NCBI RefSeq assembly: GCF_003337555.1
Contig: NZ_QPJK01000008.1
Span: 372,001-436,000 of the forward strand
Direction: 5' to 3'
Length of the DNA: 64,000 nucleotides
Source of the DNA: Pseudorhodoferax soli
GTDB lineage: Bacteria > Pseudomonadota > Gammaproteobacteria > Burkholderiales > Burkholderiaceae_C
Position numbers and translations under genes: made by a program. The first letter of the stretch is position 1. Every line of letters begins with the position of its first letter. Below are positions 1 through 64,000 of the stretch, one piece after another. The notes beneath the pieces are model-generated. The model saw only the letters and a program-made list of their open reading frames with translations, ran no database searches and was not told where the DNA came from.

Positions 1-326
1 CGCGTGAATGGTCGGTCCAGCCCGGCGCCGAGGTCGCCAGCAGCCAGCGCGGGATCGACAGCTTCTGGACGCTGCTGGATGGCGGCTGGCGCGTGGAAGT
101 GGCCGGCCGCCATGTGGATGCCGGCCACGCCGATCCCGCCAAGTGGTATGGCGGGCGCGCCATGCAGGCGCTGGGCCTGCCGCCGACGCGGCTCGTGGCC
201 ACACGGCCCAGCTATGTGATGGAGATCGCCCAGCCGGAGCTGGACGACATGCTGCGCCGTGGGCTACCGTTGGCACCGCATCTGCAGGCCGGCGCGGACT
301 TCTACCGCACGCTGGCCCGCAGCTGA
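1..326 (+). CDS. C-terminal 107 residues of an unrecognised protein (5' end outside window)
   Basis: The frame is open from the first base (codons start at base 3) and ends at a TGA. The visible residues are soluble, with a WRVEVAGRHVDAGHADPAKWYG stretch split around a GH pair and a C-terminal YRTLARS. No domain or catalytic motif is recognised and no function is offered. It runs in the same direction as the next small gene, 39 bases upstream of it. Codon use and lack of stops match the neighbours, so I take it as real coding sequence. Confidence 0.6.
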   Translation, partial: REWSVQPGAEVASSQRGIDSFWTLLDGGWRVEVAGRHVDAGHADPAKWYGGRAMQALGLPPTRLVATRPSYVMEIAQPELDDMLRRGLPLAPHLQAGADFYRTLARS

Positions 327-365
327 CCCGGGACACGGTTCTTCAACAATGAAAGGGAGGGTGCC

Positions 366-635
366 ATGCACATGGCCATGACGATGGGTGGGGGCGTGTT
401 GCTGCTCGTGGTGTTCGTGCTGTTCGGCTGGCAGTGGGGTGCGAGCGGCGCCGCCATGGCGCTGGCCGCCAAGGCATTCATGCCGGTGTGGCTGCTGGTG
501 GCGCTGGCGAACATGTGGGTCGGCGTGACGCACGCCGGCTACACCGTCCGCGAGGAACTGCCGATCCTGCTGATCGTGTTCGCCGTGCCGGCGGTCGTGG
601 CCGGCATCGCTGCCTGGCAACTATCCCGCGGCTGA
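366..635 (+). CDS. small hypothetical integral membrane protein (89 aa)
   Basis: Begins with ATG behind a good ribosome site (AGGGAGG, 5 bases away). The product is mostly hydrophobic, with three probable membrane segments at about residues 8-24, 33-52 and 65-85, and a short polar loop (THAGYTVREEL) between the last two. The family is not recognised. It ends 11 bases before the TTG start of the LtrA family gene on the same strand, so the two may be co-transcribed. A role in the inner membrane is all that can be inferred. Confidence 0.65.
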   Translation: MHMAMTMGGGVLLLVVFVLFGWQWGASGAAMALAAKAFMPVWLLVALANMWVGVTHAGYTVREELPILLIVFAVPAVVAGIAAWQLSRG

Positions 636-646
636 CAGGCGGCATC

Positions 647-1837
647 TTGAGTTCGCCCTCCATCTCGCTGCTGCGCACGCGCGACAAGGCCGCCAAGGTC
701 TTGAACCTTGAGCTGTTCTTCGACCTGGTCTATGTCTTCGCGATCACCCAGCTGTCGCACTACCTGCTGGAGCACCTGACACCCATGGGGGCGCTGCAGA
801 CCGCGACCCTGTGGTTCGCGGTCTGGCTGGGCTGGCAGTACACGGCCTGGGTCACCAACTGGTTCAACCCCGACCACCTGGTCATGCGCCTCATGCTGAT
901 GGCGCTGATGGGCCTGGCCTTGCTGGTGTCGGCTGCCATTCCCGATGCCTTTGGCGCGCAGGGCCTGCTGTTCGCCTGCAGCTATGCCGCCATCCAGGTC
1001 GGCCGCACGCTGTTCGTGCTGTGGAGCCTGGGCCGGGGCCACGTTCTGCGGCCCAACTTCCTGCGCATGCTGTGCTGGCTGCTGTTGTCGGGCGCGCTGT
1101 GGATCGCTGGTGGGCTGAGCGAAGGCGACCTGCGCTTGGGCCTGTGGCTGGCGGCCGTGGCCTGCGAGTACCTCTCGCCCATGGCAGGGTTCCCGGTGCC
1201 GGGCCTGGGCCGCTCGCAGACGTCTGACTGGACCATCGACGGCGGCCATCTGGCCGAGCGCTGCCAGCTGTTCGTCATCATCGCGCTCGGCGAATCGGTG
1301 CTCGCGACAGGCGCCTCGTTCGCCAATGCCGCGCATCCCGGCCCGGCGGTGTGGCTGGCCATGGTCGTTTCGTTCGTCGGCTGCGTGGCGATGTGGTGGA
1401 TGTACTTCGACACCTCCAGCGGCGACGCCGCGCACGTGATCGAGCATTCGGACGATCCGGGCCGCCTCGGTTCGTACTTCCACTACATCCATGTGGTGCT
1501 GATCGCCGGCGTGATTGTCTGCGCGGTGGCCGACGACCTGGTGGTGGCCCATCCGCTGGACGCCGTCAAGCTCAAGTACGCGCTGGTGTTGGCCGGCGGG
1601 CCGCTGGTGTACCTGCTGGGCAACGCGCTGTTCAAGCGCATCGTCTATGGCCGCTTCCCGCGATCGCACGCCATTGGCATGGTCCTGCTGCTGGCGCTGT
1701 TGCCGCTGATGCCGCAGCTCAACCTGCTGATGGCCGGCTTGCTGACCACGGCCGTGATGGTCGCCGTCACGGCGTGGGAATCGTCGCTGGCGCGGCGGTT
1801 GGCGGCTGCCCGCGGTGGTGTGCGCCACGCTGCGTGA
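647..1837 (+). CDS. low temperature requirement A (LtrA) family membrane protein
   Basis: A 396-residue polytopic membrane protein carrying the LtrA hallmark near its N-terminus (LELFFDLVYVFAITQLS at about residues 20-36), followed by a WQYTAWVTNWFNPD segment and later GGHLAERCQLFVIIALGESV, all typical of the LtrA family in bacteria. Length fits the family. The family is named from Listeria, where it was linked to growth in the cold; its molecular function is unknown. The start is taken as TTG because the family homology begins about 20 residues later and codons further upstream overlap the preceding gene; a start inside that gene is less likely. Confidence 0.85.
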   Translation: MSSPSISLLRTRDKAAKVLNLELFFDLVYVFAITQLSHYLLEHLTPMGALQTATLWFAVWLGWQYTAWVTNWFNPDHLVMRLMLMALMGLALLVSAAIPDAFGAQGLLFACSYAAIQVGRTLFVLWSLGRGHVLRPNFLRMLCWLLLSGALWIAGGLSEGDLRLGLWLAAVACEYLSPMAGFPVPGLGRSQTSDWTIDGGHLAERCQLFVIIALGESVLATGASFANAAHPGPAVWLAMVVSFVGCVAMWWMYFDTSSGDAAHVIEHSDDPGRLGSYFHYIHVVLIAGVIVCAVADDLVVAHPLDAVKLKYALVLAGGPLVYLLGNALFKRIVYGRFPRSHAIGMVLLLALLPLMPQLNLLMAGLLTTAVMVAVTAWESSLARRLAAARGGVRHAA

Positions 1838-1893
1838 CAGCCTGCCGGCACGGCGCAGCCGTGTCGTCCACTGGCGGCGTTCTGCTATGGTCG

Positions 1894-1911
1894 CCCCCGC
1901 TTTGACGGGGG
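1894..1911 (+). promoter_or_regulatory. hairpin covering the ribosome-binding site of the Kef-type antiporter gene
   Basis: CCCCCG (1894-1899), a six-base loop CTTTGA, then CGGGGG (1906-1911) form a perfect 6-bp GC stem. The 3' arm is the G-run (1907-1912) that would serve as the Shine-Dalgarno sequence for the ATG at 1921. The fold therefore hides the ribosome site. No T-run follows, so it is not an ordinary terminator. A regulatory function is inference. Confidence 0.4.
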
Positions 1912-1920
1912 GAACGTGAT

Positions 1921-3711
1921 ATGGCAATCGAGGGGAGTGGCAGCGATCTGGTCCAGGTCGTGAGCCTGTTGGGGGCGGCCGTGGTGGCCGTGCCCTTGTT
2001 CAAGCGGCTCGGCCTGGGTTCTGTGCTGGGTTACCTGGCCGCGGGCCTGGCCATCGGGCCGTTCGGGCTCAAGCTGTTCGACGATCCGCAGGCCATCCTG
2101 CACGTGGCCGAGCTCGGCGTGGTGATGTTCCTGTTCGTCATCGGGCTGGAGATGCAGCCCTCGCACCTGTGGAGCCTGCGCCGCCAGATCTTCGGCCTCG
2201 GAAGCCTGCAGTGCCTGGTGTGCGGCGTGCTGCTGACGCTGGTGGGCATCGGCTTCGGCTTCCCGTTGGCGGTGTCCTTCGTGAGTGCCATGGGTTTCGT
2301 GCTGACTTCCACGGCCATCGTCATGCAACTGCTGGGCGAGCGCGGCGACATCGCCGCGCCGCGCGGGCAGCGCATCGTGTCCATCCTGCTGTTCGAGGAC
2401 CTGCTGATCGTGCCGCTGCTGGCCATCGTCGCCTTCATCGCGCCGCCAGCGCTGGACGCGGCCGCGGTGGTGCCATCGCGCTGGAGCGTCATCGGCCTGG
2501 CGCTGGCGGCGCTGGCCGCGCTGGTGGCGGCGGGCGTGTGGCTGCTCAACCCGCTGTTCCGCGTGCTGGCCACCGCCAAGGCGCGCGAGGTGATGACGGC
2601 CGCGGCGCTGCTGGTGGTGCTGGGCGCGGCACTGCTCATGCAGCTGGGCGGCCTGTCCATGGCCATGGGCGCCTTCCTGGCCGGCGTGCTGCTGTCCGAA
2701 TCGACCTTTCGCCACCAGCTGGAGGCCGACATCGAGCCCTTCCGCGGCCTGTTGCTGGGCCTGTTCTTCCTGGGCGTCGGCATGTCGCTGGACCTGGCCG
2801 TGGTGGCGCGCAACTGGCCGCTGATCGCGGCCGGCGTGGTCGCGATGATGGCGGTGAAGGCGCTGTGCATCTACGGCGTGGCGCGGCTGGCCAGGAGTTC
2901 GCATGCCGACGCACTCGACCGCGCCGTGCTCATGGCCCAGGGCGGCGAGTTCGCCTTCGTGCTGTTTGCCGCGGCGCTGGGTGCGGGGGTGATCGACGCC
3001 ACCGTCAACGCCAACATGACGGCCATCGTGGTGCTGTCGATGGCGCTCACACCGCTGGTGGTGCTGCTGCACGGGCGCTTCGGGCCGCGCGCCACGGTGT
3101 CGATGGAGGGCGCCGAGGCGGCGCAGGACCGACAGGCCAGCGTGCTCGTGATCGGCTTCGGCCGCGTCGGCCAGATCGCCAGCCAGGGCGTGGTGGCGCG
3201 CGGCGCCTCGCTCACCGTGATCGACAACGACACCCAGGTGATCCGCGATGCCCAGTCGTACCTGGGCTTCAAGGTCTACTACGGCGACGGCGCCCGCGCC
3301 GACGTGCTGCACGCGGCCGGCGCCCACAGCGCCAGTGCGATCCTGGTCTGCGTGGACGACAAGGCCGCCGCCACGCGCATCGCCGAGAGCGCCAAGGCCG
3401 AATGCCCGCATGCGCGCGTGCTGGTGCGGGCCTTCGACCGCGAGCATGCGCTGGATCTGGTCAAGGCCGGGGGCGCGGACTACGTGGTGCGCGAGACCTT
3501 CGAATCGGCCATGCTGCTGGGCCGCGAGGCCGTGCTGGCCACGGGCGCCACGCCCGAGGAGGCCGATGCGGTGATGGCCGACCTGCGCCGCCTGGACGGT
3601 GAGCGCTTCGACCTCGAGGTGGCCGGCGACGCCTTTGCCGGCCGGGCCCTGGTGCTGGGCCACCTGCGCAGCAAGGAGAACGGCGATGGCACGCAGGCCA
3701 GGCCCGCCTGA
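1921..3711 (+). CDS. Kef-type K+/H+ antiporter (CPA2 family) with TrkA-N domain
   Basis: 596 residues. The first 380 or so form the membrane domain of a cation:proton antiporter-2 (CPA2), with about 12 helices and the family features VMFLFVIGLEMQPS and GFVLTSTAIVMQLL. From about residue 407 a cytoplasmic Rossmann-type RCK/TrkA-N domain follows (VLVIGFGRVGQIAS, then VIDND and YGDGA), which binds nucleotide and gates the channel. KefB/KefC of E. coli have this layout and protect against electrophiles by letting K+ out and H+ in under glutathione-adduct control. No separate KefF/KefG-type quinone reductase lies next to it here. The following DUF924 gene overlaps its end by 26 bases, so the two are translationally linked. 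Confidence 0.88.
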   Translation: MAIEGSGSDLVQVVSLLGAAVVAVPLFKRLGLGSVLGYLAAGLAIGPFGLKLFDDPQAILHVAELGVVMFLFVIGLEMQPSHLWSLRRQIFGLGSLQCLVCGVLLTLVGIGFGFPLAVSFVSAMGFVLTSTAIVMQLLGERGDIAAPRGQRIVSILLFEDLLIVPLLAIVAFIAPPALDAAAVVPSRWSVIGLALAALAALVAAGVWLLNPLFRVLATAKAREVMTAAALLVVLGAALLMQLGGLSMAMGAFLAGVLLSESTFRHQLEADIEPFRGLLLGLFFLGVGMSLDLAVVARNWPLIAAGVVAMMAVKALCIYGVARLARSSHADALDRAVLMAQGGEFAFVLFAAALGAGVIDATVNANMTAIVVLSMALTPLVVLLHGRFGPRATVSMEGAEAAQDRQASVLVIGFGRVGQIASQGVVARGASLTVIDNDTQVIRDAQSYLGFKVYYGDGARADVLHAAGAHSASAILVCVDDKAAATRIAESAKAECPHARVLVRAFDREHALDLVKAGGADYVVRETFESAMLLGREAVLATGATPEEADAVMADLRRLDGERFDLEVAGDAFAGRALVLGHLRSKENGDGTQARPA

Positions 3712-4264
3712 AGGCGCCGCAGTGCCGCCGGCGCAAGCCGCCGGCGTCGTGCAGTTCTGGCGCGACGCCGGCTCGGCGCGCTGGTTCGCCAAGGACACCG
3801 CCTTCGACCGCCAGTTCCGCGAAGGCTTCCACGACTTGCACTTCGCGGCGGCGGCGCGCCGCTGCGATGCCTGGGCAGCGACGGCCCAAAGCGCGCTGGC
3901 CCTGCTGCTGCTGCTGGACCAGTACCCACGCAACAGCTTCCGTGGCACCGCCCACATGTACGCGACCGATCCGCTGGCGCGCATGTTCGCCAGGCAGGCG
4001 CTGGACGCGGGGCTGGACCAGCAGGTCGACAAAGAACTGCGGCTGTTCTTCTACCTGCCGCTCTCGCACGCCGAACACCTGCCGGACCAGGAGCGTGCGC
4101 TGGCGCTGAACCGGGCCCTGGGCGAGCCGTTCCGCAGCCATGCACAGGGCCACCTGGACATCGTGGCGCGCTTCGGGCGCTTCCCGCACCGCAATGCGCT
4201 GCTGGCGCGCGAGACCACGGCGGCCGAGCAGGCCTTTCTGGCCGAGGGCGGCTTTTCGGGTTGA
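3686..4264 (+). CDS. DUF924 family protein
   Basis: 192 residues with the DUF924 pattern: [21 protein letters not shown] near the N-terminus, [18 protein letters not shown] in the middle and [19 protein letters not shown] towards the end, then [15 protein letters not shown]. The fold is all-helical and TPR-like; its biochemical role is not known. The ATG at the end of the antiporter gene is chosen because AAGGAG lies 7 bases before it; a GTG 12 codons on is the alternative. Overlap with the antiporter gene suggests co-expression. Confidence 0.82.
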
Positions 4265-4299
4265 GCCGGGCCGGCGGGCATGGCAGGCAAAATGGCCGG

Positions 4300-5121
4300 A
4301 TGCTTTTGTACCCCCAGATCGATCCGGTCGCGCTGCAGATCGGTCCTGTCGCCATCCACTGGTATGGCATCACCTACCTGGTCGCCTTCGGCCTGTTCAT
4401 GTTCCTGGGCAACCTGCGGCTGCGCCACGAACCCTTCGCCTCGCTGGTGCCGCCGTGGACCCGCAAGGACGTGGAAGACATCCTGTTCCTGGGCGTCGTC
4501 GGCGTGGTGGTCGGCGGCCGGCTGGGCTACTGCCTGTTCTACAAGCCGGGCCACTACCTCACGCACCCGCTGGAGATCTTCTACGTCTGGCAGGGCGGCA
4601 TGGCCTTCCACGGCGGCATGCTGGGCGTGATCGCGGCCATGGTCTGGTTCGCGCGCTCGCGCCAGCGGCCATGGATGCAGGTGGCCGACTTCGTCGCGCC
4701 CTGCGTGCCCACGGGCCTGGCGGCCGGCCGCGTCGGCAACTTCATCAACGGCGAGCTGTGGGGCCGCTTCTCCAGCGCAGACCTGCCCTGGGGCATGGTG
4801 TTCCCGCAAAGCGGCTCGATGCTGCCGCGCCACCCCTCGCAGGTCTACCAGTTCCTGCTGGAAGGCCTGCTGCTGTTCGTGCTGCTGTGGCTGTACGCGC
4901 GCAAGCGCCGCGCCGAAGGGCAGGTCGCCGCCATGTTCCTGATCGGCTATGGCCTGCTGCGCTTCACGGCGGAGTTCTTCCGCGAGCCCGATGCCTTCCT
5001 GGGCCTGCTGTCGCTGGGCATGAGCATGGGCCAGTGGCTGTGCGTGCCCATGGTGCTGGCGGGCATCGTGATGTGGGTCTGGTGCGGGCGGCGCGCCGCC
5101 GCGCTGCCGGCCCGGGCCTGA
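4300..5121 (+). CDS. lgt: phosphatidylglycerol:prolipoprotein diacylglyceryl transferase Lgt
   Basis: 273 residues, normal for Lgt. It moves diacylglycerol from phosphatidylglycerol to the lipobox cysteine of prolipoproteins, the first step of lipoprotein maturation in the inner membrane. The signature [14 protein letters not shown] (about residues 145-158) is complete, including the essential arginine, and the conserved histidine is present in MAFHGGMLG. Several membrane helices are evident, beginning with [19 protein letters not shown]. The ATG giving [12 protein letters not shown] fits the usual N-terminus; an upstream in-frame ATG at 4261 would add 13 unlikely residues. Confidence 0.95.
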
Positions 5122-5151
5122 GAACGTGTGAACGCACCGCTCGCACGTTCT
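5121..5151. repeat. inverted repeat between convergent lgt and TPR gene
   Basis: AGAACGTG (5121-5128) and CACGTTCT (5144-5151) are perfect 8-base complementary arms around a 15-base loop, in the 44 bases between two convergent genes. It would fold in RNA from either strand and may be a shared 3' end, but it lacks a T-run on both sides. Confidence 0.4.
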
Positions 5152-5165
5152 GAGCGTTCGGCTGC

Positions 5166-5507
5166 TCAGCCGCCGCGCGCGCGCTGCAGGCGCCTGAGGA
5201 ACACGGTGATTTCCTTGACGGACTGCATGTCGCCGCGCTCCCCGGCGACTGCCAGGCCCTGCCTCCAGGCCGCTTCGGCCTCGTCCGCACGGCCCAGCTG
5301 CTCCAGCGCCTTGCCCAGCAGCTTCCAGGCGGCCGAGTAGTGCGGGTCCTGGGCGGTGGCCTGCTGCAGGTGCAGGGCCGCTTCCTGTGGCTGGTCTTCC
5401 TGCAGCAGCGCCTGGCCGAGCCCGAAGCGCAGCAACGCGCCGTCGCGGCCGCTGGCCAGCAGTTTCTCCAGGTTGGCGCGCAGCGCGGCGCGGGCGTCGG
5501 CCGCCAT
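5166..5507 (-). CDS. short tetratricopeptide-repeat protein (113 aa)
   Basis: Made of about two and a half TPR units: LLRFGLGQALLQEDQPQEAA, then YSAAWKLLGKALEQLGRADEAEAAW, with the small/large residue spacing of helix A/helix B pairs. There is no signal peptide or membrane segment, so a soluble scaffold or partner-binding role in the cytoplasm is likely. Its ATG shares the ATGA overlap with the stop of the upstream cysteine-rich gene, so it is the third member of a translationally coupled reverse-strand trio. Confidence 0.78.
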   Translation of the reverse strand: MAADARAALRANLEKLLASGRDGALLRFGLGQALLQEDQPQEAALHLQQATAQDPHYSAAWKLLGKALEQLGRADEAEAAWRQGLAVAGERGDMQSVKEITVFLRRLQRARGG

Positions 5508-5725
5508 CAGCTGGCCTCGGCCAGCAGGGCCTGGGCGTCCTCGCACCACCAGGCAACAGCGCCCAGGTAGCCCTCCCAGACACAGCCGTTGCAGCCGCGG
5601 CCGCAGCAGGTGGTGGGCTCGGGCGGCGGTGCGCGCATGCCGTCGATGCCGCATGCCGCGAGCTGCGCCGCGACCGCCGCGATGGCGGTGCGCGCCGACG
5701 CTGCGTCGGTCGGCGGCGGCGTCAC
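5507..5725 (-). CDS. small cysteine-rich protein, oxidoreductase-like domain
   Basis: 72 residues from a GTG start. The C-terminal half carries PEPTTCCGRGCNGCVWEGY, a four-cysteine cluster that matches the 'oxidoreductase-like' N-terminal family (PF09791 type), probably binding metal or an Fe-S centre. The start overlaps the stop of the CinA-like gene (GTGA) and the stop overlaps the start of the TPR gene (ATGA), so synthesis of all three is likely coupled. In other organisms this family is uncharacterised; the biochemical role is unknown. Confidence 0.7.
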   Translation of the reverse strand: MTPPPTDAASARTAIAAVAAQLAACGIDGMRAPPPEPTTCCGRGCNGCVWEGYLGAVAWWCEDAQALLAEAS

Positions 5726-6228
5726 GGCGCCTCGGCCAGCACGTCGTCGAACAGGGCCAGCAGCTCCCGCGCGAACAGCTCCATGTTGGCGGCACGCTCG
5801 GTGCTGCCCGTCAGCACCGTGCGGCTGCGTTCCGCGGCGCCGACCACGGCCAGGCAGGCGCGGCCGGCCGGATCGCCGGCCGGGCTGTCGGACGGGCCGG
5901 CCGCCCCGGTCTCGCCCAGGCCCCAGCTGGCGCGGTGGTTCGCGCGCACCTTGCCGGCGAGCAGCAGCGCATAGGGCTCGGTTTCGGCGCGCAGGCCTTC
6001 CATGTCGGCCGGCACCAGGCCCAGCAGGGCCTTGCCGGCACGGCGCGAGTAGACAACGGCACCGCCCAGGAAGTAGCTGGAGGCGCCTGGCACAGCCAGC
6101 AGCGCGGCGGCGACGAGCCCGCCGGCCGAGGACTCGGCCACGGCCACGGTGTCGCGGCGCTCGCGCAGGCGCGCGGCCACACGGGCGGCCAGATCGGACA
6201 GGGAGGGCAGTTCGGTGGGTGCGGACAT
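5722..6228 (-). CDS. CinA-like nicotinamide-nucleotide amidohydrolase (PncC type)
   Basis: 168 residues corresponding to the stand-alone C-terminal CinA domain, which deamidates nicotinamide mononucleotide to nicotinate mononucleotide in NAD salvage. Seen: VAVAESSAGGLVAAALLAVPGAS with the ESxxGG motif, then YFLGGAVVYS and WGLGETGAAGP. The MocF/competence N-terminal domain of full CinA is absent, as usual for PncC. The ATG giving MSAPTELPSL is preferred; an upstream start would add a cysteine-rich, non-family segment. First gene of the reverse-strand trio. Confidence 0.85.
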   Translation of the reverse strand: MSAPTELPSLSDLAARVAARLRERRDTVAVAESSAGGLVAAALLAVPGASSYFLGGAVVYSRRAGKALLGLVPADMEGLRAETEPYALLLAGKVRANHRASWGLGETGAAGPSDSPAGDPAGRACLAVVGAAERSRTVLTGSTERAANMELFARELLALFDDVLAEAP

Positions 6229-6350
6229 GGGCCGCGATTGTGTCAGCCGCGCCGCAGGGGTGCCCCGGAAGGGCTGCCGCCCGCAGTGGCCGCAGCGGCC
6301 GGCGGGGCATCCCCCGGAATTGCAGGATGGCAAAGCCGGCTCAATAATTA

Positions 6351-6374
6351 GCCGTAATTACTGGAAATTACGGC
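6351..6374. promoter_or_regulatory. candidate operator for the malonate GntR regulator
   Basis: GCCGTAATT (6351-6359), six bases, AATTACGGC (6366-6374): a perfect 9-base inverted repeat in an AT-rich patch 44 bases before the GntR gene. A further TAATTA lies just upstream (6345-6350). GntR-family dimers bind such palindromes and often repress their own operon. Assignment to this regulator is from position only. Confidence 0.45.
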
Positions 6375-6417
6375 GCCACCGCGGCTGCGGGGCGCCACCC
6401 CATCTGCCCACCACGCC

Positions 6418-7086
6418 ATGCGCGCTGTCCGAAGCTCCCTGCACGACGAGGTCGCCGAGCGGCTGCGCACGCTGATCTTCGACGGCGAACTGGCGCCTGG
6501 CAGCTTCATCGACGAGCCCGCGCTGTGCGCCAGCCTGGCGATCTCGCGCACGCCGCTGCGCGAGGCGCTCAAGGTGCTCGCGGCCGAGGGCCTGGTGCGG
6601 CACGAGCCGCGCCGCGGCAGCTTCGTGAACCAGGTGACCGCACAGGACCTGGACCAGATCTTTCCGATGCTCGCGCTGCTGGAGGGCCGCGCCGCCTTCG
6701 AGGCCGCCCAGCAGGCCAGCGACGCCGAACTGCAGGCGCTGCAGGAGCTGCACGCGCGGCTGCAGCGCCATGCCAGGGCCCGCCGCATCACCGACTACTA
6801 CGCCGCCAACGTCGCCATCCACGAAGCCATCATCGCGTTGGCCGACAACCCGTGGCTGGCCATGGTGATCGGCGACCTGCGCAAGCTGGCCAAGCTCGCG
6901 CGGCTGCAGCAGCTGCAGGCGCCGGGCCGGCTGGAGCAAAGCTGCGCCGAGCACCTGGCGCTGTTCGCCGCCCTGCAGGCGCGCGATGCGCCGGCGGCCC
7001 AGGCGGCCATGCACGAGCACCTGGTGCGCCAGCGCGAGGCGCTGCGCGAGGTGGCGCGCAGCCAGGCCAACCGCATCGCTCCCTGA
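6418..7086 (+). CDS. GntR/FadR-type transcriptional regulator, probable malonate operon regulator (MatR-like)
   Basis: 222 residues. An N-terminal GntR winged helix (LHDEVAERLRTLIFDGELAPG, then LAISRTPLREALKVLAAEGLV at about residues 39-60) is followed by an all-helical FCD ligand-binding domain with the YYAANVAIHEAIIALADNPW pattern that supplies metal-binding histidine. It lies 22 bases upstream of malonyl-CoA decarboxylase, which, with the later malonyl-CoA synthetase, makes malonate or malonyl-CoA the likely inducer, as for MatR in rhizobia. The palindrome upstream suggests autoregulation. Confidence 0.85.
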   Translation: MRAVRSSLHDEVAERLRTLIFDGELAPGSFIDEPALCASLAISRTPLREALKVLAAEGLVRHEPRRGSFVNQVTAQDLDQIFPMLALLEGRAAFEAAQQASDAELQALQELHARLQRHARARRITDYYAANVAIHEAIIALADNPWLAMVIGDLRKLAKLARLQQLQAPGRLEQSCAEHLALFAALQARDAPAAQAAMHEHLVRQREALREVARSQANRIAP

Positions 7087-7108
7087 ACATGCATTCCAAG
7101 GACACACC

Positions 7109-8530
7109 ATGAACGCCACCGACTGGATTGCCCGCAGCCTGGCGCTGCTCAAGCCGGCCGCCAAGCCACCGGCCGCCGCTGCCGACACGCCGCGCCCCAT
7201 GGCCGAGCGCCTGCGCGCCACGCTGCGCCGCGAGCCCGAGGCGCTGACGCCCAGCGCGCTGCGCCGCCTGCTTGCGCAGCTGCAGGCCGTGGTCGACCCG
7301 CATGTCAGCGAGGCCGAGGCCGGCCGCCGCGCGCAGCAGGTCATGGCCTGGTACGGCGCAGCCGCGGCCAGCGAGCGGCGCGACCTGTGGCTGCTGCTGG
7401 TCGAGCAGTTCGCGCCCGACGCCGACGAGGTGCGCGCCGCGCGCGAGCACTACGACGCCGTGCACGGCACGCCGGAGCAGGGCGCTGCCGAGATCCGGCT
7501 GCGCAGCGCCTTCATCTCGCCGCGCACGCGCATGCTGCAGCGCTTCGCCGTCGATCCGCAGGGCCTGCACTTCCTGGTCGACCTGCGCGCCGAACTGCTG
7601 CCGCAGCTCAAGTCCGAGCGCCGGTTGCAGCCGCTGGACGCCGAACTGGCGGCGCTGTTCTCCAGCTGGTTCGACCTGCCGTTCCTGGAGTTGCGCCGCA
7701 TCAGCTGGGACTCGCCGGCCTCGCTGATCGAGAAGCTCATCAAGTACGAGGCCGTGCACGACATCCGCAGCTGGGCCGACGTGAAGAACCGGCTCGACAG
7801 CGACCGGCGCTGCTACGGCTTCTTCCACCCGCGGATGCCAAACGAGCCGCTGATCTTCGTCGAGGTGGCCCTGATCGACCACCTGGCCGGCGGCATCGCG
7901 CCGCTGCTGGACGAGCAGGCGGCCGTGCACGACATCGGCAAGGCCACGACGGCGATCTTCTACTCCATCAGCAACACGCAGACCGGGCTGCGCGGCGTCT
8001 CGTTCGGCGACTCGCTGATCAAGCGCGTGGTGGAGACGCTGCGCGCCGAGTTCCCCAAGCTCAAGCAGTTCGCCACGCTGTCGCCGATCCCGGGCTTTCG
8101 CGCCTGGCTGGCGAAGAACGCCGGGGCGATGCTGGGCCGCATGCCCGACAAGGCGCGCGCCGAACTCGGCCGCGCGCTAGGTGCCAAGGTGCCCGAGGCC
8201 GAGCATGTGCTGGCCGCCACCGAGCGCGTGCTGGCGCTGGAGGAGAAGTCGCCCGCGCGCCAGTTCCTGATGCGCTGCGCGGCCGAGTACCTGGGCCGCG
8301 AGCTCGACCAGGGCCGCCCGCTCGATCCCGTGGCGCGCTTCCACCTGGGCAACGGCGCGCGCGTGGAGCGCATCAACTGGGCCGGCGATCCTTCGGCCAA
8401 GGGCTTCAAGCAATCCTGCGGGCTCATGGTCAACTATCTGTACGATCTGCGCCGGCTCGACAAGCACCGGGCCATGACGGTGGCGGGGAACATCCCGCTG
8501 TCGTCCGAGGTCGAGCGCTGGCTGCTCTAG
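7109..8530 (+). CDS. matA: malonyl-CoA decarboxylase
   Basis: 473 residues, right for the family. It converts malonyl-CoA to acetyl-CoA and CO2. Family blocks are clear: FFHPRMPNEPLIFVEVAL (about residues 239-256), SISNTQTGLRGVSFGDSLIK, and near the C-terminus FHLGNGARVERINWAGD with the histidine that acts in catalysis in the eukaryotic enzyme. No targeting signal, so cytoplasmic. With the downstream synthetase it forms the malonate to malonyl-CoA to acetyl-CoA route. A hairpin with T-run after the stop suggests partial termination before the binding-protein gene. Confidence 0.95.
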   Translation: MNATDWIARSLALLKPAAKPPAAAADTPRPMAERLRATLRREPEALTPSALRRLLAQLQAVVDPHVSEAEAGRRAQQVMAWYGAAAASERRDLWLLLVEQFAPDADEVRAAREHYDAVHGTPEQGAAEIRLRSAFISPRTRMLQRFAVDPQGLHFLVDLRAELLPQLKSERRLQPLDAELAALFSSWFDLPFLELRRISWDSPASLIEKLIKYEAVHDIRSWADVKNRLDSDRRCYGFFHPRMPNEPLIFVEVALIDHLAGGIAPLLDEQAAVHDIGKATTAIFYSISNTQTGLRGVSFGDSLIKRVVETLRAEFPKLKQFATLSPIPGFRAWLAKNAGAMLGRMPDKARAELGRALGAKVPEAEHVLAATERVLALEEKSPARQFLMRCAAEYLGRELDQGRPLDPVARFHLGNGARVERINWAGDPSAKGFKQSCGLMVNYLYDLRRLDKHRAMTVAGNIPLSSEVERWLL

Positions 8531-8539
8531 CAGCACACG

Positions 8540-8582
8540 CAGGCGGCAGCACCGCAGGCGGCAGCACCGCAGGCGGCAGCAG
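8540..8582 (+). repeat. 15-bp tandem repeat, almost three copies
   Basis: CAGGCGGCAGCACCG occurs at 8540-8554 and again at 8555-8569, and the first 12 bases recur at 8570-8581. The array sits just after the malonyl-CoA decarboxylase stop; its last copy supplies the 5' arm of the terminator hairpin. Copy number may vary by slippage. Confidence 0.8.
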
Positions 8583-8597
8583 ACCGCCTTTTCTTTC
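8571..8597 (+). terminator. rho-independent terminator after malonyl-CoA decarboxylase
   Basis: AGGCGG (8571-8576), loop CAGCAGA, CCGCCT (8584-8589), then TTTCTTTC. A 6-bp GC-rich stem with a short T-rich tail. The stem is modest, so read-through into the next gene is likely. Confidence 0.55.
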
Positions 8598-8617
8598 GCA
8601 ACGACAGGAGACAAGAC

Positions 8618-9604
8618 ATGGATGTTCACATCACGCGCCGCGCTGCATTGCGGCTCGCAGGCGCCGGCCTGCTGCCGGTGGCGCTGGCGGCCCGTGCCCA
8701 GTCCGGCTGGCCGAGCAAACCCGTCACGATGGTGGTGCCGTTCCCGGCTGGCGGCGGCACCGACGCCTTCGCGCGGCCGCTGGCGGCCCAGTTTGCCAAG
8801 CTCACGGGCAAGACGCTGGTCATCGACAACCGGGGCGGCGCCGGCGGCACCTTGGGCGCCAGCGTCGCGGCCAAGCTGCAGCCCGATGGCTATGGCCTCT
8901 TCATGGGCGCCGTGCACCACGCCATCGCGCCCTCGATGTACCCCCGGCTGGATTACGACCTGGAGAAGGACTTCATCCCGCTCACGCTGCTGGCCAATGT
9001 GCCGCAGGTGGTGGTGGTGAACCCCAGGCGCGTGGAAGTCGCCGACCTCAAGAGCTTCCTCGCGCTCGTCAAGCGCAACCCGGCGCGCTACAACTACGCC
9101 TCGGCCGGCGCCGGCACCTCGCACCACCTGGCCGGCGAACTCTTCAAGCAGCAGACGGGCACCTTCATCACCCACATTCCCTACCGCGGCGCCGGCCCGG
9201 CGCTGGCCGACCTGATCGCCGGCAACGTGGATGTGATGTTCGACGGCCTGGGCTCATCGGCCGCGCACATCAAGGGCGGCCGCATCAAGCCGCTGATGGT
9301 GTCGGGGGCCAAGCGCAATCCGGCCCTGCCGGACGTGCCCTGCGCGGCAGAGGTCGGCCTGCCCGACTACACCGTGACGACCTGGTATGGCCTGTGGGCG
9401 CCCAAGGGCACGCCGGCAGAGGTCCAGGCCCGCGTGGTCGAGGAGGTGCGGCGCGCCGGCGCCTCGGACGAGATCAAGACGGTCTGGGCCAGCAACGGCG
9501 CAGAATTCGGTACCCTCACGCCCGCGCAGTTCGGCAGTTTCGTGAGCGCCGAGATCAAGCGCTGGGCCGCCGTCGTGCAAGCATCCGGCGCAAAACTCGA
9601 ATGA
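8618..9604 (+). CDS. Bug family (TctC) periplasmic substrate-binding protein, malonate cluster
   Basis: 328 residues. An N-terminal twin-arginine-like signal (TRRAALRLAGAGLLPVALAARAQ) leads into the Bug fold: WPSKPVTMVVPFPAGGGTDAFAR, VIDNRGGAGGTLGA, PDGYGLFMG, HIPYRGAGPALADLIAGNVDVMFD. Bug proteins bind small carboxylates for tripartite tricarboxylate (TctABC) transporters, but no TctA or TctB membrane gene is nearby. Its place between malonyl-CoA decarboxylase and synthetase genes suggests it binds malonate. Ribosome site AGGAG is 9 bases before the ATG. Confidence 0.9.
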   Translation: MDVHITRRAALRLAGAGLLPVALAARAQSGWPSKPVTMVVPFPAGGGTDAFARPLAAQFAKLTGKTLVIDNRGGAGGTLGASVAAKLQPDGYGLFMGAVHHAIAPSMYPRLDYDLEKDFIPLTLLANVPQVVVVNPRRVEVADLKSFLALVKRNPARYNYASAGAGTSHHLAGELFKQQTGTFITHIPYRGAGPALADLIAGNVDVMFDGLGSSAAHIKGGRIKPLMVSGAKRNPALPDVPCAAEVGLPDYTVTTWYGLWAPKGTPAEVQARVVEEVRRAGASDEIKTVWASNGAEFGTLTPAQFGSFVSAEIKRWAAVVQASGAKLE

Positions 9605-9623
9605 GCCTTTCCTTCCCGTGACC

Positions 9624-11177
9624 ATGAGCACCGCCACCGAGAACCAGAACCTCTACGCCGCCTTGCGCGCGGCGTTCCCCGCCGACCTGGACGCGGTCGC
9701 CATCGACGCCACCGAGCCCGGCGGCCAGCCCTTGCGCTACAGCTGGCGCGACCTCGAACGCGCCAGCGCCATGGTCGCCAACCTGCTGGATTCGCTGGAG
9801 CTGCCGCCGGCCTCGCGCATCGCCGTGCAGGTCGAGAAGTCTGTCGAGGCCGTGCTGCTGTACCTGGCCACGCTGCGCGCCGGCCATGTGTTCCTGCCGC
9901 TCAACACGGCCTACCAGAGCGCGGAGATCGGCTACTTCGTCGGCAACGCCGAGCCTGCCGTGGTGGTCTGCAGCCCGGCCAACCATGGCTGGGTCAGCAA
10001 GATCGCGTTCAAGGCCGGCACGCGCCACGTGTTCACGCTGGGCGATGACCGCAGCGGCACGCTGCTGGAGCGCGCCTCGCACTGCAGCGACCAGCACGCG
10101 CCCGTGCAGCGCGCAGCCGACGACCTGGCCGCCATCCTGTACACCAGCGGCACCACGGGCCGCAGCAAGGGCGCCATGCTGAGCCATGGCAACCTGCTCA
10201 GCAACGCGCGCGTGCTCAAGGACTACTGGGGCTGGAAGGAGGGCGACGTGCTGCTGCACGCGCTGCCCATCTTCCATGTGCATGGCCTGTTCGTGGCGCT
10301 GCACGGCGCGCTGCTGAACGGCAGCAAGATGCTGTGGATGGCCAGGTTCGACCCCAAGGTGGCCATCGCCAAGCTGCCCGAGGCGACGGTCTTCATGGGC
10401 GTGCCCACGCTCTACGTGCGCATGCTGGCCGATCCTGCACTCACGAAGGATGCGGTGCGCAACATCCGCCTGTTCATCTCGGGCTCTGCACCGCTGCTGA
10501 TCGAGACCTTCAAGGACTGGCAGGCGCGCACCGGCCACACCATCCTGGAGCGCTACGGCATGAGCGAGACCGCCATGCTGACCTCCAACCCCTACCGCGC
10601 CGAGGACGGCGAGCGCCGCGGCGGCACCGTGGGCTTCCCCTTGCCGGGCGTGGATCTGCGCGTGGTCGACGATGCGGGCCAGGCCGTGCCGCCGGGCGAG
10701 ATCGGCGGCATCCAGGTGCGCGGCCCCAATGTCTTCCAGGGCTACTGGCGCATGCCCGAGAAGACGGCCGAGGAGTTCACGGCGGACGGCTTCTTCAAGA
10801 CCGGCGACGTGGGCCGCGTGGATGCCGCGGGCTACGTGACCATCGTGGGCCGCAGCAAGGACCTCATCATCAGCGGCGGCTACAACGTCTACCCGGCCGA
10901 GATCGAGGGCTTCCTGAACGAGATGCCGGGCGTGGCCGAGAGCGCCGTGGTCGGCGTGCCGCACCCGGACTTCGGCGAGGTCGGCGTGGCCGTGCTGATC
11001 GGCAAACCCGGCGCGGCACTCGACGGCGATGCGCTGCTGGCCGCGCTGCGGCAGCAGCTGGCCAACTTCAAGATCCCCAAGCGCGCCTTCGTGGTGGAGA
11101 GCCTGCCGCGCAACACCATGGGCAAGGTGCAGAAGAACCTGCTGCGCGAGCAGCACAAGGGCTTGTTCGCTGCCTAG
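9624..11177 (+). CDS. matB: malonyl-CoA synthetase (malonate--CoA ligase)
   Basis: 517 residues of the acyl-CoA synthetase (ANL) superfamily. It activates malonate with ATP and CoA to malonyl-CoA. Seen in order: AILYTSGTTGRSKGAMLSHG (phosphate loop), HALPIFHVHGLFVALHGALL, ERYGMSETAMLTSNPY, GDVGRVDAAGYVTIVGRSKD, ISGGYNVYPAEIE and the C-terminal catalytic lysine in PRNTMGKVQKN. The malonate cluster makes MatB much more likely than a long-chain ligase. An ATG six bases inside a GTG start is chosen. Its stop overlaps that of the convergent GAF gene by 4 bases. Confidence 0.93.
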   Translation: MSTATENQNLYAALRAAFPADLDAVAIDATEPGGQPLRYSWRDLERASAMVANLLDSLELPPASRIAVQVEKSVEAVLLYLATLRAGHVFLPLNTAYQSAEIGYFVGNAEPAVVVCSPANHGWVSKIAFKAGTRHVFTLGDDRSGTLLERASHCSDQHAPVQRAADDLAAILYTSGTTGRSKGAMLSHGNLLSNARVLKDYWGWKEGDVLLHALPIFHVHGLFVALHGALLNGSKMLWMARFDPKVAIAKLPEATVFMGVPTLYVRMLADPALTKDAVRNIRLFISGSAPLLIETFKDWQARTGHTILERYGMSETAMLTSNPYRAEDGERRGGTVGFPLPGVDLRVVDDAGQAVPPGEIGGIQVRGPNVFQGYWRMPEKTAEEFTADGFFKTGDVGRVDAAGYVTIVGRSKDLIISGGYNVYPAEIEGFLNEMPGVAESAVVGVPHPDFGEVGVAVLIGKPGAALDGDALLAALRQQLANFKIPKRAFVVESLPRNTMGKVQKNLLREQHKGLFAA

Positions 11178-11686
11178 GGCGCCGCGCTCCGGGGCGACAG
11201 CCGGTCGGCGAGCAGGCGCGCCGTGTAGCGCAGGCGGTCGATGTCTGCCCCGGCCTGCACGCCGCGGCTGAAGCAGCACAGCGTGCCGTAGACGCGCCCG
11301 TCGGCGAGCCGCACGGGCGTGCTCAGGTGCGTGCCGATCGGAAACCCGGGATCGGGCGCCCGCCCCGTGGCGACGTAGGGCGCGGCATCGTCCATGCGTT
11401 CGGGCAGCCGGCCGTCCACCACGCGCTGGCACCAGCTTTCCTCGACCGGGTCGCACATGCCGGGCTGCAGCAGCGGGAAGTCGGGCGCGCTGTCCACGAT
11501 CTGCAGGGTGCGGCGGCCATCGGCGATCTGCGACACGAACGCGACGTCCATGCCGAGGCGCACGCGCAGCAGCTGCAGCACCTCCTGCACCGCCGGCGGC
11601 AGCGCCGGGTCGGCTGCGTCGCAGGTGGCCACGAGCAGCTCGGAAATCTGCACATCCAGGTCGTCGGGGTTGTAGTTCAGGTGCAT
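11174..11686 (-). CDS. GAF domain protein
   Basis: 170 residues, nearly all of it one GAF domain: VQEVLQLLRVRLGMDVAFVSQI, LPLLQPG-like loop, ESWCQRVVDGRLPERMDDA, PIGTHLSTPVRLADGRVYGTLCCFS. GAF domains bind small ligands such as cyclic nucleotides, haem or tetrapyrroles; there is no output domain here, so it may act as a free sensor for a partner kinase or cyclase. No partner gene is adjacent. It converges on matB with a 4-base overlap and is followed upstream by a 249-base gap with no gene. Confidence 0.8.
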   Translation of the reverse strand: MHLNYNPDDLDVQISELLVATCDAADPALPPAVQEVLQLLRVRLGMDVAFVSQIADGRRTLQIVDSAPDFPLLQPGMCDPVEESWCQRVVDGRLPERMDDAAPYVATGRAPDPGFPIGTHLSTPVRLADGRVYGTLCCFSRGVQAGADIDRLRYTARLLADRLSPRSAAP

Positions 11687-11935
11687 GCCAGCCAGTCGTC
11701 CTCTTGCATCGTCGTGGGTGGTTCGCTGCCGGCACGCTGTGGCGCCGGCGCTCTCGTCTGCTGCGCAGTCTAGCCAGGGCGGCCGTGGCCTGCGCCCGGC
11801 ATGGCGACGATCCCCGCCGCCGGCACGGGCATGCGGTGCGCCGGCCGTGCCTCCCGCGAGCCTTTTCGGCAGCTGCATGGGCGTGTCGCCGGCACCACGC
11901 GCAGCGGGGGTGCGTCCAGTGCGGGCGCGGTCGGC

Positions 11936-12811
11936 TCAGCCAGGCGGTTCTGCCAATGCCTCCGCCAGGCACTGCGCCGTCGCGCGCACGCGGGCCGTGC
12001 GCTGCAGGTCCGGGTGCATGACCAGCCAGACCTCGTGCGCGCGGGCACGGTGCCGGCCCGGCCAGACCCGCACCAGGCCTTCGCGCTCGCCCATCTGCAC
12101 CGGCATCTCGCCCATGCCGATGCCGGCCGCCACGGCCTTGCGCAGCAGCAGGCTGGAGTTGACCGCCAGCGCGATCCTGGCATGGCGGGCCGGCACGTCG
12201 GCCGCGGTGGGCGCAGGGGCCTGGGCGAGATAGGGGCCGTAGGCCACGAGCTGGTGGCCGCGCAGCTCGTCCTCCGGCGCGGGTGCGCCGCAGCGGGCCA
12301 GGTAGGAGGCACTTGCGAACAGGCCCACCGGCCACGCTGCGACGCGGCGCACGACGAGGTCCGGCGTGTCGGGCCGGACATTGCGCAAGGCGATGTCGGC
12401 CTGCCGGCGGCCGAGGTTGAGCAGCTCGGCCGAGACCTCCAGGTCCACGCGGATCTGCGGCCAGCGCTGCTGCAGGCGGGCGATGGCGGGCAGCAGGTAT
12501 TCGGCCGCGATGCTGTCCGAGCTGGTCACGCGCACCAGCCCCGTGGGGTTCTCGTCCTGGCCCTCGATCTTGCTGCGCAGCTCCAGGGCCGCGGTTTCCA
12601 TGCGACGCGCCGCGCCGAGGGCGGCTTCGCCGGCCGCGGTGAGCAGGTAGCCGTCGCGGGCGCGCAGGAACAGCTTGGCGCCCAGCTCGGCCTCCAGCGC
12701 ATTCAGGCGCCGGCCCACCGTGGCCTGGTCGATGCCCAGGCTGCGTGCCGCCGCGCGCAGCGATGGCTGGCGCGTCAAGGCGAGGAAGATGCGGGCGTCG
12801 TCCCAGTTCAT
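11936..12811 (-). CDS. LysR family transcriptional regulator
   Basis: 291 residues. N-terminal winged helix-turn-helix (MNWDDARIFLALTRQPSLRAAARSLGIDQATVGRRLNALE split across helices), then a periplasmic-binding-protein-like effector domain from about residue 90 (LVRVTSSDSIAAEYLLPAIARLQQRWP). The gene faces a quinone oxidoreductase gene across 87 bases, the usual LysR arrangement, so that gene is the probable target. An inverted repeat in the gap is a candidate binding site. The effector is unknown. Confidence 0.9.
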   Translation of the reverse strand: MNWDDARIFLALTRQPSLRAAARSLGIDQATVGRRLNALEAELGAKLFLRARDGYLLTAAGEAALGAARRMETAALELRSKIEGQDENPTGLVRVTSSDSIAAEYLLPAIARLQQRWPQIRVDLEVSAELLNLGRRQADIALRNVRPDTPDLVVRRVAAWPVGLFASASYLARCGAPAPEDELRGHQLVAYGPYLAQAPAPTAADVPARHARIALAVNSSLLLRKAVAAGIGMGEMPVQMGEREGLVRVWPGRHRARAHEVWLVMHPDLQRTARVRATAQCLAEALAEPPG

Positions 12812-12825
12812 GGTGATGGCGGTGA

Positions 12826-12868
12826 TGCAGATTTGCAGCACTGTAGAGCGAAATCGCTGCACTTTGCA
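12826..12868. promoter_or_regulatory. candidate LysR operator in the divergent promoter region
   Basis: TGCAGC (12834-12839) and GCTGCA (12856-12861) are inverted with a 16-base spacer; outside them lie TGCAG (12826) and TGCA (12865), so each half reads roughly TGCA-n3/4-TGCAGC. The site lies in the 87-base gap shared by the LysR gene and the quinone oxidoreductase gene. Function is inferred from position and symmetry. Confidence 0.4.
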
Positions 12869-12898
12869 TGCGCTGTCCTGCCCTAAGCTGCGCAGCCT

Positions 12899-13903
12899 AT
12901 GACACACCACACCATGCAAGCCATCGTCTTCGACGAGTTCGGCGGCCCCGACGTGCTCGTGGCGCGCGCGCTCCCGCGGCCCGAACTGCGCCCCCACGAC
13001 CTGCTCGTGCGCAACGCCGCCATCGGCGTGAACCGCGCCGACGTCGCGCACCGCAAGGGCGCCTACGGCCGCGCCCATTTCGGCGACGCCGACACCATGG
13101 GCCTGGAGATCGCCGGCACCGTGGTGGAGGCCGGACCGCAGGTGCAGGGCTTCGCCGTGGGCGACCGCGTGATGGGCATCGTGGGCGGCGGCGCCTATGC
13201 CGAGTATTCGCGCATCGACCACCGCATGGCCATGCCGGTGCCGCCGGGCCTGGCGCTGGCCGATGCGGGTGCAGTGGCCGAGGTCTTCGTGACCGCGCAC
13301 GAGGCCATGTTCCACCTGGCCCGGCTGCAGGCCGGCGAGTCGGTGCTGGTCCATGCGGCCGCGGGCGGTGTCGGTTCGGCGGCGGTGCAGCTGGCGCACG
13401 CGGCGGGTGCGCGCGTGTTCGCCACGGCCAGTGCCGACAAGCGCGAGGCCGTGGCGGGCTTCGGTGCGGATGTCTTCATCGACCACCGCGGCGAGGATTT
13501 CCAGGCCGCCGTGGCGCGCGAGACCGCGGGGCGGGGCGTGGACGTGGTGATCGACTTCATCGGCGCGCCCTACCTGGAGCGCAACCTGCGTTCGCTGGCG
13601 CTGGGCGGCCGCCTGGTGGTCGTGGGCCTGCTGGGCGGTGCCGAGGCGGCGCCGCTGCCGATGGACCTGCTGCTGTTCCGCCACCTGCAGATTTTCGGCA
13701 CGGTGATGAAGTCGCGCCCGCCCGCGGTCAAGCAGGCCATGGTGCAGCGCTTCGCCGCGCGCTGGCTGCCCGCGCTGGCCGACGGCAGCATCCGGCCCGT
13801 CATCGACAGCCGCTATCCGCTGTCGCAGGCGGCCGAGGCGCACCGGCGCATGGAATCGGGGCGCAGCGTGGGCAAGATCCTGCTGCTGCCGGACGCGTCC
13901 TGA
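12899..13903 (+). CDS. NAD(P)H:quinone oxidoreductase, zinc-independent MDR family
   Basis: 334 residues of the medium-chain reductase superfamily. The N-terminal GroES-like domain lacks the zinc-binding cysteines; the cofactor domain has VHAAAGGVGSAAVQLAHAAG, where AAGGVG marks the NADPH-dependent quinone oxidoreductase branch (QOR/PIG3-like). It reduces quinones or related enones in the cytoplasm. MTHHTMQAIVFDEFGGPDVL at the start is typical. Control by the divergent LysR protein is likely. Substrate cannot be told from sequence. Confidence 0.9.
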   Translation: MTHHTMQAIVFDEFGGPDVLVARALPRPELRPHDLLVRNAAIGVNRADVAHRKGAYGRAHFGDADTMGLEIAGTVVEAGPQVQGFAVGDRVMGIVGGGAYAEYSRIDHRMAMPVPPGLALADAGAVAEVFVTAHEAMFHLARLQAGESVLVHAAAGGVGSAAVQLAHAAGARVFATASADKREAVAGFGADVFIDHRGEDFQAAVARETAGRGVDVVIDFIGAPYLERNLRSLALGGRLVVVGLLGGAEAAPLPMDLLLFRHLQIFGTVMKSRPPAVKQAMVQRFAARWLPALADGSIRPVIDSRYPLSQAAEAHRRMESGRSVGKILLLPDAS

Positions 13904-14010
13904 CCATGCAGGCCGGCCAAGGTGCGCGGCCCGGGCCGGCACGGGAGCCGGAGCGATCGCCGCTCCGCCTGGCCCGGCAAGGCGAAGCTGTGGCCCGGCC
14001 CCTGGTCAGG
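13899..14010. repeat. nested inverted repeats spanning a convergent gene junction
   Basis: CCTGACCA (13899-13906) pairs with TGGTCAGG (14003-14010), and the stop codons of both convergent genes lie in these arms. Inside, CGGAGCG (13949-13955) and CGCTCCG (13961-13967) form a 7-bp stem with a 5-base loop, and GC-rich blocks flank it. The whole 112 bases can fold on either strand. No T-run; possibly a bidirectional, factor-assisted terminator. Confidence 0.4.
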
Positions 14011-15340
14011 GCGGCTGTGCGTCGATGACACGGCGCACCGTGGCCAGTGCCGCGCCCAGCGTCTCCAGCGGGACCGAGCCGAGCGCCACGCGCAGCGCGT
14101 GCGGCACATGTTCCGAGGCCGAGAACGGCTCGGCCGTGGACACCGCCACGCCCTCGTGCAGCAGTGCCTGCGCCACCTTGTCGGCCCGCAGTTCCGCGGC
14201 CAGCGGCAGCCAGACGAAGTAGCCGTTCGGATGCCGCACCGTGCGCAGCCCGGCGAAGGCCAGGCTTGCCAGCGCCTGGCGCGCCGCGGCGTCCTGGCGC
14301 TTGCCGGCTTCGAGCTGCAACACGGTGCCGTCCTCGATCCAGCCGCAGGCGATGGCCGTCATCACGCCAGGCGTGTTCCAGGTCGTCGCGCGGATGGCGC
14401 GCTCGATGCGGGGCATGCAGTCGGCCGGTGCCGCGACGAAACCCACGCGCAGGCCCGTGGCCACGCTCTTGGACAGGCCGGAGACGTAGACCGTGCACTC
14501 GGGCGCCAGCGCGGCCAGCGGCGCAGGCGGCTCGGGCGCGAGAAAGGCGTAGGCCGCATCTTCGATCAGCAGCAGGCCGTGCCGGCGGGCGGTGGCCACC
14601 AGCTGCCGGCGCCGCGCCAGGCCCATGACCCAGCCCAGGGGGTTGTGCAGCGTGGGCATGGCGTACACCGCGCGCACGCGGCGGCGCCGGCACAGCGCTT
14701 CGAGGGCGTCCAGGTCCGGGCCGGCGCCAGCGGCCGGCAGCGGCGCGAGTTCGAGCCGGTGCGCCTGCGCCAGCAGCTTGAAGCCGGGGTAGGTCAGCGC
14801 GTCGATGGCCACCACGTCGCCGGGCTGCAGCAAGGCCATCACGGTGGTCGCCAGGCCGTGCTGCGCGCCGTCGACGATGGCCACCTGCCCGGGCGCGACC
14901 GACAGGCCGCGCTGCGCCAGGTGCCGCGCCACCGTGGCGCGCTCGTGCGGGCGCCCGCCGTGCGGCTGGTAGTGCAGCAGCGCGTCGAGGTCGCCGGCCG
15001 CGGCCAACTGGCGCAGCGCGGTGCGCAGCAGCGCGGCCTGGCCGGGCAGGGCGGGGTGGTTGAAGTTGAGATCCACCATGCCGGCCGCCGTGGCCTGCTG
15101 GTCGATGCCCAGGCCGGGCGGCAGCGCGGGCTCGCGCACGAAGCTGCCGCGCCCGGCCTCCCCGCTGACCAGGCCCATGGCCTGCAACTCGGCGTAGACG
15201 CGCGTGGCCGTCACGAGCGCCAGGCCCTCGCGCGCGGCCAGCTGCCGGTGCGTGGGCAGCCGCGTGCCGGGTGCGAGCCGGCCGGCACGGATCTCGGCGG
15301 CCAGCCGGTCGACCAGGGGCTTGTAGCGGGCGCGGGGCAT
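14006..15340 (-). CDS. MocR/PdxR-type regulator (GntR helix-turn-helix fused to aminotransferase-like domain)
   Basis: 444 residues. N-terminal GntR winged helix (MPRARYKPLVDRLAAEIRAG, then LPTHRQLAAREGLALVTATRVY), a linker, then a class I/II aminotransferase-like domain that binds pyridoxal phosphate, with the Schiff-base lysine in VSGLSKSVATGLRVGF and the AIVDGAQHGLATTVMALLQPGD segment. MocR proteins regulate vitamin B6, GABA, taurine or amino-acid genes. The gene is divergent from a DJ-1 family gene; the gap holds clustered TGTATT/AATACA elements suited to it. Confidence 0.92.
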   Translation of the reverse strand: MPRARYKPLVDRLAAEIRAGRLAPGTRLPTHRQLAAREGLALVTATRVYAELQAMGLVSGEAGRGSFVREPALPPGLGIDQQATAAGMVDLNFNHPALPGQAALLRTALRQLAAAGDLDALLHYQPHGGRPHERATVARHLAQRGLSVAPGQVAIVDGAQHGLATTVMALLQPGDVVAIDALTYPGFKLLAQAHRLELAPLPAAGAGPDLDALEALCRRRRVRAVYAMPTLHNPLGWVMGLARRRQLVATARRHGLLLIEDAAYAFLAPEPPAPLAALAPECTVYVSGLSKSVATGLRVGFVAAPADCMPRIERAIRATTWNTPGVMTAIACGWIEDGTVLQLEAGKRQDAAARQALASLAFAGLRTVRHPNGYFVWLPLAAELRADKVAQALLHEGVAVSTAEPFSASEHVPHALRVALGSVPLETLGAALATVRRVIDAQPP

Positions 15341-15356
15341 GGCGGTGGCGGGGCAA

Positions 15357-15386
15357 TGTATTCAATACAATTTTTTGATTGTATTG
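15357..15386. promoter_or_regulatory. clustered palindromes, candidate MocR binding sites
   Basis: TGTATTCAATACA (15357-15369) is a perfect palindrome with a central C. Overlapping it, CAATACAA (15363-15370) pairs with TTGTATTG (15379-15386) across TTTTTTGA. Three copies of the same half-site, alternating in orientation, lie 17 bases upstream of the MocR start and 48 upstream of the DJ-1 gene. The patch is AT-rich in very GC-rich surroundings and probably includes both promoters. Confidence 0.55.
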
Positions 15387-15433
15387 AGTGACAGGCCTAG
15401 CATGGCGGCATCCACCACGACACCGGCACCACC

Positions 15434-16051
15434 ATGCACATCGCCATCCTGACCTTCGACGGCTTCAACGAGCTCGATTCGCTGATCGCTCTCGGCATCC
15501 TGAACCGCATCAAGGCGCCCGGTTGGCGGGTCTCCATCGCGAGCCCCACGGCCACCGTGCGCTCGATGAATGGCGTGGTGCTGCACGCCCAGGCCACGCT
15601 GGCCGAAGCCTGCGCCGCGGACGCCGTGGTCGTCGGCAGCGGTCTGCGCACGCGCGAGGTGGTGGCCGATGCGGCGCTGATGGCGCAGCTGCGGCTGGAC
15701 CCGTCCCGCCAGCTGCTGGCGGCGCAATGCTCGGGCACGCTGGTGCTGGCGCGGCTGGGCCTGCTGCAGGGCCTGCCGGCCTGCACCGACCTGACCACCC
15801 GGCCATGGGTGCAGGAGGCCGGCATCGCCGTGCTGGAGCAGCCCTTCGCCGCGCGCGGCAACGTGGCAACGGCGGGCGGCTGCCTGGCCTCGCAGTACCT
15901 GGCGTGCTGGCTCATCGCGCGGCTGCAGGGCGAGGCGGCGGCGCGCGAGGCCATGTACTACGTGGCGCCGGTCGGCGAGAAGGAAGACTACGTGGAGCGC
16001 GCCATGCGGCACATCGCTCCCAGCCTGGCTGGCGCGGCGCAGCCCGCATAG
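15434..16051 (+). CDS. DJ-1/PfpI family protein
   Basis: 205 residues with the class I glutamine amidotransferase-like fold of DJ-1/PfpI: MHIAILTFDGFNELDSL at the start and the nucleophile elbow LLAAQCSGTLVLARLG with Cys99. Members include isonitrile hydratases, deglycases and chaperones; the particular activity cannot be set from sequence. It faces the MocR regulator and is followed 54 bases later by an SDR gene on the same strand, so it could belong to a short regulated operon. Confidence 0.87.
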   Translation: MHIAILTFDGFNELDSLIALGILNRIKAPGWRVSIASPTATVRSMNGVVLHAQATLAEACAADAVVVGSGLRTREVVADAALMAQLRLDPSRQLLAAQCSGTLVLARLGLLQGLPACTDLTTRPWVQEAGIAVLEQPFAARGNVATAGGCLASQYLACWLIARLQGEAAAREAMYYVAPVGEKEDYVERAMRHIAPSLAGAAQPA

Positions 16052-16105
16052 CGCGGCAAGGCGGCGTGGCTATCATCGCCGGCACCTCAGAGACAAGGGA
16101 CTGCG

Positions 16106-16873
16106 ATGACCACGCCAGCCAGCCTCGATCGATTCCGCGTGGACGGCCAGGTGGCCGTCGTGACCGGGGGTGCCAATGGCATCGGCCTGGCCTGCGTGCA
16201 GTTGCTGGCGGTGGCCGGCGCGCGGGTGGTCGTGGTCGACCGCGATGCCGCCGCAGCCGCGGCAGTCGCCAGCGGCATCGATGGCGCGCTCCCCTTCGCG
16301 CTGGACGTGGCCGATGCCGCGGCCGTGGCGCAGGTCTTCGATGCCATCGCCCAGCAGGCGGGCCGCATCGACATCCTCGTCAACAACGCCGGCACGGCGG
16401 TCCGCAAGCCCACGCAGGAGCTGGCCATCGAGGAATGGAACCAGGTCGTCGCCGTCAACCTCACGGGCGCCTTCCTCTGCGCGCGCGAAGCCGCCCGCCA
16501 CATGCCCGCGGGCAGCGGCAGCGTGGTCAACATGGCGTCCATCATGGGCATGTCGGGCGGCGGCCTGTACCCCAACATCTCCTACCAGACCACCAAGGGC
16601 GGGCTCGTGAACATGACGCGCGCACTGGCCGTGGAATGGGCCGGGCAGGGCATCCGCGTGAACGCGGTGGCGCCGACCTGGACGCGCACCGGCTTCATCG
16701 GCCCGCTGGAAGCTTCACCTGCGCTGATGGACCGCATCCGCGCCGTCACGCCGCTGGGCCGGCTGGCCGAGCCCGACGAGGTCGCGCATGCCGTGCTGTT
16801 CCTGGCCAGCGCGGCGGCCTCCATGGTCACGGGCCACGTGCTGGCGGTGGACGGGGGCTTCCTGGCGCAGTGA
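16106..16873 (+). CDS. short-chain dehydrogenase/reductase (SDR)
   Basis: 255 residues, classical SDR. Rossmann motif VTGGANGIG (about residues 18-26), an acidic residue after the second strand (VVVVDRD) favouring NAD+, LVNNAGTA, the catalytic serine in NMASIMG, YQTTK as Tyr-x3-Lys, and the C-terminal HVLAVDGGFLAQ. FabG-like oxidoreductases of this type act on many hydroxyacyl, sugar and alcohol substrates; the substrate here is open. Ends 15 bases before the stop of a convergent LuxR gene. Confidence 0.9.
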   Translation: MTTPASLDRFRVDGQVAVVTGGANGIGLACVQLLAVAGARVVVVDRDAAAAAAVASGIDGALPFALDVADAAAVAQVFDAIAQQAGRIDILVNNAGTAVRKPTQELAIEEWNQVVAVNLTGAFLCAREAARHMPAGSGSVVNMASIMGMSGGGLYPNISYQTTKGGLVNMTRALAVEWAGQGIRVNAVAPTWTRTGFIGPLEASPALMDRIRAVTPLGRLAEPDEVAHAVLFLASAAASMVTGHVLAVDGGFLAQ

Positions 16874-16888
16874 GAGGCGGGCGCGGTC

Positions 16889-18064
16889 TCAGCGCCACAG
16901 GCCCGCTGGGCGCGACAGCGCCGCCGGCCCCAGCAGCACCGTGCGCACCAGGTCCACCTGGCGGCGTGCGCCCACCTTGGCGGTGGCCGTCCTGATCTGC
17001 GTGCGCACCGTGCTGATCGAGATGCCGGCCTGCACGCAGTACTCCTTGGGCGAGAGGCCGTTGACCAGCGCTTCGGTCAGGCGGCATTCGGCGGGCGTCA
17101 TCTGGTAGACCTGCTGCAGGGCCTTGGCCAGCGAACCCACGCTGTCTTCGGGCCGGCTCAGGAAGACGGCCGCCGCGGAGCGCAGCCCGAACGGCCCGGA
17201 CCACGAGGGCAGCGGTGTGACGAGCAGATGCAGCGTGTCGCCGCCCAGGTGCTGCAGCCGCAGGGCGCCGCCGGCACTGCCGGAATCGGCCAGGCCGGTG
17301 CGCACGGCGGCGCGCACCAGCGCGGCCAGCTTGTCGTTCTCGCGCGGGCGGCTGCACACCAGCCGGCCGCCGCGCACGGCCAGCATGTCGGCGGCGCCGT
17401 CCAGCAGCTGCTTCGCGCGGGTGTTGTGGTGGATGAGGACCCCGGATTCGTCGAGCAGCGCCACGCCCAGTGGCATGCGGTCCAGCACCGCGGTGGAGGC
17501 GCCGGCCAGCGCGTCCAGGTCGCGCAGCCTGCGGTGCAGCGCGAAGCCGCTCTGCAGGTGCGGCATCAGTTCGGCGAGGATGCCCAACTCCTGTTCGCTG
17601 TAGGGGCCTGCGGCTTCGGGCCGGCACACCGTGGCGTTGAGCGAGCGCTCCGGCGTGCGTTCGACGATGGCCGCGGAGGTGTAGAAGATGTCCTGCGGCC
17701 GCAGCCAGTCGGTCCAGTACTCGGTCTGCTTGAGCTGCTTGTTCGGGAACAGCATCTCCCCATGGACCACCGTGCCGCCGACGTGCAGGGCCGGGTCCTG
17801 CAGCCAGACGTTCAGCGCGCCGTAGTGCGCATCGAACTGCGCCAACGCCAACTCTGAAAAGCCGACCGAGGCGAACAGGGCGTCGCTGGTCCGGCCCGAC
17901 ACGGTGACCGTGCGCTGGCTGAAGTCATGGCCCCAGATGAGGCCCGTGGTCGAGCCCGTCGCGAACACCAGTTCCGACAGGAAGTCGCGCCAACGGGAGG
18001 GCTGCAGCGCGGCGTCGTAGACGCTTGCCACCAACTGCGCACGCTGCAATCCCAGAACCGACAT
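16889..18064 (-). CDS. LuxR family transcriptional regulator
   Basis: 391 residues. The C-terminus has the LuxR/NarL helix-turn-helix (MTPAECRLTEALVNGLSPKE, then CVQAGISISTVRTQIRTATAKVG). The N-terminal 300 residues contain no receiver or acyl-homoserine-lactone domain; the middle looks PAS-like (LDRMPLGVALLDESGVLIHHN). Such proteins are common in Burkholderiales and usually uncharacterised. The start at 18064 is chosen because AGGGGG precedes it; an ATG eight codons upstream is possible. The gene is divergent from the TpsB gene. Confidence 0.85.
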   Translation of the reverse strand: MSVLGLQRAQLVASVYDAALQPSRWRDFLSELVFATGSTTGLIWGHDFSQRTVTVSGRTSDALFASVGFSELALAQFDAHYGALNVWLQDPALHVGGTVVHGEMLFPNKQLKQTEYWTDWLRPQDIFYTSAAIVERTPERSLNATVCRPEAAGPYSEQELGILAELMPHLQSGFALHRRLRDLDALAGASTAVLDRMPLGVALLDESGVLIHHNTRAKQLLDGAADMLAVRGGRLVCSRPRENDKLAALVRAAVRTGLADSGSAGGALRLQHLGGDTLHLLVTPLPSWSGPFGLRSAAAVFLSRPEDSVGSLAKALQQVYQMTPAECRLTEALVNGLSPKEYCVQAGISISTVRTQIRTATAKVGARRQVDLVRTVLLGPAALSRPAGLWR

Positions 18065-18208
18065 GCCGTAGGCCCCCTGTGCCGCCATCGTGGCGGGCGG
18101 GCCTGAATCTAATGCAGCTGTGCGGCGGCCGGTGGTTTTTTTCGGGGCGCCGCCGCGCCGTTCCCGGGCGAACCGTTCACCAAACAGATGACGGCACGGG
18201 TGTGGCGA

Positions 18209-18310
18209 GGGTGCACGGCAACGCACCCGCGCAGGGCCGACTGTGGCGTCACCCCATCTTCATGGGGCGCTGGCACCGCAGCCTTTGCATAGAGTGCGCG
18301 CTTTCGCACT
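18209..18310 (+). promoter_or_regulatory. structured leader upstream of tpsB
   Basis: Three hairpins lie in the 258-base gap before the TpsB gene: GGGTGC (18209-18214) with GCACCC (18223-18228); CCCCAT (18252-18257), loop CTTC, ATGGGG (18262-18267); and AGTGCG (18293-18298), loop CGCTTT, CGCACT (18305-18310), ending just before the GGAG ribosome site at 18314. No strong promoter boxes were recognised. A regulatory role is not shown. Confidence 0.3.
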
Positions 18311-18322
18311 GCTGGAGACGGA

Positions 18323-20023
18323 ATGCCGCGCGCACCTGGTCGACGATTGACGCGGCAATTGGTCCGCTGCGCTCCCTTGTGGCTCGCGCTGGCCGGCCCT
18401 GTGGCTGCCCAGGCGCCCGCACCGGTGTTGCGCGGCGTGCTGCTGCAGGGCGACACGGTGCTGCCGGGTTCGCGCGTGCAGGCTGCCGTCGCGGCCCTGG
18501 TCGGCCAGCCGGCCGACGATGCGCTGCTGGCGCAGCTGCGCCGCACCGTGGCCGGCGTCTACGACGCGGCCGGCCTGGGCCTGGTGGCCGTCGATGCGCC
18601 GCGGCTGTTCCAGGGCGTGGCCCTGCTGCGCGTGCAGCCGCTGGTGCTGGGCCGGGTCGTGGTGCAGCCGGATGCGGGTGCCGCGGCGCAGGCCGAGGTC
18701 CTGGCCGCATTGCCGGCCCTGCAAGGCGGGCGCAGTCCCGACCTGCATGCGCTGGACCGCCAGCTGCGTTTGGCCAACCTGCAGCCGCACCGGCGCTGGA
18801 CCATCGACTTCCGCACGCCCGAGGCCACTGCCGTGGCACCTGCTGCGCCGCCTGCTGCGCCGCCTGCCACCGGCTTCAGCAGCCTGCCCGGCCAGAGCAT
18901 CGCGTCGTCGCAGGACGCACCGGCCGTGGCCACGCCGCCCATCCGCCCGGTCGGGCCGGCCGCCGACAACAGCGTCGACGCCCATGTGCTGCTGGACGGC
19001 GGTGGACCCTTCTATGGCCGGCTGCTGCTGGACAACGACGGCCAGGACGCCACCGGCCGCGAACGCGCGCGGCTGCAGGTCGGCCATGGCGATGCGCTGG
19101 GCCCGGGCCGCGCACTCGACCTCACGCTGCTCACCTCGCTGGCCCATCCCGCGCGCCAGCGCCAGGTCGCGCTGCGCTACCAGCACCCGTTGCCGGCGCA
19201 GGCCACGCTGCTCACCGTGGAGGCCTCGCGCGCCACCAGCCGGCCCGGCCTGGTGCAGGACTTCTTCGATGTGAGCGGCGACAGCCGCAGCCTCAACCTC
19301 TCGGCGCGCCACCTGCTGGCCCGCCGTGGCGCGCTGGAGCCCTATGTGGAGGCCGGTGTGGAGCGCAGCGTCTACGACGACGTGGTCGGCTTCTCGGGCG
19401 TCAACCTGGGCTCCAAGGTCGGCGTGCTGCCGCTGGCGCTGACCCTGGGCGCGACCTGGCAAGGGGCGGGCACCAGCGCCTTCGGCCAGGCGCGGCTGCG
19501 CCACAACACGGGCTGGGGCGGCTACGCAGGCAGCTCCGATTACGGCTCGGCGCGTGCCGGCGCCACGCCGCGCTGGACCACGCTGGACCTGGCCGGCGAG
19601 GCGCGCTGGCAGGTGGCGGCCCATGGCGAGTTCTCGGCCCGCGCGCAGGCGCAGTGGAGCCCGCATGCGCTGATCTCCGCCCAGCAGTTCCGCATGGGCG
19701 GGGCCAGCATGCTGCGCGGCCTGCGCGAAGGCGAACTCGGCGGCGACCAGGGCACGGCCGTGGCGCTGGAGTTCTGGTGGGCGCTGCCGGCCGCGCACCG
19801 CGTCGGCGTGCTGCTGGACGGCGCGTCCGTCTGGCGCCACCAGGCCGGCACGGGCGACCTGGGCCGCGCCAGCGCGGCCAGCACCGGCCTGGCCTGGCAG
19901 TGGCGGCCGCTGCCTGGCCTGCGCCTGCAGGCCACCATCGCACGGCTGCTGGCCGTGAACCATTTGCCGCAGCGCGAAGCCGGCGACACCCGCGCCCACC
20001 TGCTGCTCGACTGGAGTTTCTGA
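18323..20023 (+). CDS. two-partner secretion outer-membrane transporter (TpsB, ShlB/FhaC/HecB family)
   Basis: 566 residues. A signal peptide (to about residue 30, ending GPVAAQ) is followed by two POTRA-like segments (LRGVLLQGDTVLPGSRVQ from about residue 35; LGRVVVQPDAG to WTIDFRTPE, ending near residue 170), then a 16-strand barrel with the loop-6 type motif GGASMLRGLREGELGG and a terminal aromatic residue (LLLDWSF). It exports the TpsA protein encoded 2 bases downstream. Odd feature: a Pro/Ala-rich stretch of about 45 residues (170-215) between POTRA 2 and the barrel, longer than the usual linker. Confidence 0.9.
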   Translation: MPRAPGRRLTRQLVRCAPLWLALAGPVAAQAPAPVLRGVLLQGDTVLPGSRVQAAVAALVGQPADDALLAQLRRTVAGVYDAAGLGLVAVDAPRLFQGVALLRVQPLVLGRVVVQPDAGAAAQAEVLAALPALQGGRSPDLHALDRQLRLANLQPHRRWTIDFRTPEATAVAPAAPPAAPPATGFSSLPGQSIASSQDAPAVATPPIRPVGPAADNSVDAHVLLDGGGPFYGRLLLDNDGQDATGRERARLQVGHGDALGPGRALDLTLLTSLAHPARQRQVALRYQHPLPAQATLLTVEASRATSRPGLVQDFFDVSGDSRSLNLSARHLLARRGALEPYVEAGVERSVYDDVVGFSGVNLGSKVGVLPLALTLGATWQGAGTSAFGQARLRHNTGWGGYAGSSDYGSARAGATPRWTTLDLAGEARWQVAAHGEFSARAQAQWSPHALISAQQFRMGGASMLRGLREGELGGDQGTAVALEFWWALPAAHRVGVLLDGASVWRHQAGTGDLGRASAASTGLAWQWRPLPGLRLQATIARLLAVNHLPQREAGDTRAHLLLDWSF

Positions 20024-20025
20024 CC

Positions 20026-23000
20026 ATGCGCCGCTTTGCCCTCCATCCCCTGGCGCTGGCCGCGCTGCTCGCCTGCCAGGCCCAGGCCCAGTCGCTGCCC
20101 GGCAACGCCACCGTCGTCAACGGCGTGGTCAACGTGCAGCGTTTCACCAACGGCGTGCAGGTCACGAACACGCCCGGCGCCATCGTGCACTGGGACGGCT
20201 TTTCCATAGGCGCCGGCAACACCGTGCGCTTCGTGCAGCAAGCCCCTTCCAGCGCGGTGCTGAACCGCGTCACGGGCAACACGCCGAGCCAGATCCACGG
20301 CGCGCTGCAATCCAACGGACGCGTGTTCCTGCTCAACCCCAACGGCATCCTGTTCGGCGCCGGCGCGCGCGTGGACGTGGCGGGCCTCTTGGCCTCCACG
20401 CTGGACATCGCCGACCGGGACTTCCTGGACGGCAAGTACGACTTCAAGTGCTTCAACGCGATCGCCTGCGAGGCCGGGGTCGATGCGCTGAACCCCACCA
20501 ACAACCGCGTCGTGCTGCAGGACGGCAGCCAGATCAGCACGCGCCAGGCGGGCGAGGGCGGCCAGGTCTGGCTGGTCGCGCGCGACCGCGTGGTCATGGA
20601 GAAGGGCAGCCGCATCGAGGCGCCCAGCGGCCAGGTCATGGCGGCCACGGCGCGCGAGGTCAGCATCACCAGCCCGGCGCTGGGGCAGATACGCTTCACG
20701 CTCACGGGAACGGCGGGCAGCCGCATCGACCTGGACGGCGAGATCGAGGTGCCGCGCGGCGCGGCCGGCTTCTTCGCCGACACCGTGCGCTTCGCCGGTG
20801 CGGTGCGCGCGCGCTCGGATGTGGGCGCGGCCGGCCAGATCGTCGCCAACGCCGCGGCCAAGGTGGTGGTGGACGCCGACGCGCGGCTGGACGTGTCGGG
20901 CACCCCCGGCGCCGATGCGGGCGCGGTGCGCCTGGGTGCCACGCAGCAGGTCACGGTGTCGGCTGCGGCCGAGATCGCGGCCGACGGCGGCGTGCCGGGC
21001 GCGGGCGGAGGCGGCAAGGGCGGGCTGATCGAGCTCTCCGCCGCAGCCGTGCAACTGCCCGGCCTGCTGGGCACGCCCGAGGCCAGCCCCTTGCAGCTGC
21101 ATGCGCGCGGCTACGGCGCCCAGGGCCTGGACCTGGCGCGCTACGGCAGCGTGGAGGTCACCGAGAGCGGCAACTTCGGCTACACCGTGGTCGACGGCCC
21201 GGCCTGGACCAACACCGACACGGGCAGCCAGAACATCCGCACCGGCGAGGGCCATGCCCACGGCATCACCAACAACGCCAGCGACGAGACGCAGATCGAA
21301 CTGGTGGCACCGGCGGGTGACGGCCGCTTCCTCGTGATCACCAACCGGCGCCAGAGCACCAGCTACAACGAGAACCAGCAGGCGCCCAGCATCCCCAGCC
21401 TGACCGACCTGCGCGTCGTCTCCAGCAATGTCTACACCGCGCTGCTGGTGGGTGCCGACGGCCAGGTGGTTTCCAGCCAGTCCCTGGGCCGCTCGGACTT
21501 CCAGAGCACCCAGTTCAATGGACCGACGGTCGTGGGCGTCGACACGCCGCAGTCGCGCTTCCAGGCCGTGGGCCTGAGCAAGGGCGGCTGGGCCGTGCTG
21601 GTGGAGCAGTTCGGCGCCCCCAGCCGCGTGGTGTTCCTGTCGGCCGAGCGCGGCACCGTGGCCAGCGTGGACGTGGCCACGGGCGCCACGCTGCGCCCGC
21701 TGCTGGCCGGCGGGCTGCTGGTGGAGGCCACGCCCCAGGGCGGCAGCCTGCAGCGCCTGGTGTTCGACAGGCTGGGCGGCACCGTGGCCGACGTGGCGGC
21801 CGCGCTGGCCGGCGAGTCGCTCGACCGCCCGCTGGGCTACCAGGCCATGGGCCCGTTGAAAACGCCCGTGGACGAACGCCGCCTGTGGCGCGCAAGCACC
21901 GGCGGGGCGCAGGAACTGGTGGATCTGGCGGACAACAGCGTCGTGCGCAGCGTCGCTAACGACCCGCCGCTGGCGCGCGTGGAGGCGGTGCTGGGCACCG
22001 GCCTGCTGGGGGCGACCAACTTCGGCGGCAGCTTCAGCAGCGGCGAGACCTCCGACATCGGCGTCTGGGACCGCGGCGCGTTCACGCGCTTTGCCACCAG
22101 CCTCTACAGGACGGGCGGTACGAGCGCGGGAGGCCAGGTGACGTCGGACAGTGCCACGGTCGGCCCGGCCTTCCTGCGTGCCGTGGACAGCAGCGCGCTG
22201 GTCATGCTGCACACCGACGAGGCGCGCAGTTCGCAGTCGCAGACCGTGCGCAATGCCGGCCCCAACCTCAACACCTTCACCAGCAGCCGGAACGACCGGA
22301 GCCAGAACACCCTGCAACTGCTGCAGCGCCAGTTGGTGAATGCGCCCTTCGCGGCCACGGGCACGGCGGGCGCGGTGCTGTCGCCCGTGCTGCTGGCGGC
22401 GCAGCCGGGGCAGGGCAACGGCAGCCTGGGCGGCGTGCCCACGCCACCACCGCCTCCGCCACCACCCGCTCCGCCTCCGCCCGCACCGCAGCCACCGGCC
22501 CCTGCGCCAGGCCCGTCGACGCCGCCGCCCGCGCCGCCCCCCATTCCATCCACGCCCCCGACGCCACCCGCACCGCCACCGGCCCCGCCGGCACCGGTCG
22601 GCGAGATCCCCCCGCCCCCCTACCAGCCGGCCACGCGGCCCGCCGAGGGCCTGAAGCCGCTGCCGGGCCTGTCCGTGGCCGACGTGAGCAAGCTGCGCTT
22701 CGGCAAGGACCTGGACGGCCGGCGCACCAGCGACGCCGATCCGGAATTCCTGGCCAATGCACGCCGCGTCGTCGACGACCTGCTGGGCCCGGAGGCGGCG
22801 GCCGCCTTCGACCGCGGCAACGACGAGCAGCGCCGCCAGATCCTGAACGACGCGGGTTTCGCCATGCTGATCAACAACAAGGACCTGCAGCAAGCCACCA
22901 AGGACATGAGCGACGACATGCGCGGCGCCACGCTGAATGCGCTGGCCACCTTGCAGGGCTATGGCACGCTGGAGACCGAGGCGCTGGCCGAGGGCCTGCG

Positions 23001-23364
23001 CAAGGCGATGACCGAGAAGATCGCCGCGCCCCGGCCCGACGACGGCTCCGCGCCCGACCGTGCCCGCACCGCCCTGGAGACCGAGCTGCAGATCCTGGAG
23101 GGCGAGCTGTACCAGGCCGACCTGAACCGCATGCGCGCCGAAGGCCAGGACGCCGCAGCGCGCGCCAAGGCCGAGCAGGAGCACCAACTCGTGACGGGCC
23201 GCATCGCGCGTGCCATGGTCATCGCTGCGCGCGAGGCCGCCGGCGAAGCCGTGGACGACACGGCCGACGTGGTGGTCAGCAGCAACGACGATGTCCAGAT
23301 GGTGCTGACCGAGGAAGGCCGCATCGTCGAGAAGCCCAAGAGCCGCCCGCCCGCCACCCCCTAA
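20026..23364 (+). CDS. two-partner secretion exoprotein (TpsA) with filamentous haemagglutinin N-terminal domain
   Basis: 1112 residues. Signal peptide to about residue 22, then the TPS secretion domain (about 25-280) with the diagnostic NRVTG and NPNGILFGAGARVDVAG motifs, which TpsB recognises. A short beta-helix-like part continues to about 370. Residues about 400-790 are not haemagglutinin repeats but a non-repetitive, beta-rich region with TNRRQSTSYNENQQ and several VLLV/GGW segments. Residues about 805-870 are almost pure proline/alanine/threonine. The last 240 residues are helical and charged. Length is short for a haemagglutinin. Function (adhesin, enzyme, toxin delivery) is unknown. 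Confidence 0.9.
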   Translation: MRRFALHPLALAALLACQAQAQSLPGNATVVNGVVNVQRFTNGVQVTNTPGAIVHWDGFSIGAGNTVRFVQQAPSSAVLNRVTGNTPSQIHGALQSNGRVFLLNPNGILFGAGARVDVAGLLASTLDIADRDFLDGKYDFKCFNAIACEAGVDALNPTNNRVVLQDGSQISTRQAGEGGQVWLVARDRVVMEKGSRIEAPSGQVMAATAREVSITSPALGQIRFTLTGTAGSRIDLDGEIEVPRGAAGFFADTVRFAGAVRARSDVGAAGQIVANAAAKVVVDADARLDVSGTPGADAGAVRLGATQQVTVSAAAEIAADGGVPGAGGGGKGGLIELSAAAVQLPGLLGTPEASPLQLHARGYGAQGLDLARYGSVEVTESGNFGYTVVDGPAWTNTDTGSQNIRTGEGHAHGITNNASDETQIELVAPAGDGRFLVITNRRQSTSYNENQQAPSIPSLTDLRVVSSNVYTALLVGADGQVVSSQSLGRSDFQSTQFNGPTVVGVDTPQSRFQAVGLSKGGWAVLVEQFGAPSRVVFLSAERGTVASVDVATGATLRPLLAGGLLVEATPQGGSLQRLVFDRLGGTVADVAAALAGESLDRPLGYQAMGPLKTPVDERRLWRASTGGAQELVDLADNSVVRSVANDPPLARVEAVLGTGLLGATNFGGSFSSGETSDIGVWDRGAFTRFATSLYRTGGTSAGGQVTSDSATVGPAFLRAVDSSALVMLHTDEARSSQSQTVRNAGPNLNTFTSSRNDRSQNTLQLLQRQLVNAPFAATGTAGAVLSPVLLAAQPGQGNGSLGGVPTPPPPPPPPAPPPPAPQPPAPAPGPSTPPPAPPPIPSTPPTPPAPPPAPPAPVGEIPPPPYQPATRPAEGLKPLPGLSVADVSKLRFGKDLDGRRTSDADPEFLANARRVVDDLLGPEAAAAFDRGNDEQRRQILNDAGFAMLINNKDLQQATKDMSDDMRGATLNALATLQGYGTLETEALAEGLRKAMTEKIAAPRPDDGSAPDRARTALETELQILEGELYQADLNRMRAEGQDAAARAKAEQEHQLVTGRIARAMVIAAREAAGEAVDDTADVVVSSNDDVQMVLTEEGRIVEKPKSRPPATP

Positions 23365-23375
23365 CATCGCGGCCC

Positions 23376-24062
23376 ATGGACATTCCCCGCTGGCGCGTCG
23401 TGCTGCTCGAGGACGACGCCGACATGCGCCGCTATTTCGAGGACTGCGTGCGCGCCGAGCCCACGCTGCTGCTGGCCGCATCGTTCGGCCTGCTGGCCCC
23501 CGCGCGCGCCTGGTTCGCCCAGCACCAGGCCGACGTGCTGCTGACCGACCTGGCGCTGCCCGACGGCCATGGCCTGGACCTGCTGGCCCAGGTGGTGCGC
23601 GAACAGCCGGCCTGCGACGTGCTGGTGGTCTCGGTCTTCGGCGACGAGGACACGGTGCTGGCCTGTGTGGAGGCCGGCGCCGTCGGCTACATCCAGAAGG
23701 ACGACACGCCGGCCAACGTGGCGCAGACCATCGTCGGCGTGAAGCAGGGGGCCTCGCCGATCTCGCCCATGATCGCGCGCAAGCTGCTGGCGCGGCTGCA
23801 GCAGCAGGGCGCGCGTGGCGCGGCGCCGCCCCTGCCGGCCGAGCCGCAGGTCGCGCTGACCCCGCGCGAGACCGAGGTGCTGGAACTCATCGCGCGCGGC
23901 TACTCCTACGCCGAGATCGCGCGGCTGCAGTCCGTCACCAAGCACACGGTGCAAAGCCACATCAAGAACCTGTACAGCAAGCTGGCCGTGCACTCGCGCG
24001 GCGAGGCCGTGTTCGAGGCCAGCCGCATGGGCCTGCTCGCGGGCGCGCGCGCAGCGCCGTGA
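23376..24062 (+). CDS. NarL/FixJ family response regulator
   Basis: 228 residues. Receiver domain with acidic pocket at Asp13-Asp14, phospho-acceptor Asp58 (VLLTDLALPDGHG) and Lys108 (VGYIQKDD); the C-terminal LuxR-type helix-turn-helix is LTPRETEVLELIARGYSYAE with VTKHTVQSHIKNLYSKL. It lies 11 bases after the TpsA gene and overlaps the histidine kinase start by 4 bases (GTGA), so the four genes 18323-25876 look like one operon. The probable job is to control the secretion genes or a related surface programme. Confidence 0.93.
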   Translation: MDIPRWRVVLLEDDADMRRYFEDCVRAEPTLLLAASFGLLAPARAWFAQHQADVLLTDLALPDGHGLDLLAQVVREQPACDVLVVSVFGDEDTVLACVEAGAVGYIQKDDTPANVAQTIVGVKQGASPISPMIARKLLARLQQQGARGAAPPLPAEPQVALTPRETEVLELIARGYSYAEIARLQSVTKHTVQSHIKNLYSKLAVHSRGEAVFEASRMGLLAGARAAP

Positions 24063-25876
24063 CGGCGCTGGCCCGGCTGCTGCTCTGGGCCTGGCTGCTG
24101 CTGGCCGCCTGGCCGGCCGCGGCCGCCGACGCCGTGCCGCCACCCCTCCCCGGCGTGCTGGAACTGCGCGAGGCCGAACTCAGCGTGCGCCTGCGTGGGC
24201 GGGCCGAGCCCATCATCTCGCAGACGCAGCTGCCGTTGCACTGGGACGTGGCCTACCGCCGCCAGGCCGGCTGGGCCCGCGTGCGGCTGGCCTTCGCGGG
24301 CGATGCGCTGCAGGCCGGCCAGCCGCTGGCGCTGTACATCGGCCGCGTCGGCAACGCCTACCGCGTCTCGCTCAACGGCGTGCTGCTGGCCGAGCATGGA
24401 GAGATGCGCCAGCCCAACCATGGCTGGATCGGCAAGCGCCCGCTGTGGCTGCGCGTGCCGGGCCCGCTACTGCAGCCCCACAACGAACTCGTGATCGAGA
24501 TCCGTGCCGACATCCTGCGCCGGGCCGGCGTGTCCGAGGTGCGCCTGGGGCCCGAGGCCGCGCTGCGCGACGCCTGGCATGCCAGCGAGTGGCGCCATGT
24601 GACCTTGCCGCGCGCGGCCTCCATCTTCGGCCTGCTGGTGGCGGTGTTCTGCATGCTGCTGTGGTGGCAGCAGCGCGAGGCGCTGTACGCCCTGGCTGCG
24701 GCCTGGCAGGCGGCCTGGTGCCTGCGCGTGACGGCACGCTGGTGGGAGGACGCCTTCCTCGCGTGGCCCGAGTGGTTCCGGCTCACGCAGGCGCTGTTCT
24801 GGCTGGGCTGCGTGGCCGGCTACGCCCTGGTGCGCGCGGTCTGGAAAGGCCGGCCGCGGCGCGAGCAGTGGCTGGCTGCCGGCGTGCTGGTGGCCTGGCT
24901 GGCCGCGATGTGGCTGGGGCCGGATGCGGTGCTGGCCTGCACCGTGGCCCTGCTTGCGGCCTGGGCCTGGCTGCTGGTGCGGCTGCTCCGGGAGACCTGG
25001 CGGGCGCCGAGCGGCGAGCGTGTCTGGATGAGCGCGGCGGCCGTGGTCTGCTGGGTGGCGCTGGTGGTCGACATCGCCACCGCGCGGCTGCTGCCGGCGC
25101 GCTACGACGAGGGCGGCCTCACGGTCTGGGCGGCGGGGCTTTCGGGCCTGGCGGTGCTGGTCATCGTGAGCCTGCGTTTCCAGCAGACGCGCCAGCAGCT
25201 GCTGGCGCTGACGCACTCGCTGGAAGACCGGGTGGCGTTGCGCGAGTCCGAGCTGGCCGCGCGCCACGAGGAGCTGCGCCGGCTCGAACGCGCCAGCGTC
25301 AAGGCCGAGGAGCGCACGCGCATCCTGCGCGACATGCACGACGGCGCGGGCGCCCACCTGATCACCGCCATGCGCCAGCTCGAAGGCGGCGTGGCCTCCA
25401 GGGGCGACGTGCTGCAGACGCTGCGCGAATCGCTGGACCAGCTGCGCCTGTCGGTCGATGCGCTGTCGCTGCCGCTGGGCGACATCAACGCGCTGCTGGC
25501 CAGCCTGCGCTACCGGCTGGCGCCGCGGCTGGAGGCGGCCGGCATCGCGCTGGACTGGGAGGTCGACCTGCTGCCGCTGTGGCCGGGCTGCACCGAGGAG
25601 GCCTTGCACCACCTGCAGTACATCCTGTTCGAGGCGATCTCCAATGCGCTGCAGCATGCCCAGGCCACGCGCATGGGCCTGCGCGCGCAGGTGCAAGGGA
25701 AGGGGCAGGACCAGGCCATCGTGCTGGAGCTGCGCGACAACGGCGTGGGCATCCGCGGAGGCAGCGGCAATGGCCTGCGCACCATGCGCGAGCGCGCGGC
25801 GCTGGCGGGCGTGCTGCTGGAACTGCAGGGCGGGGTCGGCGGCAGCAGCGTGCATATCCGCTTGCCGCTGGCCTGA
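24059..25876 (+). CDS. membrane sensor histidine kinase (HisKA_3 type)
   Basis: 605 residues from a GTG start. Signal peptide (to about residue 23), a periplasmic beta-sandwich-like sensor (residues about 35-175, with LYIGRVGNAYRVSLNG), then about seven membrane helices between 185 and 380, a short coiled coil, and a NarX/DesK-like dimerisation helix with the phospho-acceptor His427 (RILRDMHDGAGAHL). The ATP-binding domain has FEAISNALQHAQAT (N box) and LRDNGVGIRGGSGNGL (G1 box). This is the 7TMR-DISM-like layout. Partner of the preceding response regulator. Confidence 0.92.
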   Translation: MTALARLLLWAWLLLAAWPAAAADAVPPPLPGVLELREAELSVRLRGRAEPIISQTQLPLHWDVAYRRQAGWARVRLAFAGDALQAGQPLALYIGRVGNAYRVSLNGVLLAEHGEMRQPNHGWIGKRPLWLRVPGPLLQPHNELVIEIRADILRRAGVSEVRLGPEAALRDAWHASEWRHVTLPRAASIFGLLVAVFCMLLWWQQREALYALAAAWQAAWCLRVTARWWEDAFLAWPEWFRLTQALFWLGCVAGYALVRAVWKGRPRREQWLAAGVLVAWLAAMWLGPDAVLACTVALLAAWAWLLVRLLRETWRAPSGERVWMSAAAVVCWVALVVDIATARLLPARYDEGGLTVWAAGLSGLAVLVIVSLRFQQTRQQLLALTHSLEDRVALRESELAARHEELRRLERASVKAEERTRILRDMHDGAGAHLITAMRQLEGGVASRGDVLQTLRESLDQLRLSVDALSLPLGDINALLASLRYRLAPRLEAAGIALDWEVDLLPLWPGCTEEALHHLQYILFEAISNALQHAQATRMGLRAQVQGKGQDQAIVLELRDNGVGIRGGSGNGLRTMRERAALAGVLLELQGGVGGSSVHIRLPLA

Positions 25877-25881
25877 AGGCC

Positions 25882-25919
25882 TGCACCACAACCGGTCGCC
25901 ACGCCCCGGCACGGTGCCG
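25882..25919 (+). promoter_or_regulatory. candidate NtrC enhancer sites
   Basis: TGCACCA (25882-25888) equals the left half of the NtrC consensus, with a degenerate right half (CGGTCGC) after four bases. A second palindrome, GGCACGGTGCC (25909-25919), has the GCAC/GTGC core. They lie 64-100 bases upstream of a sigma-54-like promoter, the right place for an enhancer. Only the half-site and palindrome are seen directly; NtrC binding is inferred. Confidence 0.35.
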
Positions 25920-25982
25920 CAACGCAGCAGCGCGGGCGCCGTGCTGCCAGGAAAATCAAGCACTTGCCTTTGCCAGGCCCAC

Positions 25983-25998
25983 TGGCACAGAACCTGCT
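25983..25998 (+). promoter_or_regulatory. candidate sigma-54 (-24/-12) promoter of the guanidine operon
   Basis: TGGCACAGAACCTGCT keeps the invariant GG (25984-25985), a 10-base spacer and GC (25996-25997), and matches TGGCAC-n5-TTGC except for one base. Transcription would start near 26009, placing the guanidine-I riboswitch in the 5' leader. Sigma-54 control fits a nitrogen-scavenging operon. Confidence 0.5.
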
Positions 25999-26042
25999 GA
26001 GCACTGTGCGGGAGCAGCAGCAGTGCTGTGGATCCACAAATA

Positions 26043-26140
26043 GCTGGCTAGGGTTCCGGTCCGTCGCAAGACGGATGTCTGGTCCGAGAGCTGGCGACCT
26101 CTGGTTGAGGTTACACGGCGGGACAAAAGCCCGGGAGAGC
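26043..26140 (+). ncRNA. guanidine-I riboswitch (ykkC class)
   Basis: The conserved ykkC elements occur in order: CTAGGGTTCCGGTC (26048-26061), a variable hairpin CCGTCGCAAGACGG (26061-26074), TGGTCCGAGAGC (26080-26091), a hairpin arm pair ACCTC/GAGGT (26097-26112), then ACACGGCGGGACAAAAGCCC (26113-26132) and GGGAGA. The last block is the signature of the class. It binds guanidinium and turns on downstream genes. It ends about 62 bases before the binding-protein ATG; GCTGG/CCAGC (26153-26168) followed by a pyrimidine run may be part of the expression platform. Confidence 0.93.
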
Positions 26141-26201
26141 GGCGCCATCGGCGCTGGCTGCTCCCAGCTGCCTGTCCTCTTTCAACCGGAGTGTTCCCGC
26201 C

Positions 26202-27257
26202 ATGCATCCGCGCCGTCTACTGGGTGTCTTCACCCTCTGCCTTGCCGCCCTGTGGGGCGCCAGCGCCCACGCAGCCCCCAAGACCAGCTTCAACATCTGC
26301 TGGACCATCTACGCCGGCTGGATGCCGTGGGACTACGCCCAGGCCAGGGGCATCGTCGCCAAGTGGGCGAAGAAGTACGGCATCGCCATCCAGGTGACGC
26401 AGCTCAACGACTACGTCGAGTCGCTGAACCAGTACACGGCCGGCCAGTTCGACGGCTGCACCATGACCAACATGGACGCGCTCACCGTGCCGGCCGCTGG
26501 CGGCGTGGACAGCACCGCGCTGATCGCGGGCAGCTACTCCAACGGCAACGACGGCATCGTGCTCAAGGGTGCGGGCAAGACGCTGAAGGACCTCAAGGGC
26601 CAGAACGTGCACCTGGTGCAGTTCTCGGTCTCGCACTACCTGCTGGCACGCGGCCTGGATGCCGCCGGCCTGCGCGAGCGCGATCTCAAGGTGGTCAACA
26701 CCTCGGATGCCGACATCGCCGGCGCCTTCGCCACGCCCAAGGTGCAGGCCGTCGTGACCTGGAACCCGCAGCTGGCCACCGTGGCCGCCACGCCCGGCGC
26801 CACCAAGGTGTTCGACTCCAGCCAGGTGCCGGGCGAGATCATCGACCTGCTGGTGGTCAACACCGCCACGCTCAAGGACAACCCGGCCCTGGGCAAGGCG
26901 CTGACCGGCGCCTGGTACGAGGTCATGGCCACCATGCAGGCCAGGGACAGCGCCGCGCTGACGCAGATGGCCAAGGCCTCGGGCACCACGCTGGCGAACT
27001 ACCAGGCCCAGCTGGCCACCACCGCCATGCTCTACACGCCGGCCGAGGCACTGGCCTTCGTGACCAGCCCCAAGCTGCCCGAGACCATGAAGAAGGTGGC
27101 GCAGTTCTCGTTCGACAAGGGCCTCTTGGGCCAGGGCGCGCGCAGTGCCGACGCGATCGGCGTGGGCTTTCCGGGCAGCGCGAACGGCAACGCCAAGAAC
27201 ACCAAGCTGCGCTTCGACGCGAGCTACCTGCAGCTGGCCGTCGACGGCAAGCTCTGA
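26202..27257 (+). CDS. ABC transporter substrate-binding protein of the guanidine/urea carboxylase operon
   Basis: 351 residues with a cleavable signal peptide (to about residue 24, ending SAHA). NitT/TauT-type binding protein: FNICWTIYAGWMPWDYAQARGI, QYTAGQFDGCTMTNMDAL, VVTWNPQLATV. This subfamily travels with urea carboxylase genes and was annotated as a urea importer; behind a guanidine riboswitch, guanidinium or a guanidino compound is the better guess. First gene of an importer with the following permease and ATPase. Confidence 0.9.
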   Translation: MHPRRLLGVFTLCLAALWGASAHAAPKTSFNICWTIYAGWMPWDYAQARGIVAKWAKKYGIAIQVTQLNDYVESLNQYTAGQFDGCTMTNMDALTVPAAGGVDSTALIAGSYSNGNDGIVLKGAGKTLKDLKGQNVHLVQFSVSHYLLARGLDAAGLRERDLKVVNTSDADIAGAFATPKVQAVVTWNPQLATVAATPGATKVFDSSQVPGEIIDLLVVNTATLKDNPALGKALTGAWYEVMATMQARDSAALTQMAKASGTTLANYQAQLATTAMLYTPAEALAFVTSPKLPETMKKVAQFSFDKGLLGQGARSADAIGVGFPGSANGNAKNTKLRFDASYLQLAVDGKL

Positions 27258-27276
27258 CCCGCGCCGGACGCACACC

Positions 27277-28092
27277 ATGCGTTTCATCAACCGCCACCCC
27301 GGCCTGGGCGGGCGCTGGCTGCTCGCGCTGCTGCCGCTGGTCCTGCTGCTGCTGGCTTATGGCGTCGGCTCGGCCATGCGCCTGGCCGACAACCCCGACG
27401 ACAAGCTGCTGCCCGGCGCCACGCAGATGCTGGACGCCATCGCGCAGCTGGCGTTCAGCGAAGACCCGCGCACCGGCGAGGTGCTGCTGTGGTCCGACAC
27501 CGCCGCGAGCCTGACGCGCCTGCTGCTGGGCATCGCGATCTCGGCGCTCGTGGGCCTGTGCCTGGGCATCGCGGCCGGCGTGTTCCCGCTGCTGGGCGCC
27601 TCGCTGTCGCCGTTCCTCGCCGTGCTGTCCATGGTGCCGCCGCTGGCCATCCTGCCGATCCTGTTCATCGTGTTCGGGCTGGACGAGCTGTCCAAGGTCA
27701 TGCTGATCGTGATCGGCATCACGCCGGTGCTGGCGCGCGACCTGGAGCAGCGTTCGCGCGAGATCCCGCCCGAGCTGTTCGTCAAGGCGCAGACGCTGGG
27801 CGCCAACAGCTGGACGCTGGTGCTGCGCGTGGTGTTGCCGCAGCTGCTGTCGCGCCTGTTGCTGTCGCTGCGGCTGATGCTGGGCGCGGCCTGGCTGTTC
27901 CTGATCTCGGCCGAGGCGATCTCGGCCACGGCCGGCCTGGGCTACCGCATCTTCCTGGTGCGGCGCTACATGGCCATGGACGTGATCCTGCCCTACGTGG
28001 CGTGGATCACGCTCTTGGCCTGGGCCATGGACTGGGGGCTGCGCTGGCTGAACCGGCGCTGCTTCCCGTGGTCGGAAGGGGGTGTGAAATGA
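27277..28092 (+). CDS. ABC transporter permease (NitT/TauT family), guanidine operon
   Basis: 271 residues, about six membrane helices. The cytoplasmic EAA-type loop that contacts the ATPase is present (ELFVKAQTLGANSWTLVLRVVLPQLL). PPLAILPILFIVFGLDELSKVMLI is typical of nitrate/taurine-type permeases. Its TGA overlaps the ATG of the ATPase gene (ATGA), showing coupled translation. Forms the membrane channel of the importer. Confidence 0.93.
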   Translation: MRFINRHPGLGGRWLLALLPLVLLLLAYGVGSAMRLADNPDDKLLPGATQMLDAIAQLAFSEDPRTGEVLLWSDTAASLTRLLLGIAISALVGLCLGIAAGVFPLLGASLSPFLAVLSMVPPLAILPILFIVFGLDELSKVMLIVIGITPVLARDLEQRSREIPPELFVKAQTLGANSWTLVLRVVLPQLLSRLLLSLRLMLGAAWLFLISAEAISATAGLGYRIFLVRRYMAMDVILPYVAWITLLAWAMDWGLRWLNRRCFPWSEGGVK

Positions 28093-28940
28093 GCACCGCC
28101 GGGCCCCCCCAAGGTGATCGGCACCGCAGCCCGCAGGGCGAAGGTTCCACAGCCCGCTACATCGACGCACGCCATGTGTGGCAGCGCTACGGCGATCACG
28201 TGGTGCTGGAGAACCTGAACCTGGCGGTGCAGGAGGGCGAGTTCTGCACGCTGGTCGGCGCCTCGGGCTGCGGCAAGTCCACCTTCCTGCGGCTGCTGCT
28301 GGGCCAGGAGACGCCGAGCAAGGGCCAGCTGCTGCTGCAGGGCCAGCCGCTGGCGGCCGAGCCCGACGCGAGCCGCGGCGTGGTGTTCCAGCGCTATTCG
28401 GTGTTCCCGCACCTGTCGGTGCTGGACAACGTGGCCATCGGCCTGGAACTGCCGGCCGCGCCGCTGTGGGGCCGGCTGTTCGGCGCTCGCAAGCGTGTGG
28501 CACGCGAGGCCGCCGCGCAGATGCTGGAACGCGTGGGCCTGGGCCATGCGCTCGGCAAGTACCCGAGCCAGCTGTCGGGCGGCATGCAGCAGCGCCTGGC
28601 CATCGCGCAGGCGCTGATCGTGCGGCCGCGCGTGCTGCTGCTGGACGAGCCCTTCGGTGCGCTCGATCCCGGCATCCGCAAGGACATGCACGTGCTGCTG
28701 CTGGAGCTGTGGCGCGAGACGCGGCTCACCGTGTTCATGGTCACGCACGACCTGGCCGAAGGCTTCCACCTGGGCACGCGGCTGCTGGTCTTCGACAAGC
28801 TGCGCATCGACCCGCAGGCGCCGCAGGCCTATGGCGCGCGCATCACCTACGACATCCCGCTCAACCCGGAGCGCAGCGGCGGGGCCCTGGCGGCCCTGGC
28901 ACGCGTGACCGACACACCCATCCTGGAGACCCAAACATGA
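28089..28940 (+). CDS. ABC transporter ATP-binding protein (NitT/TauT family), guanidine operon
   Basis: 283 residues. Walker A GASGCGKST (about residues 57-65), Q-loop at VVFQRYSVFPHLSV, signature LSGGMQQRLAIAQAL, Walker B VLLLDEPFGALDP and switch histidine in VTHDLAEGF. An extra 25-residue polar N-terminus precedes the usual start of the fold. It overlaps the permease upstream and the CgdA gene downstream (ATGA both times), so the operon is tightly packed. Energises import. Confidence 0.95.
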   Translation: MSTAGPPQGDRHRSPQGEGSTARYIDARHVWQRYGDHVVLENLNLAVQEGEFCTLVGASGCGKSTFLRLLLGQETPSKGQLLLQGQPLAAEPDASRGVVFQRYSVFPHLSVLDNVAIGLELPAAPLWGRLFGARKRVAREAAAQMLERVGLGHALGKYPSQLSGGMQQRLAIAQALIVRPRVLLLDEPFGALDPGIRKDMHVLLLELWRETRLTVFMVTHDLAEGFHLGTRLLVFDKLRIDPQAPQAYGARITYDIPLNPERSGGALAALARVTDTPILETQT

Positions 28941-29647
28941 CCAGCCAGAACCTCTTCGAGGAAACCGTGCCCGGCGGCGGCCACACCTCGTTCATCCTGA
29001 AGCGCGGCCAGCAGCTGACGCTCACCGACCTCGAAGGCTGCGCCAACGTGAGCCTGATGCTGCTCAACGCCCACCAGCCCAGCGAGCGGCTGAACCTGCC
29101 CGACACGCTCAAGGGCCAGCACACGGCGCGGCTGACCGCGGGCCACTGCCTGGTCTCCGACATGGGCCGCGTGCTGGCCTGCATCACGGCCGACACCTGC
29201 GGCTGGCACGACCCTTTCGGCGGCGTGCTCAACGCCGACGAGGTGCGCGAGAAGTACGGCGCCGGCCGCTACCAGGAGCTGCGCAACGGCTTTTACCGCA
29301 ACGGCGTGGACAACCTGCTGGTGGAGATGGGCAAGTGGAACCTGGGCCTGCAGGACCTGCTGATGGTGCTGAACCTGTTCAGCAAGGTCACGGTCGACGG
29401 CGAAGGCGCCTTCCACTTCGCGGCCCATCACGCCAAGGCCGGCGACCAGATCACGCTCTACGCGCCGATGGACACGCTGGTCGTGCTGACGGCGCTGCAG
29501 CACCCGATGGACCCGGACCCGCGCTACGCGCCGCGGCCCGTGCAGCTGGAGGTCAGCCTGGCCGAGGGCGACGTGGCCGCCGCTTGCCGCACGTCGCGCC
29601 CCGAGAACGCGCGCGCCTTCCAGAACACCGAACGCTTCTACGCCTGA
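28937..29647 (+). CDS. cgdA: carboxyguanidine deiminase subunit A (urea carboxylase-associated, DUF1989)
   Basis: 236 residues of the DUF1989 family, long annotated as 'urea amidolyase associated protein 1'. In biochemically studied bacteria the two DUF1989 proteins form CgdAB, which hydrolyses carboxyguanidine (made from guanidine by the carboxylase) to allophanate and ammonia. Family blocks: [70 protein letters not shown]. Starts in an ATGA overlap with the ATPase stop. The guanidine riboswitch upstream supports the deiminase reading. Confidence 0.9.
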
Positions 29648-29660
29648 AGGAGACCCGCCC

Positions 29661-30299
29661 ATGCAGACCACCACCTCCAGCCCCCGGCACGCCGAGACCG
29701 CCGCGTTCCGCCACGTGATCCCGGCCGGCGAGCCCTACCTGTTCGACGTGAAGGCCGGCCAGACGCTGCGCCTGCTCGACCTCGAAGGCAACCAGGCCGT
29801 CGACACGCTCTTCTACAGCGCCGCCAACCCGCGCGAGCGCTACGACGCGCAGCGCACGCTGCGCCGCCAGGGCAAGGTCTACCTGACCACCGGCAGCGTG
29901 CTGTATTCCAACCTCGGCAACCCGCTGCTGACCATCGTGGCCGACACCTGCGGGCGCCACGACACGCTGGGCGGCGCCTGCGCGCAGGAGAGCAACACCG
30001 TGCGCTACGCGCTGGGCAAGCGCTACATGCACAGCTGCCGCGACAACTTCCTGTGTGCCTGCCTGCACGACGGCCGCCTGGGCAAGCGCGACATCGCGGC
30101 CAACATCAATTTCTTCATGAACGTGCCCGTCACGCCCGAGGGCGGGCTCACGTTCGAGGACGGCCTGTCCGCCCCCGGCAAGTACGTGGAATTGCTGGCC
30201 GCGATGGACGTGGTGGTGCTGATCTCCAACTGCCCGCAACTCAACAACCCCTGCAACGGCTGGAACCCCACGCCGGCGGAGGTGCTGGTATGGAACTGA
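29661..30299 (+). CDS. cgdB: carboxyguanidine deiminase subunit B (urea carboxylase-associated, DUF1989)
   Basis: 212 residues, second DUF1989 protein ('UAAP2'). Blocks parallel Cgd[81 protein letters not shown] and a terminal [15 protein letters not shown]. The Cys/His-rich segments probably hold the metal of the CgdAB heterodimer. Ribosome site AAGGAG precedes it. A strong internal ribosome site near its end may start a 23-residue peptide that overlaps the stop. Confidence 0.9.
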
Positions 30300-30361
30300 A
30301 GGAACTGGCGCTGTGGCTGCTCGACTGCTTCGAGCGCTACGCCCGCCGCTACCAGCGCTGA
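30290..30361 (+). CDS. possible 23-residue small protein overlapping the cgdB end
   Basis: ATG behind GGAGG (30278-30282) with an ideal 7-base spacing. It encodes [20 protein letters not shown] plus YQR, ending in TGA. The peptide would be an amphipathic helix, leucine/tryptophan on one side, charged residues on the other. It overlaps the cgdB stop by 10 bases in another frame. No homologue is known to me. The good ribosome site could be chance in this GC-rich text, so this is a prediction only. Confidence 0.4.
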
Positions 30362-30366
30362 ATCTC

Positions 30367-30400
30367 GAGGCTGAGCCTCCCGCCATGGACGGCCATGGCG
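30367..30400 (+). promoter_or_regulatory. two tandem hairpins between cgdB and the carboxylase gene
   Basis: GAGGC-TGA-GCCTC (30367-30379) is followed directly by CGCCATGG-ACGG-CCATGGCG (30381-30400), an 8-bp perfect stem with a 4-base loop. They lie in the only sizeable gap inside the operon, 47 bases before the carboxylase ATG. A role in RNA processing, protection or attenuation is inferred from structure. Confidence 0.45.
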
Positions 30401-30447
30401 CGACCCTTTCCATCGCGGGACGGCCCGCTGTTTGAAAGCCGTTCGAT

Positions 30448-33400
30448 ATGTTCGACAAACTCCTGATCGCCAACCGCGGCGCCATCGCCTGCCGCATCCT
30501 GCGCACACTGCGCGCCATGCAGGTCCACGGCGTCGCCGTCTACGCCGAGGCCGATGTGGCCAGCCAGCACGTGAGCCAGGCTGACGAGGCCCATAGCCTG
30601 GGCGAGGGCGCTGCCTCCAGCACCTACCTCGCGGTGGACAAGCTGCTGGCCGTCGCACGCGCCACGGGCGCGCAGGCCATCCACCCAGGCTACGGCTTCC
30701 TGTCCGAGAACGCGGCCTTCGCCGAGGCCTGCGCGGCGGCCGGCATCGCCTTCGTCGGCCCCACGCCCGAACAGCTGCGCGTGTTCGGCCGCAAGCACAC
30801 CGCGCGCGCATTGGCGCGTGCCCAGGGCCTGCCGCTGCTGGAAGGCACGGAACTGCTGGAGAACGTCGAAGCCGCGCTGGCGGCCGGCGAGCAGGTCGGC
30901 TATCCCGTCATGCTCAAGAGCACGGCCGGCGGCGGAGGCATCGGCATGCGTGTCTGCCGTTCGGCCGGTGAACTCACACAAGCCTTCGAGACCGTGCGCC
31001 GCCTGGGCCAGAACAACTTCAGCGACGCTGGCGTGTTCATGGAGAAGTACATCGAACGTGCGCGCCACCTCGAGGTGCAGGTCTTCGGTGACGGGCGCGG
31101 CGACGTGCTGGCCCTGGGCGTGCGCGACTGCTCGGTGCAGCGGCGCAACCAGAAGGTGCTGGAAGAGACGCCAGCGCCAAACCTGCCCGAGGGCATGGCC
31201 GACGCCCTGTGCGCTGCTGCCGTGCAACTCGCCAAAGCCGTGCAGTACCGCAGCGCGGGTACGGTGGAGTTCGTCTACGACAGCGACGCTGGCCGCTTCT
31301 ACTTCCTCGAAGTCAACACGCGCCTGCAGGTCGAGCACGGCGTGACCGAGCAGGTCTGGGGCGTGGACCTGGTGCGCTGGATGGTAGAGCTCGCAGCCGA
31401 CACGCTCGCGCCGCTGGCCGAACTCGCGCAGGCGCTCAAGCCGCAGGGCCACGCGATCCAGGCCCGGCTCTACGCCGAGGACACCGGCCGCGACTTCCAG
31501 CCCAGCCCGGGCCTCTTGACCGAGGTGCAATTTCCGCCAGCCGATGGCCGCGCGCTGCGCATCGACACCTGGGTCGAGGCCGGCTGCGAGATCCCGCCCT
31601 TCTTCGACCCTATGGTGGCCAAGCTGATCGCCTGGGCGCCTGACCGCGAGCAGGCGCGCGCTGGACTCGACCGCGCGCTGGCCGACACGCGCCTGTACGG
31701 CGTGGAGACCAACCGCGGCTACCTGCGCCAGATCCTTGCCGATGCGCCCTTCGCCAGCGGCCAGCCCTGGACGCGCTGCCTCGAAGGACTGCTCGTGCGC
31801 GACCACGGCTTCGACGTGCTGTCCGCCGGCACGCAGACCACCGTGCAGGACTGGCCCGGCCGCCTGGGCTACTGGGCGGTGGGCGTGCCGCCGTCCGGCC
31901 CCATGGACGACCGCGCGCTGCGCCTGGCCAACCGCCTGCTCGGCAACCCCGAGGGCGCGGCCGGCCTGGAGATCACCATGGCCGGCCCGCGCCTGCGCTT
32001 TCGCTGCGACGCGGTGGTGGCCGTGACAGGCGCGCCGCTGCCCGTGCTGCTCGATGGTGTGCCCCAGCCCATGGACCGAACGCTGTTCGTGCCGGCCGGC
32101 AGCACCCTGGCGCTGGGCCAGGTGGCCGAACGCGGCGCGCGCAGCTATCTCACGCTGCGCGGCGGCCTGCAACTGCCCGGTTACCTGGGCAGCCTGAGCA
32201 CCTTCACGCTGGGCCAGTTCGGCGGCCACGCCGGCCGGGCGCTGCGCGCGGGCGACGTGCTGCACCTGCTGCCGCTGGTCGACGCTTCGACCGGCGCCGC
32301 GCTGCCGGCCGCGCTGGTACCGCCGCTTGCGGCCGTGCGCGAACTGCGCGTGGTCTACGGCCCGCACGGCGCGCCCGAGTACTTCACGCCCGCGTCCATT
32401 GCGAGCTTCTTCGCCACGGCCTGGGAGGTGCACTTCAACTCCAGCCGCACGGGCGTGCGCCTGATCGGCCCCAAACCGGAGTGGGCGCGCGCGACCGGCG
32501 GGGAGGCCGGCCTGCACCCGTCCAACATCCACGACAACCCCTATGCCGTGGGCGCGGTCGACTTCACGGGCGACATGCCTGTGGTCCTGGGGCCGGACGG
32601 TCCCAGCCTGGGCGGCTTCGTCTGTCCCGTGACCGTCATCGAGGCCGACCTGTGGCAGCTGGGCCAACTCAAGGCCGGAGACCGCCTGCGCTTCGTGCCG
32701 GTGGACATCGCCACCGCACGCCGGCTCGCCGATGCGCGCGCACAGGAGGTGGCGGCGCTCGCGCCGGTGGCCGTGGACTGGGCGCCGGCGCCGTTGGCCT
32801 CGCCTGTGGTGCTCGACCTCGGCGAAGCCGACCGTCGCCTCGTCGCGCGCCTGTCCGGCGACACGCACCTGCTGCTGGAGATCGGCGCGGCCGAACTCGA
32901 CCTGGTGCTGCGCTTGCGTGCCCACGCGCTGATGCAGGCCTTGCAGGACCAGGCGCTGGCCGGCGTGGTCGACCTCACGCCCGGCATCCGCTCGCTGCAG
33001 GTGCACTACCGGCCGCAGGCGCTGCCGCTGGCGCGGCTGCTGCAGGTGATCGCCGGCCTGTGGGACGGGGTGTGCGCCGCGCGCGACCTGGCCGTGCCCT
33101 CGCGCACCGTGCATCTGCCGCTGTCCTGGGACGACCCGGCCTGCCAGCTGGCGATCCAGAAGTACATGACGACCGTGCGCAAGGACGCGCCCTGGTGCCC
33201 CAGCAACCTGGAGTTCATCCGCCGCATCAACGATCTTCCTGACCTGGACGCCGTGCAGCGCACCGTGTTCGAGGCGCGCTACCTCGTCATGGGCCTGGGC
33301 GACGTCTACCTGGGCGCGCCCGTGGCCACGCCGCTGGACCCGCGCCACCGGCTCGTGACCACCAAGTACAACCCGGCGCGCACCTGGACGGCCGAGAACT

Positions 33401-34047
33401 CGGTCGGCATCGGCGGCGCCTATCTGTGCGTCTACGGCATGGAGGGCCCGGGCGGCTACCAGTTCGTCGGCCGCACGCTGCAGATGTGGAACCGCTGGCG
33501 CCACGTCGAGGCCTTCGGCGGCAAGCCCTGGCTGCTGCGCTTCTTCGACCAGATCCGTTTCGAGCCCGTGAGCGCGGAGGAACTGCAGCGCATCCGGCGC
33601 GACTTCCCGCTGGGCCGCTACCCGCTGCGCATCGAGGAAGGCGAGCTGCGGCTCGCCGACTACCAGATTTTCCTGGCGCGCGAGGCCGAGGGCATCGCAG
33701 CCTTCCGCGCGCAGCAGCAGGCCGCCTTCGCGGCCGAGCGCGCGCGCTGGATCGCCAACGGCCAGGCCGAATTCTCGAGCGAGGAGGCCGCGCCCGACCT
33801 GGGCGAGGAGCCGCCGCTGGCACCAGGCCAGCACGCGGTGGACAGCCACATCGCGGGCAACCTGTGGCAGGTGCGCGTGCAGGTCGGGCAGACCGTGGAG
33901 GAGGGCGAGGAACTCGTGGTGCTCGAGTCCATGAAGATGGAGATCGGTCTGGCCGCGCCGCAGCGCGGCATCGTGCGCGAGGTGCGCGTGCAGCCTGGCT
34001 CGCCGGTGCGGGCCGGCCAGAGGGTGGTGGTGATCGAGGTGGCCTGA
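30448..34047 (+). CDS. urea carboxylase family enzyme, probable guanidine carboxylase
   Basis: 1199 residues. Biotin carboxylase domain (1-450: MFDKLLIANRGAIACRI, HPGYGFLSENAAFA, KSTAGGGGIGMRV, EVNTRLQVEHGVTEQ), then a carboxyltransferase region (about 465-1080) including PPSGPMDDRALRLANRLLGNP and the urea carboxylase hallmark YGMEGPGGYQFVGRTLQMWN, and a C-terminal biotin carrier domain with Lys1163 in ESMKMEIG. It carboxylates guanidine (or urea) using ATP and bicarbonate. The riboswitch and CgdAB favour guanidine. Allophanate hydrolase, usually fused or adjacent, is absent from this locus. Confidence 0.95.
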   Translation: MFDKLLIANRGAIACRILRTLRAMQVHGVAVYAEADVASQHVSQADEAHSLGEGAASSTYLAVDKLLAVARATGAQAIHPGYGFLSENAAFAEACAAAGIAFVGPTPEQLRVFGRKHTARALARAQGLPLLEGTELLENVEAALAAGEQVGYPVMLKSTAGGGGIGMRVCRSAGELTQAFETVRRLGQNNFSDAGVFMEKYIERARHLEVQVFGDGRGDVLALGVRDCSVQRRNQKVLEETPAPNLPEGMADALCAAAVQLAKAVQYRSAGTVEFVYDSDAGRFYFLEVNTRLQVEHGVTEQVWGVDLVRWMVELAADTLAPLAELAQALKPQGHAIQARLYAEDTGRDFQPSPGLLTEVQFPPADGRALRIDTWVEAGCEIPPFFDPMVAKLIAWAPDREQARAGLDRALADTRLYGVETNRGYLRQILADAPFASGQPWTRCLEGLLVRDHGFDVLSAGTQTTVQDWPGRLGYWAVGVPPSGPMDDRALRLANRLLGNPEGAAGLEITMAGPRLRFRCDAVVAVTGAPLPVLLDGVPQPMDRTLFVPAGSTLALGQVAERGARSYLTLRGGLQLPGYLGSLSTFTLGQFGGHAGRALRAGDVLHLLPLVDASTGAALPAALVPPLAAVRELRVVYGPHGAPEYFTPASIASFFATAWEVHFNSSRTGVRLIGPKPEWARATGGEAGLHPSNIHDNPYAVGAVDFTGDMPVVLGPDGPSLGGFVCPVTVIEADLWQLGQLKAGDRLRFVPVDIATARRLADARAQEVAALAPVAVDWAPAPLASPVVLDLGEADRRLVARLSGDTHLLLEIGAAELDLVLRLRAHALMQALQDQALAGVVDLTPGIRSLQVHYRPQALPLARLLQVIAGLWDGVCAARDLAVPSRTVHLPLSWDDPACQLAIQKYMTTVRKDAPWCPSNLEFIRRINDLPDLDAVQRTVFEARYLVMGLGDVYLGAPVATPLDPRHRLVTTKYNPARTWTAENSVGIGGAYLCVYGMEGPGGYQFVGRTLQMWNRWRHVEAFGGKPWLLRFFDQIRFEPVSAEELQRIRRDFPLGRYPLRIEEGELRLADYQIFLAREAEGIAAFRAQQQAAFAAERARWIANGQAEFSSEEAAPDLGEEPPLAPGQHAVDSHIAGNLWQVRVQVGQTVEEGEELVVLESMKMEIGLAAPQRGIVREVRVQPGSPVRAGQRVVVIEVA

Positions 34048-34075
34048 TCCGAGGAAGGCCGGCCGCCTCCCGGGC

Positions 34076-34519
34076 TCAACGCAGCACCAGCACCGGGATG
34101 TGCGAGTGCGTCAGCACATGCTGGGTCTCGCTGCCCAGCAACAACCGGCTCACGCCGCGGCGACCGTGCGAGGCCATCACGATCAGGTCGCAGTGGTGCT
34201 TCTGCGCGGTGGCGATCAGGGCCTCGGAGACCTGGTCGCCGCGCACCACCACGGGCGTCACGGTGACCTTCCTGGACAGGCCGGCGGACTGCACGGACTC
34301 CAGTTCCTGGAGCGCGGCCGCGCTCCAGTTGGCCTCGGTGCGCTCGATCTCCTTGATGTCGATGGCCATCGCGCCGTCGAAGTAGCTCTGCGGATAGGGC
34401 GGCACCACCTTCACGGCGACCAGGGACGCGCCGAGCTTGCCGGCCAGGTCGAGCGCACTGTCGACGGCCTTTTGCGACAACTCCGAACCATCGGTGGCAA
34501 CCAGGATGCGTTGGTACAT
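34076..34519 (-). CDS. universal stress protein (UspA family)
   Basis: 147 residues, single Usp domain. MYQRILVATDGSELSQKAVD at the start and the ATP-binding G-x2-G-x9-G-S motif in SHGRRGVSRLLLGSETQHVL, so probably the ATP-binding class. AAAGGAGA precedes the ATG. Between it and the Cu+ ATPase gene lies an FNR-like box, so oxygen limitation probably induces it, as for Usp genes in other FNR/ANR regulons. Confidence 0.92.
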   Translation of the reverse strand: MYQRILVATDGSELSQKAVDSALDLAGKLGASLVAVKVVPPYPQSYFDGAMAIDIKEIERTEANWSAAALQELESVQSAGLSRKVTVTPVVVRGDQVSEALIATAQKHHCDLIVMASHGRRGVSRLLLGSETQHVLTHSHIPVLVLR

Positions 34520-34574
34520 GGTGTTTCTCCTTTGAAGTGGTGTGTTCAGCATAGGCCGCCCCTGCCGGAATGGG

Positions 34575-34588
34575 TTGATGTACGTCAA
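34575..34588. promoter_or_regulatory. FNR/ANR-like box, usp/ccoI divergent promoter
   Basis: TTGATGTACGTCAA matches TTGAT-n4-ATCAA in nine of ten fixed positions. It is centred about 62 bases before the usp start and 42 before the ccoI start. An FNR gene lies 9 kb away in the same cluster. Confidence 0.65.
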
Positions 34589-34623
34589 GACGTGGGGAAT
34601 AGGCGCTGGCTACGCTCGGGGCC

Positions 34624-36969
34624 ATGCCGTCCAGCCCCCCGTTCGTCGCGCCACCCGCGCCACCCGCGTCACCTGTGCCGCGCGGGTTGGACTGGATCGA
34701 CGACCCCGAAGAATGGGCCGCGTTCAGCCGCCCGTCAGGCGACCATGGCAGCGGTGTCTGGGAGTCCAGCCTGGCCATCGAAGGCATGACCTGCGCCGCC
34801 TGCGCACTGGCGGTCGAGGACGCGCTGCGCGCCGTGCCCGGCGTGCTGGCGGCCGAGGTCGGCGCGGCCAGCCGGCGTGCGCGGGTGGTCTGGCGCGCGG
34901 GCCGGGCTCCGCCCTCGCAATGGCTGGCCGCAGTGCGCCAGGCCGGCTACCGCGGGCTGCCGCTGGCCGATCTCGCGCTGCGCGCCGAACGCCGGCGCGA
35001 CGCACGGCTGGTGCTGTGGCGCTGGCTCGTGGCCGGGCTGTGCATGATGCAGGTCATGATGTACGCCTGGCCCGCGTACACCACGGCGCCGGGCGAGATC
35101 TCGGCCGATGCGCAGGCGCTGCTGCGCTGGGCTTCCTGGGTGCTGAGCCTGCCCGTCATGCTGTTCTCGTGCGGGCCGTTCTTCCGCGCTGCGCTGCGCG
35201 ACCTGCGGCGGCGCCGCGTGGGCATGGACACGCCGGTCACGCTGGGCATCCTCATCACCTTCGTCGTCAGCAGCTGGGGCACCTTCGAGCCGGACGGCAT
35301 CTTCGGTGCCGAGGTGTATTTCGATTCGCTGACCATGTTCGTCTTCTTCCTGCTCGGCAGCCGCTGGCTGGAAGAGCGGCTGCGCGACCGCACCGGCGGC
35401 GCGCTCGATCTGCTGCTGCAGCGCCTGCCCGACGGCGTGGAGCGCGAGCGGGCCGACGGTGCACGCGAGCAGGTGGCCGCCCACCGCGTGGCCGTGGGCG
35501 ACGTGCTGCACGTGCGGCCCGGCGAGGCCTTCGTGGCCGATGCGCTGGTGCTGGACGGGGAGACGTTGGTCGACGAGGCCCTGCTGTCCGGCGAGTCGCG
35601 CCCCGTGGCGCGCGGCCCGGGCGCGCGCGTGCTGGCCGGCAGCTACAACCTGGCGGCGGCCGTGCGCGTGCGCGTCACGGCCGCGGGCACCGACACGCGC
35701 TTCGCCGAGATCGCCGCGCTCATGGACGAAGCGGCGCGCTCGCGGCCGCGCCTGGCGCAGCTGGCCGACCGCATCGCGCGGCCTTTCCTGCTGCTGGTGC
35801 TGCTGGCGGCTGCTGGCGCGGCGCTGTTCTGGTGGCGCCACGACCCCGGCCATGCGCTCATGGTCGCCGTGGCCGTGCTGATCGTCACCTGCCCCTGCGC
35901 GCTCTCGCTGGCCACGCCGGCCGCGATGCTGGCCTGTGCCGGCGCCTTGGCGCGCCACGGCGTGCTGGTGCGCCGGTTGCAGGCGCTGGAAGCGCTGGCC
36001 CGGGTCGACACCGTGGTCTTCGACAAGACCGGCACGCTCACGCGCGACGCCCTCGTGGTGGGTGCGGTGCAGACGCGTGCCGGCATCGACCGCGCGCAGG
36101 CGCTGGGCATGGCGGCCGCGCTGGCCGCGCACTCGCTGCACCCGGCCTCGCGCACGCTGGCAGCGGCCGGGCGCGCCGGTGCGCACGAGGAGCAGTGGCA
36201 GGTGGCCGACCTCGCCGAGGAACCCGGCCTGGGCCTGCGCGGACGCCTGCTGCGCAACGGCTGGCCGTGGCCCGGCGCGCTGCGCCTGGGCTCGGCCGCG
36301 CACTGCGGCATCGCCGCACCGCCTGGCGCCGAGACCATGGTCTGGCTTGCCGACGAGCAGGGCATGCTGGCCTCCTTCGTGCTTCACGAGGACGTGCGCG
36401 CCGACGCGGCCGCCACGGTGCAGCGGCTCGCAGAGATGGGCGTGGCGGTGCAGCTGCTGTCGGGCGATGCGGACGCGGCCGTGGCGCGTGTGGCCGCGCA
36501 GCTGGGCATCGCCGAGGCGCGCGGCGGCTGCTCGCCCCAGCACAAGCTGCAGGCCCTGCGCGCGCTGCAGCGGCAGGGCCGCCACAGCGCCATGGTCGGC
36601 GATGGCCTCAACGACGGCCCGGTGCTGGCCGGTGCCGACGTGTCGTTCGCGTTCGGCCAGTCCGTGCCGCTGGCGCAGGCGCAGGCCGACTTCGTGGTGC
36701 CGGGCGGTGCACTCATGCGCGTGGCCGACACGCTCGCGCTGGCGCGCAAGACCATGGCCGTGGTGCGCCAGAACCTGGCCTGGGCCGCGCTCTACAACGC
36801 GGTCAGCGTGCCGCTGGCCGTGGCGGGCTGGATGCCGGCCTGGCTGGCCGGCCTGGGCATGGCGGCGAGTTCGTTGCTGGTCGTGCTCAATGCGCTGCGC
36901 CTGTCGGCCGCGCTGCCAGTCGGCGATGCCATGCCCGAGCCCATGCGGCTGGCTACCGAGAGCCGCTGA
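34624..36969 (+). CDS. ccoI: Cu+-translocating P1B-type ATPase for cbb3 oxidase assembly (CcoI/FixI type)
   Basis: 781 residues. A heavy-metal-associated domain with GMTCAAC (Cys57, Cys60), eight membrane helices, the CPC metal site (423-425), the phosphorylated aspartate in DKTGT (Asp467), the HP motif (HSLHP) and GDGLNDGPVL. The phosphatase loop reads SGES rather than TGES, common in this subgroup. The first 45 residues are a proline-rich extension. It exports Cu+ to the periplasmic side for the CuB centre of cbb3 oxidase. Next gene ccoS overlaps by one base, confirming CcoI over CopA. Confidence 0.93.
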   Translation: MPSSPPFVAPPAPPASPVPRGLDWIDDPEEWAAFSRPSGDHGSGVWESSLAIEGMTCAACALAVEDALRAVPGVLAAEVGAASRRARVVWRAGRAPPSQWLAAVRQAGYRGLPLADLALRAERRRDARLVLWRWLVAGLCMMQVMMYAWPAYTTAPGEISADAQALLRWASWVLSLPVMLFSCGPFFRAALRDLRRRRVGMDTPVTLGILITFVVSSWGTFEPDGIFGAEVYFDSLTMFVFFLLGSRWLEERLRDRTGGALDLLLQRLPDGVERERADGAREQVAAHRVAVGDVLHVRPGEAFVADALVLDGETLVDEALLSGESRPVARGPGARVLAGSYNLAAAVRVRVTAAGTDTRFAEIAALMDEAARSRPRLAQLADRIARPFLLLVLLAAAGAALFWWRHDPGHALMVAVAVLIVTCPCALSLATPAAMLACAGALARHGVLVRRLQALEALARVDTVVFDKTGTLTRDALVVGAVQTRAGIDRAQALGMAAALAAHSLHPASRTLAAAGRAGAHEEQWQVADLAEEPGLGLRGRLLRNGWPWPGALRLGSAAHCGIAAPPGAETMVWLADEQGMLASFVLHEDVRADAAATVQRLAEMGVAVQLLSGDADAAVARVAAQLGIAEARGGCSPQHKLQALRALQRQGRHSAMVGDGLNDGPVLAGADVSFAFGQSVPLAQAQADFVVPGGALMRVADTLALARKTMAVVRQNLAWAALYNAVSVPLAVAGWMPAWLAGLGMAASSLLVVLNALRLSAALPVGDAMPEPMRLATESR

Positions 36970-37103
36970 TGGACATCCTGTTCCTGCTGATCCCGCTGTC
37001 CGTCGTGTTGGTCTTCTGCATCCTCGGCGGCCTGTGGTGGGCCATCGAACGTGGCCAGTTCGAAGACATCGAGGCCGAGGGCGAGCGCATCCTGCGGGAC
37101 TGA
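36969..37103 (+). CDS. ccoS: cbb3 oxidase assembly protein CcoS
   Basis: 44 residues, starting in a TGATG overlap with ccoI. One membrane helix (ILFLLIPLSVVLVFCILGGLWW) followed by the short acidic tail GQFEDIEAEGERILRD, the standard CcoS form. Needed for insertion of haem b and copper into CcoN. In most genomes it lies next to ccoNOQP; here a reverse-strand gene intervenes. Confidence 0.93.
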   Translation: MDILFLLIPLSVVLVFCILGGLWWAIERGQFEDIEAEGERILRD

Positions 37104-37137
37104 CATGCGGCGCGCCAGGGCTGCACCGGCATGGGAT

Positions 37138-38391
37138 CTATTGCAGCCAAGGGCGGCACGGTCCTGGGGCTTCCGCGGGCGTTACGCGGCTCTCCACGTT
37201 GTACCTTGCGGGTGTCGACTTCTGGATCACATACCACATCGCGTGGTGGCTGTGCGAGACGGTTTTTCCCTTGCGCGGCGATAGCGCCGTTTCCGCAAAG
37301 CTGCTGTCGTCGAATGTGGGCCCCCAGACAAAGAAGCAAGCGGTGCGTGGCGCGCGGGCTTGCAGCGTCGCCACGAACCGGTTCAGCGATGTACTTCCGC
37401 TGAAGGAACAGCGTGTGAAGCGGGTGCCCACAAGGCGCGCGCCATCGAGCTGCGTGTTGTGGAAGTTGCAGTCCTCGAAGGCCAGCCATGACAGCCTTGC
37501 GCCTGCGAAGTTGGTTTCCTCGAAACGGATGCCGCGCGCGAAGCCCAGCGTCCAGCGCCCGCTCCAACTGACGCCGCCAAAGGTCTGCAGAGCTCGTTCG
37601 TCGGCGTATCCCGACAACTTGACCGTTGGCAACGCGAACACCACATTGGAGAGGTCAGCGCCGCGAACGGCCCGGTCCCGGTGGAACATGGCGTTGAGCA
37701 CATCGACGATCGCTTTGCCGTTGGTCTGCACGCGGTCCGCGAGTGCCTGGATGGCCGGTGCGTCGCTGTCCATGCGCTCCCAGGTGTCGAAATCCTCCGG
37801 CAACAACTTCGCCCCCTCGATCAACTGCTCCTGCAGTTGAAGATTGCTTTGCCGCAGCAGCGCGACGATGGCAAGCGATCCATGCTTGGCCAATGTGGCG
37901 ATGATGTGGCTGATGACCGTCGGGTTCTGCTCGATCTCCAACAGCGCCACCAGCAGTTGGGCCGCGTTGTCTCGATGGATAGGCGCTTGCGGCCCGAGAT
38001 AGGCCGAGAGCGTCGAGATCGCCGCCAGCTTTGAAGTGGGATTGGCATCGAAGAACTGGCGCTGCGCGGCGAAGAATGCCTCGCTGTGGCGCCTGCTGGA
38101 TTCTGCTTCATGCGCCGCTCGCTGCCCGTTCAGGGTCAACAGCAAACCGCCGACCGCGACCACGGCCGTCACCAACGTGCCGATGGTCTTCCAGCGCTCA
38201 AACGCGAATGCTCTTGCAGCACTTGCCTGGCTCGCGCTGAAGCTGCGTCTGGCGAGCCGAACATCAGCACCAATCTTGGCGATCTCGGCACGCAGCTTGC
38301 GCACCTCCATTGCCTTTTTCCTGCGGTCGAGGGTTGTCTCGTCCGCCGCGCCGGCGCTTGCGGATGGAACTTGCACTGGGTCGGCGTCCAT
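37138..38391 (-). CDS. pentapeptide-repeat-like membrane-anchored protein inserted in the cbb3 locus
   Basis: 417 residues. A charged N-terminal coil (RRKKAMEVRKLRAEIAKIGA), one membrane helix (about residues 72-92, TIGTLVTAVVAVGGLLLTL), a helical HEAT-like part (RDNAAQLLVALLEIEQNPTV), and a C-terminal third with pentapeptide-type A(D/N)LxX spacing: RGADLSNVVF, ETNFAGARLSWLAFEDCNF, LDGARLVGTRFTRCSF. GGGGAG-like ribosome site precedes the ATG. Hand count of one 60-base line gives 36 G/C against 45 in a line of ccoI, so base composition is lower than around it. Function unknown; likely an acquired gene. Confidence 0.8.
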   Translation of the reverse strand: MDADPVQVPSASAGAADETTLDRRKKAMEVRKLRAEIAKIGADVRLARRSFSASQASAARAFAFERWKTIGTLVTAVVAVGGLLLTLNGQRAAHEAESSRRHSEAFFAAQRQFFDANPTSKLAAISTLSAYLGPQAPIHRDNAAQLLVALLEIEQNPTVISHIIATLAKHGSLAIVALLRQSNLQLQEQLIEGAKLLPEDFDTWERMDSDAPAIQALADRVQTNGKAIVDVLNAMFHRDRAVRGADLSNVVFALPTVKLSGYADERALQTFGGVSWSGRWTLGFARGIRFEETNFAGARLSWLAFEDCNFHNTQLDGARLVGTRFTRCSFSGSTSLNRFVATLQARAPRTACFFVWGPTFDDSSFAETALSPRKGKTVSHSHHAMWYVIQKSTPARYNVESRVTPAEAPGPCRPWLQ

Positions 38392-38508
38392 GATTCTCCC
38401 CGTTGCGGCATGACACCTGGCAAGCGTACGGCATCCGATGCCATGGCGCATCTGCGCATCCGTCACAGAAGGCCGCTGCGCTGCCATCGTGTTCTCGCTC
38501 GCCCCCCC

Positions 38509-38522
38509 TTGACGTGCATCAA
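38509..38522. promoter_or_regulatory. FNR/ANR-like box upstream of ccoN
   Basis: TTGACGTGCATCAA matches TTGAT-n4-ATCAA in nine of ten fixed positions, centred 76 bases before the ccoN ATG. This is the expected site for oxygen-dependent control of ccoNOQP. Confidence 0.7.
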
Positions 38523-38591
38523 AGCGCTGCGCGCGCGCGTACCGGACACTGCTCTTCAGTGCTGAAAAAGCGTTCAAGAGAAGAGGCAGCG

Positions 38592-40034
38592 ATGGATCAA
38601 TCGACAAGCCCGGCCGCGGTCTACAACGACGCCGTCGTGCGCCAGTTTTCCGTGATGGCCGTGGTCTGGGGGGTGGTGGGCATGCTGGTCGGCGTCGTCA
38701 TCGCCGCGCAGCTGACATGGCCCGAACTGAACCTGGGCATCCCATGGCTCAGCTACGGCCGGCTGCGGCCGCTGCACACCAATGCGGTGATCTTCGCGTT
38801 CGGCGGGTGTGCGCTGTTCGGCACGGCCTACTACGTGGTGCAGCGCACCTGCCAGGTCCGGCTGTTCGGCGGCTGGCTGGCGTCGTTCACGTTCTGGGGC
38901 TGGCAGGCCGTGATCGTGGCCGCGGCCATCACGCTGCCGCTGGGCTACACCTCGGGCAAGGAATACGCCGAACTCGAATGGCCCATCGACATCCTGATCG
39001 CCGTGGTCTGGGTGTCCTACGCCATCGTGTTCTTCGGCACCATCGGCACGCGCAAGGTGCGCCACATCTACGTGGCCAACTGGTTCTACGGCGCCTTCAT
39101 CATCGCCGTGGCGCTGCTGCACATCGTCAACAGCGCGGCCATGCCCGCGAGCTTCTGGAAGAGCTACTCGGCCTACGCCGGCGTGCAGGACGCGATGGTG
39201 CAGTGGTGGTACGGCCACAACGCGGTGGGCTTCTTCCTCACCGCGGGCTTCCTCGGGATGATGTATTACTTCATCCCCAAGCAGGCCGAGCGCCCGGTCT
39301 ACAGCTACCGGCTGTCCATCGTCCACTTCTGGGCGCTGATCTTCACCTACATGTGGGCCGGCCCGCACCACCTGCACTACACGGCGCTGCCGGACTGGAC
39401 GCAGTCGGTCGGCATGGTGTTCTCGCTGATCCTGCTGGCGCCCAGCTGGGGCGGCATGATCAACGGCGTGATGACGCTGTCGGGCGCCTGGCACAAGCTG
39501 CGCGACGACCCGATCCTGCGCTTCCTGATCGTGGCCCTGTCGTTCTACGGCATGAGCACCTTCGAGGGGCCGATGATGTCGATCAAGACCGTCAACGCGC
39601 TCAGCCACTACACCGACTGGACGGTGGGCCACGTGCACTCGGGCGCGCTCGGCTGGGTCGGGCTCATCACCATGGGCAGCCTGTACTACCTGATCCCACG
39701 CCTGTTCGGCCAGAAGCAGATGTACAGCGTCAAGGCCATCGAGCTGCACTTCTGGAGCGCCACCATCGGCATCGTGCTGTACATCGCCGCGATGTGGATC
39801 GCCGGCGTGATGCAGGGGCTGATGTGGCGTGCCGTGAACACCGACGGCACGCTGACCTACACCTTCGCCGAATCCGTCAAGGCCACCTGGCCCTTCTACG
39901 CGGTGCGCCTGCTGGGCGGCCTGCTGTACCTGGGCGGCATGCTGGTGATGGCCTGGAACATGGTCATGACCATGCTCAACGCGCGGCCCGCCGCCGTCGC
40001 CATCCCGCTGCCCGCCGCGGCCGCGGCCCACTGA
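38592..40034 (+). CDS. ccoN: cbb3-type cytochrome c oxidase subunit I, CcoN
   Basis: 480 residues, 12 membrane helices. Ligands for haems and CuB are present: [11 protein letters not shown] (low-spin haem), [25 protein letters not shown] (CuB histidine pair) and [17 protein letters not shown]. It reduces oxygen to water with high affinity and pumps protons, allowing microaerobic respiration. The ATG is preceded by AGAGAAGAGG. Heads ccoNOQP; the FNR-like box lies upstream. Confidence 0.97.
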
Positions 40035-40055
40035 CATCCACGCACGAGAACAACC

Positions 40056-40679
40056 ATGTCGCAGAACCTCGACAAGCCGGGCACGCACGAGAAGATCGAG
40101 ACCAACAACTTCCTCATGATCGTGCTGATCCTGCTGGTGCTGCTGGTCGGCGGACTCGTGGAGATCGTGCCGCTGTTCTTCCAGCGCACCACCACGGTGG
40201 CGATCGAAGGCGTCAAGCCCTACACCGGGCTGCAGCTGGCCGGCCGCGACGTCTACCTGCGCGAGGGCTGCTACAACTGCCACTCGCAGATGATCCGCCC
40301 GCTGCAGGCCGAGACGCTGCGCTACGGCCACCATTCGCTGGCCGGCGAGTTCGTCTACGACCACCCGTTCCAGTGGGGCAGCAAGCGCACCGGCCCCGAC
40401 CTGCACCGCGTTGGCGGCAAGTACAACGACGAGTGGCACCGCATCCATTTGATGAACCCACGCGACGTGGTGCCCGAATCCAACATGCCGGCCTACGCCT
40501 GGCTGGACAAGGCCACCATCGACGGCGAGCAGCTGGCCGCCAACATGCGCGCGCTGCGCCGCCTGGGCGTGCCGTACAGCGACGAGGAGGTCGCCAAGGC
40601 GCCTGCGGACGTGAAGGGCAGGACCGAGATGGAGGCCACGATCGCCTACCTGCAATCCCTTGGTCTGGCCGTGAAGTAG
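40056..40679 (+). CDS. ccoO: cbb3-type cytochrome c oxidase subunit II, CcoO
   Basis: 207 residues: one N-terminal membrane anchor ([21 protein letters not shown]) and a periplasmic mono-haem cytochrome c domain with CYNCH (about residues 71-75) and methionine ligand region [10 protein letters not shown]. It passes electrons from CcoP to CcoN. Starts 21 bases after ccoN. Confidence 0.97.
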
Positions 40680-40688
40680 AGGCGAGCC

Positions 40689-40826
40689 ATGGACATCAAC
40701 ACCCTGCGTTCCGTGGCCACCGTGGCCTCGTTCATCGCTTTCGTCGCGATCTGGGCCTGGGCCTGGTCGCGCGGCAACCGGCAGTCGTTCGACGAGGCAG
40801 CGCATCTGCCTTTCGAGCAGGAGTAA
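40689..40826 (+). CDS. ccoQ: cbb3-type oxidase subunit CcoQ
   Basis: 45 residues, MDINTLRSVATVASFIAFVA followed by IWAWAWSRGNRQSFDEAAHL and PFEQE. One membrane helix and a short polar tail, the standard CcoQ form, in its canonical place between ccoO (9 bases upstream) and ccoP (9 bases downstream). It stabilises the oxidase complex. Ribosome site GAGG-like, 7 bases before the ATG. Confidence 0.93.
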   Translation: MDINTLRSVATVASFIAFVAIWAWAWSRGNRQSFDEAAHLPFEQE

Positions 40827-40835
40827 GAGGACACC

Positions 40836-41735
40836 ATGAGCGATTTCACAAGCGGCTTCTGGTCGATCGCGATCATTGCCGTGACCCTGGGCGGCATCCT
40901 GGCCTGCGTGCTGCTGCTGTGGGGCGCCGGCAAGGCGCGCGTCTCGCCGACCGGCGACAACACCACGGGCCATGTCTGGGACGGCGACCTGCGCGAGATG
41001 AACAACCCGCTGCCGCGCTGGTGGGTCTGGATGTTCGTCATCACCGTGGTGTTCGGCGTGCTCTACCTGGTGCTGTACCCCGGCCTGGGCGACAAGCCCG
41101 GCACGCTGAACTGGAGCTCGTCCGGCGAGCACGCGGCCGATGTGGCCAAGCACCAAGCCACGACGGCGCAGGTCTATGCGAAGTACGCCGCGATGCCCGT
41201 GCCCGAGATCGCCAGGGACGCGCAGGCCCAGGCGATCGGCGAGCGTCTGTTCATGAACAACTGCGCCCAGTGCCACGGCTCGGACGCACGCGGCAGCAAG
41301 GGCTTCCCGAACCTCGCGGACGGTGACTGGCTCTGGGGCGGCGAGCCTTCGGTGATCGCCGAGACCATCGCCAAGGGCCGCATCGGCAGCATGCCGCCCA
41401 TGGCCGCGGCCGTGGGCACGCCCGACGATGTGCGCAACGTGGCGCACTACGTGCTGAGCCTGTCGAATGGCCCGCACGACTCGGTGCGCGCCGCGCTGGG
41501 CAAGTCCAAGTTCACGGCCTGCGCGGCCTGCCACGGCAGCAACGGCAAGGGCAATCCGCTGCTGGGCGCGCCCAACCTGACCGACGACATCTGGCTGCAC
41601 GGCTGGGGCGAGGAGGCCATCGTGGCGATGGTCAACAACGGCAAGACCAACCAGATGCCAGCGCAGGAAGGCAAGTTCAGCGCGGAGCAGATCCGGGTGC
41701 TGGCCTCCTATGTGTGGGGGCTGTCCAACCGCTGA
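40836..41735 (+). CDS. ccoP: cbb3-type cytochrome c oxidase subunit III, CcoP
   Basis: 299 residues. Two N-terminal membrane helices, then two class I cytochrome c domains with haem sites CAQCH (about residue 143) and CAACH (about 231). The linker DGDLREMNNPLPRWWVWMF is a family signature. It accepts electrons from soluble cytochromes. The di-haem form is standard. Confidence 0.97.
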   Translation: MSDFTSGFWSIAIIAVTLGGILACVLLLWGAGKARVSPTGDNTTGHVWDGDLREMNNPLPRWWVWMFVITVVFGVLYLVLYPGLGDKPGTLNWSSSGEHAADVAKHQATTAQVYAKYAAMPVPEIARDAQAQAIGERLFMNNCAQCHGSDARGSKGFPNLADGDWLWGGEPSVIAETIAKGRIGSMPPMAAAVGTPDDVRNVAHYVLSLSNGPHDSVRAALGKSKFTACAACHGSNGKGNPLLGAPNLTDDIWLHGWGEEAIVAMVNNGKTNQMPAQEGKFSAEQIRVLASYVWGLSNR

Positions 41736-41805
41736 GCCTGCCATGGGCACCGCCGGGCCGGCCCCGGGTGCTCGCATGGCAGCGCGTCAGCGTGGAGGTA
41801 CTTCA

Positions 41806-43227
41806 GTGAACACCGAGCGCAAGGTCATCCCCATCCAGCCCGATCCCGCGCTGATTCCCCTGTTCGAGGCCCAGAGGACGGTCTACCCGCGCACTGTCGC
41901 CGGCTTCTTCCAGCACTGGCGCTGGGCGTTCGTGTGGCTCACGCAGCTGGCCTTCTACGGTACCGCCTGGCTGCAGTGGGGCGAGCGGCAGGCGCTGCTG
42001 TTCGACCTCGAGGCGCGGCGCTTCTACATCTTCGGCCTGGTGCTGTACCCGCAGGACTTCATCTACCTCGCCGGCCTGTTGGTGATCTCTGCGCTGGCGC
42101 TGTTCCTGTTCACGGCCGTGGCTGGCCGGCTGTGGTGCGGCTTCTCGTGCCCGCAAACGGTCTACACCGAGATCTTCCTGTGGATCGAACGTCGGATCGA
42201 GGGCGACCGCGCCGCGCGCATGAAGCTCGACGCGGCGCCCCTGTCGCTGGAGAAGCTGGTCAAGAAGTGGTTCAAGCACATCGCCTGGACCGTCTTCGCG
42301 CTCTGGACCGGTTTCAGCTTCGTCGGCTACTTCACCCCGATTCGCGCACTGGCGATGTCCTTCATCACCACCACGATGGGGCCGTGGGAGGTCTTCTGGG
42401 TGCTGTTCTACGGCCTGGCCACCTATGGCAATGCGGGCTTCCTGCGCGAGCAGGTCTGCAAGTACATGTGCCCCTACGCGCGCTTCCAGAGCGCGATGTT
42501 CGACCGCGACACGCTGATCGTGAGCTACGACGCGGCGCGCGGTGAGCCGCGCGGCAGCCGGCCACGCAGCGCCGACCCGACGGCGCGCGGGCTGGGCGCG
42601 TGCATCGATTGCACGCTGTGCGTGCAGGTCTGTCCGACCGGCATCGACATCCGCCAGGGCCTGCAGTACGAGTGCATCGGTTGCGGCGCCTGTGCCGACG
42701 TTTGCGATGGCGTGATGGACAAGATGGGCTACGCGCCCGGCCTCGTCAGGTTCACCACGCAGCAGGGCCTGGCCCAGGGCTGGAGCCGCGCGCAGATCTG
42801 GCGCCGCGTGTTGCGCCCGCGCGTGCTGGTGTACGCGGCCGTGCTGCTGGCGATCTCGCTGGGCCTGGCCGTGAGCCTGGCGCTGCGCACGCCGTTCAAG
42901 GTGGACGTGGTGCGCGACCGCGGTGCCATGGCCCGGATCGTGGCCGGTGGCGCCATCGAGAACGTCTACCGGCTGCAGATCATGAACGCCACCGAATCGC
43001 ACCAGCGCTTCGCCATCGCCGCGAGCGGCCTGCCGGGCCTGGTCGTGACCTCCGAGCCCGAGGTCGAGGTGGACGCCACGGCCTCACGCTGGGTCGCCGT
43101 GCGGCTGCAACTGCCGCACCAGCAGGGCGCGGCGGCAGGCGGCTCGCATCCCATCCATTTCGAGCTGCGCATGCTGGACGGCGACGCCCGCGTGCGCGAG
43201 AAGTCCGTGTTCTTGATTCCCCGGTGA
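41806..43227 (+). CDS. ccoG: cytochrome c oxidase accessory protein CcoG (FixG)
   Basis: 473 residues, about five membrane helices and two cytoplasmic [4Fe-4S] clusters (CIDCTLCVQVCPTGID and CIGCGACADVCDGVMD), plus a C-terminal Ig-like FixG domain. CcoG reduces Cu2+ to Cu+ for oxidase assembly. The GTG start is chosen because GGAGG lies 7 bases upstream and MNTERKVIPI-like ends are usual; in-frame ATGs 10 and 21 codons earlier lack a ribosome site. Confidence 0.93.
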   Translation: MNTERKVIPIQPDPALIPLFEAQRTVYPRTVAGFFQHWRWAFVWLTQLAFYGTAWLQWGERQALLFDLEARRFYIFGLVLYPQDFIYLAGLLVISALALFLFTAVAGRLWCGFSCPQTVYTEIFLWIERRIEGDRAARMKLDAAPLSLEKLVKKWFKHIAWTVFALWTGFSFVGYFTPIRALAMSFITTTMGPWEVFWVLFYGLATYGNAGFLREQVCKYMCPYARFQSAMFDRDTLIVSYDAARGEPRGSRPRSADPTARGLGACIDCTLCVQVCPTGIDIRQGLQYECIGCGACADVCDGVMDKMGYAPGLVRFTTQQGLAQGWSRAQIWRRVLRPRVLVYAAVLLAISLGLAVSLALRTPFKVDVVRDRGAMARIVAGGAIENVYRLQIMNATESHQRFAIAASGLPGLVVTSEPEVEVDATASRWVAVRLQLPHQQGAAAGGSHPIHFELRMLDGDARVREKSVFLIPR

Positions 43228-43238
43228 AGGAGACTTCG

Positions 43239-43493
43239 ATGCAAGCACAAGCACGACAACAAGCCCGTCCCGCACGGCCCTGGTGGCGCTACGGCATGGT
43301 GTGGATGGTGATCGGCGGCCCGTTGGTGGTCGTGGTGGCCGGCATCGCGACGGCGGTGATCGCCTTCCGCGGTGCCGACCCGGTGGTCCGGCCGGCCCCG
43401 GCCCAGGTGGCGGCCGAAGAGGCCTTCGACCTGCAGCCCGCCATGGCCGGGCGCAACCACGCGGCGACCGGCAGCGTGCCGGCGCCGCGCTGA
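43239..43493 (+). CDS. short FixH/CcoH-like membrane protein
   Basis: 84 residues with one membrane helix (WWRYGMVWMVIGGPLVVVVAG, about 16-42) and a short periplasmic tail. AAGGAG precedes the ATG 11 bases after ccoG, the place of fixH/ccoH. Full FixH proteins are about twice as long with a periplasmic beta domain; only the anchor and a stub are present, a form seen in related betaproteobacteria. Probably helps CcoI or CcoNOQP assembly. Confidence 0.7.
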   Translation: MQAQARQQARPARPWWRYGMVWMVIGGPLVVVVAGIATAVIAFRGADPVVRPAPAQVAAEEAFDLQPAMAGRNHAATGSVPAPR

Positions 43494-43503
43494 GGGCGGC
43501 GCG

Positions 43504-43749
43504 GTGGCAGTGCGGTATGGGATGTGGATCGCCTGGCCGGCCTTCCTGGCCGCCGGCGTGCTGGAGATCATCGTGTTCGCGCTGGTCGACCCGCACGACC
43601 TGCACTGGCTGGGCCGTGCGCTCGACTGGTCGGCGATGGCGGTCTACACCGCGAGCTTCTTCGCGTTCTGGGCGGTGGCGATGGCCGGCAGCGCGCTCAC
43701 GCTGCTGCTGGCCACGCCGCAGTACCTCAGTGGCAGACCTGGGGATTGA
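43504..43749 (+). CDS. small hypothetical membrane protein, cbb3 cluster
   Basis: 81 residues from GTG; the ATG six codons on is the alternative. Two membrane helices (WPAFLAAGVLEIIVFALV and MAVYTASFFAFWAVAMAGSALTLLL split by a loop), ending in a polar LSGRPGD tail. It follows the FixH-like gene by 10 bases and its last 23 bases overlap the convergent fnr gene. The family is not recognised; linkage suggests a role in oxidase assembly. Confidence 0.7.
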   Translation: MAVRYGMWIAWPAFLAAGVLEIIVFALVDPHDLHWLGRALDWSAMAVYTASFFAFWAVAMAGSALTLLLATPQYLSGRPGD

Positions 43750-44446
43750 CGATGCGCTGCAACGCATCGGCATCGAGGATGCGCAGGTGCCGCTGCTTGA
43801 CCTCGACGATGCCATCGTCTCCGAACTTGGAGAAGGTGCGGCTCACGGTCTCGAGCTTGAGGCCCAGGTAGCTGCCGATCTCCTCACGCGTCATGCGCAG
43901 CACCAGTTCGCTGCGCGAGAACCCACGCGCATGCAGGCGTTTGACTAAATTCAGCAGGAAGGCCGCCACGCGCTCTTCGGCCCGCATGCTGCCCAGCAGC
44001 AGCATCACGCCGTGCTCGCGGACGATCTCGCGGCTCATGATCTTGTGCACGTGGTGCTGCAAGGCGTTGACCTCGCGCGAGAGTTCTTCGAGCCGGTCGA
44101 ACGGCATCACGCAGACCTCGGCGTCTTCGAGCGCCACGGCGTCGCAGCTGTGCTTGTCGCTGACGATGCCGTCCAGGCCGATGATCTCGCCGGCCATCTG
44201 GAAGCCCGTGACCTGCTCGCGGCCGTCGTCCGTGGCCACCGTGGTCTTGAAGAAGCCGGTGCGGATCGCGTAGAGCGAGGTGAACTTCTCGCCGCTGCGG
44301 AACAAGCTGGCGCCGCGCTTGATGGACTTGCGCGTCGCGACGACTTCGTCGATGCGCTCCAGCTCCTGCTGGTCCAGCTGCATGGGCATGCACAGCTCAC
44401 GCAGGTTGCAGTTGGAACAGGCGACTTTGATGGTGTGCGGGAGCAT
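43727..44446 (-). CDS. fnr: FNR-type oxygen-sensing transcriptional regulator
   Basis: 239 residues. The four cluster-binding cysteines are present: Cys10, Cys13, Cys19 (ACSNCNLRELC) and Cys101 (KHSCDAV), so it senses oxygen through a [4Fe-4S] cluster. Cyclic-nucleotide-like domain, dimer helix, then winged helix with MTREEIGSYLGLKLETVSRTFSKF, whose recognition helix has the E-x2-SR of FNR proteins reading TTGAT. It shares a promoter gap with hemN, which holds an FNR-like box. It is the likely controller of the three boxes in this cluster. Confidence 0.95.
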   Translation of the reverse strand: MLPHTIKVACSNCNLRELCMPMQLDQQELERIDEVVATRKSIKRGASLFRSGEKFTSLYAIRTGFFKTTVATDDGREQVTGFQMAGEIIGLDGIVSDKHSCDAVALEDAEVCVMPFDRLEELSREVNALQHHVHKIMSREIVREHGVMLLLGSMRAEERVAAFLLNLVKRLHARGFSRSELVLRMTREEIGSYLGLKLETVSRTFSKFGDDGIVEVKQRHLRILDADALQRIVNPQVCH

Positions 44447-44499
44447 GGCGTCCTTTCATGACGTGGCGCAAATTGTCTCAAACCCGGGTGGCTGAAGAC

Positions 44500-44513
44500 T
44501 TGATCTGGGTCAA
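44500..44513. promoter_or_regulatory. FNR/ANR-like box, fnr/hemN divergent promoter
   Basis: TTGATCTGGGTCAA matches TTGAT-n4-ATCAA in nine of ten fixed positions. Centred about 60 bases from the fnr start and 53 from the hemN start, so both autoregulation and hemN control are possible. Confidence 0.65.
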
Positions 44514-44559
44514 GGTCTGACCAGATCGAACGCGGCACAGTGGCGGCAGAGGATTTCCC

Positions 44560-45969
44560 ATGACCACTTCACTGGCTTGCCCTGCCGCCTGCGCGGTACC
44601 GACCGACGTTCTGCGGCGCTTCGACCGGCCCGGCCCGCGCTACACCTCCTACCCCACGGCCGACCGCTTCGTCGAGGCCTTCGGTCCCGAAGACCTGCGC
44701 CAGGCGCTGCTGCAGCGCCGCCACGGCGGGGCGGGGCAGGCGCTGCCGCTGTCGCTGTACGTGCACATCCCGTTCTGCGAGTCGCTGTGCTACTACTGCG
44801 CCTGCAACAAGATCATCACCAAGCGGCATGAGAAGGCCGGGCCCTACCTGGACTACCTGGCGCGCGAAGTCGATCTCTACGTGGCCATGCTTGGCGAAGG
44901 CCAGCAGGTGTGGCAGCTGCATCTGGGCGGCGGGAGCCCGACCTTCTTGAACGACGAAGAGCTGGGCCGGCTCATGGGGCTGCTGCGGCGCCGCTTCGCG
45001 CTGGCGCCGGGCGGCGAGTACGCCATCGAGATCGACCCGCGCACCGTGGACGCGACGCGGCTGCAGCACCTGGCCCGCCTGGGCTTCAACCGGCTCTCGT
45101 TCGGCGTGCAGGACTTCGACCCTGCCGTGCAGAAGGCCGTGCACCGCGTGCAGCCTTATGCGCAGGTGGAGCAACTGGTGCACAGTGCGCGCGGCCTGGG
45201 CTTCGAATCGATCAACGTCGACCTGATCTACGGCCTGCCACTGCAGACCCCGGCCTCGTTCGCGCAGACGCTGGAGCAGGTGGTGCAGCTGCGGCCCGAG
45301 CGCATCGCGCTGTACGGCTACGCGCATCTGCCCGAGCGCTTCAAGCCGCAGCGCCGCATCCATGCCGGGCAGCTGCCCGATGGCGCTGCGCGGCTGGCCA
45401 TGCTGGGTGCGGCGCTGGCGCGCTTCGAGGCCGCCGGCTACGTCTACGTGGGCATGGACCATTTCGCGCTGCCCAGCGACGCGCTGGCCGTGGCCAAGCG
45501 CCAGGGCCGGCTGCACCGCAACTTCCAGGGCTACAGCACGCAGCCCGATTGCGACCTGGTCGCGCTGGGCGTGTCCGGCATCGGCAAGATCGGCGCGAGC
45601 TACACGCAGAACGCCAAGACCATGGAGCAGTACTGCGACCTGCTGGACCAGGGCACGCTGCCCGTGGTGCGCGGCCTGGCGCTCACGCGCGACGACCTGC
45701 TGCGCCGCAGCGTGATCATGGCGCTGATGTGCCAGGGTGCGCTGCAGTTCGAGGCCATCGAGCTGGCCTGGCTGATCGACTTCCACCAGTACTTTGCAGC
45801 CGAGCTGGCGCAGCTGCAAGCCTTGCAGGACGACGGCCTGGTGCAGGTCGACGCCCAGGGCCTGCAGGTCACGGCCACGGGCTGGTACCTGGTGCGCGCC
45901 GTGGCCATGGTGTTCGACCGCTACGTGCAGGCCGACCGCACGCGTGCCCGCTTCTCGCGCATCCTCTGA
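44560..45969 (+). CDS. hemN: oxygen-independent coproporphyrinogen III oxidase HemN
   Basis: 469 residues, full HemN length. Radical SAM cysteines in HIPFCESLCYYCACN (C-x3-C-x2-C plus C), GGGSPTFL for SAM binding, the YGLPLQTPASF block and the C-terminal HemN domain (RDDLLRRSVIMALMCQGAL). It makes protoporphyrinogen IX without oxygen, for haem supply to cbb3 oxidase. Controlled by the FNR-like box upstream. The conserved N-terminal RPGPRYTSYPTADRF is present, which separates it from HemW. Confidence 0.96.
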   Translation: MTTSLACPAACAVPTDVLRRFDRPGPRYTSYPTADRFVEAFGPEDLRQALLQRRHGGAGQALPLSLYVHIPFCESLCYYCACNKIITKRHEKAGPYLDYLAREVDLYVAMLGEGQQVWQLHLGGGSPTFLNDEELGRLMGLLRRRFALAPGGEYAIEIDPRTVDATRLQHLARLGFNRLSFGVQDFDPAVQKAVHRVQPYAQVEQLVHSARGLGFESINVDLIYGLPLQTPASFAQTLEQVVQLRPERIALYGYAHLPERFKPQRRIHAGQLPDGAARLAMLGAALARFEAAGYVYVGMDHFALPSDALAVAKRQGRLHRNFQGYSTQPDCDLVALGVSGIGKIGASYTQNAKTMEQYCDLLDQGTLPVVRGLALTRDDLLRRSVIMALMCQGALQFEAIELAWLIDFHQYFAAELAQLQALQDDGLVQVDAQGLQVTATGWYLVRAVAMVFDRYVQADRTRARFSRIL

Positions 45970-45976
45970 GTTCCCC

Positions 45977-46687
45977 ATGGCCGCCGATCCCGGCATGACT
46001 GCGCTGCTCATGGGCCTGGCCGGTGGGCCGCACTGCGCGCTGATGTGCGGCGCAGCCTGCGCCGGCATCGGCCGCGCCGCCGGGCCGCACAGCGGCCGCG
46101 CGCTCGCGCAGTTCCATGCCGGCCGGGCCGCCGGCTATGCGGCCATGGGCGCGCTGGCCGCCTGGTCCCTGCAGGGCCTGGGCTGGCTGGGCGGCGCCAG
46201 TGTGGCCTTGCGGCCGCTCTGGAGCTTCGTGCACCTGGCCGCCATGGCGCTGGGGCTGGTGCTGCTGCTGCAGGCACGCCAGCCGGCCTGGCTGGAGCGC
46301 CAGGGCCGGGCGGTGTGGCAGCGCGTGCGCATGCTCGCGCCACGGCGCGGTGGCAGTGTCCTGGTGGGCCTGGCCTGGGCGCTGATGCCGTGTGGCTTGT
46401 TGCAGGCGGCGCTGCTGACGGCGGCGCTCGCGGGCGATCCGGTCCGCGGTGCCAGCGCCATGCTGGCGTTCGCGGCGGGCTCGGCACTGTCGCTGTGGGC
46501 CGCGCCCTGGTTGGTGATGCGCCCGCCGGCGCTGGCGGGCGGCGCGGGCGGCGTGCTGGCCGGCCGGGCCGAACGGCTCTCGGCCTGGGGAACCCGCCTG
46601 GCCGGCCTGGCCTTGTTGGCCAGTTCCTCGTGGGCGCTGTGGCATGGCCTCGTGCATGCCCAGGCGCCCTGGTGCCTGCCGCGCTGA
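45977..46687 (+). CDS. TauE/SafE (UreH-like) membrane protein, cbb3 cluster
   Basis: 236 residues, about six membrane helices. The N-terminal LMGLAGGPHCALMCGAACAG has the His/Cys pattern typical of TauE/SafE proteins encoded near cbb3 assembly genes, where copper handling is suspected; LVGLAWALMPCGLLQAAL repeats a cysteine in the second half. Seven bases after hemN on the same strand, so co-expressed under low oxygen. The substrate is unproven. Confidence 0.85.
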   Translation: MAADPGMTALLMGLAGGPHCALMCGAACAGIGRAAGPHSGRALAQFHAGRAAGYAAMGALAAWSLQGLGWLGGASVALRPLWSFVHLAAMALGLVLLLQARQPAWLERQGRAVWQRVRMLAPRRGGSVLVGLAWALMPCGLLQAALLTAALAGDPVRGASAMLAFAAGSALSLWAAPWLVMRPPALAGGAGGVLAGRAERLSAWGTRLAGLALLASSSWALWHGLVHAQAPWCLPR

Positions 46688-47045
46688 GCACGCACCCTGA
46701 CTTGCATCCGGTCGGCCCTGCCTGCAGGCCGCGCGCAAGCGGCATGCAGCGCGCCGTTCTGTCGATGCGCTCATGTCTTGTCTACGACCGGCACCGTGGA
46801 GGCGACAGCCGGGGCCTGAATGCATGTCGCGTGGAGGAGTTCAAGTCCTAGGATGCATGCAAGAGGGGATAGACAAGAAACAGAACACAAACGACCCGCT
46901 GCCTCCCACCGAACGCGCCAGCCGGCGCACGCCCTGTTCCGCAGGTGCCCGCCGGCTGCCGGAGCGGTGCCCGCCGGGCACCGACCACCGCTCCCCGTGC
47001 TGCCTGCACAGGCATGCAGGGCCTTGTTCATCGAAGGAGTTCGCC
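46688..47045. other. 358-base intergenic region before the porin gene, with a strong hairpin
   Basis: No coding region is convincing here. The notable element is a nested hairpin at 46961-46994: outer arms GGAGCGGT and ACCGCTCC, inner TGCCC-GCC-GGGCA (46968-46980). It lies 52 bases before the porin ATG and would be in its leader RNA. Clear -35/-10 boxes were not identified. The rest shows no repeat or recognised motif. Confidence 0.4.
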
Positions 47046-48257
47046 ATGAGATTCCAGCTTCGGGCGGCCGTGGTGGCCGCCTTGGCAGGCCTGGCCACCA
47101 GCGCCCAGGCGCAGACGCAGGCCGAGTCCATCTTCAGCCTGTCCGGCTTCGGCACCGTGGGTGTGGTCGGCACCAGCAAGGACGGCGCCGAGTATGTGGT
47201 CCCGAGCCAGATCCGTGGTGCCGACAAGTCCTGGAGCGGCGAGGTCGACAGCAAGCTGGGCGTCCAGATGGGGGCCAGGTTCAACAGCCAGTTCTCGGCG
47301 ACGGTGCAGGTGCTCAGCAAGCAGGACGGCAAGGGCAAGTTCACGCCGCAGATCGAATGGGCATTCGCCAAGTGGCAGGCCACGCCGGGCCTGGCCGTGC
47401 GCGCCGGCCGCATGGGCGGGCCGTTCTTCGCGGTGTCCGACTTCCGCGACGTGGGCTATGCCAACACCTGGCTGCGCCCGCCCATCGACGTCTACGGCCA
47501 GGTGCCCGTGAGCCACTTCGATGGCGCCGACCTGAGCTGGCAGACCAGCGTGGCCGGCAAGGCGCTGACGCTGCAGGTCATCGGCGGCAGGAGTTCCTCG
47601 TACGTCGAACGCACCAAGGTCGAGATCGATTCACTGGTCGGCTTCAATGCCACCATTGAGCTGGTCGATGGCTTGAGCCTGCGGCTGGGCCATGTGACGG
47701 GCAAGCTGACGGTGAACTCCGGCTCGCTCAACGACCTGGTGGGCGTGCTGCGCCGCACGCCTTTCGCCGGCGTCGGCAACCAGCTGGATCCCAACGACAA
47801 GCGGGCCAGCTTCAGCGGCCTGGGCCTGACCTACGACCAGGGCAACTGGATCGTGCTGGCCGAGTACACCAAGCGCAAGACCGAGACCTTCATTCCCGAC
47901 ACCACGGGCTGGTACACGACCCTGGGCTACCGCGTGGGCAAGTTCACGCCCTATGCCACGCTGTCGCGGCTGAAGACCGACGACAGCAATGTCAACAACA
48001 CCATTCCGGGCTCGGTGGTGTTGCCGGGGATGCAGGCGCCGCTGCGGGCCTATGTCGACGGCGCGACCGCCGCACAGAGCACACCGCAGAAGACCATCGG
48101 GCTGGGCGTGCGCTGGGATGGCCTGCGCAACGTGGCCGTCAAGGCCCAGATCGACAGCATCAAGACCACGGGCGCTGGCCAGTTCTACAACGCCGACGCG
48201 AGCTTTTCGAACAAGCGCGTCAACGTCTACAGCCTGGCTGTGGACTTCGTGTTCTGA
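47046..48257 (+). CDS. outer-membrane porin-like protein
   Basis: 403 residues. Signal peptide MRFQLRAAVVAALAGLATSA (cleaved after AQAQ), then alternating beta-strand pattern throughout and a terminal phenylalanine (SLAVDFVF), as for outer-membrane barrels. SGFGTVGVVGT opens the barrel as in betaproteobacterial porins, though the PEFG-type loop 3 motif of classical porins is not seen. Ribosome site AAGGAG. Followed by a PstS-like protein, chemoreceptor and HD-GYP gene, so solute entry and sensing may be linked. Confidence 0.85.
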   Translation: MRFQLRAAVVAALAGLATSAQAQTQAESIFSLSGFGTVGVVGTSKDGAEYVVPSQIRGADKSWSGEVDSKLGVQMGARFNSQFSATVQVLSKQDGKGKFTPQIEWAFAKWQATPGLAVRAGRMGGPFFAVSDFRDVGYANTWLRPPIDVYGQVPVSHFDGADLSWQTSVAGKALTLQVIGGRSSSYVERTKVEIDSLVGFNATIELVDGLSLRLGHVTGKLTVNSGSLNDLVGVLRRTPFAGVGNQLDPNDKRASFSGLGLTYDQGNWIVLAEYTKRKTETFIPDTTGWYTTLGYRVGKFTPYATLSRLKTDDSNVNNTIPGSVVLPGMQAPLRAYVDGATAAQSTPQKTIGLGVRWDGLRNVAVKAQIDSIKTTGAGQFYNADASFSNKRVNVYSLAVDFVF

Positions 48258-48269
48258 GGAGGGCGCAGC

Positions 48270-48692
48270 ATGACCCGCACCAGAGTCTTCGCCGTGCTGG
48301 CCCTGTCGGGCGCGGCATGGGCAGCCCAGGCCCAGGTGGCCGTGGTGGTCGGCGCCAAGAGCGCCACCGCCGCCATGACGGCCGACCAGGTGGCCGGCAT
48401 CTTCCTGGGCAAGAGCAACCAGTTGCCCGGCGGCGCCGCGGCGGCCGCGGCCGACCTGCCGGAAAGCGCGGCGGTGCGCGAGCAGTTCTACACCAAGGTC
48501 ACGGGCAAGTCCTCGGCCCAGGTGAAGGCCGGTTGGTCGCGCCTGGTGTTCTCGGGCAAGGCGACGCCGCCCAAGGAGCTGGCCGGCGCAGCCGAGATGA
48601 AGAGCTTCGTGGCGGCCAACCCGGACGCCATCGGCTACATCGAGAAGTCCGCCGTCGACGGCTCGGTCAAGGTGGTGTTGAACGTCGATTGA
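48270..48692 (+). CDS. small PstS-like periplasmic substrate-binding protein
   Basis: 140 residues with a signal peptide (to AWAAQAQ, about 22). The mature part matches one lobe of phosphate-binding PstS: MTADQVAGIFLGKSNQLPGG, then REQFYTKVTGKSSAQVKAGW, and AANPDAIGYIEKSAVDGSVKVV. About half the length of PstS and no ABC transporter genes follow, so it is more likely a sensor or docking protein than a transporter part. GGAGG ribosome site, 12 bases after the porin gene. Confidence 0.85.
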   Translation: MTRTRVFAVLALSGAAWAAQAQVAVVVGAKSATAAMTADQVAGIFLGKSNQLPGGAAAAAADLPESAAVREQFYTKVTGKSSAQVKAGWSRLVFSGKATPPKELAGAAEMKSFVAANPDAIGYIEKSAVDGSVKVVLNVD

Positions 48693-48725
48693 CGGTGCCG
48701 AGCGGCGGCCGTCCTGGAGGTTGGC

Positions 48726-50303
48726 ATGAATCTGAAGACCCGCATCGCACTGCTGCCCGTGATGGCGGCCTTGCTGTTCGGACTGGGCATCGCCGTGGTG
48801 CTGTTCTTTGCAACGCGCACGCAGGAGGCGATCGACCACGTGAGCGAGGTGTCGCACCCTTACCTGGATGCATCCAACCGCTTCGCCAGCCAGCTCGAAG
48901 GCCTGGGCAACACCATGCAGAGCGCGGTGGCCGAAGGCGAGAAGAAGCGGCTGGAGGAAGCGGCCGAGCGCGCCGCGACCATGCGCCAGACGCTGGGGCA
49001 GATCAAGTCCATCGCCGGCAAGGCCGAGCCCGGGGCGTTGCTGGAGCGCGACTTCGAGGCCTACTACGCCGCGGCGGTGGACACGGCCCAGCTGTTCCTG
49101 GGCATCCGGCAGGGCGACCAGGCCGGATCCATTCCGCGCATGCAGGCGGCGCTGAAGCGGCTGGAGACCGGACTGGGCCAGATGCAGGGCGACGCGCGCG
49201 CCAGCTTCGATGCCGATCTGGCGCGGGCCGAACTCGGCGTGAACTCCGGCGTGCTGGCGACCGTGGCCAGCGGCCTGGTGGTGGTGGCGGTGCTGGCCCT
49301 GGGCTCGTGGCTGCTGATCGCCAGCATCTGGCGCCAGCTTGGCGGCGAGCCGCAGTACGCGTGCGATGTCATGCGCCAGATGGCCGAAGGCGACCTGTCG
49401 CAGGCCATCTCCGTGGCGCCCGGCGCCGACGCCAGCCTGCTGGCGGCGGTGCGCGACATGGCGCAGGGCCTGGCCGCCATCGTGGCCCACGTGCGCGGCG
49501 GCACCGATGCGATGACCATCGCCTCGCGCGAGATCGCGGCCGGCAACCAGGACCTCTCCGAGCGCACGGAGCGCCAGGCCGGCTCGCTGGAGCAGACGGC
49601 ATCGCACATGCAGCAACTGACCGAGACCGTGCGCCAGAGCGCCGACGCGGCGCGCCAGGCCAACCAGCTGGCCGGCTCGGCCGCCAGCGTGGCGAAGAAG
49701 GGCGGCGCGCTCGTGCATCAGGTGGTCAGCACGATGGAGGAGATCAGTGCCAGCTCGCGCAAGATCGGCGACATCATCGGCGTGATCGACTCCATCGCGT
49801 TCCAGACCAACATCCTGGCGCTGAACGCGGCGGTGGAGGCGGCGCGCGCCGGCGAACAGGGGCGCGGCTTCGCGGTGGTGGCCAGCGAGGTGCGTTCGCT
49901 GGCGCAGCGCAGCGCCGAGGCGGCGCGCGAGATCAAGGCGCTGATCGGTACCAACGTCACCCGCGTGGGCTCGGGCGCACTGCTGGTCAGGGATGCAGGG
50001 GCCACGATGGACGAGATCGTGGCCAGCGTGCAGCGCGTGTCCGACATCATCGGCGAGGTCACGGCGGCATCGACCGAGCAGAGCCAGGGCATCGCCGACG
50101 TGAACCGGTCCATCGTGCAGCTGGACCAGATGACGCAGCAGAACGCGGCGCTGGTCGAGCAGGCCGCCGCGGCGGCCGGCAGCATGGAGTCGCAGGCGGG
50201 CGACCTGCAGCATGCGGTCGAGCGCTTCCGGCTCGGGGCGGTGGCAGCCCCTGTGGCGCAACCCACGCAAGCCGCGCCGACTTATGCCATGGTCACGACA
50301 TAA
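48726..50303 (+). CDS. methyl-accepting chemotaxis protein
   Basis: 525 residues. Membrane helix 1 (about 8-28), a helical periplasmic domain (about 30-180), helix 2 (about 183-205), HAMP-like linker, then the signalling domain with the invariant hairpin [21 protein letters not shown] and [20 protein letters not shown]. It sends ligand signals to CheA/CheW. No CheR-binding pentapeptide at the C-terminus. The upstream PstS-like protein could present a ligand to it. GGAGG ribosome site. Confidence 0.94.
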
Positions 50304-50335
50304 TGGTCCGATGCCAGGCCGCGCGCCGTTTCGCC

Positions 50336-51631
50336 ATGGATGACAAGAGCTCGCAGTTGATCGATGTCGGTCAACTCCGGCGGGGTCTGTTCATCCAGCT
50401 GGACCTGGGCTGGATGGACCATCCCTTCCCGCGCGGCAGTTTCAAGATCACCTCGAGCGACCAGATCCGCACCATCCGTGCGCTGGGCTTGACGCAGGTG
50501 CGCTACTTTCCCGACCGCAGCGATCCCGAGGAGCCGCCCTCGGATTTCGGCGCCATCCCCGCCATCGGCGAGCCCCGCGTCGCGGATGTGGCGCAGGACC
50601 GACTGCAGGCCGAGGCGCGCGCCCTGCAGGCGCAGCGGCACCAGCAGCTCGCGGCCCAGCAGGCCAGCCTGCAGCATTGCGAGCAGCGCTTCGGCGAGGT
50701 GGCGCGGCTGTACCAGCGTGTGGTCGAGGAGGTGCCCGCACGGCCCGTCGCCATGCGCGAGCAGTGCGAGGCACTGGTGGCCCGCTGCGTGGCCGAGATC
50801 CTCGTCGATGGCGAGGCCACGATCCGCCTGCTCTCCGAGGGCAGCGGCGAGAGCCAGGCCACGCACCCGGCCAACACCATGGTGCTGGCCCTGCTGCTGG
50901 GCCGGGCGGTGGGCCTGCCGGCGCACGGCCTCGCCGAACTGGGCATCGCGGCGCTGTTGCACGACCTGGGCAAGCAGCAGCTGCCCGCGCAGCTGCGCAT
51001 GCGCGACGAGCGTTACAAGCCCGAAGAGATGGCGATCTACCGCAGCCATGTGGGCGAGAGCGTGAAGACCGGCCGGCGCATGGGCCTGTCGGCCTGGGCG
51101 CTGCAGGCCATCGGGCAGCACCATGAGATGGCCGATGGCAGCGGCTTCCCGGCTGGCGTGCAAGGGGAGGACATGGGCACGGGCGGCAAGGTGCTGGCGC
51201 TCGTGAACCGCTATGACCGCTTGTGCAATCCACCTGTGATGGCGCAGGCGCTGACGCCGCACGAGGCGCTCGCGCTGACGTTCGCGCGCCACAAGGCCTG
51301 CTTCGATGCCGAGGTGCTGGGCGCCTTCATCCGCATGATGGGTGTGTACCCGCCGGGCTCGGTGGTCCAGCTGGCCAACGAGCGTTTTGCGCTGGTGGTC
51401 TCCGTCAATTCCACACGGCCGCTCAAGCCGCGCGTGCTCGTGCATGACCCGGCTGTGCCGCCCGACCAGGCGCTCATCCTGGACCTGGAATCGGTGCCGG
51501 AGCAGGGCATCCGCCGCAGCCTCAAGCCGGCGCAGCTGCCGGCGAGCGCGCGCGCCTACCTGGCGCCGGTCTCGCGCGTGCGCTGCTTCTACGAACACCA
51601 GCCGCCAGCGCGGGCCCCCGCCGCGGCCTGA
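50336..51631 (+). CDS. HD-GYP domain cyclic-di-GMP phosphodiesterase (DUF3391 N-terminus)
   Basis: 431 residues. DUF3391 at the N-terminus (LIDVGQLRRGLFIQLDLGWMDHPF), a coiled stretch, then an HD-GYP domain: HDLGK (about 221-225), later GQHHEMADGSGFPAG, where the expected HHExxDGxGYP has F for Y. It probably degrades cyclic-di-GMP. The ATG giving MDDKSSQLIDV matches the family start; an ATG 11 codons earlier overlaps the chemoreceptor stop by a base and could couple the genes. Confidence 0.88.
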   Translation: MDDKSSQLIDVGQLRRGLFIQLDLGWMDHPFPRGSFKITSSDQIRTIRALGLTQVRYFPDRSDPEEPPSDFGAIPAIGEPRVADVAQDRLQAEARALQAQRHQQLAAQQASLQHCEQRFGEVARLYQRVVEEVPARPVAMREQCEALVARCVAEILVDGEATIRLLSEGSGESQATHPANTMVLALLLGRAVGLPAHGLAELGIAALLHDLGKQQLPAQLRMRDERYKPEEMAIYRSHVGESVKTGRRMGLSAWALQAIGQHHEMADGSGFPAGVQGEDMGTGGKVLALVNRYDRLCNPPVMAQALTPHEALALTFARHKACFDAEVLGAFIRMMGVYPPGSVVQLANERFALVVSVNSTRPLKPRVLVHDPAVPPDQALILDLESVPEQGIRRSLKPAQLPASARAYLAPVSRVRCFYEHQPPARAPAAA

Positions 51632-51696
51632 CGCCGGACACGCCGACGCGGCCACGACCCACAGGCAAGGCCGCCGCAGCGGCGCACCCTCTTGCC

Positions 51697-52029
51697 ATGC
51701 GCTCGCACCTGGCCACCGCTGCACTGCTCGCCCCGCTCGTGGGCACCGGCTGGGCCTGGGCCCAGGGCAGCACGGTGGAGCAGATCTACCAGAGCGACCT
51801 GGCGATCTGCAACAGCGGCCAGTTGTCCGCCCCGGCGCGCGATGCCTGCGTGCGCGAGGCCGGCCGCCGGCGCGACGCCGCACGCGGCGGGCCGCCGGCG
51901 GAGATTCCGCAGACCACACCGGATGGCCGTGCCACCGTGGTCACGCCCGAAGGTGCGCCGCCACCGCCGACGTCCGCCGACCCTGTGCCCTCGCGCGATG
52001 GCCGGGCGAATGTCGTTCCGGCCCGCTGA
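51697..52029 (+). CDS. small secreted hypothetical protein (110 aa)
   Basis: Signal peptide (MRSHLATAALLAPLVGTGWA, cleaved after WAQ), then a short mature part with two cysteines (LAICNSGQLSAPARDACVRE) likely disulphide-bonded, and a proline-rich tail. No recognised family. Lies 65 bases downstream of the HD-GYP gene on the same strand and faces the isochorismatase gene. Periplasmic location is inferred. Confidence 0.7.
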   Translation: MRSHLATAALLAPLVGTGWAWAQGSTVEQIYQSDLAICNSGQLSAPARDACVREAGRRRDAARGGPPAEIPQTTPDGRATVVTPEGAPPPPTSADPVPSRDGRANVVPAR

Positions 52030-52062
52030 GCGGCATCGCGGCGCGCACCGCACGCATGGCGC

Positions 52063-52752
52063 TCAGGCGCGCTGCGAATCCAGGCCTTCGTTGTTCTTCG
52101 CCACTTCCTGCGCCCGGGCGTAGCTCTCGATCAGCAGCTGGTAGGGCGGGAACACGGCACTGTAGGCCTCGGCCCACTGCTGTGCATCGGGGCGGTTCCA
52201 GGTCTTCTGCACCTCCGAACACACGGCGGCGGTGTCCATCGGCACCACGCCGGCCTGCACGATCCGCGCCAGCGTGATCTCCTGCGCCATCTTGGAGTAG
52301 GTGCCCGAGGCGTCGACCACGGCGAACACCTGGTAGCCCTCGTGCACGGCGGCGATGCTCGGGAAGGCCATGCACACGCTGGTGATGGTGCCGGCGATGA
52401 TGAGCTGGCGGCGTCCGGTGGCCTTCACCGCCGCCACGAATTCGGCGTTGTCCCAGGCGTTGATCTCGCCCTTGCGCGCGACGTACTGCGCGTGCGGCGC
52501 GTACTTGTGGATCTCCGGGATCAGCGGGCCGTTCGGGCCCTGCGGCACCGACGCCGTGGTGATGACCGGGATCTTCGCCAGCGTCGCGACCTTGGCCAGC
52601 GTGGTGGCGTTGGAGCGTACCTCGGTGAAGGGCATGTCCTTGATGGTCTGGAACAGGCCGCTCTGGTGGTCGATCAACAGCATCGCCGCGTTGTCGGGAT
52701 CGATGACTGGCCGGGCGCCGTTGAAGTTGGCGGTGGTGGCGGGGGTGCCCAT
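52063..52752 (-). CDS. isochorismatase-family hydrolase (YcaC-like)
   Basis: 229 residues. Cysteine hydrolase triad of the family: Asp in LLIDHQSGLF, Lys in ARKGEINAWDN and Cys in GTITSVCMAFPS, with the cis-peptide before Cys. YcaC-type members act on unknown amides. AGGAGATCC precedes the ATG. It lies downstream of the pirin gene on the same strand, with a strong hairpin between them, and both face away from a LysR gene. Confidence 0.9.
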   Translation of the reverse strand: MGTPATTANFNGARPVIDPDNAAMLLIDHQSGLFQTIKDMPFTEVRSNATTLAKVATLAKIPVITTASVPQGPNGPLIPEIHKYAPHAQYVARKGEINAWDNAEFVAAVKATGRRQLIIAGTITSVCMAFPSIAAVHEGYQVFAVVDASGTYSKMAQEITLARIVQAGVVPMDTAAVCSEVQKTWNRPDAQQWAEAYSAVFPPYQLLIESYARAQEVAKNNEGLDSQRA

Positions 52753-52802
52753 GGTGGATCTCCTGTGGGGGGTGCGCAAAGCCCTGGAACGGGCGGAACG
52801 GG

Positions 52803-52822
52803 CGGCCCCGTTGCCGGGGCCG
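52803..52822 (-). repeat. strong hairpin between pirin and isochorismatase genes
   Basis: CGGCCCCG (52803-52810), loop TTGC, CGGGGCCG (52815-52822): a perfect 8-bp GC stem 7 bases after the pirin stop in the direction of transcription. No T-run follows. Just beyond it, GGAACGGGC is repeated twice in tandem. It may set relative amounts of the two messages. Confidence 0.5.
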
Positions 52823-52829
52823 TCGGATG

Positions 52830-53696
52830 TCAGGCTGGCATCCGGCCGAAACGGCCGGCGTTGAAATCGGCCATGGCCTGCTGGATCTCGGCCGGGCTGT
52901 TCATGACGAACGGGCCGTAGCCGACGATGGGTTCCTCGATCGGTTCGCCCGACAGCCACAGCACGCTCGCGTCGCCATTGGCTTCGATCGCCACGCCGCT
53001 GCCGGCGCGCTCCAGGTGCACCAGCTGCCCTTCACGGGCGGTGGTGTCGCCATTGACCTGCACCGTGCCGTGCAGCACCACCAGCGCGAGCGTGTGGCCC
53101 GGCTGGGCGTCGAAGCGGGCCGCGCCGCCCTGGCCGAGGCGGATGTCCCACACGTCCATTGGCGTGAAGGTGCGTGCCGGGCCGCGTTGCCCGTCGAACG
53201 CGCCGGCGATCACCCGCACCCGCCCCGCCCCGCCGGGCAGCGCCACCAACGGGATCTGCGCATCCAGCAGGGTCTGGTAGTGCGCTTCGGTCATCTTGTC
53301 CTTGGCGGGCAGGTTGACCCACAGCTGCACCATCTCGATCGTGCCGCCGCGCGCGGTGAAGGCGCGCGAGTGGAACTCCTCGTGCAGGATGCCGCCGCCG
53401 GCCGTCATCCATTGCACGTCGCCCGGGCCGATCAGGCCGCCGGCGCCGGTGGAGTCCCGGTGCTCCAGCTCGCCCTGGTAGACGATGGTCACGGTCTCGA
53501 AGCCGCGGTGCGGGTGCTGGCCCACGCCGCGCGGCTGCGTCGCCGGCGGGAATGGGGTCGGGGCCGCGTGGTCCAGCAGCAGGAACGGGCTCAGGTGCTT
53601 GCCCAGGCCGTCATAGCCGAACAGCGAGCGCACCGGAAAACCGTCGCCCACCCAGTGCGGGCGGGGAGCGCTGTAGACACCGAGTACCTTCTTCAT
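52830..53696 (-). CDS. pirin family protein
   Basis: 288 residues, two cupin domains. The metal-binding set of the N-terminal domain is complete: HPHRGFETVTIVYQGELEHRDS and GGGILHEEF (three His and one Glu). Pirins bind Fe and some are quercetin dioxygenases; others are redox-sensing cofactors. The start is fixed by AAGGAG six bases upstream; a second ATG two codons earlier has no room for a ribosome site. Likely controlled by the divergent LysR protein. Confidence 0.92.
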   Translation of the reverse strand: MKKVLGVYSAPRPHWVGDGFPVRSLFGYDGLGKHLSPFLLLDHAAPTPFPPATQPRGVGQHPHRGFETVTIVYQGELEHRDSTGAGGLIGPGDVQWMTAGGGILHEEFHSRAFTARGGTIEMVQLWVNLPAKDKMTEAHYQTLLDAQIPLVALPGGAGRVRVIAGAFDGQRGPARTFTPMDVWDIRLGQGGAARFDAQPGHTLALVVLHGTVQVNGDTTAREGQLVHLERAGSGVAIEANGDASVLWLSGEPIEEPIVGYGPFVMNSPAEIQQAMADFNAGRFGRMPA

Positions 53697-53754
53697 GTGC
53701 ATCTCCTTGCTTTGCCAGGACACCGGCCCTGGGCGATGTAGAGAGAATAGGATC

Positions 53755-53799
53755 GGAACGCTGGTCCCGGTAGTCGCCGATATGTGCCATCAGCGTTCC
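53755..53799. promoter_or_regulatory. candidate LysR operator, pirin promoter region
   Basis: GGAACGCTG (53755-53763) and CAGCGTTCC (53791-53799) are perfect 9-base inverted copies with a 27-base spacer, in the 115 bases between the divergent pirin and LysR genes. LysR tetramers bind two such spaced half-sites. The right copy lies 12 bases before the LysR start, consistent with autoregulation. Confidence 0.5.
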
Positions 53800-53811
53800 A
53801 TTGGGTGAACG

Positions 53812-54714
53812 ATGCAAGACCTGAACGATCTCTACTACTACGTGCAGGTGGTGGACCACGGCGGCTTCGCGCCGGCCGGCCGGGCGCTGGGCCTGCCCAA
53901 GTCCAAGCTCAGCCGGCGCATTGCGCTGCTCGAGGAGCGCCTGGGGACCCGGCTGATCCAGCGTTCGACACGGCGCTTTGCCGTGACCGAGACCGGCCAG
54001 ACCTACTACGGCCACTGCAAGGCGATGCTGGTGCAGGCAGAGGCCGCGGACGAGGCCATCGCGCTGACGCATGCCGAGCCGCGCGGCGTGGTGCGCATGA
54101 GCTGCCCAGTGGCGCTGCTGGACACGCGCGTCGCCGACATGGTGGCGGCCTTCCTGGCCGCGCACCCGCGCGTGGAGCTGCATCTGGAGGAAACCAACCG
54201 CCGTGTGGACGTGGTGGGTGAAGGCATCGACGTGGCCATCCGCGTGCGTCCCCCGCCGATCGAGGACAGCGAGCTGGTGATGCGCGTGCTGGCCGAACGC
54301 GGCCAGTGCCTGGTGGCCTGCCCGCGGCTGCTGTCGGGTGTGGTTCCCGCGGTGCCGGCCGACCTGGCCGGCCTGCCCAGCATGGACCTGGGACTGCCGC
54401 AGCACGAGCACGTGTGGAACCTGATGGGCCCGGACGGCGCGCAGGTGGCACTGCGCCACCGGCCGCGCCTGGTCACGCGCGGCATGGTGGCACTGCGCGC
54501 GGCGGCCGTCGCCGGCGTGGGCGTGGTGCAGCTGCCCTCGATGATGGTGCGCGAGCAGATCGCGCGCGGCGAGCTGGTCCACGTGATCCCGGGGTGGGCG
54601 CCGCGGCGCGAGATCATCCACGCGGTGTTCGCCTCGCGGCGGGGCCTGCTGCCTGCCGTTCGCGCGCTGGTGGATTTCCTGGCGGAGCGGTTCCAGGCGC
54701 TGGACGAGGACTGA
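53812..54714 (+). CDS. LysR family transcriptional regulator
   Basis: 300 residues. DNA-binding helix-turn-helix in MQDLNDLYYYVQVVDHGGFA and LGLPKSKLSRRIALLEERLG, then effector domain from about residue 90 (GVVRMSCPVALLDTRVADMVAAFLAAHP). This is the CrgA/DsdC-like branch common next to pirin and quinone-linked genes. Divergent from the pirin/isochorismatase operon, which is the likely target. Effector unknown. Confidence 0.92.
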   Translation: MQDLNDLYYYVQVVDHGGFAPAGRALGLPKSKLSRRIALLEERLGTRLIQRSTRRFAVTETGQTYYGHCKAMLVQAEAADEAIALTHAEPRGVVRMSCPVALLDTRVADMVAAFLAAHPRVELHLEETNRRVDVVGEGIDVAIRVRPPPIEDSELVMRVLAERGQCLVACPRLLSGVVPAVPADLAGLPSMDLGLPQHEHVWNLMGPDGAQVALRHRPRLVTRGMVALRAAAVAGVGVVQLPSMMVREQIARGELVHVIPGWAPRREIIHAVFASRRGLLPAVRALVDFLAERFQALDED

Positions 54715-54733
54715 AGCTGCGCTGGCTGGTGGC

Positions 54734-55225
54734 TCAGAACACGCCGAGCGCCAGGCCCGCGGCCAGCCCTGCGCCCAGCTCCTCGGCGCTTTGCAGCTCG
54801 GCCGCAGCGATGTGCTTGGGCGCCAGGATCTGCGCGGGCGTCTGCGCGTGCGTGCAGACGATCAGCGGTTCGGCCGCCGCCTTGAGCCGCCAGCCCGTCG
54901 CGATGCGCGCGATCTGCCGCGCCGCGTTGCTGCCATCGCTGCCGGCGCAGACCAGCGCGGCATAGGGACGGCCCTGGATGCGGTCCAGCACCGGGTAGTA
55001 GCAGCGGTCGAAGAAGTCCTTCATGAGGCCGGCGATGGCGGCCAGGTTCTCGGGCGTGGCGAACACATAGCCGTCGGCCGCGAGCAGGTCCTCGGGGCCG
55101 GCGTCCACGGCTTTAAGCAAACGGGTCTGCACGCCTTCTTCAGTCTGCGCGCCCCGCAGCGTCGCCTGTGCCAGCTGCGCCGTGCCGCCGGTCAGGCTGT
55201 GGTGGACGATCAGCAGCGTCTTCAT
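54734..55225 (-). CDS. flavodoxin-like NAD(P)H-dependent oxidoreductase
   Basis: 163 residues with the flavodoxin fold: MKTLLIVHHSLTGGTAQLAQ holds the phosphate-binding loop, LLAADGYVFATPENLAAIAGLMKDFFDR the second FMN loop, and AALVCAGSDGSNAARQ the third. It probably carries FMN and reduces quinones or similar. Its first 86 bases overlap the 3' end of the UdgX gene in another frame, so the two are tightly linked on the reverse strand. Confidence 0.85.
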   Translation of the reverse strand: MKTLLIVHHSLTGGTAQLAQATLRGAQTEEGVQTRLLKAVDAGPEDLLAADGYVFATPENLAAIAGLMKDFFDRCYYPVLDRIQGRPYAALVCAGSDGSNAARQIARIATGWRLKAAAEPLIVCTHAQTPAQILAPKHIAAAELQSAEELGAGLAAGLALGVF

Positions 55226-56669
55226 GGGCGGCCATGATAGGCGTGGCCGCCCGCAGGTCGGCCAGCCAGCCGGCGAAGGCCGCCTCAGGATCGGGTGTGT
55301 CCATGCGCAGCAGCGCTGCCGGGTGCAGGGTGACGAGCACGGGCAGGCCGTCGGCGCGGCGCAGCCACTGGCCGCGCGATGCGCCGACCGGCACCGCATG
55401 GCCCAGCAGCGCGCGCGCGGCCGTGGCGCCGAGCGCGACTGCCGCGCGCGGGCGCACCAGACCGATCTCGTGTTCCAGCCATTGGCTGCAGATGGCGGCT
55501 TCCTTCTGGCCGGCGGTCTTGTGCAGGCGGCGCTTGCCGCGCAGTTCGTACTTGAAGTGCTTGACGGCGTTGGTGAGGTACAGCGCTTCGCGCGACCAGC
55601 CGAGCTGCTCCAGCGCGCGCCGCAGCAGCTGGCCGGCGGGGCCAACGAAGGGCTGGCCACGCAGGTCTTCCTGGTCGCCGGGTTGTTCGCCCACCAGCAT
55701 GAGCGCCGCGCCCAGTGGCCCCTCGCCGTGCACGGCCTGGGTGGCGTGCTGGCCGATCGGGCAGGCGCGGCACTGGGCCGTGGCCAGGCGCAGCGCTGCC
55801 AGCGTGCCCGGGGCGGCGATCTCTGCGGGGCGCTGGTCCAGCCGCAGCGCAATGGAGGCGGCGGGCCGGCGGTGCTGCGGATCGCTGGCGCCGTCTTCGA
55901 CCATGCGGCCGCTGCGCTGGGCCGCGGCGTGCATGAGCGGGGAGATGAGCTGGGCCTCGGGCAGGTTCTTCCAGTAGCGGCGCGGCATCTCCTTTTGCAT
56001 CATCGCGGGCTTGAGCCGGGCCGGGTTGAAGATGTGGGCGTAGTACGTCAGCCACAGCTGTTCGCCGGCATCGGGGCCGGGCGCGTCCTCGCGCCGCGCG
56101 CCGGGGCCGAAGACCAGCGCCTGTCCATCCCACTGGGCGCTGCGCTCGGGCGTCAGGATGGCCCAGTGCATCTGCGCGAAGCGGCGCGCGAAAAAGGGCG
56201 CCGTGGCGCACAGCGTGTGGTGCTCGGGTTCGAACCAGGCCACGTGCCGTGCGCCGGGCAGCGGACGAAAGCGCACGAAGGCCGTCATCTTGTGCATGTC
56301 TCGCCGCACCGCGCGGGCCATGCGTTCGGCCAGCAGGCGGTCAGCGTCGAGCGGGTCTTCGCGCAGGGCCGGTTCGGCCAGCAGGCGCCAGACGAGGCGG
56401 TACAGCAGTGCGAAGCGGCCTGGGTCGCGGTGCAGCGCGGCGCGCTCGAGCAGCGCCACCATCTCGGCCGGCAGGCGAAACGGCGCTGCGGGGGCGGCTT
56501 CGGGCAGCTGGGGCGCCTCGTCGAACAGGTCGCCTGCGTCTGCCAGCTGCCACTGCACGGCCTCGGGCGGGGACTGCTGCGCGATGAGGCGCCGTACTGC
56601 GGCCTTGAAGCCAGCCAGGTCGTCGGGCGCAGCCAGCCGCACGGTGCGCAAGCGGTCAAGCGTCTGCAT
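55140..56669 (-). CDS. udgX: DUF4130 (TIGR03915-type) and UdgX uracil-DNA-binding fusion protein
   Basis: 509 residues. The N-terminal half (about 1-255) is the TIGR03915/DUF4130 domain that pairs with a radical SAM protein (FALLYRLVWRLLAEP, MARAVRRDMHKMTAFVRFRP, RFAQMHWAILTPERSAQWDG). From about 285 comes an Fe-S uracil-DNA glycosylase domain (CRACPIG, GEQPGDQEDLRGQPFVGPAG, LVTLHPAALLR) with the UdgX-specific loop GKRRLHKT; its His383 corresponds to the residue that locks covalently onto uracil sites. The last 30 residues are a disordered tail. Overlaps the radical SAM gene by 14 bases. Confidence 0.93.
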   Translation of the reverse strand: MQTLDRLRTVRLAAPDDLAGFKAAVRRLIAQQSPPEAVQWQLADAGDLFDEAPQLPEAAPAAPFRLPAEMVALLERAALHRDPGRFALLYRLVWRLLAEPALREDPLDADRLLAERMARAVRRDMHKMTAFVRFRPLPGARHVAWFEPEHHTLCATAPFFARRFAQMHWAILTPERSAQWDGQALVFGPGARREDAPGPDAGEQLWLTYYAHIFNPARLKPAMMQKEMPRRYWKNLPEAQLISPLMHAAAQRSGRMVEDGASDPQHRRPAASIALRLDQRPAEIAAPGTLAALRLATAQCRACPIGQHATQAVHGEGPLGAALMLVGEQPGDQEDLRGQPFVGPAGQLLRRALEQLGWSREALYLTNAVKHFKYELRGKRRLHKTAGQKEAAICSQWLEHEIGLVRPRAAVALGATAARALLGHAVPVGASRGQWLRRADGLPVLVTLHPAALLRMDTPDPEAAFAGWLADLRAATPIMAAHEDAADRPPQPDRRHGAAGTGDAAGRAD

Positions 56670-57930
56670 GGGCGTCGAACAGCGAGGCCTGGCGCGGCCT
56701 GGGGCGCAACTGGGCAGCGAGTTGCGCGCTGTCCAGCCCGCGCGCGGTGGCGCCCGGCACGCTCACGAAGGGCAGCAGCTTGCGCAGCGGCACGCCCAGG
56801 CGGCCGAGGTCGTCCACGCGCAGCACGCGCTGGCGCCGCGCCAGCAGCAGGCGGTCGACCGACTTCACACCCAGGCCGGGCACGCGCAGCAGCAGCTCGC
56901 GCGGCGCACGGTTGAGGTCGACGGGGAAGCGTTCGCGGTGGGCGAGCGCCCAGGCCAGCTTGGGGTCGATGTCCAGCGCCAGCATGCCGTCGCTGCCGCT
57001 GGCGATCTCGTCGTGCGCGAAACCGTAGAAGCGCATCAACCAGTCGGCCTGGTAGAGCCGGTGCTCGCGCACCAGCGGCGGCGCGGCGGGCGGCAACTGG
57101 CGCGAGGCGTCGGGGATGGGGCTGAAGGCCGAGTAGTACACGCGCCGCAACCGGTACGAGCCGTACAGCGTGGCGCTGGTGGCCAGGATGCTGCGGTCGC
57201 TCGCCGCATCGGCGCCGACGATCATCTGCGTGCTCTGGCCGGCCGGTGCGAAGCGCGGCGCTTCGGCCGGCCTGGGGCGCGCCGCGGGCAGGGTGGTGGG
57301 CCGCACGGCGGCGCGTTCGCCCTTGGCATCGTCGATGTGCACGCGCAGCCGGGCCATCGAACGGCGGATGGCCTGGCCGTCCTTCTCGGGTGCCAGCGCC
57401 ACCAGGCCTTCGTCGGTCGGCAGCTCGATGTTGATGCTCAGGCGGTCAGCGTAGCGGCCGGCGCGGGCCAGCAGCTCGGCGCTGGCCTCGGGGATGGTCT
57501 TCAGGTGGATGTAGCCGCGGAAGTCGTGGTCCTCGCGCAGGCTGCGCGCCACCTCGACCACCAGTTCCATGGTGTGGTCGGGGCTCTTGATGATGCCGGA
57601 GGACAGGAACAGGCCTTCGATGCAGTTGCGCCGGTAGAAGTCCAACGTCAGCTGCACCACCTCGTCCGTCGTGAAGCGCGCGCGCGGCACGTTGCTGCTG
57701 ACGCGGTTGACGCAGTACAGGCAGTCGTACAGGCACCAGTTGGTCAGCAGCACCTTGAGCAGCGAGATGCAGCGGCCGTCCGGGGCGTAGCTGTGGCAGA
57801 TGCCGGCGCCCTCGGTGGAGCCGATGCCGCGTCCGCCGATGGAGTCGCGCGTGGTCGTGCCGCTGGACGCGCAGGAGGCGTCGTATTTGGCGGCATCGGC
57901 GAGGATGGCGAGCTTGCGGTCCAGTTCCAT
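56656..57930 (-). CDS. putative DNA modification/repair radical SAM protein (TIGR03916 type)
   Basis: 424 residues. Radical SAM cluster cysteines Cys66, Cys70, Cys73 (NWCLYDCLYCVNR), preceded by CHSYAPDGRCISLLKVLLTN, a family feature. The C-terminus has a helix-hairpin-helix-like element (LLLRVPGLGVKSVDRLLLARR) for DNA contact. The family always pairs with the DUF4130 partner and is proposed to act on DNA lesions or bases; the reaction is unknown. Here the partner is fused to UdgX and overlaps by 14 bases. Confidence 0.93.
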   Translation of the reverse strand: MELDRKLAILADAAKYDASCASSGTTTRDSIGGRGIGSTEGAGICHSYAPDGRCISLLKVLLTNWCLYDCLYCVNRVSSNVPRARFTTDEVVQLTLDFYRRNCIEGLFLSSGIIKSPDHTMELVVEVARSLREDHDFRGYIHLKTIPEASAELLARAGRYADRLSINIELPTDEGLVALAPEKDGQAIRRSMARLRVHIDDAKGERAAVRPTTLPAARPRPAEAPRFAPAGQSTQMIVGADAASDRSILATSATLYGSYRLRRVYYSAFSPIPDASRQLPPAAPPLVREHRLYQADWLMRFYGFAHDEIASGSDGMLALDIDPKLAWALAHRERFPVDLNRAPRELLLRVPGLGVKSVDRLLLARRQRVLRVDDLGRLGVPLRKLLPFVSVPGATARGLDSAQLAAQLRPRPRQASLFDAHADA

Positions 57931-57962
57931 GGCAGTGCCATGATACTGGATGGAAAAACAGT

Positions 57963-58922
57963 TTAGAGAAAGTGGCTTTCCGCCGCACGCGCCTGCAGCG
58001 CGAGATCGGGGTAGTTGCTGAACACACCGTCCATGCCCCAGCCCATGAACTTGCGGTACTCGGGCAGGGCGGTGGCAGCGCGTGCCTCGTTGAAGGTGTA
58101 GCCGTGCACCGTGAGGCCGGCCGCGTGGGCCATCTCGATGAAGCTGCGCGACATGCCTTCACCGCGGATGTTGATGCCCACGCCGCTGGCGAAGCCCGCA
58201 ATGTGGGCCAGGTCCATGGCCAGCAGGCGGTTGGCCGAGCCGCTGAGCAGCACCACGCGGTAGCCCAGGCCGAGCGCCTGCTGGCGCCGCCCGAGGTTGC
58301 GCACGGTGTCCAGATCGAAGGACTGCAGAAAGACCTTGTCGCTGCCGACATAGCCGGCGGCGGACAACACGCTGAGCAAGTGGCTGGCCAGGCGCGGGCC
58401 GGGCTGCTTGGCCTCCGGGTACAGGCCGATGGCGCGCGCGCCCTCGGCCTCCAGCCGGCGCGCGAGCAGGATGATCTCTTCCAGCGTGGGCACGCGCAGC
58501 GGGTGGGCGGCGCTGGGCTGGAAGCCGGGCACGCTCAGTGCGGCGCTGCCTTGGGGGCGCATCGCCAGTTGGCGGATCTCTTCGAGCGAGAAGTCGGCCA
58601 CGCGCCAGCCACCGTTGCGCGCGGCGAAGCGGGTGGCGGCGTCGGTGGTGCGCTCCAGCGTCGCGTCGTGCATGGCCACCAGCTGGCCATCGCGCGTGAG
58701 GTGCAGGTCGGGCTCGATGCAGTCGGCGCCCATGCGCACGGCCAGCTCGTAGGCGGCCAGTGTGTGCTCGGGCAGATAGCCGGAGGCGCCGCGGTGGGCG
58801 ATGACCAGAGGCGGGGCGCCGTCGCGTGTGGGCCAGCGGCTCTTTTTCAGTGCGTGCGCCGGCAGGCAGCTTGCCGCGGCCAGCGCCATCGCGGTGCGGC
58901 GGGAAACCAGGGAAGTTCGCAT
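57963..58922 (-). CDS. glycerophosphodiester phosphodiesterase (GlpQ-like, secreted)
   Basis: 319 residues. N-terminal signal with RR (MRTSLVSRRTAMALAAASCL), then a GDPD barrel: IAHRGASGYLPEHTLAAYELA and EPDLHLTRDGQLVAMHDATLERTT hold the catalytic histidines and the metal-binding Glu/Asp. It hydrolyses glycerophosphodiesters to glycerol-3-phosphate and alcohols in the periplasm. Stands alone, 32 bases after the radical SAM start. Confidence 0.93.
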   Translation of the reverse strand: MRTSLVSRRTAMALAAASCLPAHALKKSRWPTRDGAPPLVIAHRGASGYLPEHTLAAYELAVRMGADCIEPDLHLTRDGQLVAMHDATLERTTDAATRFAARNGGWRVADFSLEEIRQLAMRPQGSAALSVPGFQPSAAHPLRVPTLEEIILLARRLEAEGARAIGLYPEAKQPGPRLASHLLSVLSAAGYVGSDKVFLQSFDLDTVRNLGRRQQALGLGYRVVLLSGSANRLLAMDLAHIAGFASGVGINIRGEGMSRSFIEMAHAAGLTVHGYTFNEARAATALPEYRKFMGWGMDGVFSNYPDLALQARAAESHFL

Positions 58923-58966
58923 GGCCCCATATTAGGGCAAGGCATGCGGCTCCCCCGCAATGGGCT

Positions 58967-59932
58967 TCAAGACACCAGCTTGCGGCGGCGCGTGGCGATG
59001 CAGAGCATGGCCAGGCCGACCCCGAACAGCGCCAGCTGGCTGGGTTCGGGCACCTCGGCCACGGCGTCGCCGGGCAGCGTGGCCACTGGGAGCTGGTCGG
59101 GGCGCTCGGGCTGGATCGGCTCGGGGAGCCGATAGGCGGCCACCTCGGTGCTCTGGAAGCTGCGCGTGCCCGGCAGCGTCAGCTGGGCCTGCCAGTCCGC
59201 CACCACCACATTGCCGCTGATGGTGCCGTTGCCGCCCTTCACCGTGGCATGGGGCGCCAGGATGCTGGCATCCAGCGAGATGCCGGCGAAGGTGATGCTC
59301 TCGGCCTCGTAGAAGTTGAGCAGCACGTTGTAGCCGGACAGGCCACCCAGCATGCCGTTGGACAAGCTCAGGTGGCTGCCGCCGATGTTGAAGATGAGGG
59401 TGCTGCCGTAGGCCAGATTGCTCAGGTTGCTCCAGCCATTGCCGGTGAAGTCGCTGGCCGTGAGCTGGAACACGTCGACCGCGCTCTTCGTGCCCGCCAG
59501 GTACAGGCCGCCCCATTGGCTCTGGCTGCTGCCGGTGGCGCCCAGGCCGGCTAGGCCGCTGGACAGGCTGCCCATCTGCTGGGCCAGCGCCGCGAAGCCC
59601 AGCGGCGCCTCGCCGCTCAGCCATTGGCCGTTGATGCTCATGCCCTTGGTGTCGCGCGTGCCGCCGACGTAGGCGTTGCCCGCGATGGAGCCATTGCTGT
59701 AGCTGAGGTCGCCGCCGACGACCAGGCTCTTGCCGTTCAGCGAGAACCCGTTGGCCGCGAAGTCGCCCGCGACGGCGACGCTGCCGCCGATGCTGTTGTT
59801 GTTGCTCTTGAAGTCGCCGAAGCTGACCAGGCTGTAGGCGTTGGCCAGGCCCAGGTCGACCGGCGCAGCGAATGCCGTCGAGGCACCGAGGAAGGTGGCG
59901 AAGCCGAGCAGAAAGCGAGACGATTTGAACAT
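58967..59932 (-). CDS. choice-of-anchor A family PEP-CTERM protein
   Basis: 321 residues. Signal peptide (MFKSSRFLLGFATFLGASTA, cleaved near AFA), a choice-of-anchor A domain rich in NGxSLNG-type short beta repeats (NSIGGSVAVAGDF, SLVVGGDLSYSNGSIAGNAYVGG, ASILAPHATVKGGNGTISGNV), and the sorting tail EVPEPSQLALFGVGLAMLCI followed by TRRRK. The tail directs processing by an exosortase, with export to the surface or matrix. No exosortase gene lies in the window. Confidence 0.92.
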   Translation of the reverse strand: MFKSSRFLLGFATFLGASTAFAAPVDLGLANAYSLVSFGDFKSNNNSIGGSVAVAGDFAANGFSLNGKSLVVGGDLSYSNGSIAGNAYVGGTRDTKGMSINGQWLSGEAPLGFAALAQQMGSLSSGLAGLGATGSSQSQWGGLYLAGTKSAVDVFQLTASDFTGNGWSNLSNLAYGSTLIFNIGGSHLSLSNGMLGGLSGYNVLLNFYEAESITFAGISLDASILAPHATVKGGNGTISGNVVVADWQAQLTLPGTRSFQSTEVAAYRLPEPIQPERPDQLPVATLPGDAVAEVPEPSQLALFGVGLAMLCIATRRRKLVS

Positions 59933-60170
59933 TCTGAATCCTGAAACCCGTGCCGGAACCGGCGTAAAACTGAGCGAGTGGGCAGGATTGTGTTCACTGG
60001 CGGGCGCAAATCTGGCCCTGTGGCGGAGCAGGGCTGGCAAAGTGCCCAGTACTTCACGGTGCTCCGCGTCGGCGGGTTGCTTCCCGTGACTTTGTTGCAC
60101 CGGCTGCAGCGGGCGCGCAACGCGATGTCGCCGCGACGTTGCCGCGATGGCGCGTGCAACCCACGGGATC

Positions 60171-60926
60171 TCAGGGTCTGCGTGCGTTCCGCTCGGGCGG
60201 CGTGAGGTCCATCTCGAGGCGGAAGAGGTCGCCGCGGTAGGTCACCTCGCCCAGGTAGATGATCCGTCCACGCGCGTCGGTGAAGACCCGCCGAACCTGC
60301 GCAATGGCGTCGCCGACATGGATGTTCAGCAGCCTTGCCACGTCCATGTCTGCATTGGCAATCGTCAGTACCTGGCGGGCCTGCGCGATGCCGCCCTCCG
60401 TGAGTTCGGCCAGCAGCGGAACCACCGCCTCGGTGCGGTAGCGCTCGGGCGCGGTGCGGAAAATGGCCTCGTCCAGGTGGATCTCGATCACGCAATAGGG
60501 CTCGTCCTTCTCCGAATGGACGCGCCGCATGTAGACGTAGCGTTCTGCGGGGATGCCGTCTTTCGCCTGCAGCGGTGCGTCGGAAATCGATTCGTTGATG
60601 GTGACGATCTGCGGGCGGGTGTCCTTGAACGCCTGTGCCAGCGCGTCCACCGACGCATGCACGGTCTGCCATTCACGCTGCCATTGCCGCTGGATGGGGA
60701 CGGCCGTCACGAAAGTGCCCTTGCCGCGTTGCGGCGACACGAGACCTTCCCGTGCCAAGACGTCGACAGCCTGCCGGACCGTGACGCGCGCCACGCCGAA
60801 TTCGCCCACCATGGCTTCGAGCGAAGGTACTTTCTCACCGTTTTTCCAGACCCCTCTTGCGATGCGCTTGCGCAGCAGGTCTGCAATTTGCAGATACAGC
60901 GGGACGGCGTTGTCTGAAAAAGTCAT
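60171..60926 (-). CDS. GntR family regulator with UTRA domain
   Basis: 251 residues. N-terminal winged helix (PLYLQIADLLRKRIARGVW, then MVGEFGVARVTVRQAVDVLAREG), then a UTRA ligand domain (about 95-245: RYVYMRRVHSEKDEPYCVIEIHLDEAIF, GRIIYLGEVTYRGDLFRLEMDL). The HutC subfamily senses pathway intermediates. Starts chosen at the ATG nearest the domain (MTFSDNAVPLY). Divergent from the GMC oxidoreductase; a palindrome in the gap is its probable operator. Confidence 0.9.
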   Translation of the reverse strand: MTFSDNAVPLYLQIADLLRKRIARGVWKNGEKVPSLEAMVGEFGVARVTVRQAVDVLAREGLVSPQRGKGTFVTAVPIQRQWQREWQTVHASVDALAQAFKDTRPQIVTINESISDAPLQAKDGIPAERYVYMRRVHSEKDEPYCVIEIHLDEAIFRTAPERYRTEAVVPLLAELTEGGIAQARQVLTIANADMDVARLLNIHVGDAIAQVRRVFTDARGRIIYLGEVTYRGDLFRLEMDLTPPERNARRP

Positions 60927-61011
60927 GCGGTCTGGCGTTGGAAAAGTGGGCGGTGCGGGTATGTGGTGCGCAGGAGCGCGGAGCATGCCAGCTTTCGAAG
61001 CACGTGTTATC

Positions 61012-61039
61012 CCTATAGACTAAACGTATGGTCTATAGG
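61012..61039. promoter_or_regulatory. candidate GntR operator before the GMC oxidoreductase
   Basis: CCTATAGAC (61012-61020) and GTCTATAGG (61031-61039): perfect 9-base arms with a 10-base spacer in an AT-rich gap. An imperfect third CTATA follows at 61041. The site ends 41 bases before the favoured start of the oxidoreductase and would block its promoter or early transcription when occupied. Confidence 0.55.
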
Positions 61040-61080
61040 ACTATATGCACATCTTCAAAAGCCACCGCAAGGACTTCGCA

Positions 61081-62739
61081 GTGCCTCCCAACCCCATGCC
61101 ATCCGCATCCACCAGCGCCAGGGCGTGGGACTACATCATCGTTGGCGCAGGTTCGGCGGGTTGCGTCCTGGCCAACCGTCTGAGCCAGGATCCGGCTTGC
61201 CGGGTGCTGCTGCTGGAGGCGGGCAGCCGGTCCAGCAACTTCTGGCTCAGGTTGCCGGTGGGCTACTTCCGGACCATCTACGACAAACGGTTTTCCTGGC
61301 AGTTCGCCACGCAGGCGCAGCCCGAAACCGGTGGGCGCACGATCGTCTGGCCGCGCGGCAGGGTGCTCGGAGGGTCCAGCGCCATCAACGGCCTGCTCTA
61401 CATCCGGGGGCAGCATGCCGACTATGACGACTGGGAGCGCCTGGGCGCCACGGGCTGGGGCTACCGCGATGTGCTGCCGTTCTTCAGGAAGTCGGAAAAG
61501 TACGCCGGAACGCCTTCCGAGTACCACGGCGTGGCGGGCGAGCTCGCCGTGTCCGACCTGCGCAACGACCATCCCTATTGCCGGGCCTGGCTGCAGGCCG
61601 GGCAGGAGGCCGGCTTCGCCGCAACAGCCGATTTCAATGGTGCGCAGGACGCGGGGCTGGGCAGCTACCAGCTCACCTTGCGGGGCCACTGGCGCTGCAG
61701 CGCTGCAGATGCCTTCCTGTTCCCCGTTGCCGGCCGGCCCAATCTCAGCATCGCGACCGAGGCATTCGTCAGCAGGATCGTGATCGAGGGTGGACGGGCC
61801 GTGGGCGTCGAGTGGACGCAGGGCGGCCAGCGCATCGTCGGGCGTGCCGACCAGGAGGTGGTGCTGGCGGCCGGTGCCCTGCAATCGCCGCAGCTGCTGC
61901 AGTTGTCCGGCGTCGGTCCGGCCGACCTGCTGCGGCGGCACCAGATCAAGGTGCAGGCGGACGCCCCCGAGTGCGGCCGCAACCTGCAGGACCACTACCA
62001 GGCGCGAGTGGTCGTCAAGCTGAAGCACCGCGTTTCGCTGAACGACGACATCCGCAACCCGTTCAAGCTGCTGCAGATGGGGGCGCAATGGGCGTTCGGC
62101 CAGCGCGGGCCGTTGACGGTGGGCGCGGGGCAGGTGGGTGGCCTGGTGTGCAGCGCGCACGCCGAGGGCGGCCGTCCGGACCTGCTCTTCAACGTGATGC
62201 CCTTGTCGGTCGACAAGCCGGGCGATCCGCTCCATGCCTTCTCGGGGTTCTCTGCGTCGGCAGCGCAATGCCGGCCCCGTTCCATGGGCCATGTGGAGAT
62301 CAGGTCCGCCGATCCGGCGGACCCTCCGCACATCGTCACGAACTACCTGACCGACCCGCACGACGCCAAGGTGCTGGTTTCGGGCCTGGAGATCCTGCGC
62401 GACATCTACCAACGGCCCAGCTTCCGCGCGTTGCTGGCCAAGGACGAATACGCGCCAGGCGACGCGATGCGCTCGAAAGCCGAACTGGAACACTACGCGC
62501 GCCACAAGGGCGGCACGGTGTTTCATGCCAGCGGCACCTGCCGCATGGGCTCGGACGACCGTGCCGTGGTGGACCCGGCGCTGCGGGTGCGCGGCATCGA
62601 TCGCCTGCGCGTGGTCGATGCCTCGGTGATGCCGCGCATGGTGTCGACCAACACGAACGCCGCTGCGATTCTCATCGGAGAAAAAGGCGCGGCCCTGATC
62701 CAGGACGCCGCGCCGCCCGCAGCGCCAGCCCGCATCTGA
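61081..62739 (+). CDS. GMC family flavin oxidoreductase (choline/alcohol dehydrogenase-like)
   Basis: 552 residues from GTG. FAD-binding DYIIVGAGSAGCVLANRLS, GMC signature GRVLGGSSAINGLLYIRGQ, a substrate domain, then the catalytic histidine in VFHASGTCRMGSDDRA and the C-terminal VVDASVMPRMVSTNTNAAAI. It oxidises alcohols with FAD. The GTG is favoured because AAGGA lies 7 bases upstream; an ATG 12 codons earlier abuts the operator with a ribosome site only 4 bases away. First gene of a cluster with a Bug protein and an enolase-superfamily enzyme. Confidence 0.9.
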   Translation: MPPNPMPSASTSARAWDYIIVGAGSAGCVLANRLSQDPACRVLLLEAGSRSSNFWLRLPVGYFRTIYDKRFSWQFATQAQPETGGRTIVWPRGRVLGGSSAINGLLYIRGQHADYDDWERLGATGWGYRDVLPFFRKSEKYAGTPSEYHGVAGELAVSDLRNDHPYCRAWLQAGQEAGFAATADFNGAQDAGLGSYQLTLRGHWRCSAADAFLFPVAGRPNLSIATEAFVSRIVIEGGRAVGVEWTQGGQRIVGRADQEVVLAAGALQSPQLLQLSGVGPADLLRRHQIKVQADAPECGRNLQDHYQARVVVKLKHRVSLNDDIRNPFKLLQMGAQWAFGQRGPLTVGAGQVGGLVCSAHAEGGRPDLLFNVMPLSVDKPGDPLHAFSGFSASAAQCRPRSMGHVEIRSADPADPPHIVTNYLTDPHDAKVLVSGLEILRDIYQRPSFRALLAKDEYAPGDAMRSKAELEHYARHKGGTVFHASGTCRMGSDDRAVVDPALRVRGIDRLRVVDASVMPRMVSTNTNAAAILIGEKGAALIQDAAPPAAPARI

Positions 62740-62780
62740 CGCTTCGCCACATACCACCAATTCGAACCAGGAGACTGATC

Positions 62781-63764
62781 TTGAACTTGCCGATCGCGAT
62801 TGCCACCGCCTGCGCCGCAGGTGCCCTGCTGCTGCCGCAGCTTGCCGCCGGAGCAGAAGACGCCGGCTATCCGGCCAAACCCATCACCTTGATCGTGCCC
62901 TTTCCGGCCGGCGGCGTGATCGATGCGACCGCGCGCATGGTCGCGGAGAAACTGCAGGCGCAGTTGAAAACGACGGTGGTGGTTGACAACCGGCCCGGCG
63001 CCGGCGGCACCATTGGCACGGCGCTGGCCGCACGCGCGCCGGCCGATGGCTACACCTTCCTGGTCGGCGATGCGGCAACGCAGGTCTACAGCCCGGCCAT
63101 CTTCAAGAGCGTGAAGTACGACCCGGTGAAGAGCTTTGCGCCGATCGGGCAGATCAGCTATGGCCCGCTGGTCGTGCTGGTGGGCAGCAAGAGCCCTTCC
63201 AAGTCCTTCCCCGAACTGCTAAACGAGATCAAGGGCGGCGCAGAGAAGATCAACTACGCCAGCAATGGCAACGGCAGCACGCCGCATCTGGCCACCGAGA
63301 TGTTCAAGCAGATGGCCGGGGTCAAGAGCGCCCACATCCCGTTCAGCGGAGGGCCGGCGGCGATGACGGCGCTGGCAGCGGGCGACGTCACCTACTCCAT
63401 CAACCACATCCCGCTGGCCATGAGCATCATCGCCACGGGGCGGGTGAAGCCGGTGGCGACCACGGGCGCCATGCGTTCGCCCGTCTTCCCGGACCTGCCC
63501 ACGCTCGGGGAGGCCGGCATCAAGGGCTTCGAGGCTTATTCGTGGATCGGGCTGTTCGCACAGGCGGCCGTTCCGGCCCAGATCCAGCACAGGATGTCGG
63601 CCGAACTCAAGACGGCACTGGAGGACCCCGGCCTGCAGAAGAAGATGGCCGCGTTGGGCGACGTGGCGTTCTACCGCAGCCCGGAAGACCTGAACCGCTA
63701 TGTCGGCGCCGAGACCGCGCGCTGGGTGCCCATCATCCGTGCCTCCGGCATCGCGCTGGACTGA
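62781..63764 (+). CDS. Bug family (TctC) periplasmic substrate-binding protein
   Basis: 327 residues, TTG start behind AGGAG at 8 bases. Signal peptide to about residue 26 (AAGA), then the Bug pattern YPAKPITLIVPFPAGGVIDATARM, VDNRPGAGGTIGTALAARAPADGYTF, HIPFSGGPAAMTALAAGDVTYSINH. Binds an organic acid, perhaps the substrate of the adjacent oxidoreductase and enolase-superfamily enzyme. No TctA/TctB genes are in view. Confidence 0.92.
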   Translation: MNLPIAIATACAAGALLLPQLAAGAEDAGYPAKPITLIVPFPAGGVIDATARMVAEKLQAQLKTTVVVDNRPGAGGTIGTALAARAPADGYTFLVGDAATQVYSPAIFKSVKYDPVKSFAPIGQISYGPLVVLVGSKSPSKSFPELLNEIKGGAEKINYASNGNGSTPHLATEMFKQMAGVKSAHIPFSGGPAAMTALAAGDVTYSINHIPLAMSIIATGRVKPVATTGAMRSPVFPDLPTLGEAGIKGFEAYSWIGLFAQAAVPAQIQHRMSAELKTALEDPGLQKKMAALGDVAFYRSPEDLNRYVGAETARWVPIIRASGIALD

Positions 63765-63767
63765 CGC

Positions 63768-64000
63768 ATGGTGCTGCCCATCGATACCGCGTTGGCCGTC
63801 GAACGGCTGGATGTCTTCGTCTTGCGCGCGCCGGCAGACCCGCCGGTGCAAACGTCGTTCGGCACCATGCGCGACCGCCCGGCTGTGCTGTTGCGGGTGG
63901 TGGATGCGCACGGCGTGTTCGGATGGGGCGAGGTCTGGTGCAATTTCCCCGTCGTGGGGGCCGAACACCGTGCGCGCATGGCCGCCACCTACCTGCGCCC
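63768..64000 (+). CDS. N-terminal part of an enolase-superfamily enzyme (mandelate racemase/muconate lactonising type), cut by the window end
   Basis: 77 residues visible from ATG, 3 bases after the Bug stop. VERLDVFVLRAPADPPVQTS and LLRVVDAHGVFGWGEVWCNF match the N-terminal capping domain of mandelate racemase/muconate lactonising enzymes, which choose the acid substrate. The barrel with its catalytic lysines lies outside the window, so the reaction cannot be set. It should complete a sugar-acid or aromatic-acid catabolic cluster. Confidence 0.8.
   Translation, partial: MVLPIDTALAVERLDVFVLRAPADPPVQTSFGTMRDRPAVLLRVVDAHGVFGWGEVWCNFPVVGAEHRARMAATYLR

Follow-up and report, generated by a model that had tools for sequence, protein, structure and literature searches.

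Analysis of a 64,000-nucleotide stretch of Pseudorhodoferax soli DNA (contig NZ_QPJK01000008.1, positions 372,001 to 436,000 of the forward strand, hereafter the window) suggested, with a probability that we put at about 0.85, that its guanidine operon is controlled by a series gate, in which an NtrC-dependent sigma-54 promoter is followed by a Guanidine-I riboswitch and then by a Guanidine-II riboswitch in front of the carboxylase gene. Both riboswitches, a conserved sigma-54 box, the enrichment of NtrC dyads and the co-occurrence of the box with NtrC were observed directly.

The leader of the operon carries a full-length Guanidine-I (ykkC) aptamer on the forward strand at 26037-26139, which matched the Rfam model RF00442 with 92 bits against a gathering score of 63 and with no non-standard pairs marked, thus bearing out the clear ykkC riboswitch claimed for this leader by a preliminary description of the same DNA. 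The Rfam scan of the window returned this one Guanidine-I aptamer and one Guanidine-II aptamer (RF01068, 44.2 bits against a gathering score of 32), the latter located within the operon on the same strand at 30381-30428, about 20 bases before the start of the carboxylase gene; neither this second riboswitch nor the better NtrC dyad (25903-25917, see below) appeared in the preliminary description. Guanidine binding and switching-on by the 26037-26139 aptamer are predicted from its sequence. A possible expression platform is a predicted hairpin GGGAG...CTCCC (26133-26165, forward strand), which shares the bases of its 5' arm in part with the 3' end of the aptamer. In L417 and L418, two Pantoea plasmids whose genes are ordered as in the window, a T-run comes after the hairpin (which ends in CTCC in L418) at the equivalent place, and the window has retained the complementary arms without a clear T-run. 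Guanidine would thus be expected to relieve transcription termination, with control by Rho or at the level of translation also possible in the window. Guanidine-II riboswitches were detected by cmscan in the operons of L032, L044, L049, L056, L417 and L418 and were not found in L197 and L218, nor in L216, whose stretch may end short of the place. When two GACGRC loops were sought with a loose pattern, 34 of the 46 gaps between cgdB and the carboxylase gene fitted, and Guanidine-II matches occurred in 10 of 143 genomes.

The genes that follow the leader on the forward strand encode the periplasmic substrate-binding protein of a presumed guanidine ABC importer (26202-27257; TIGR03427, 540.7 bits), an ABC permease (27277-28092; TauC/SsuC/NtrB-like, under the equivalog cut-offs), an ABC ATPase (28089-28940; many ABC ATPase models, all shown under their cut-offs), the CgdA-like and CgdB-like carboxyguanidine deiminase subunits (28937-29647, TIGR03425, 313.6 bits, model name UAAP1; and 29661-30299, TIGR03424, 330.2 bits, model name UAAP2) and a guanidine/urea carboxylase (30448-34047; TIGR02712, 1838 bits). 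Because of the riboswitches, the substrate of the carboxylase is probably guanidine rather than urea. Its Asp 705 (motif AVDFTGD) appears to lie near the position by which the available text of PMC11410670 discriminates guanidine from urea carboxylases. The next gene after the carboxylase, on the opposite strand at 34076-34588, encodes a universal stress protein (PF00582), and an allophanate hydrolase does not directly follow the carboxylase (34047 onward). CgdB in the window shares 86-87% identity with its counterpart on the large Pantoea plasmids L417 and L418. Since, in addition, none of the five further genomes of the genus carries a Guanidine-I riboswitch above cut-off, the operon may have been acquired by horizontal transfer.

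Upstream of the aptamer, the GG-n10-GC promoter, the perfect NtrC half-site and the more distant GCAC/GTGC palindrome of the preliminary description were all recovered. The sigma-54 box TGGCACAGAACCTGCT occupies 25983-25998 on the forward strand and agrees with TGGCACR-N4-TTGCW at 11 of 12 positions, the -24 GG (25984-85) and the -12 GC (25996-97) being separated by 10 bases and the GC sitting 41 bases before the aptamer. The half-site TGCACCA was read at 25882-25888 (forward strand) and the palindrome GGCACGGTGCC at 25908-25918, where it overlaps the best NtrC-type dyad, GCCCC-GGCAC-GGTGC (25903-25917, neither strand assigned), which scores 9/10 and is imperfect in having GCCCC in place of GCACC. 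Transcription from a sigma-54 promoter usually starts 12 bases past the GC of the -12 element. Given this distance and the place of the box GC, the transcript is predicted to start near 26008-26009, in agreement with the earlier estimate of about 26009, with a leader at 26009-26036 (forward strand) up to the aptamer and the dyad centred about 99 bases before the start. A sigma-70 start elsewhere, named beforehand as counter-evidence, was not supported, as a simple scan of 25500-26500 returned no sigma-70 promoter-like site. Shuffling of the window alone gave p = 0.007 for a box of at least 11 in 164 bases and, for a dyad of at least 9, p = 0.04 over 107 bases rising to 0.06 over 200 bases; by themselves these motifs are weak evidence, and it is the relatives that decide.

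As only two of the six genomes of the genus matched RF00442, and above cut-off only the one under study, conservation was tested across genera. The model was searched in the genus and also, with samples that partly overlap, in the family, order, class and phylum, giving matches in 45 of 399 (family), 51 of 399 (order), 29 of 369 (class) and 43 of 398 (phylum) genomes. Upstream DNA was read for 224 Guanidine-I loci in 157 genomes, and a box was scored where at least 10 of 12 positions agreed, GG and GC being obligatory, in the interval from -120 to +4 relative to the start of the aptamer. Left out of the usable set were six loci below the gathering score (L091, L223, L224, L253, L254 and L255) and two at contig ends with 80 and 61 bases upstream (L089 and L215), and a partial RF00442 match (G514:C60, 35.8 bits) was not among the loci counted. 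The box was present in 187 of the 224 loci, that is, in 187 of the 216 usable ones from 153 genomes of the phylum, a figure that rose to 192 of 216 with a threshold of at least 9. By level, it was found in the single locus of the genome under study (1/1), in 55 of 58 loci of the family, 63 of 76 of the order, 61 of 67 of the class and 7 of 14 in the rest of the phylum.

This conservation is far beyond chance. The same criterion returned 1.6% on shuffled sequences, 3 of 224 on the reverse strand, 3 of 219 in the interval 596-720 bases upstream, and 1 of 28 in front of TPP riboswitches of the same family as the window (30 loci, two of which were cut short and left out). The spacing proved strict, with TGGCAY-N5-YTGCW occurring in 107 of the 224 loci and each other spacer from 0 to 11 in 0-4 loci. 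An aptamer has to lie on the transcript, so its promoter must be upstream of it; of 144 sites scoring at least 11 within 600 bases on either side, 138 fell within 100 bases ahead of the aptamer, and the 600 bases past its start contained none. In boxes of at least 10, the GC stood 7 to 107 bases before the aptamer. At nine loci (L139, L140, L170, L172, L175, L244, L245, L247 and L250) the distance from the -12 GC was only 7-14 bases, so that the transcript would begin practically at the riboswitch; seven of these nine lie outside the class of the window, and named Rhizobiales behave alike.

In the close relatives L044, L056, L049 and L052, whose binding proteins share 74-82% identity with that of the window along the whole length, the GG-n10-GC arrangement is kept at a nearly constant place; its loss there had been named beforehand as an argument against the promoter. 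The -24 element is degraded in L049 and L052, leaving a box of 9/12 (GGGTATGGGTATTGCT), and among the complete relatives it is these two whose binding protein is most similar (81-82%). A box of at least 10 was missing in 29 of the 216 usable loci, 13 of them in genomes with NtrC, 14 in genomes lacking it and two in genomes not assessed for it. Among the 13 in NtrC-bearing genomes, L130 does carry a box of 11/12, placed at -149 and hence beyond the 120-base limit.

The six sub-gathering loci, which scored 42.6-58.4 bits and have no box, are probably not Guanidine-I riboswitches and were rejected as such. They precede related transporter genes (EamA in L224, the one scanned), and L091, L223, L224, L253 and L254, with L255 as the exception, have in common TCGA immediately ahead of the aptamer as well as GAGTG(G/A)CAACTAGGGTTCCG. 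The six may represent another ykkC-type class with a different ligand.

A pattern scan was also applied to named genomes, comprising at least 120 stretches with at least 125 riboswitches, two of them too near the stretch end; this set partly overlaps the locus set (L321 and L112 lie on one contig), and phyla were assigned from the titles. Among the matches listed, a box of at least 10 was found in 58 of 76 Pseudomonadota, with examples in Pseudomonas, Acinetobacter, Marinobacter, Paraburkholderia, Mesorhizobium, Devosia and Bradyrhizobium. Likewise among the matches listed, it was found in 0 of 28 Bacillota, 0 of 8 Actinomycetota, 0 of 1 Campylobacterota and 0 of 10 of the cyanobacterial group, one of the last being a Gastranaerophilales MAG.

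The DNA that precedes the 187 boxes was likewise searched for NtrC sites. The sigma-54 and NtrC consensus sequences are general background, and the NtrC half-site was recovered independently of them by a motif-free count, in which GCACCA/TGGTGC was the most over-represented 6-mer (180 occurrences against 33.5 expected). The dyad GCACC-N5-GGTGC was present with at least 9/10 in 83 of the 187 boxed loci, compared with 3-18 for other spacers from 0 to 13 and 3.6 in shuffles, and 71 of the 96 such dyads were centred 81-140 bases before the predicted start. The genome under study encodes NtrC (624 bits against a cut-off of 558.6) and gave two matches to the RpoN model PF04552. Its glnA gene (TIGR00653) is preceded by the box TGGCACGGAACCTGCA, which differs from that of the window at 2 of 16 bases, and also has a 9/10 NtrC dyad, GCACCAAATACGTGC.

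NtrC, scored as present where TIGR01818 matched above cut-off, was assessed in 115 of the 157 match-bearing genomes, 35 of them chosen to hold most of the exceptions and 80 others, and was found in 99 (21/35 and 78/80). The box occurred in 128 of 141 usable loci of genomes with NtrC and in 2 of 16 of those without, the latter two belonging to MAGs that are 78% and 79% complete. The corresponding Fisher value of 6e-11 ignores shared ancestry and, with few independent losses, overstates the strength of the association. Eleven of the 16 NtrC-less loci come from one family, f16 (L093, L103, L105, L109, L113, L119, L120, L147, L186, L190 and L197), and three more from the family f263, two of which lie in genomes devoid of RpoN (G1361 and G1448). 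Absence of rpoN may explain the missing box in these two genomes; as a general cause it was rejected, since 37 of 40 genomes examined have rpoN.

Because two permeases of f16 that were compared are 64-71% identical to those of named Nitrosomonas and named Nitrosospira loci, the family is taken to be Nitrosomonadaceae, that is, ammonia oxidisers. All ten f16 genomes keep rpoN, none has NtrC above cut-off, and none of the 11 loci has a box; among the matches listed, the three named Nitrosomonas/Nitrosospira loci had none either. Seven of the 11 f16 loci show a sigma-70-like TTGC-N18..20-TANNAT, an element seen in 0 of the 187 boxed loci and in 0.2 of 11 after shuffling. Ten f16 loci have an amino-acid-permease-type gene first, while L190 precedes a carboxylase gene and is divergent to L105.

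Expression data from Burkholderia cenocepacia bear directly on the NtrC layer. As reported in the available text of PMC5491218, RNA sequencing of a H111 ntrC mutant under nitrogen starvation showed I35_7283-7286 to be down, with a log2 change of -6.0 for the urea carboxylase BCAS0272 and zero reads for BCAS0269 (transporter, related transporter protein) and BCAS0271 (aminomethyltransferase); 95% of the top 150 genes were also under sigma-54. On a replicon of another strain (NZ_CP091014.1, L419) we found two Guanidine-I aptamers in divergent orientation, with 76.7 and 76.6 bits. Each is preceded by a box of 11/12, and the DNA separating the two holds a 9/10 NtrC dyad; the binding protein is encoded to one side, and CgdA, CgdB and the carboxylase to the other. 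The record is unannotated at this place, and by its gene content the locus is the apparent counterpart of BCAS0269-0272. In the available text of the H111 paper these genes are assigned to urea, and the words riboswitch and guanidine do not occur (PMC5491218). As the wild type expressed them in a medium whose description, in the same text, names no guanidine, the riboswitch gate may be leaky, or guanidine may have been present. The sigma-54/NtrC layer, which the preliminary description had proposed from short motifs, is thus supported by the box in the relatives, by the enriched dyads and by the published NtrC dependence of apparently matching genes.

Control by a sigma-54 promoter that answers to an enhancer-binding protein other than NtrC appears unlikely. 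In its favour, many NtrC-like proteins are encoded in the genomes examined, the genome under study alone giving 34 matches to the ntrC model with one above cut-off among the matches listed, and 104 of the 187 boxed loci lack a 9/10 dyad; however, the enriched dyad is built from the NtrC half-site with a strict N5 spacing, the box is absent in a family in which rpoN was present and NtrC did not score above cut-off, and the genes of B. cenocepacia have been reported, in the text available, to depend on NtrC itself (PMC5491218).

The neighbourhood of the operon offers a further candidate in a LuxR-type response regulator (23376-24062) and a sensor kinase (24059-25876), which adjoin the operon on the same, forward strand, the stop codon of the kinase falling just before 25882-26140, and which might act through a sigma-70 promoter. 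The pair gave no tblastn match (E up to 1e-8) in 60 loci of the family and genus, searched mostly over 2 kb upstream and 10 kb downstream and over less at contig ends, and the scan described above found no sigma-70-like site; moreover, LuxR-type regulators are not known to act as sigma-54 activators. Control by this pair was therefore rejected as very improbable. Least probable of all is that the box arose by chance and that an unseen promoter feeds a riboswitch acting alone: the p values for the window alone are modest enough to allow it, but the box is kept across the relatives, with the controls of position, spacing and strand.

Under the series gate that we favour, shortage of nitrogen would lead to phosphorylation of NtrC, which would act from sites about 100 bases upstream and open the sigma-54 promoter, whereas without phosphorylated NtrC the promoter would stay shut. 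The transcript would begin about 28 bases before the Guanidine-I aptamer, and guanidine bound to the aptamer would prevent the GGGAG...CTCCC hairpin and allow efficient read-through into the importer and catabolic genes. Guanidine-II would then tune the carboxylase close to the start of its gene. With nitrogen shortage and guanidine tested in series, the operon would behave as an AND gate, perhaps a leaky one, provided that the box and the dyad are active in Pseudorhodoferax soli, as their sequences suggest.

The two layers are each already known separately. Similar genes with Guanidine-I in front and Guanidine-II before the carboxylase, as in the window, are described in the available texts for Vreelandella boliviensis (PMC12508155), which has the extra genes mgdH, mgdL and atzF, and for Raoultella, Klebsiella and Erwinia (PMC12186494); unlike here, a sigma-54/NtrC layer is not described in those texts. 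In V. boliviensis the operon proteins rise on guanidine relative to ammonium, a comparison in which guanidine and nitrogen status changed together (PMC12508155). A survey of sigma-54 regulons predicted control of COG3665 genes, and its available text does not mention guanidine, has the word riboswitch once, in the reference list, and does not draw the coupling (PMC12316311). In nitrifiers, according to the text available, Guanidine-I precedes an APC permease in comammox bacteria, and one ammonia-oxidising bacterium, Nitrosospira multiformis, is shown as well (PMC11410670); the riboswitch class is that of the window, but the Nitrosomonadaceae-like loci in our data are without the sigma-54 box. 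Within the open-licence literature we found no paper linking sigma-54 or NtrC to guanidine riboswitches, and no experiment in which nitrogen supply and guanidine were changed separately.

Discussions of guanidine riboswitches usually treat the RNA as deciding alone. Here, as in most of the Guanidine-I loci examined in the phylum, the RNA looks like a second gate placed after the nitrogen response, and such an RNA switch behind an activator-dependent promoter constitutes a testable two-input circuit. The gate predicts that guanidine induction would be hidden in ammonium-rich cultures, and our results suggest that the genes labelled "urea" in the NtrC regulon of B. cenocepacia serve guanidine use instead. 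The box missing from the NtrC-less family amounts to a natural experiment. As to whether guanidine is food or poison, the nitrogen gate argues for food. We consider it fairly probable that across Pseudomonadota the Guanidine-I riboswitch normally supplies the second of two inputs, NtrC and sigma-54 providing the first, and that this nitrogen input has been discarded where guanidine is not a food for times of scarce nitrogen. If this holds, ammonia oxidisers able to burn guanidine as fuel would be an example, and promoter architecture would report the role of guanidine in each lineage.
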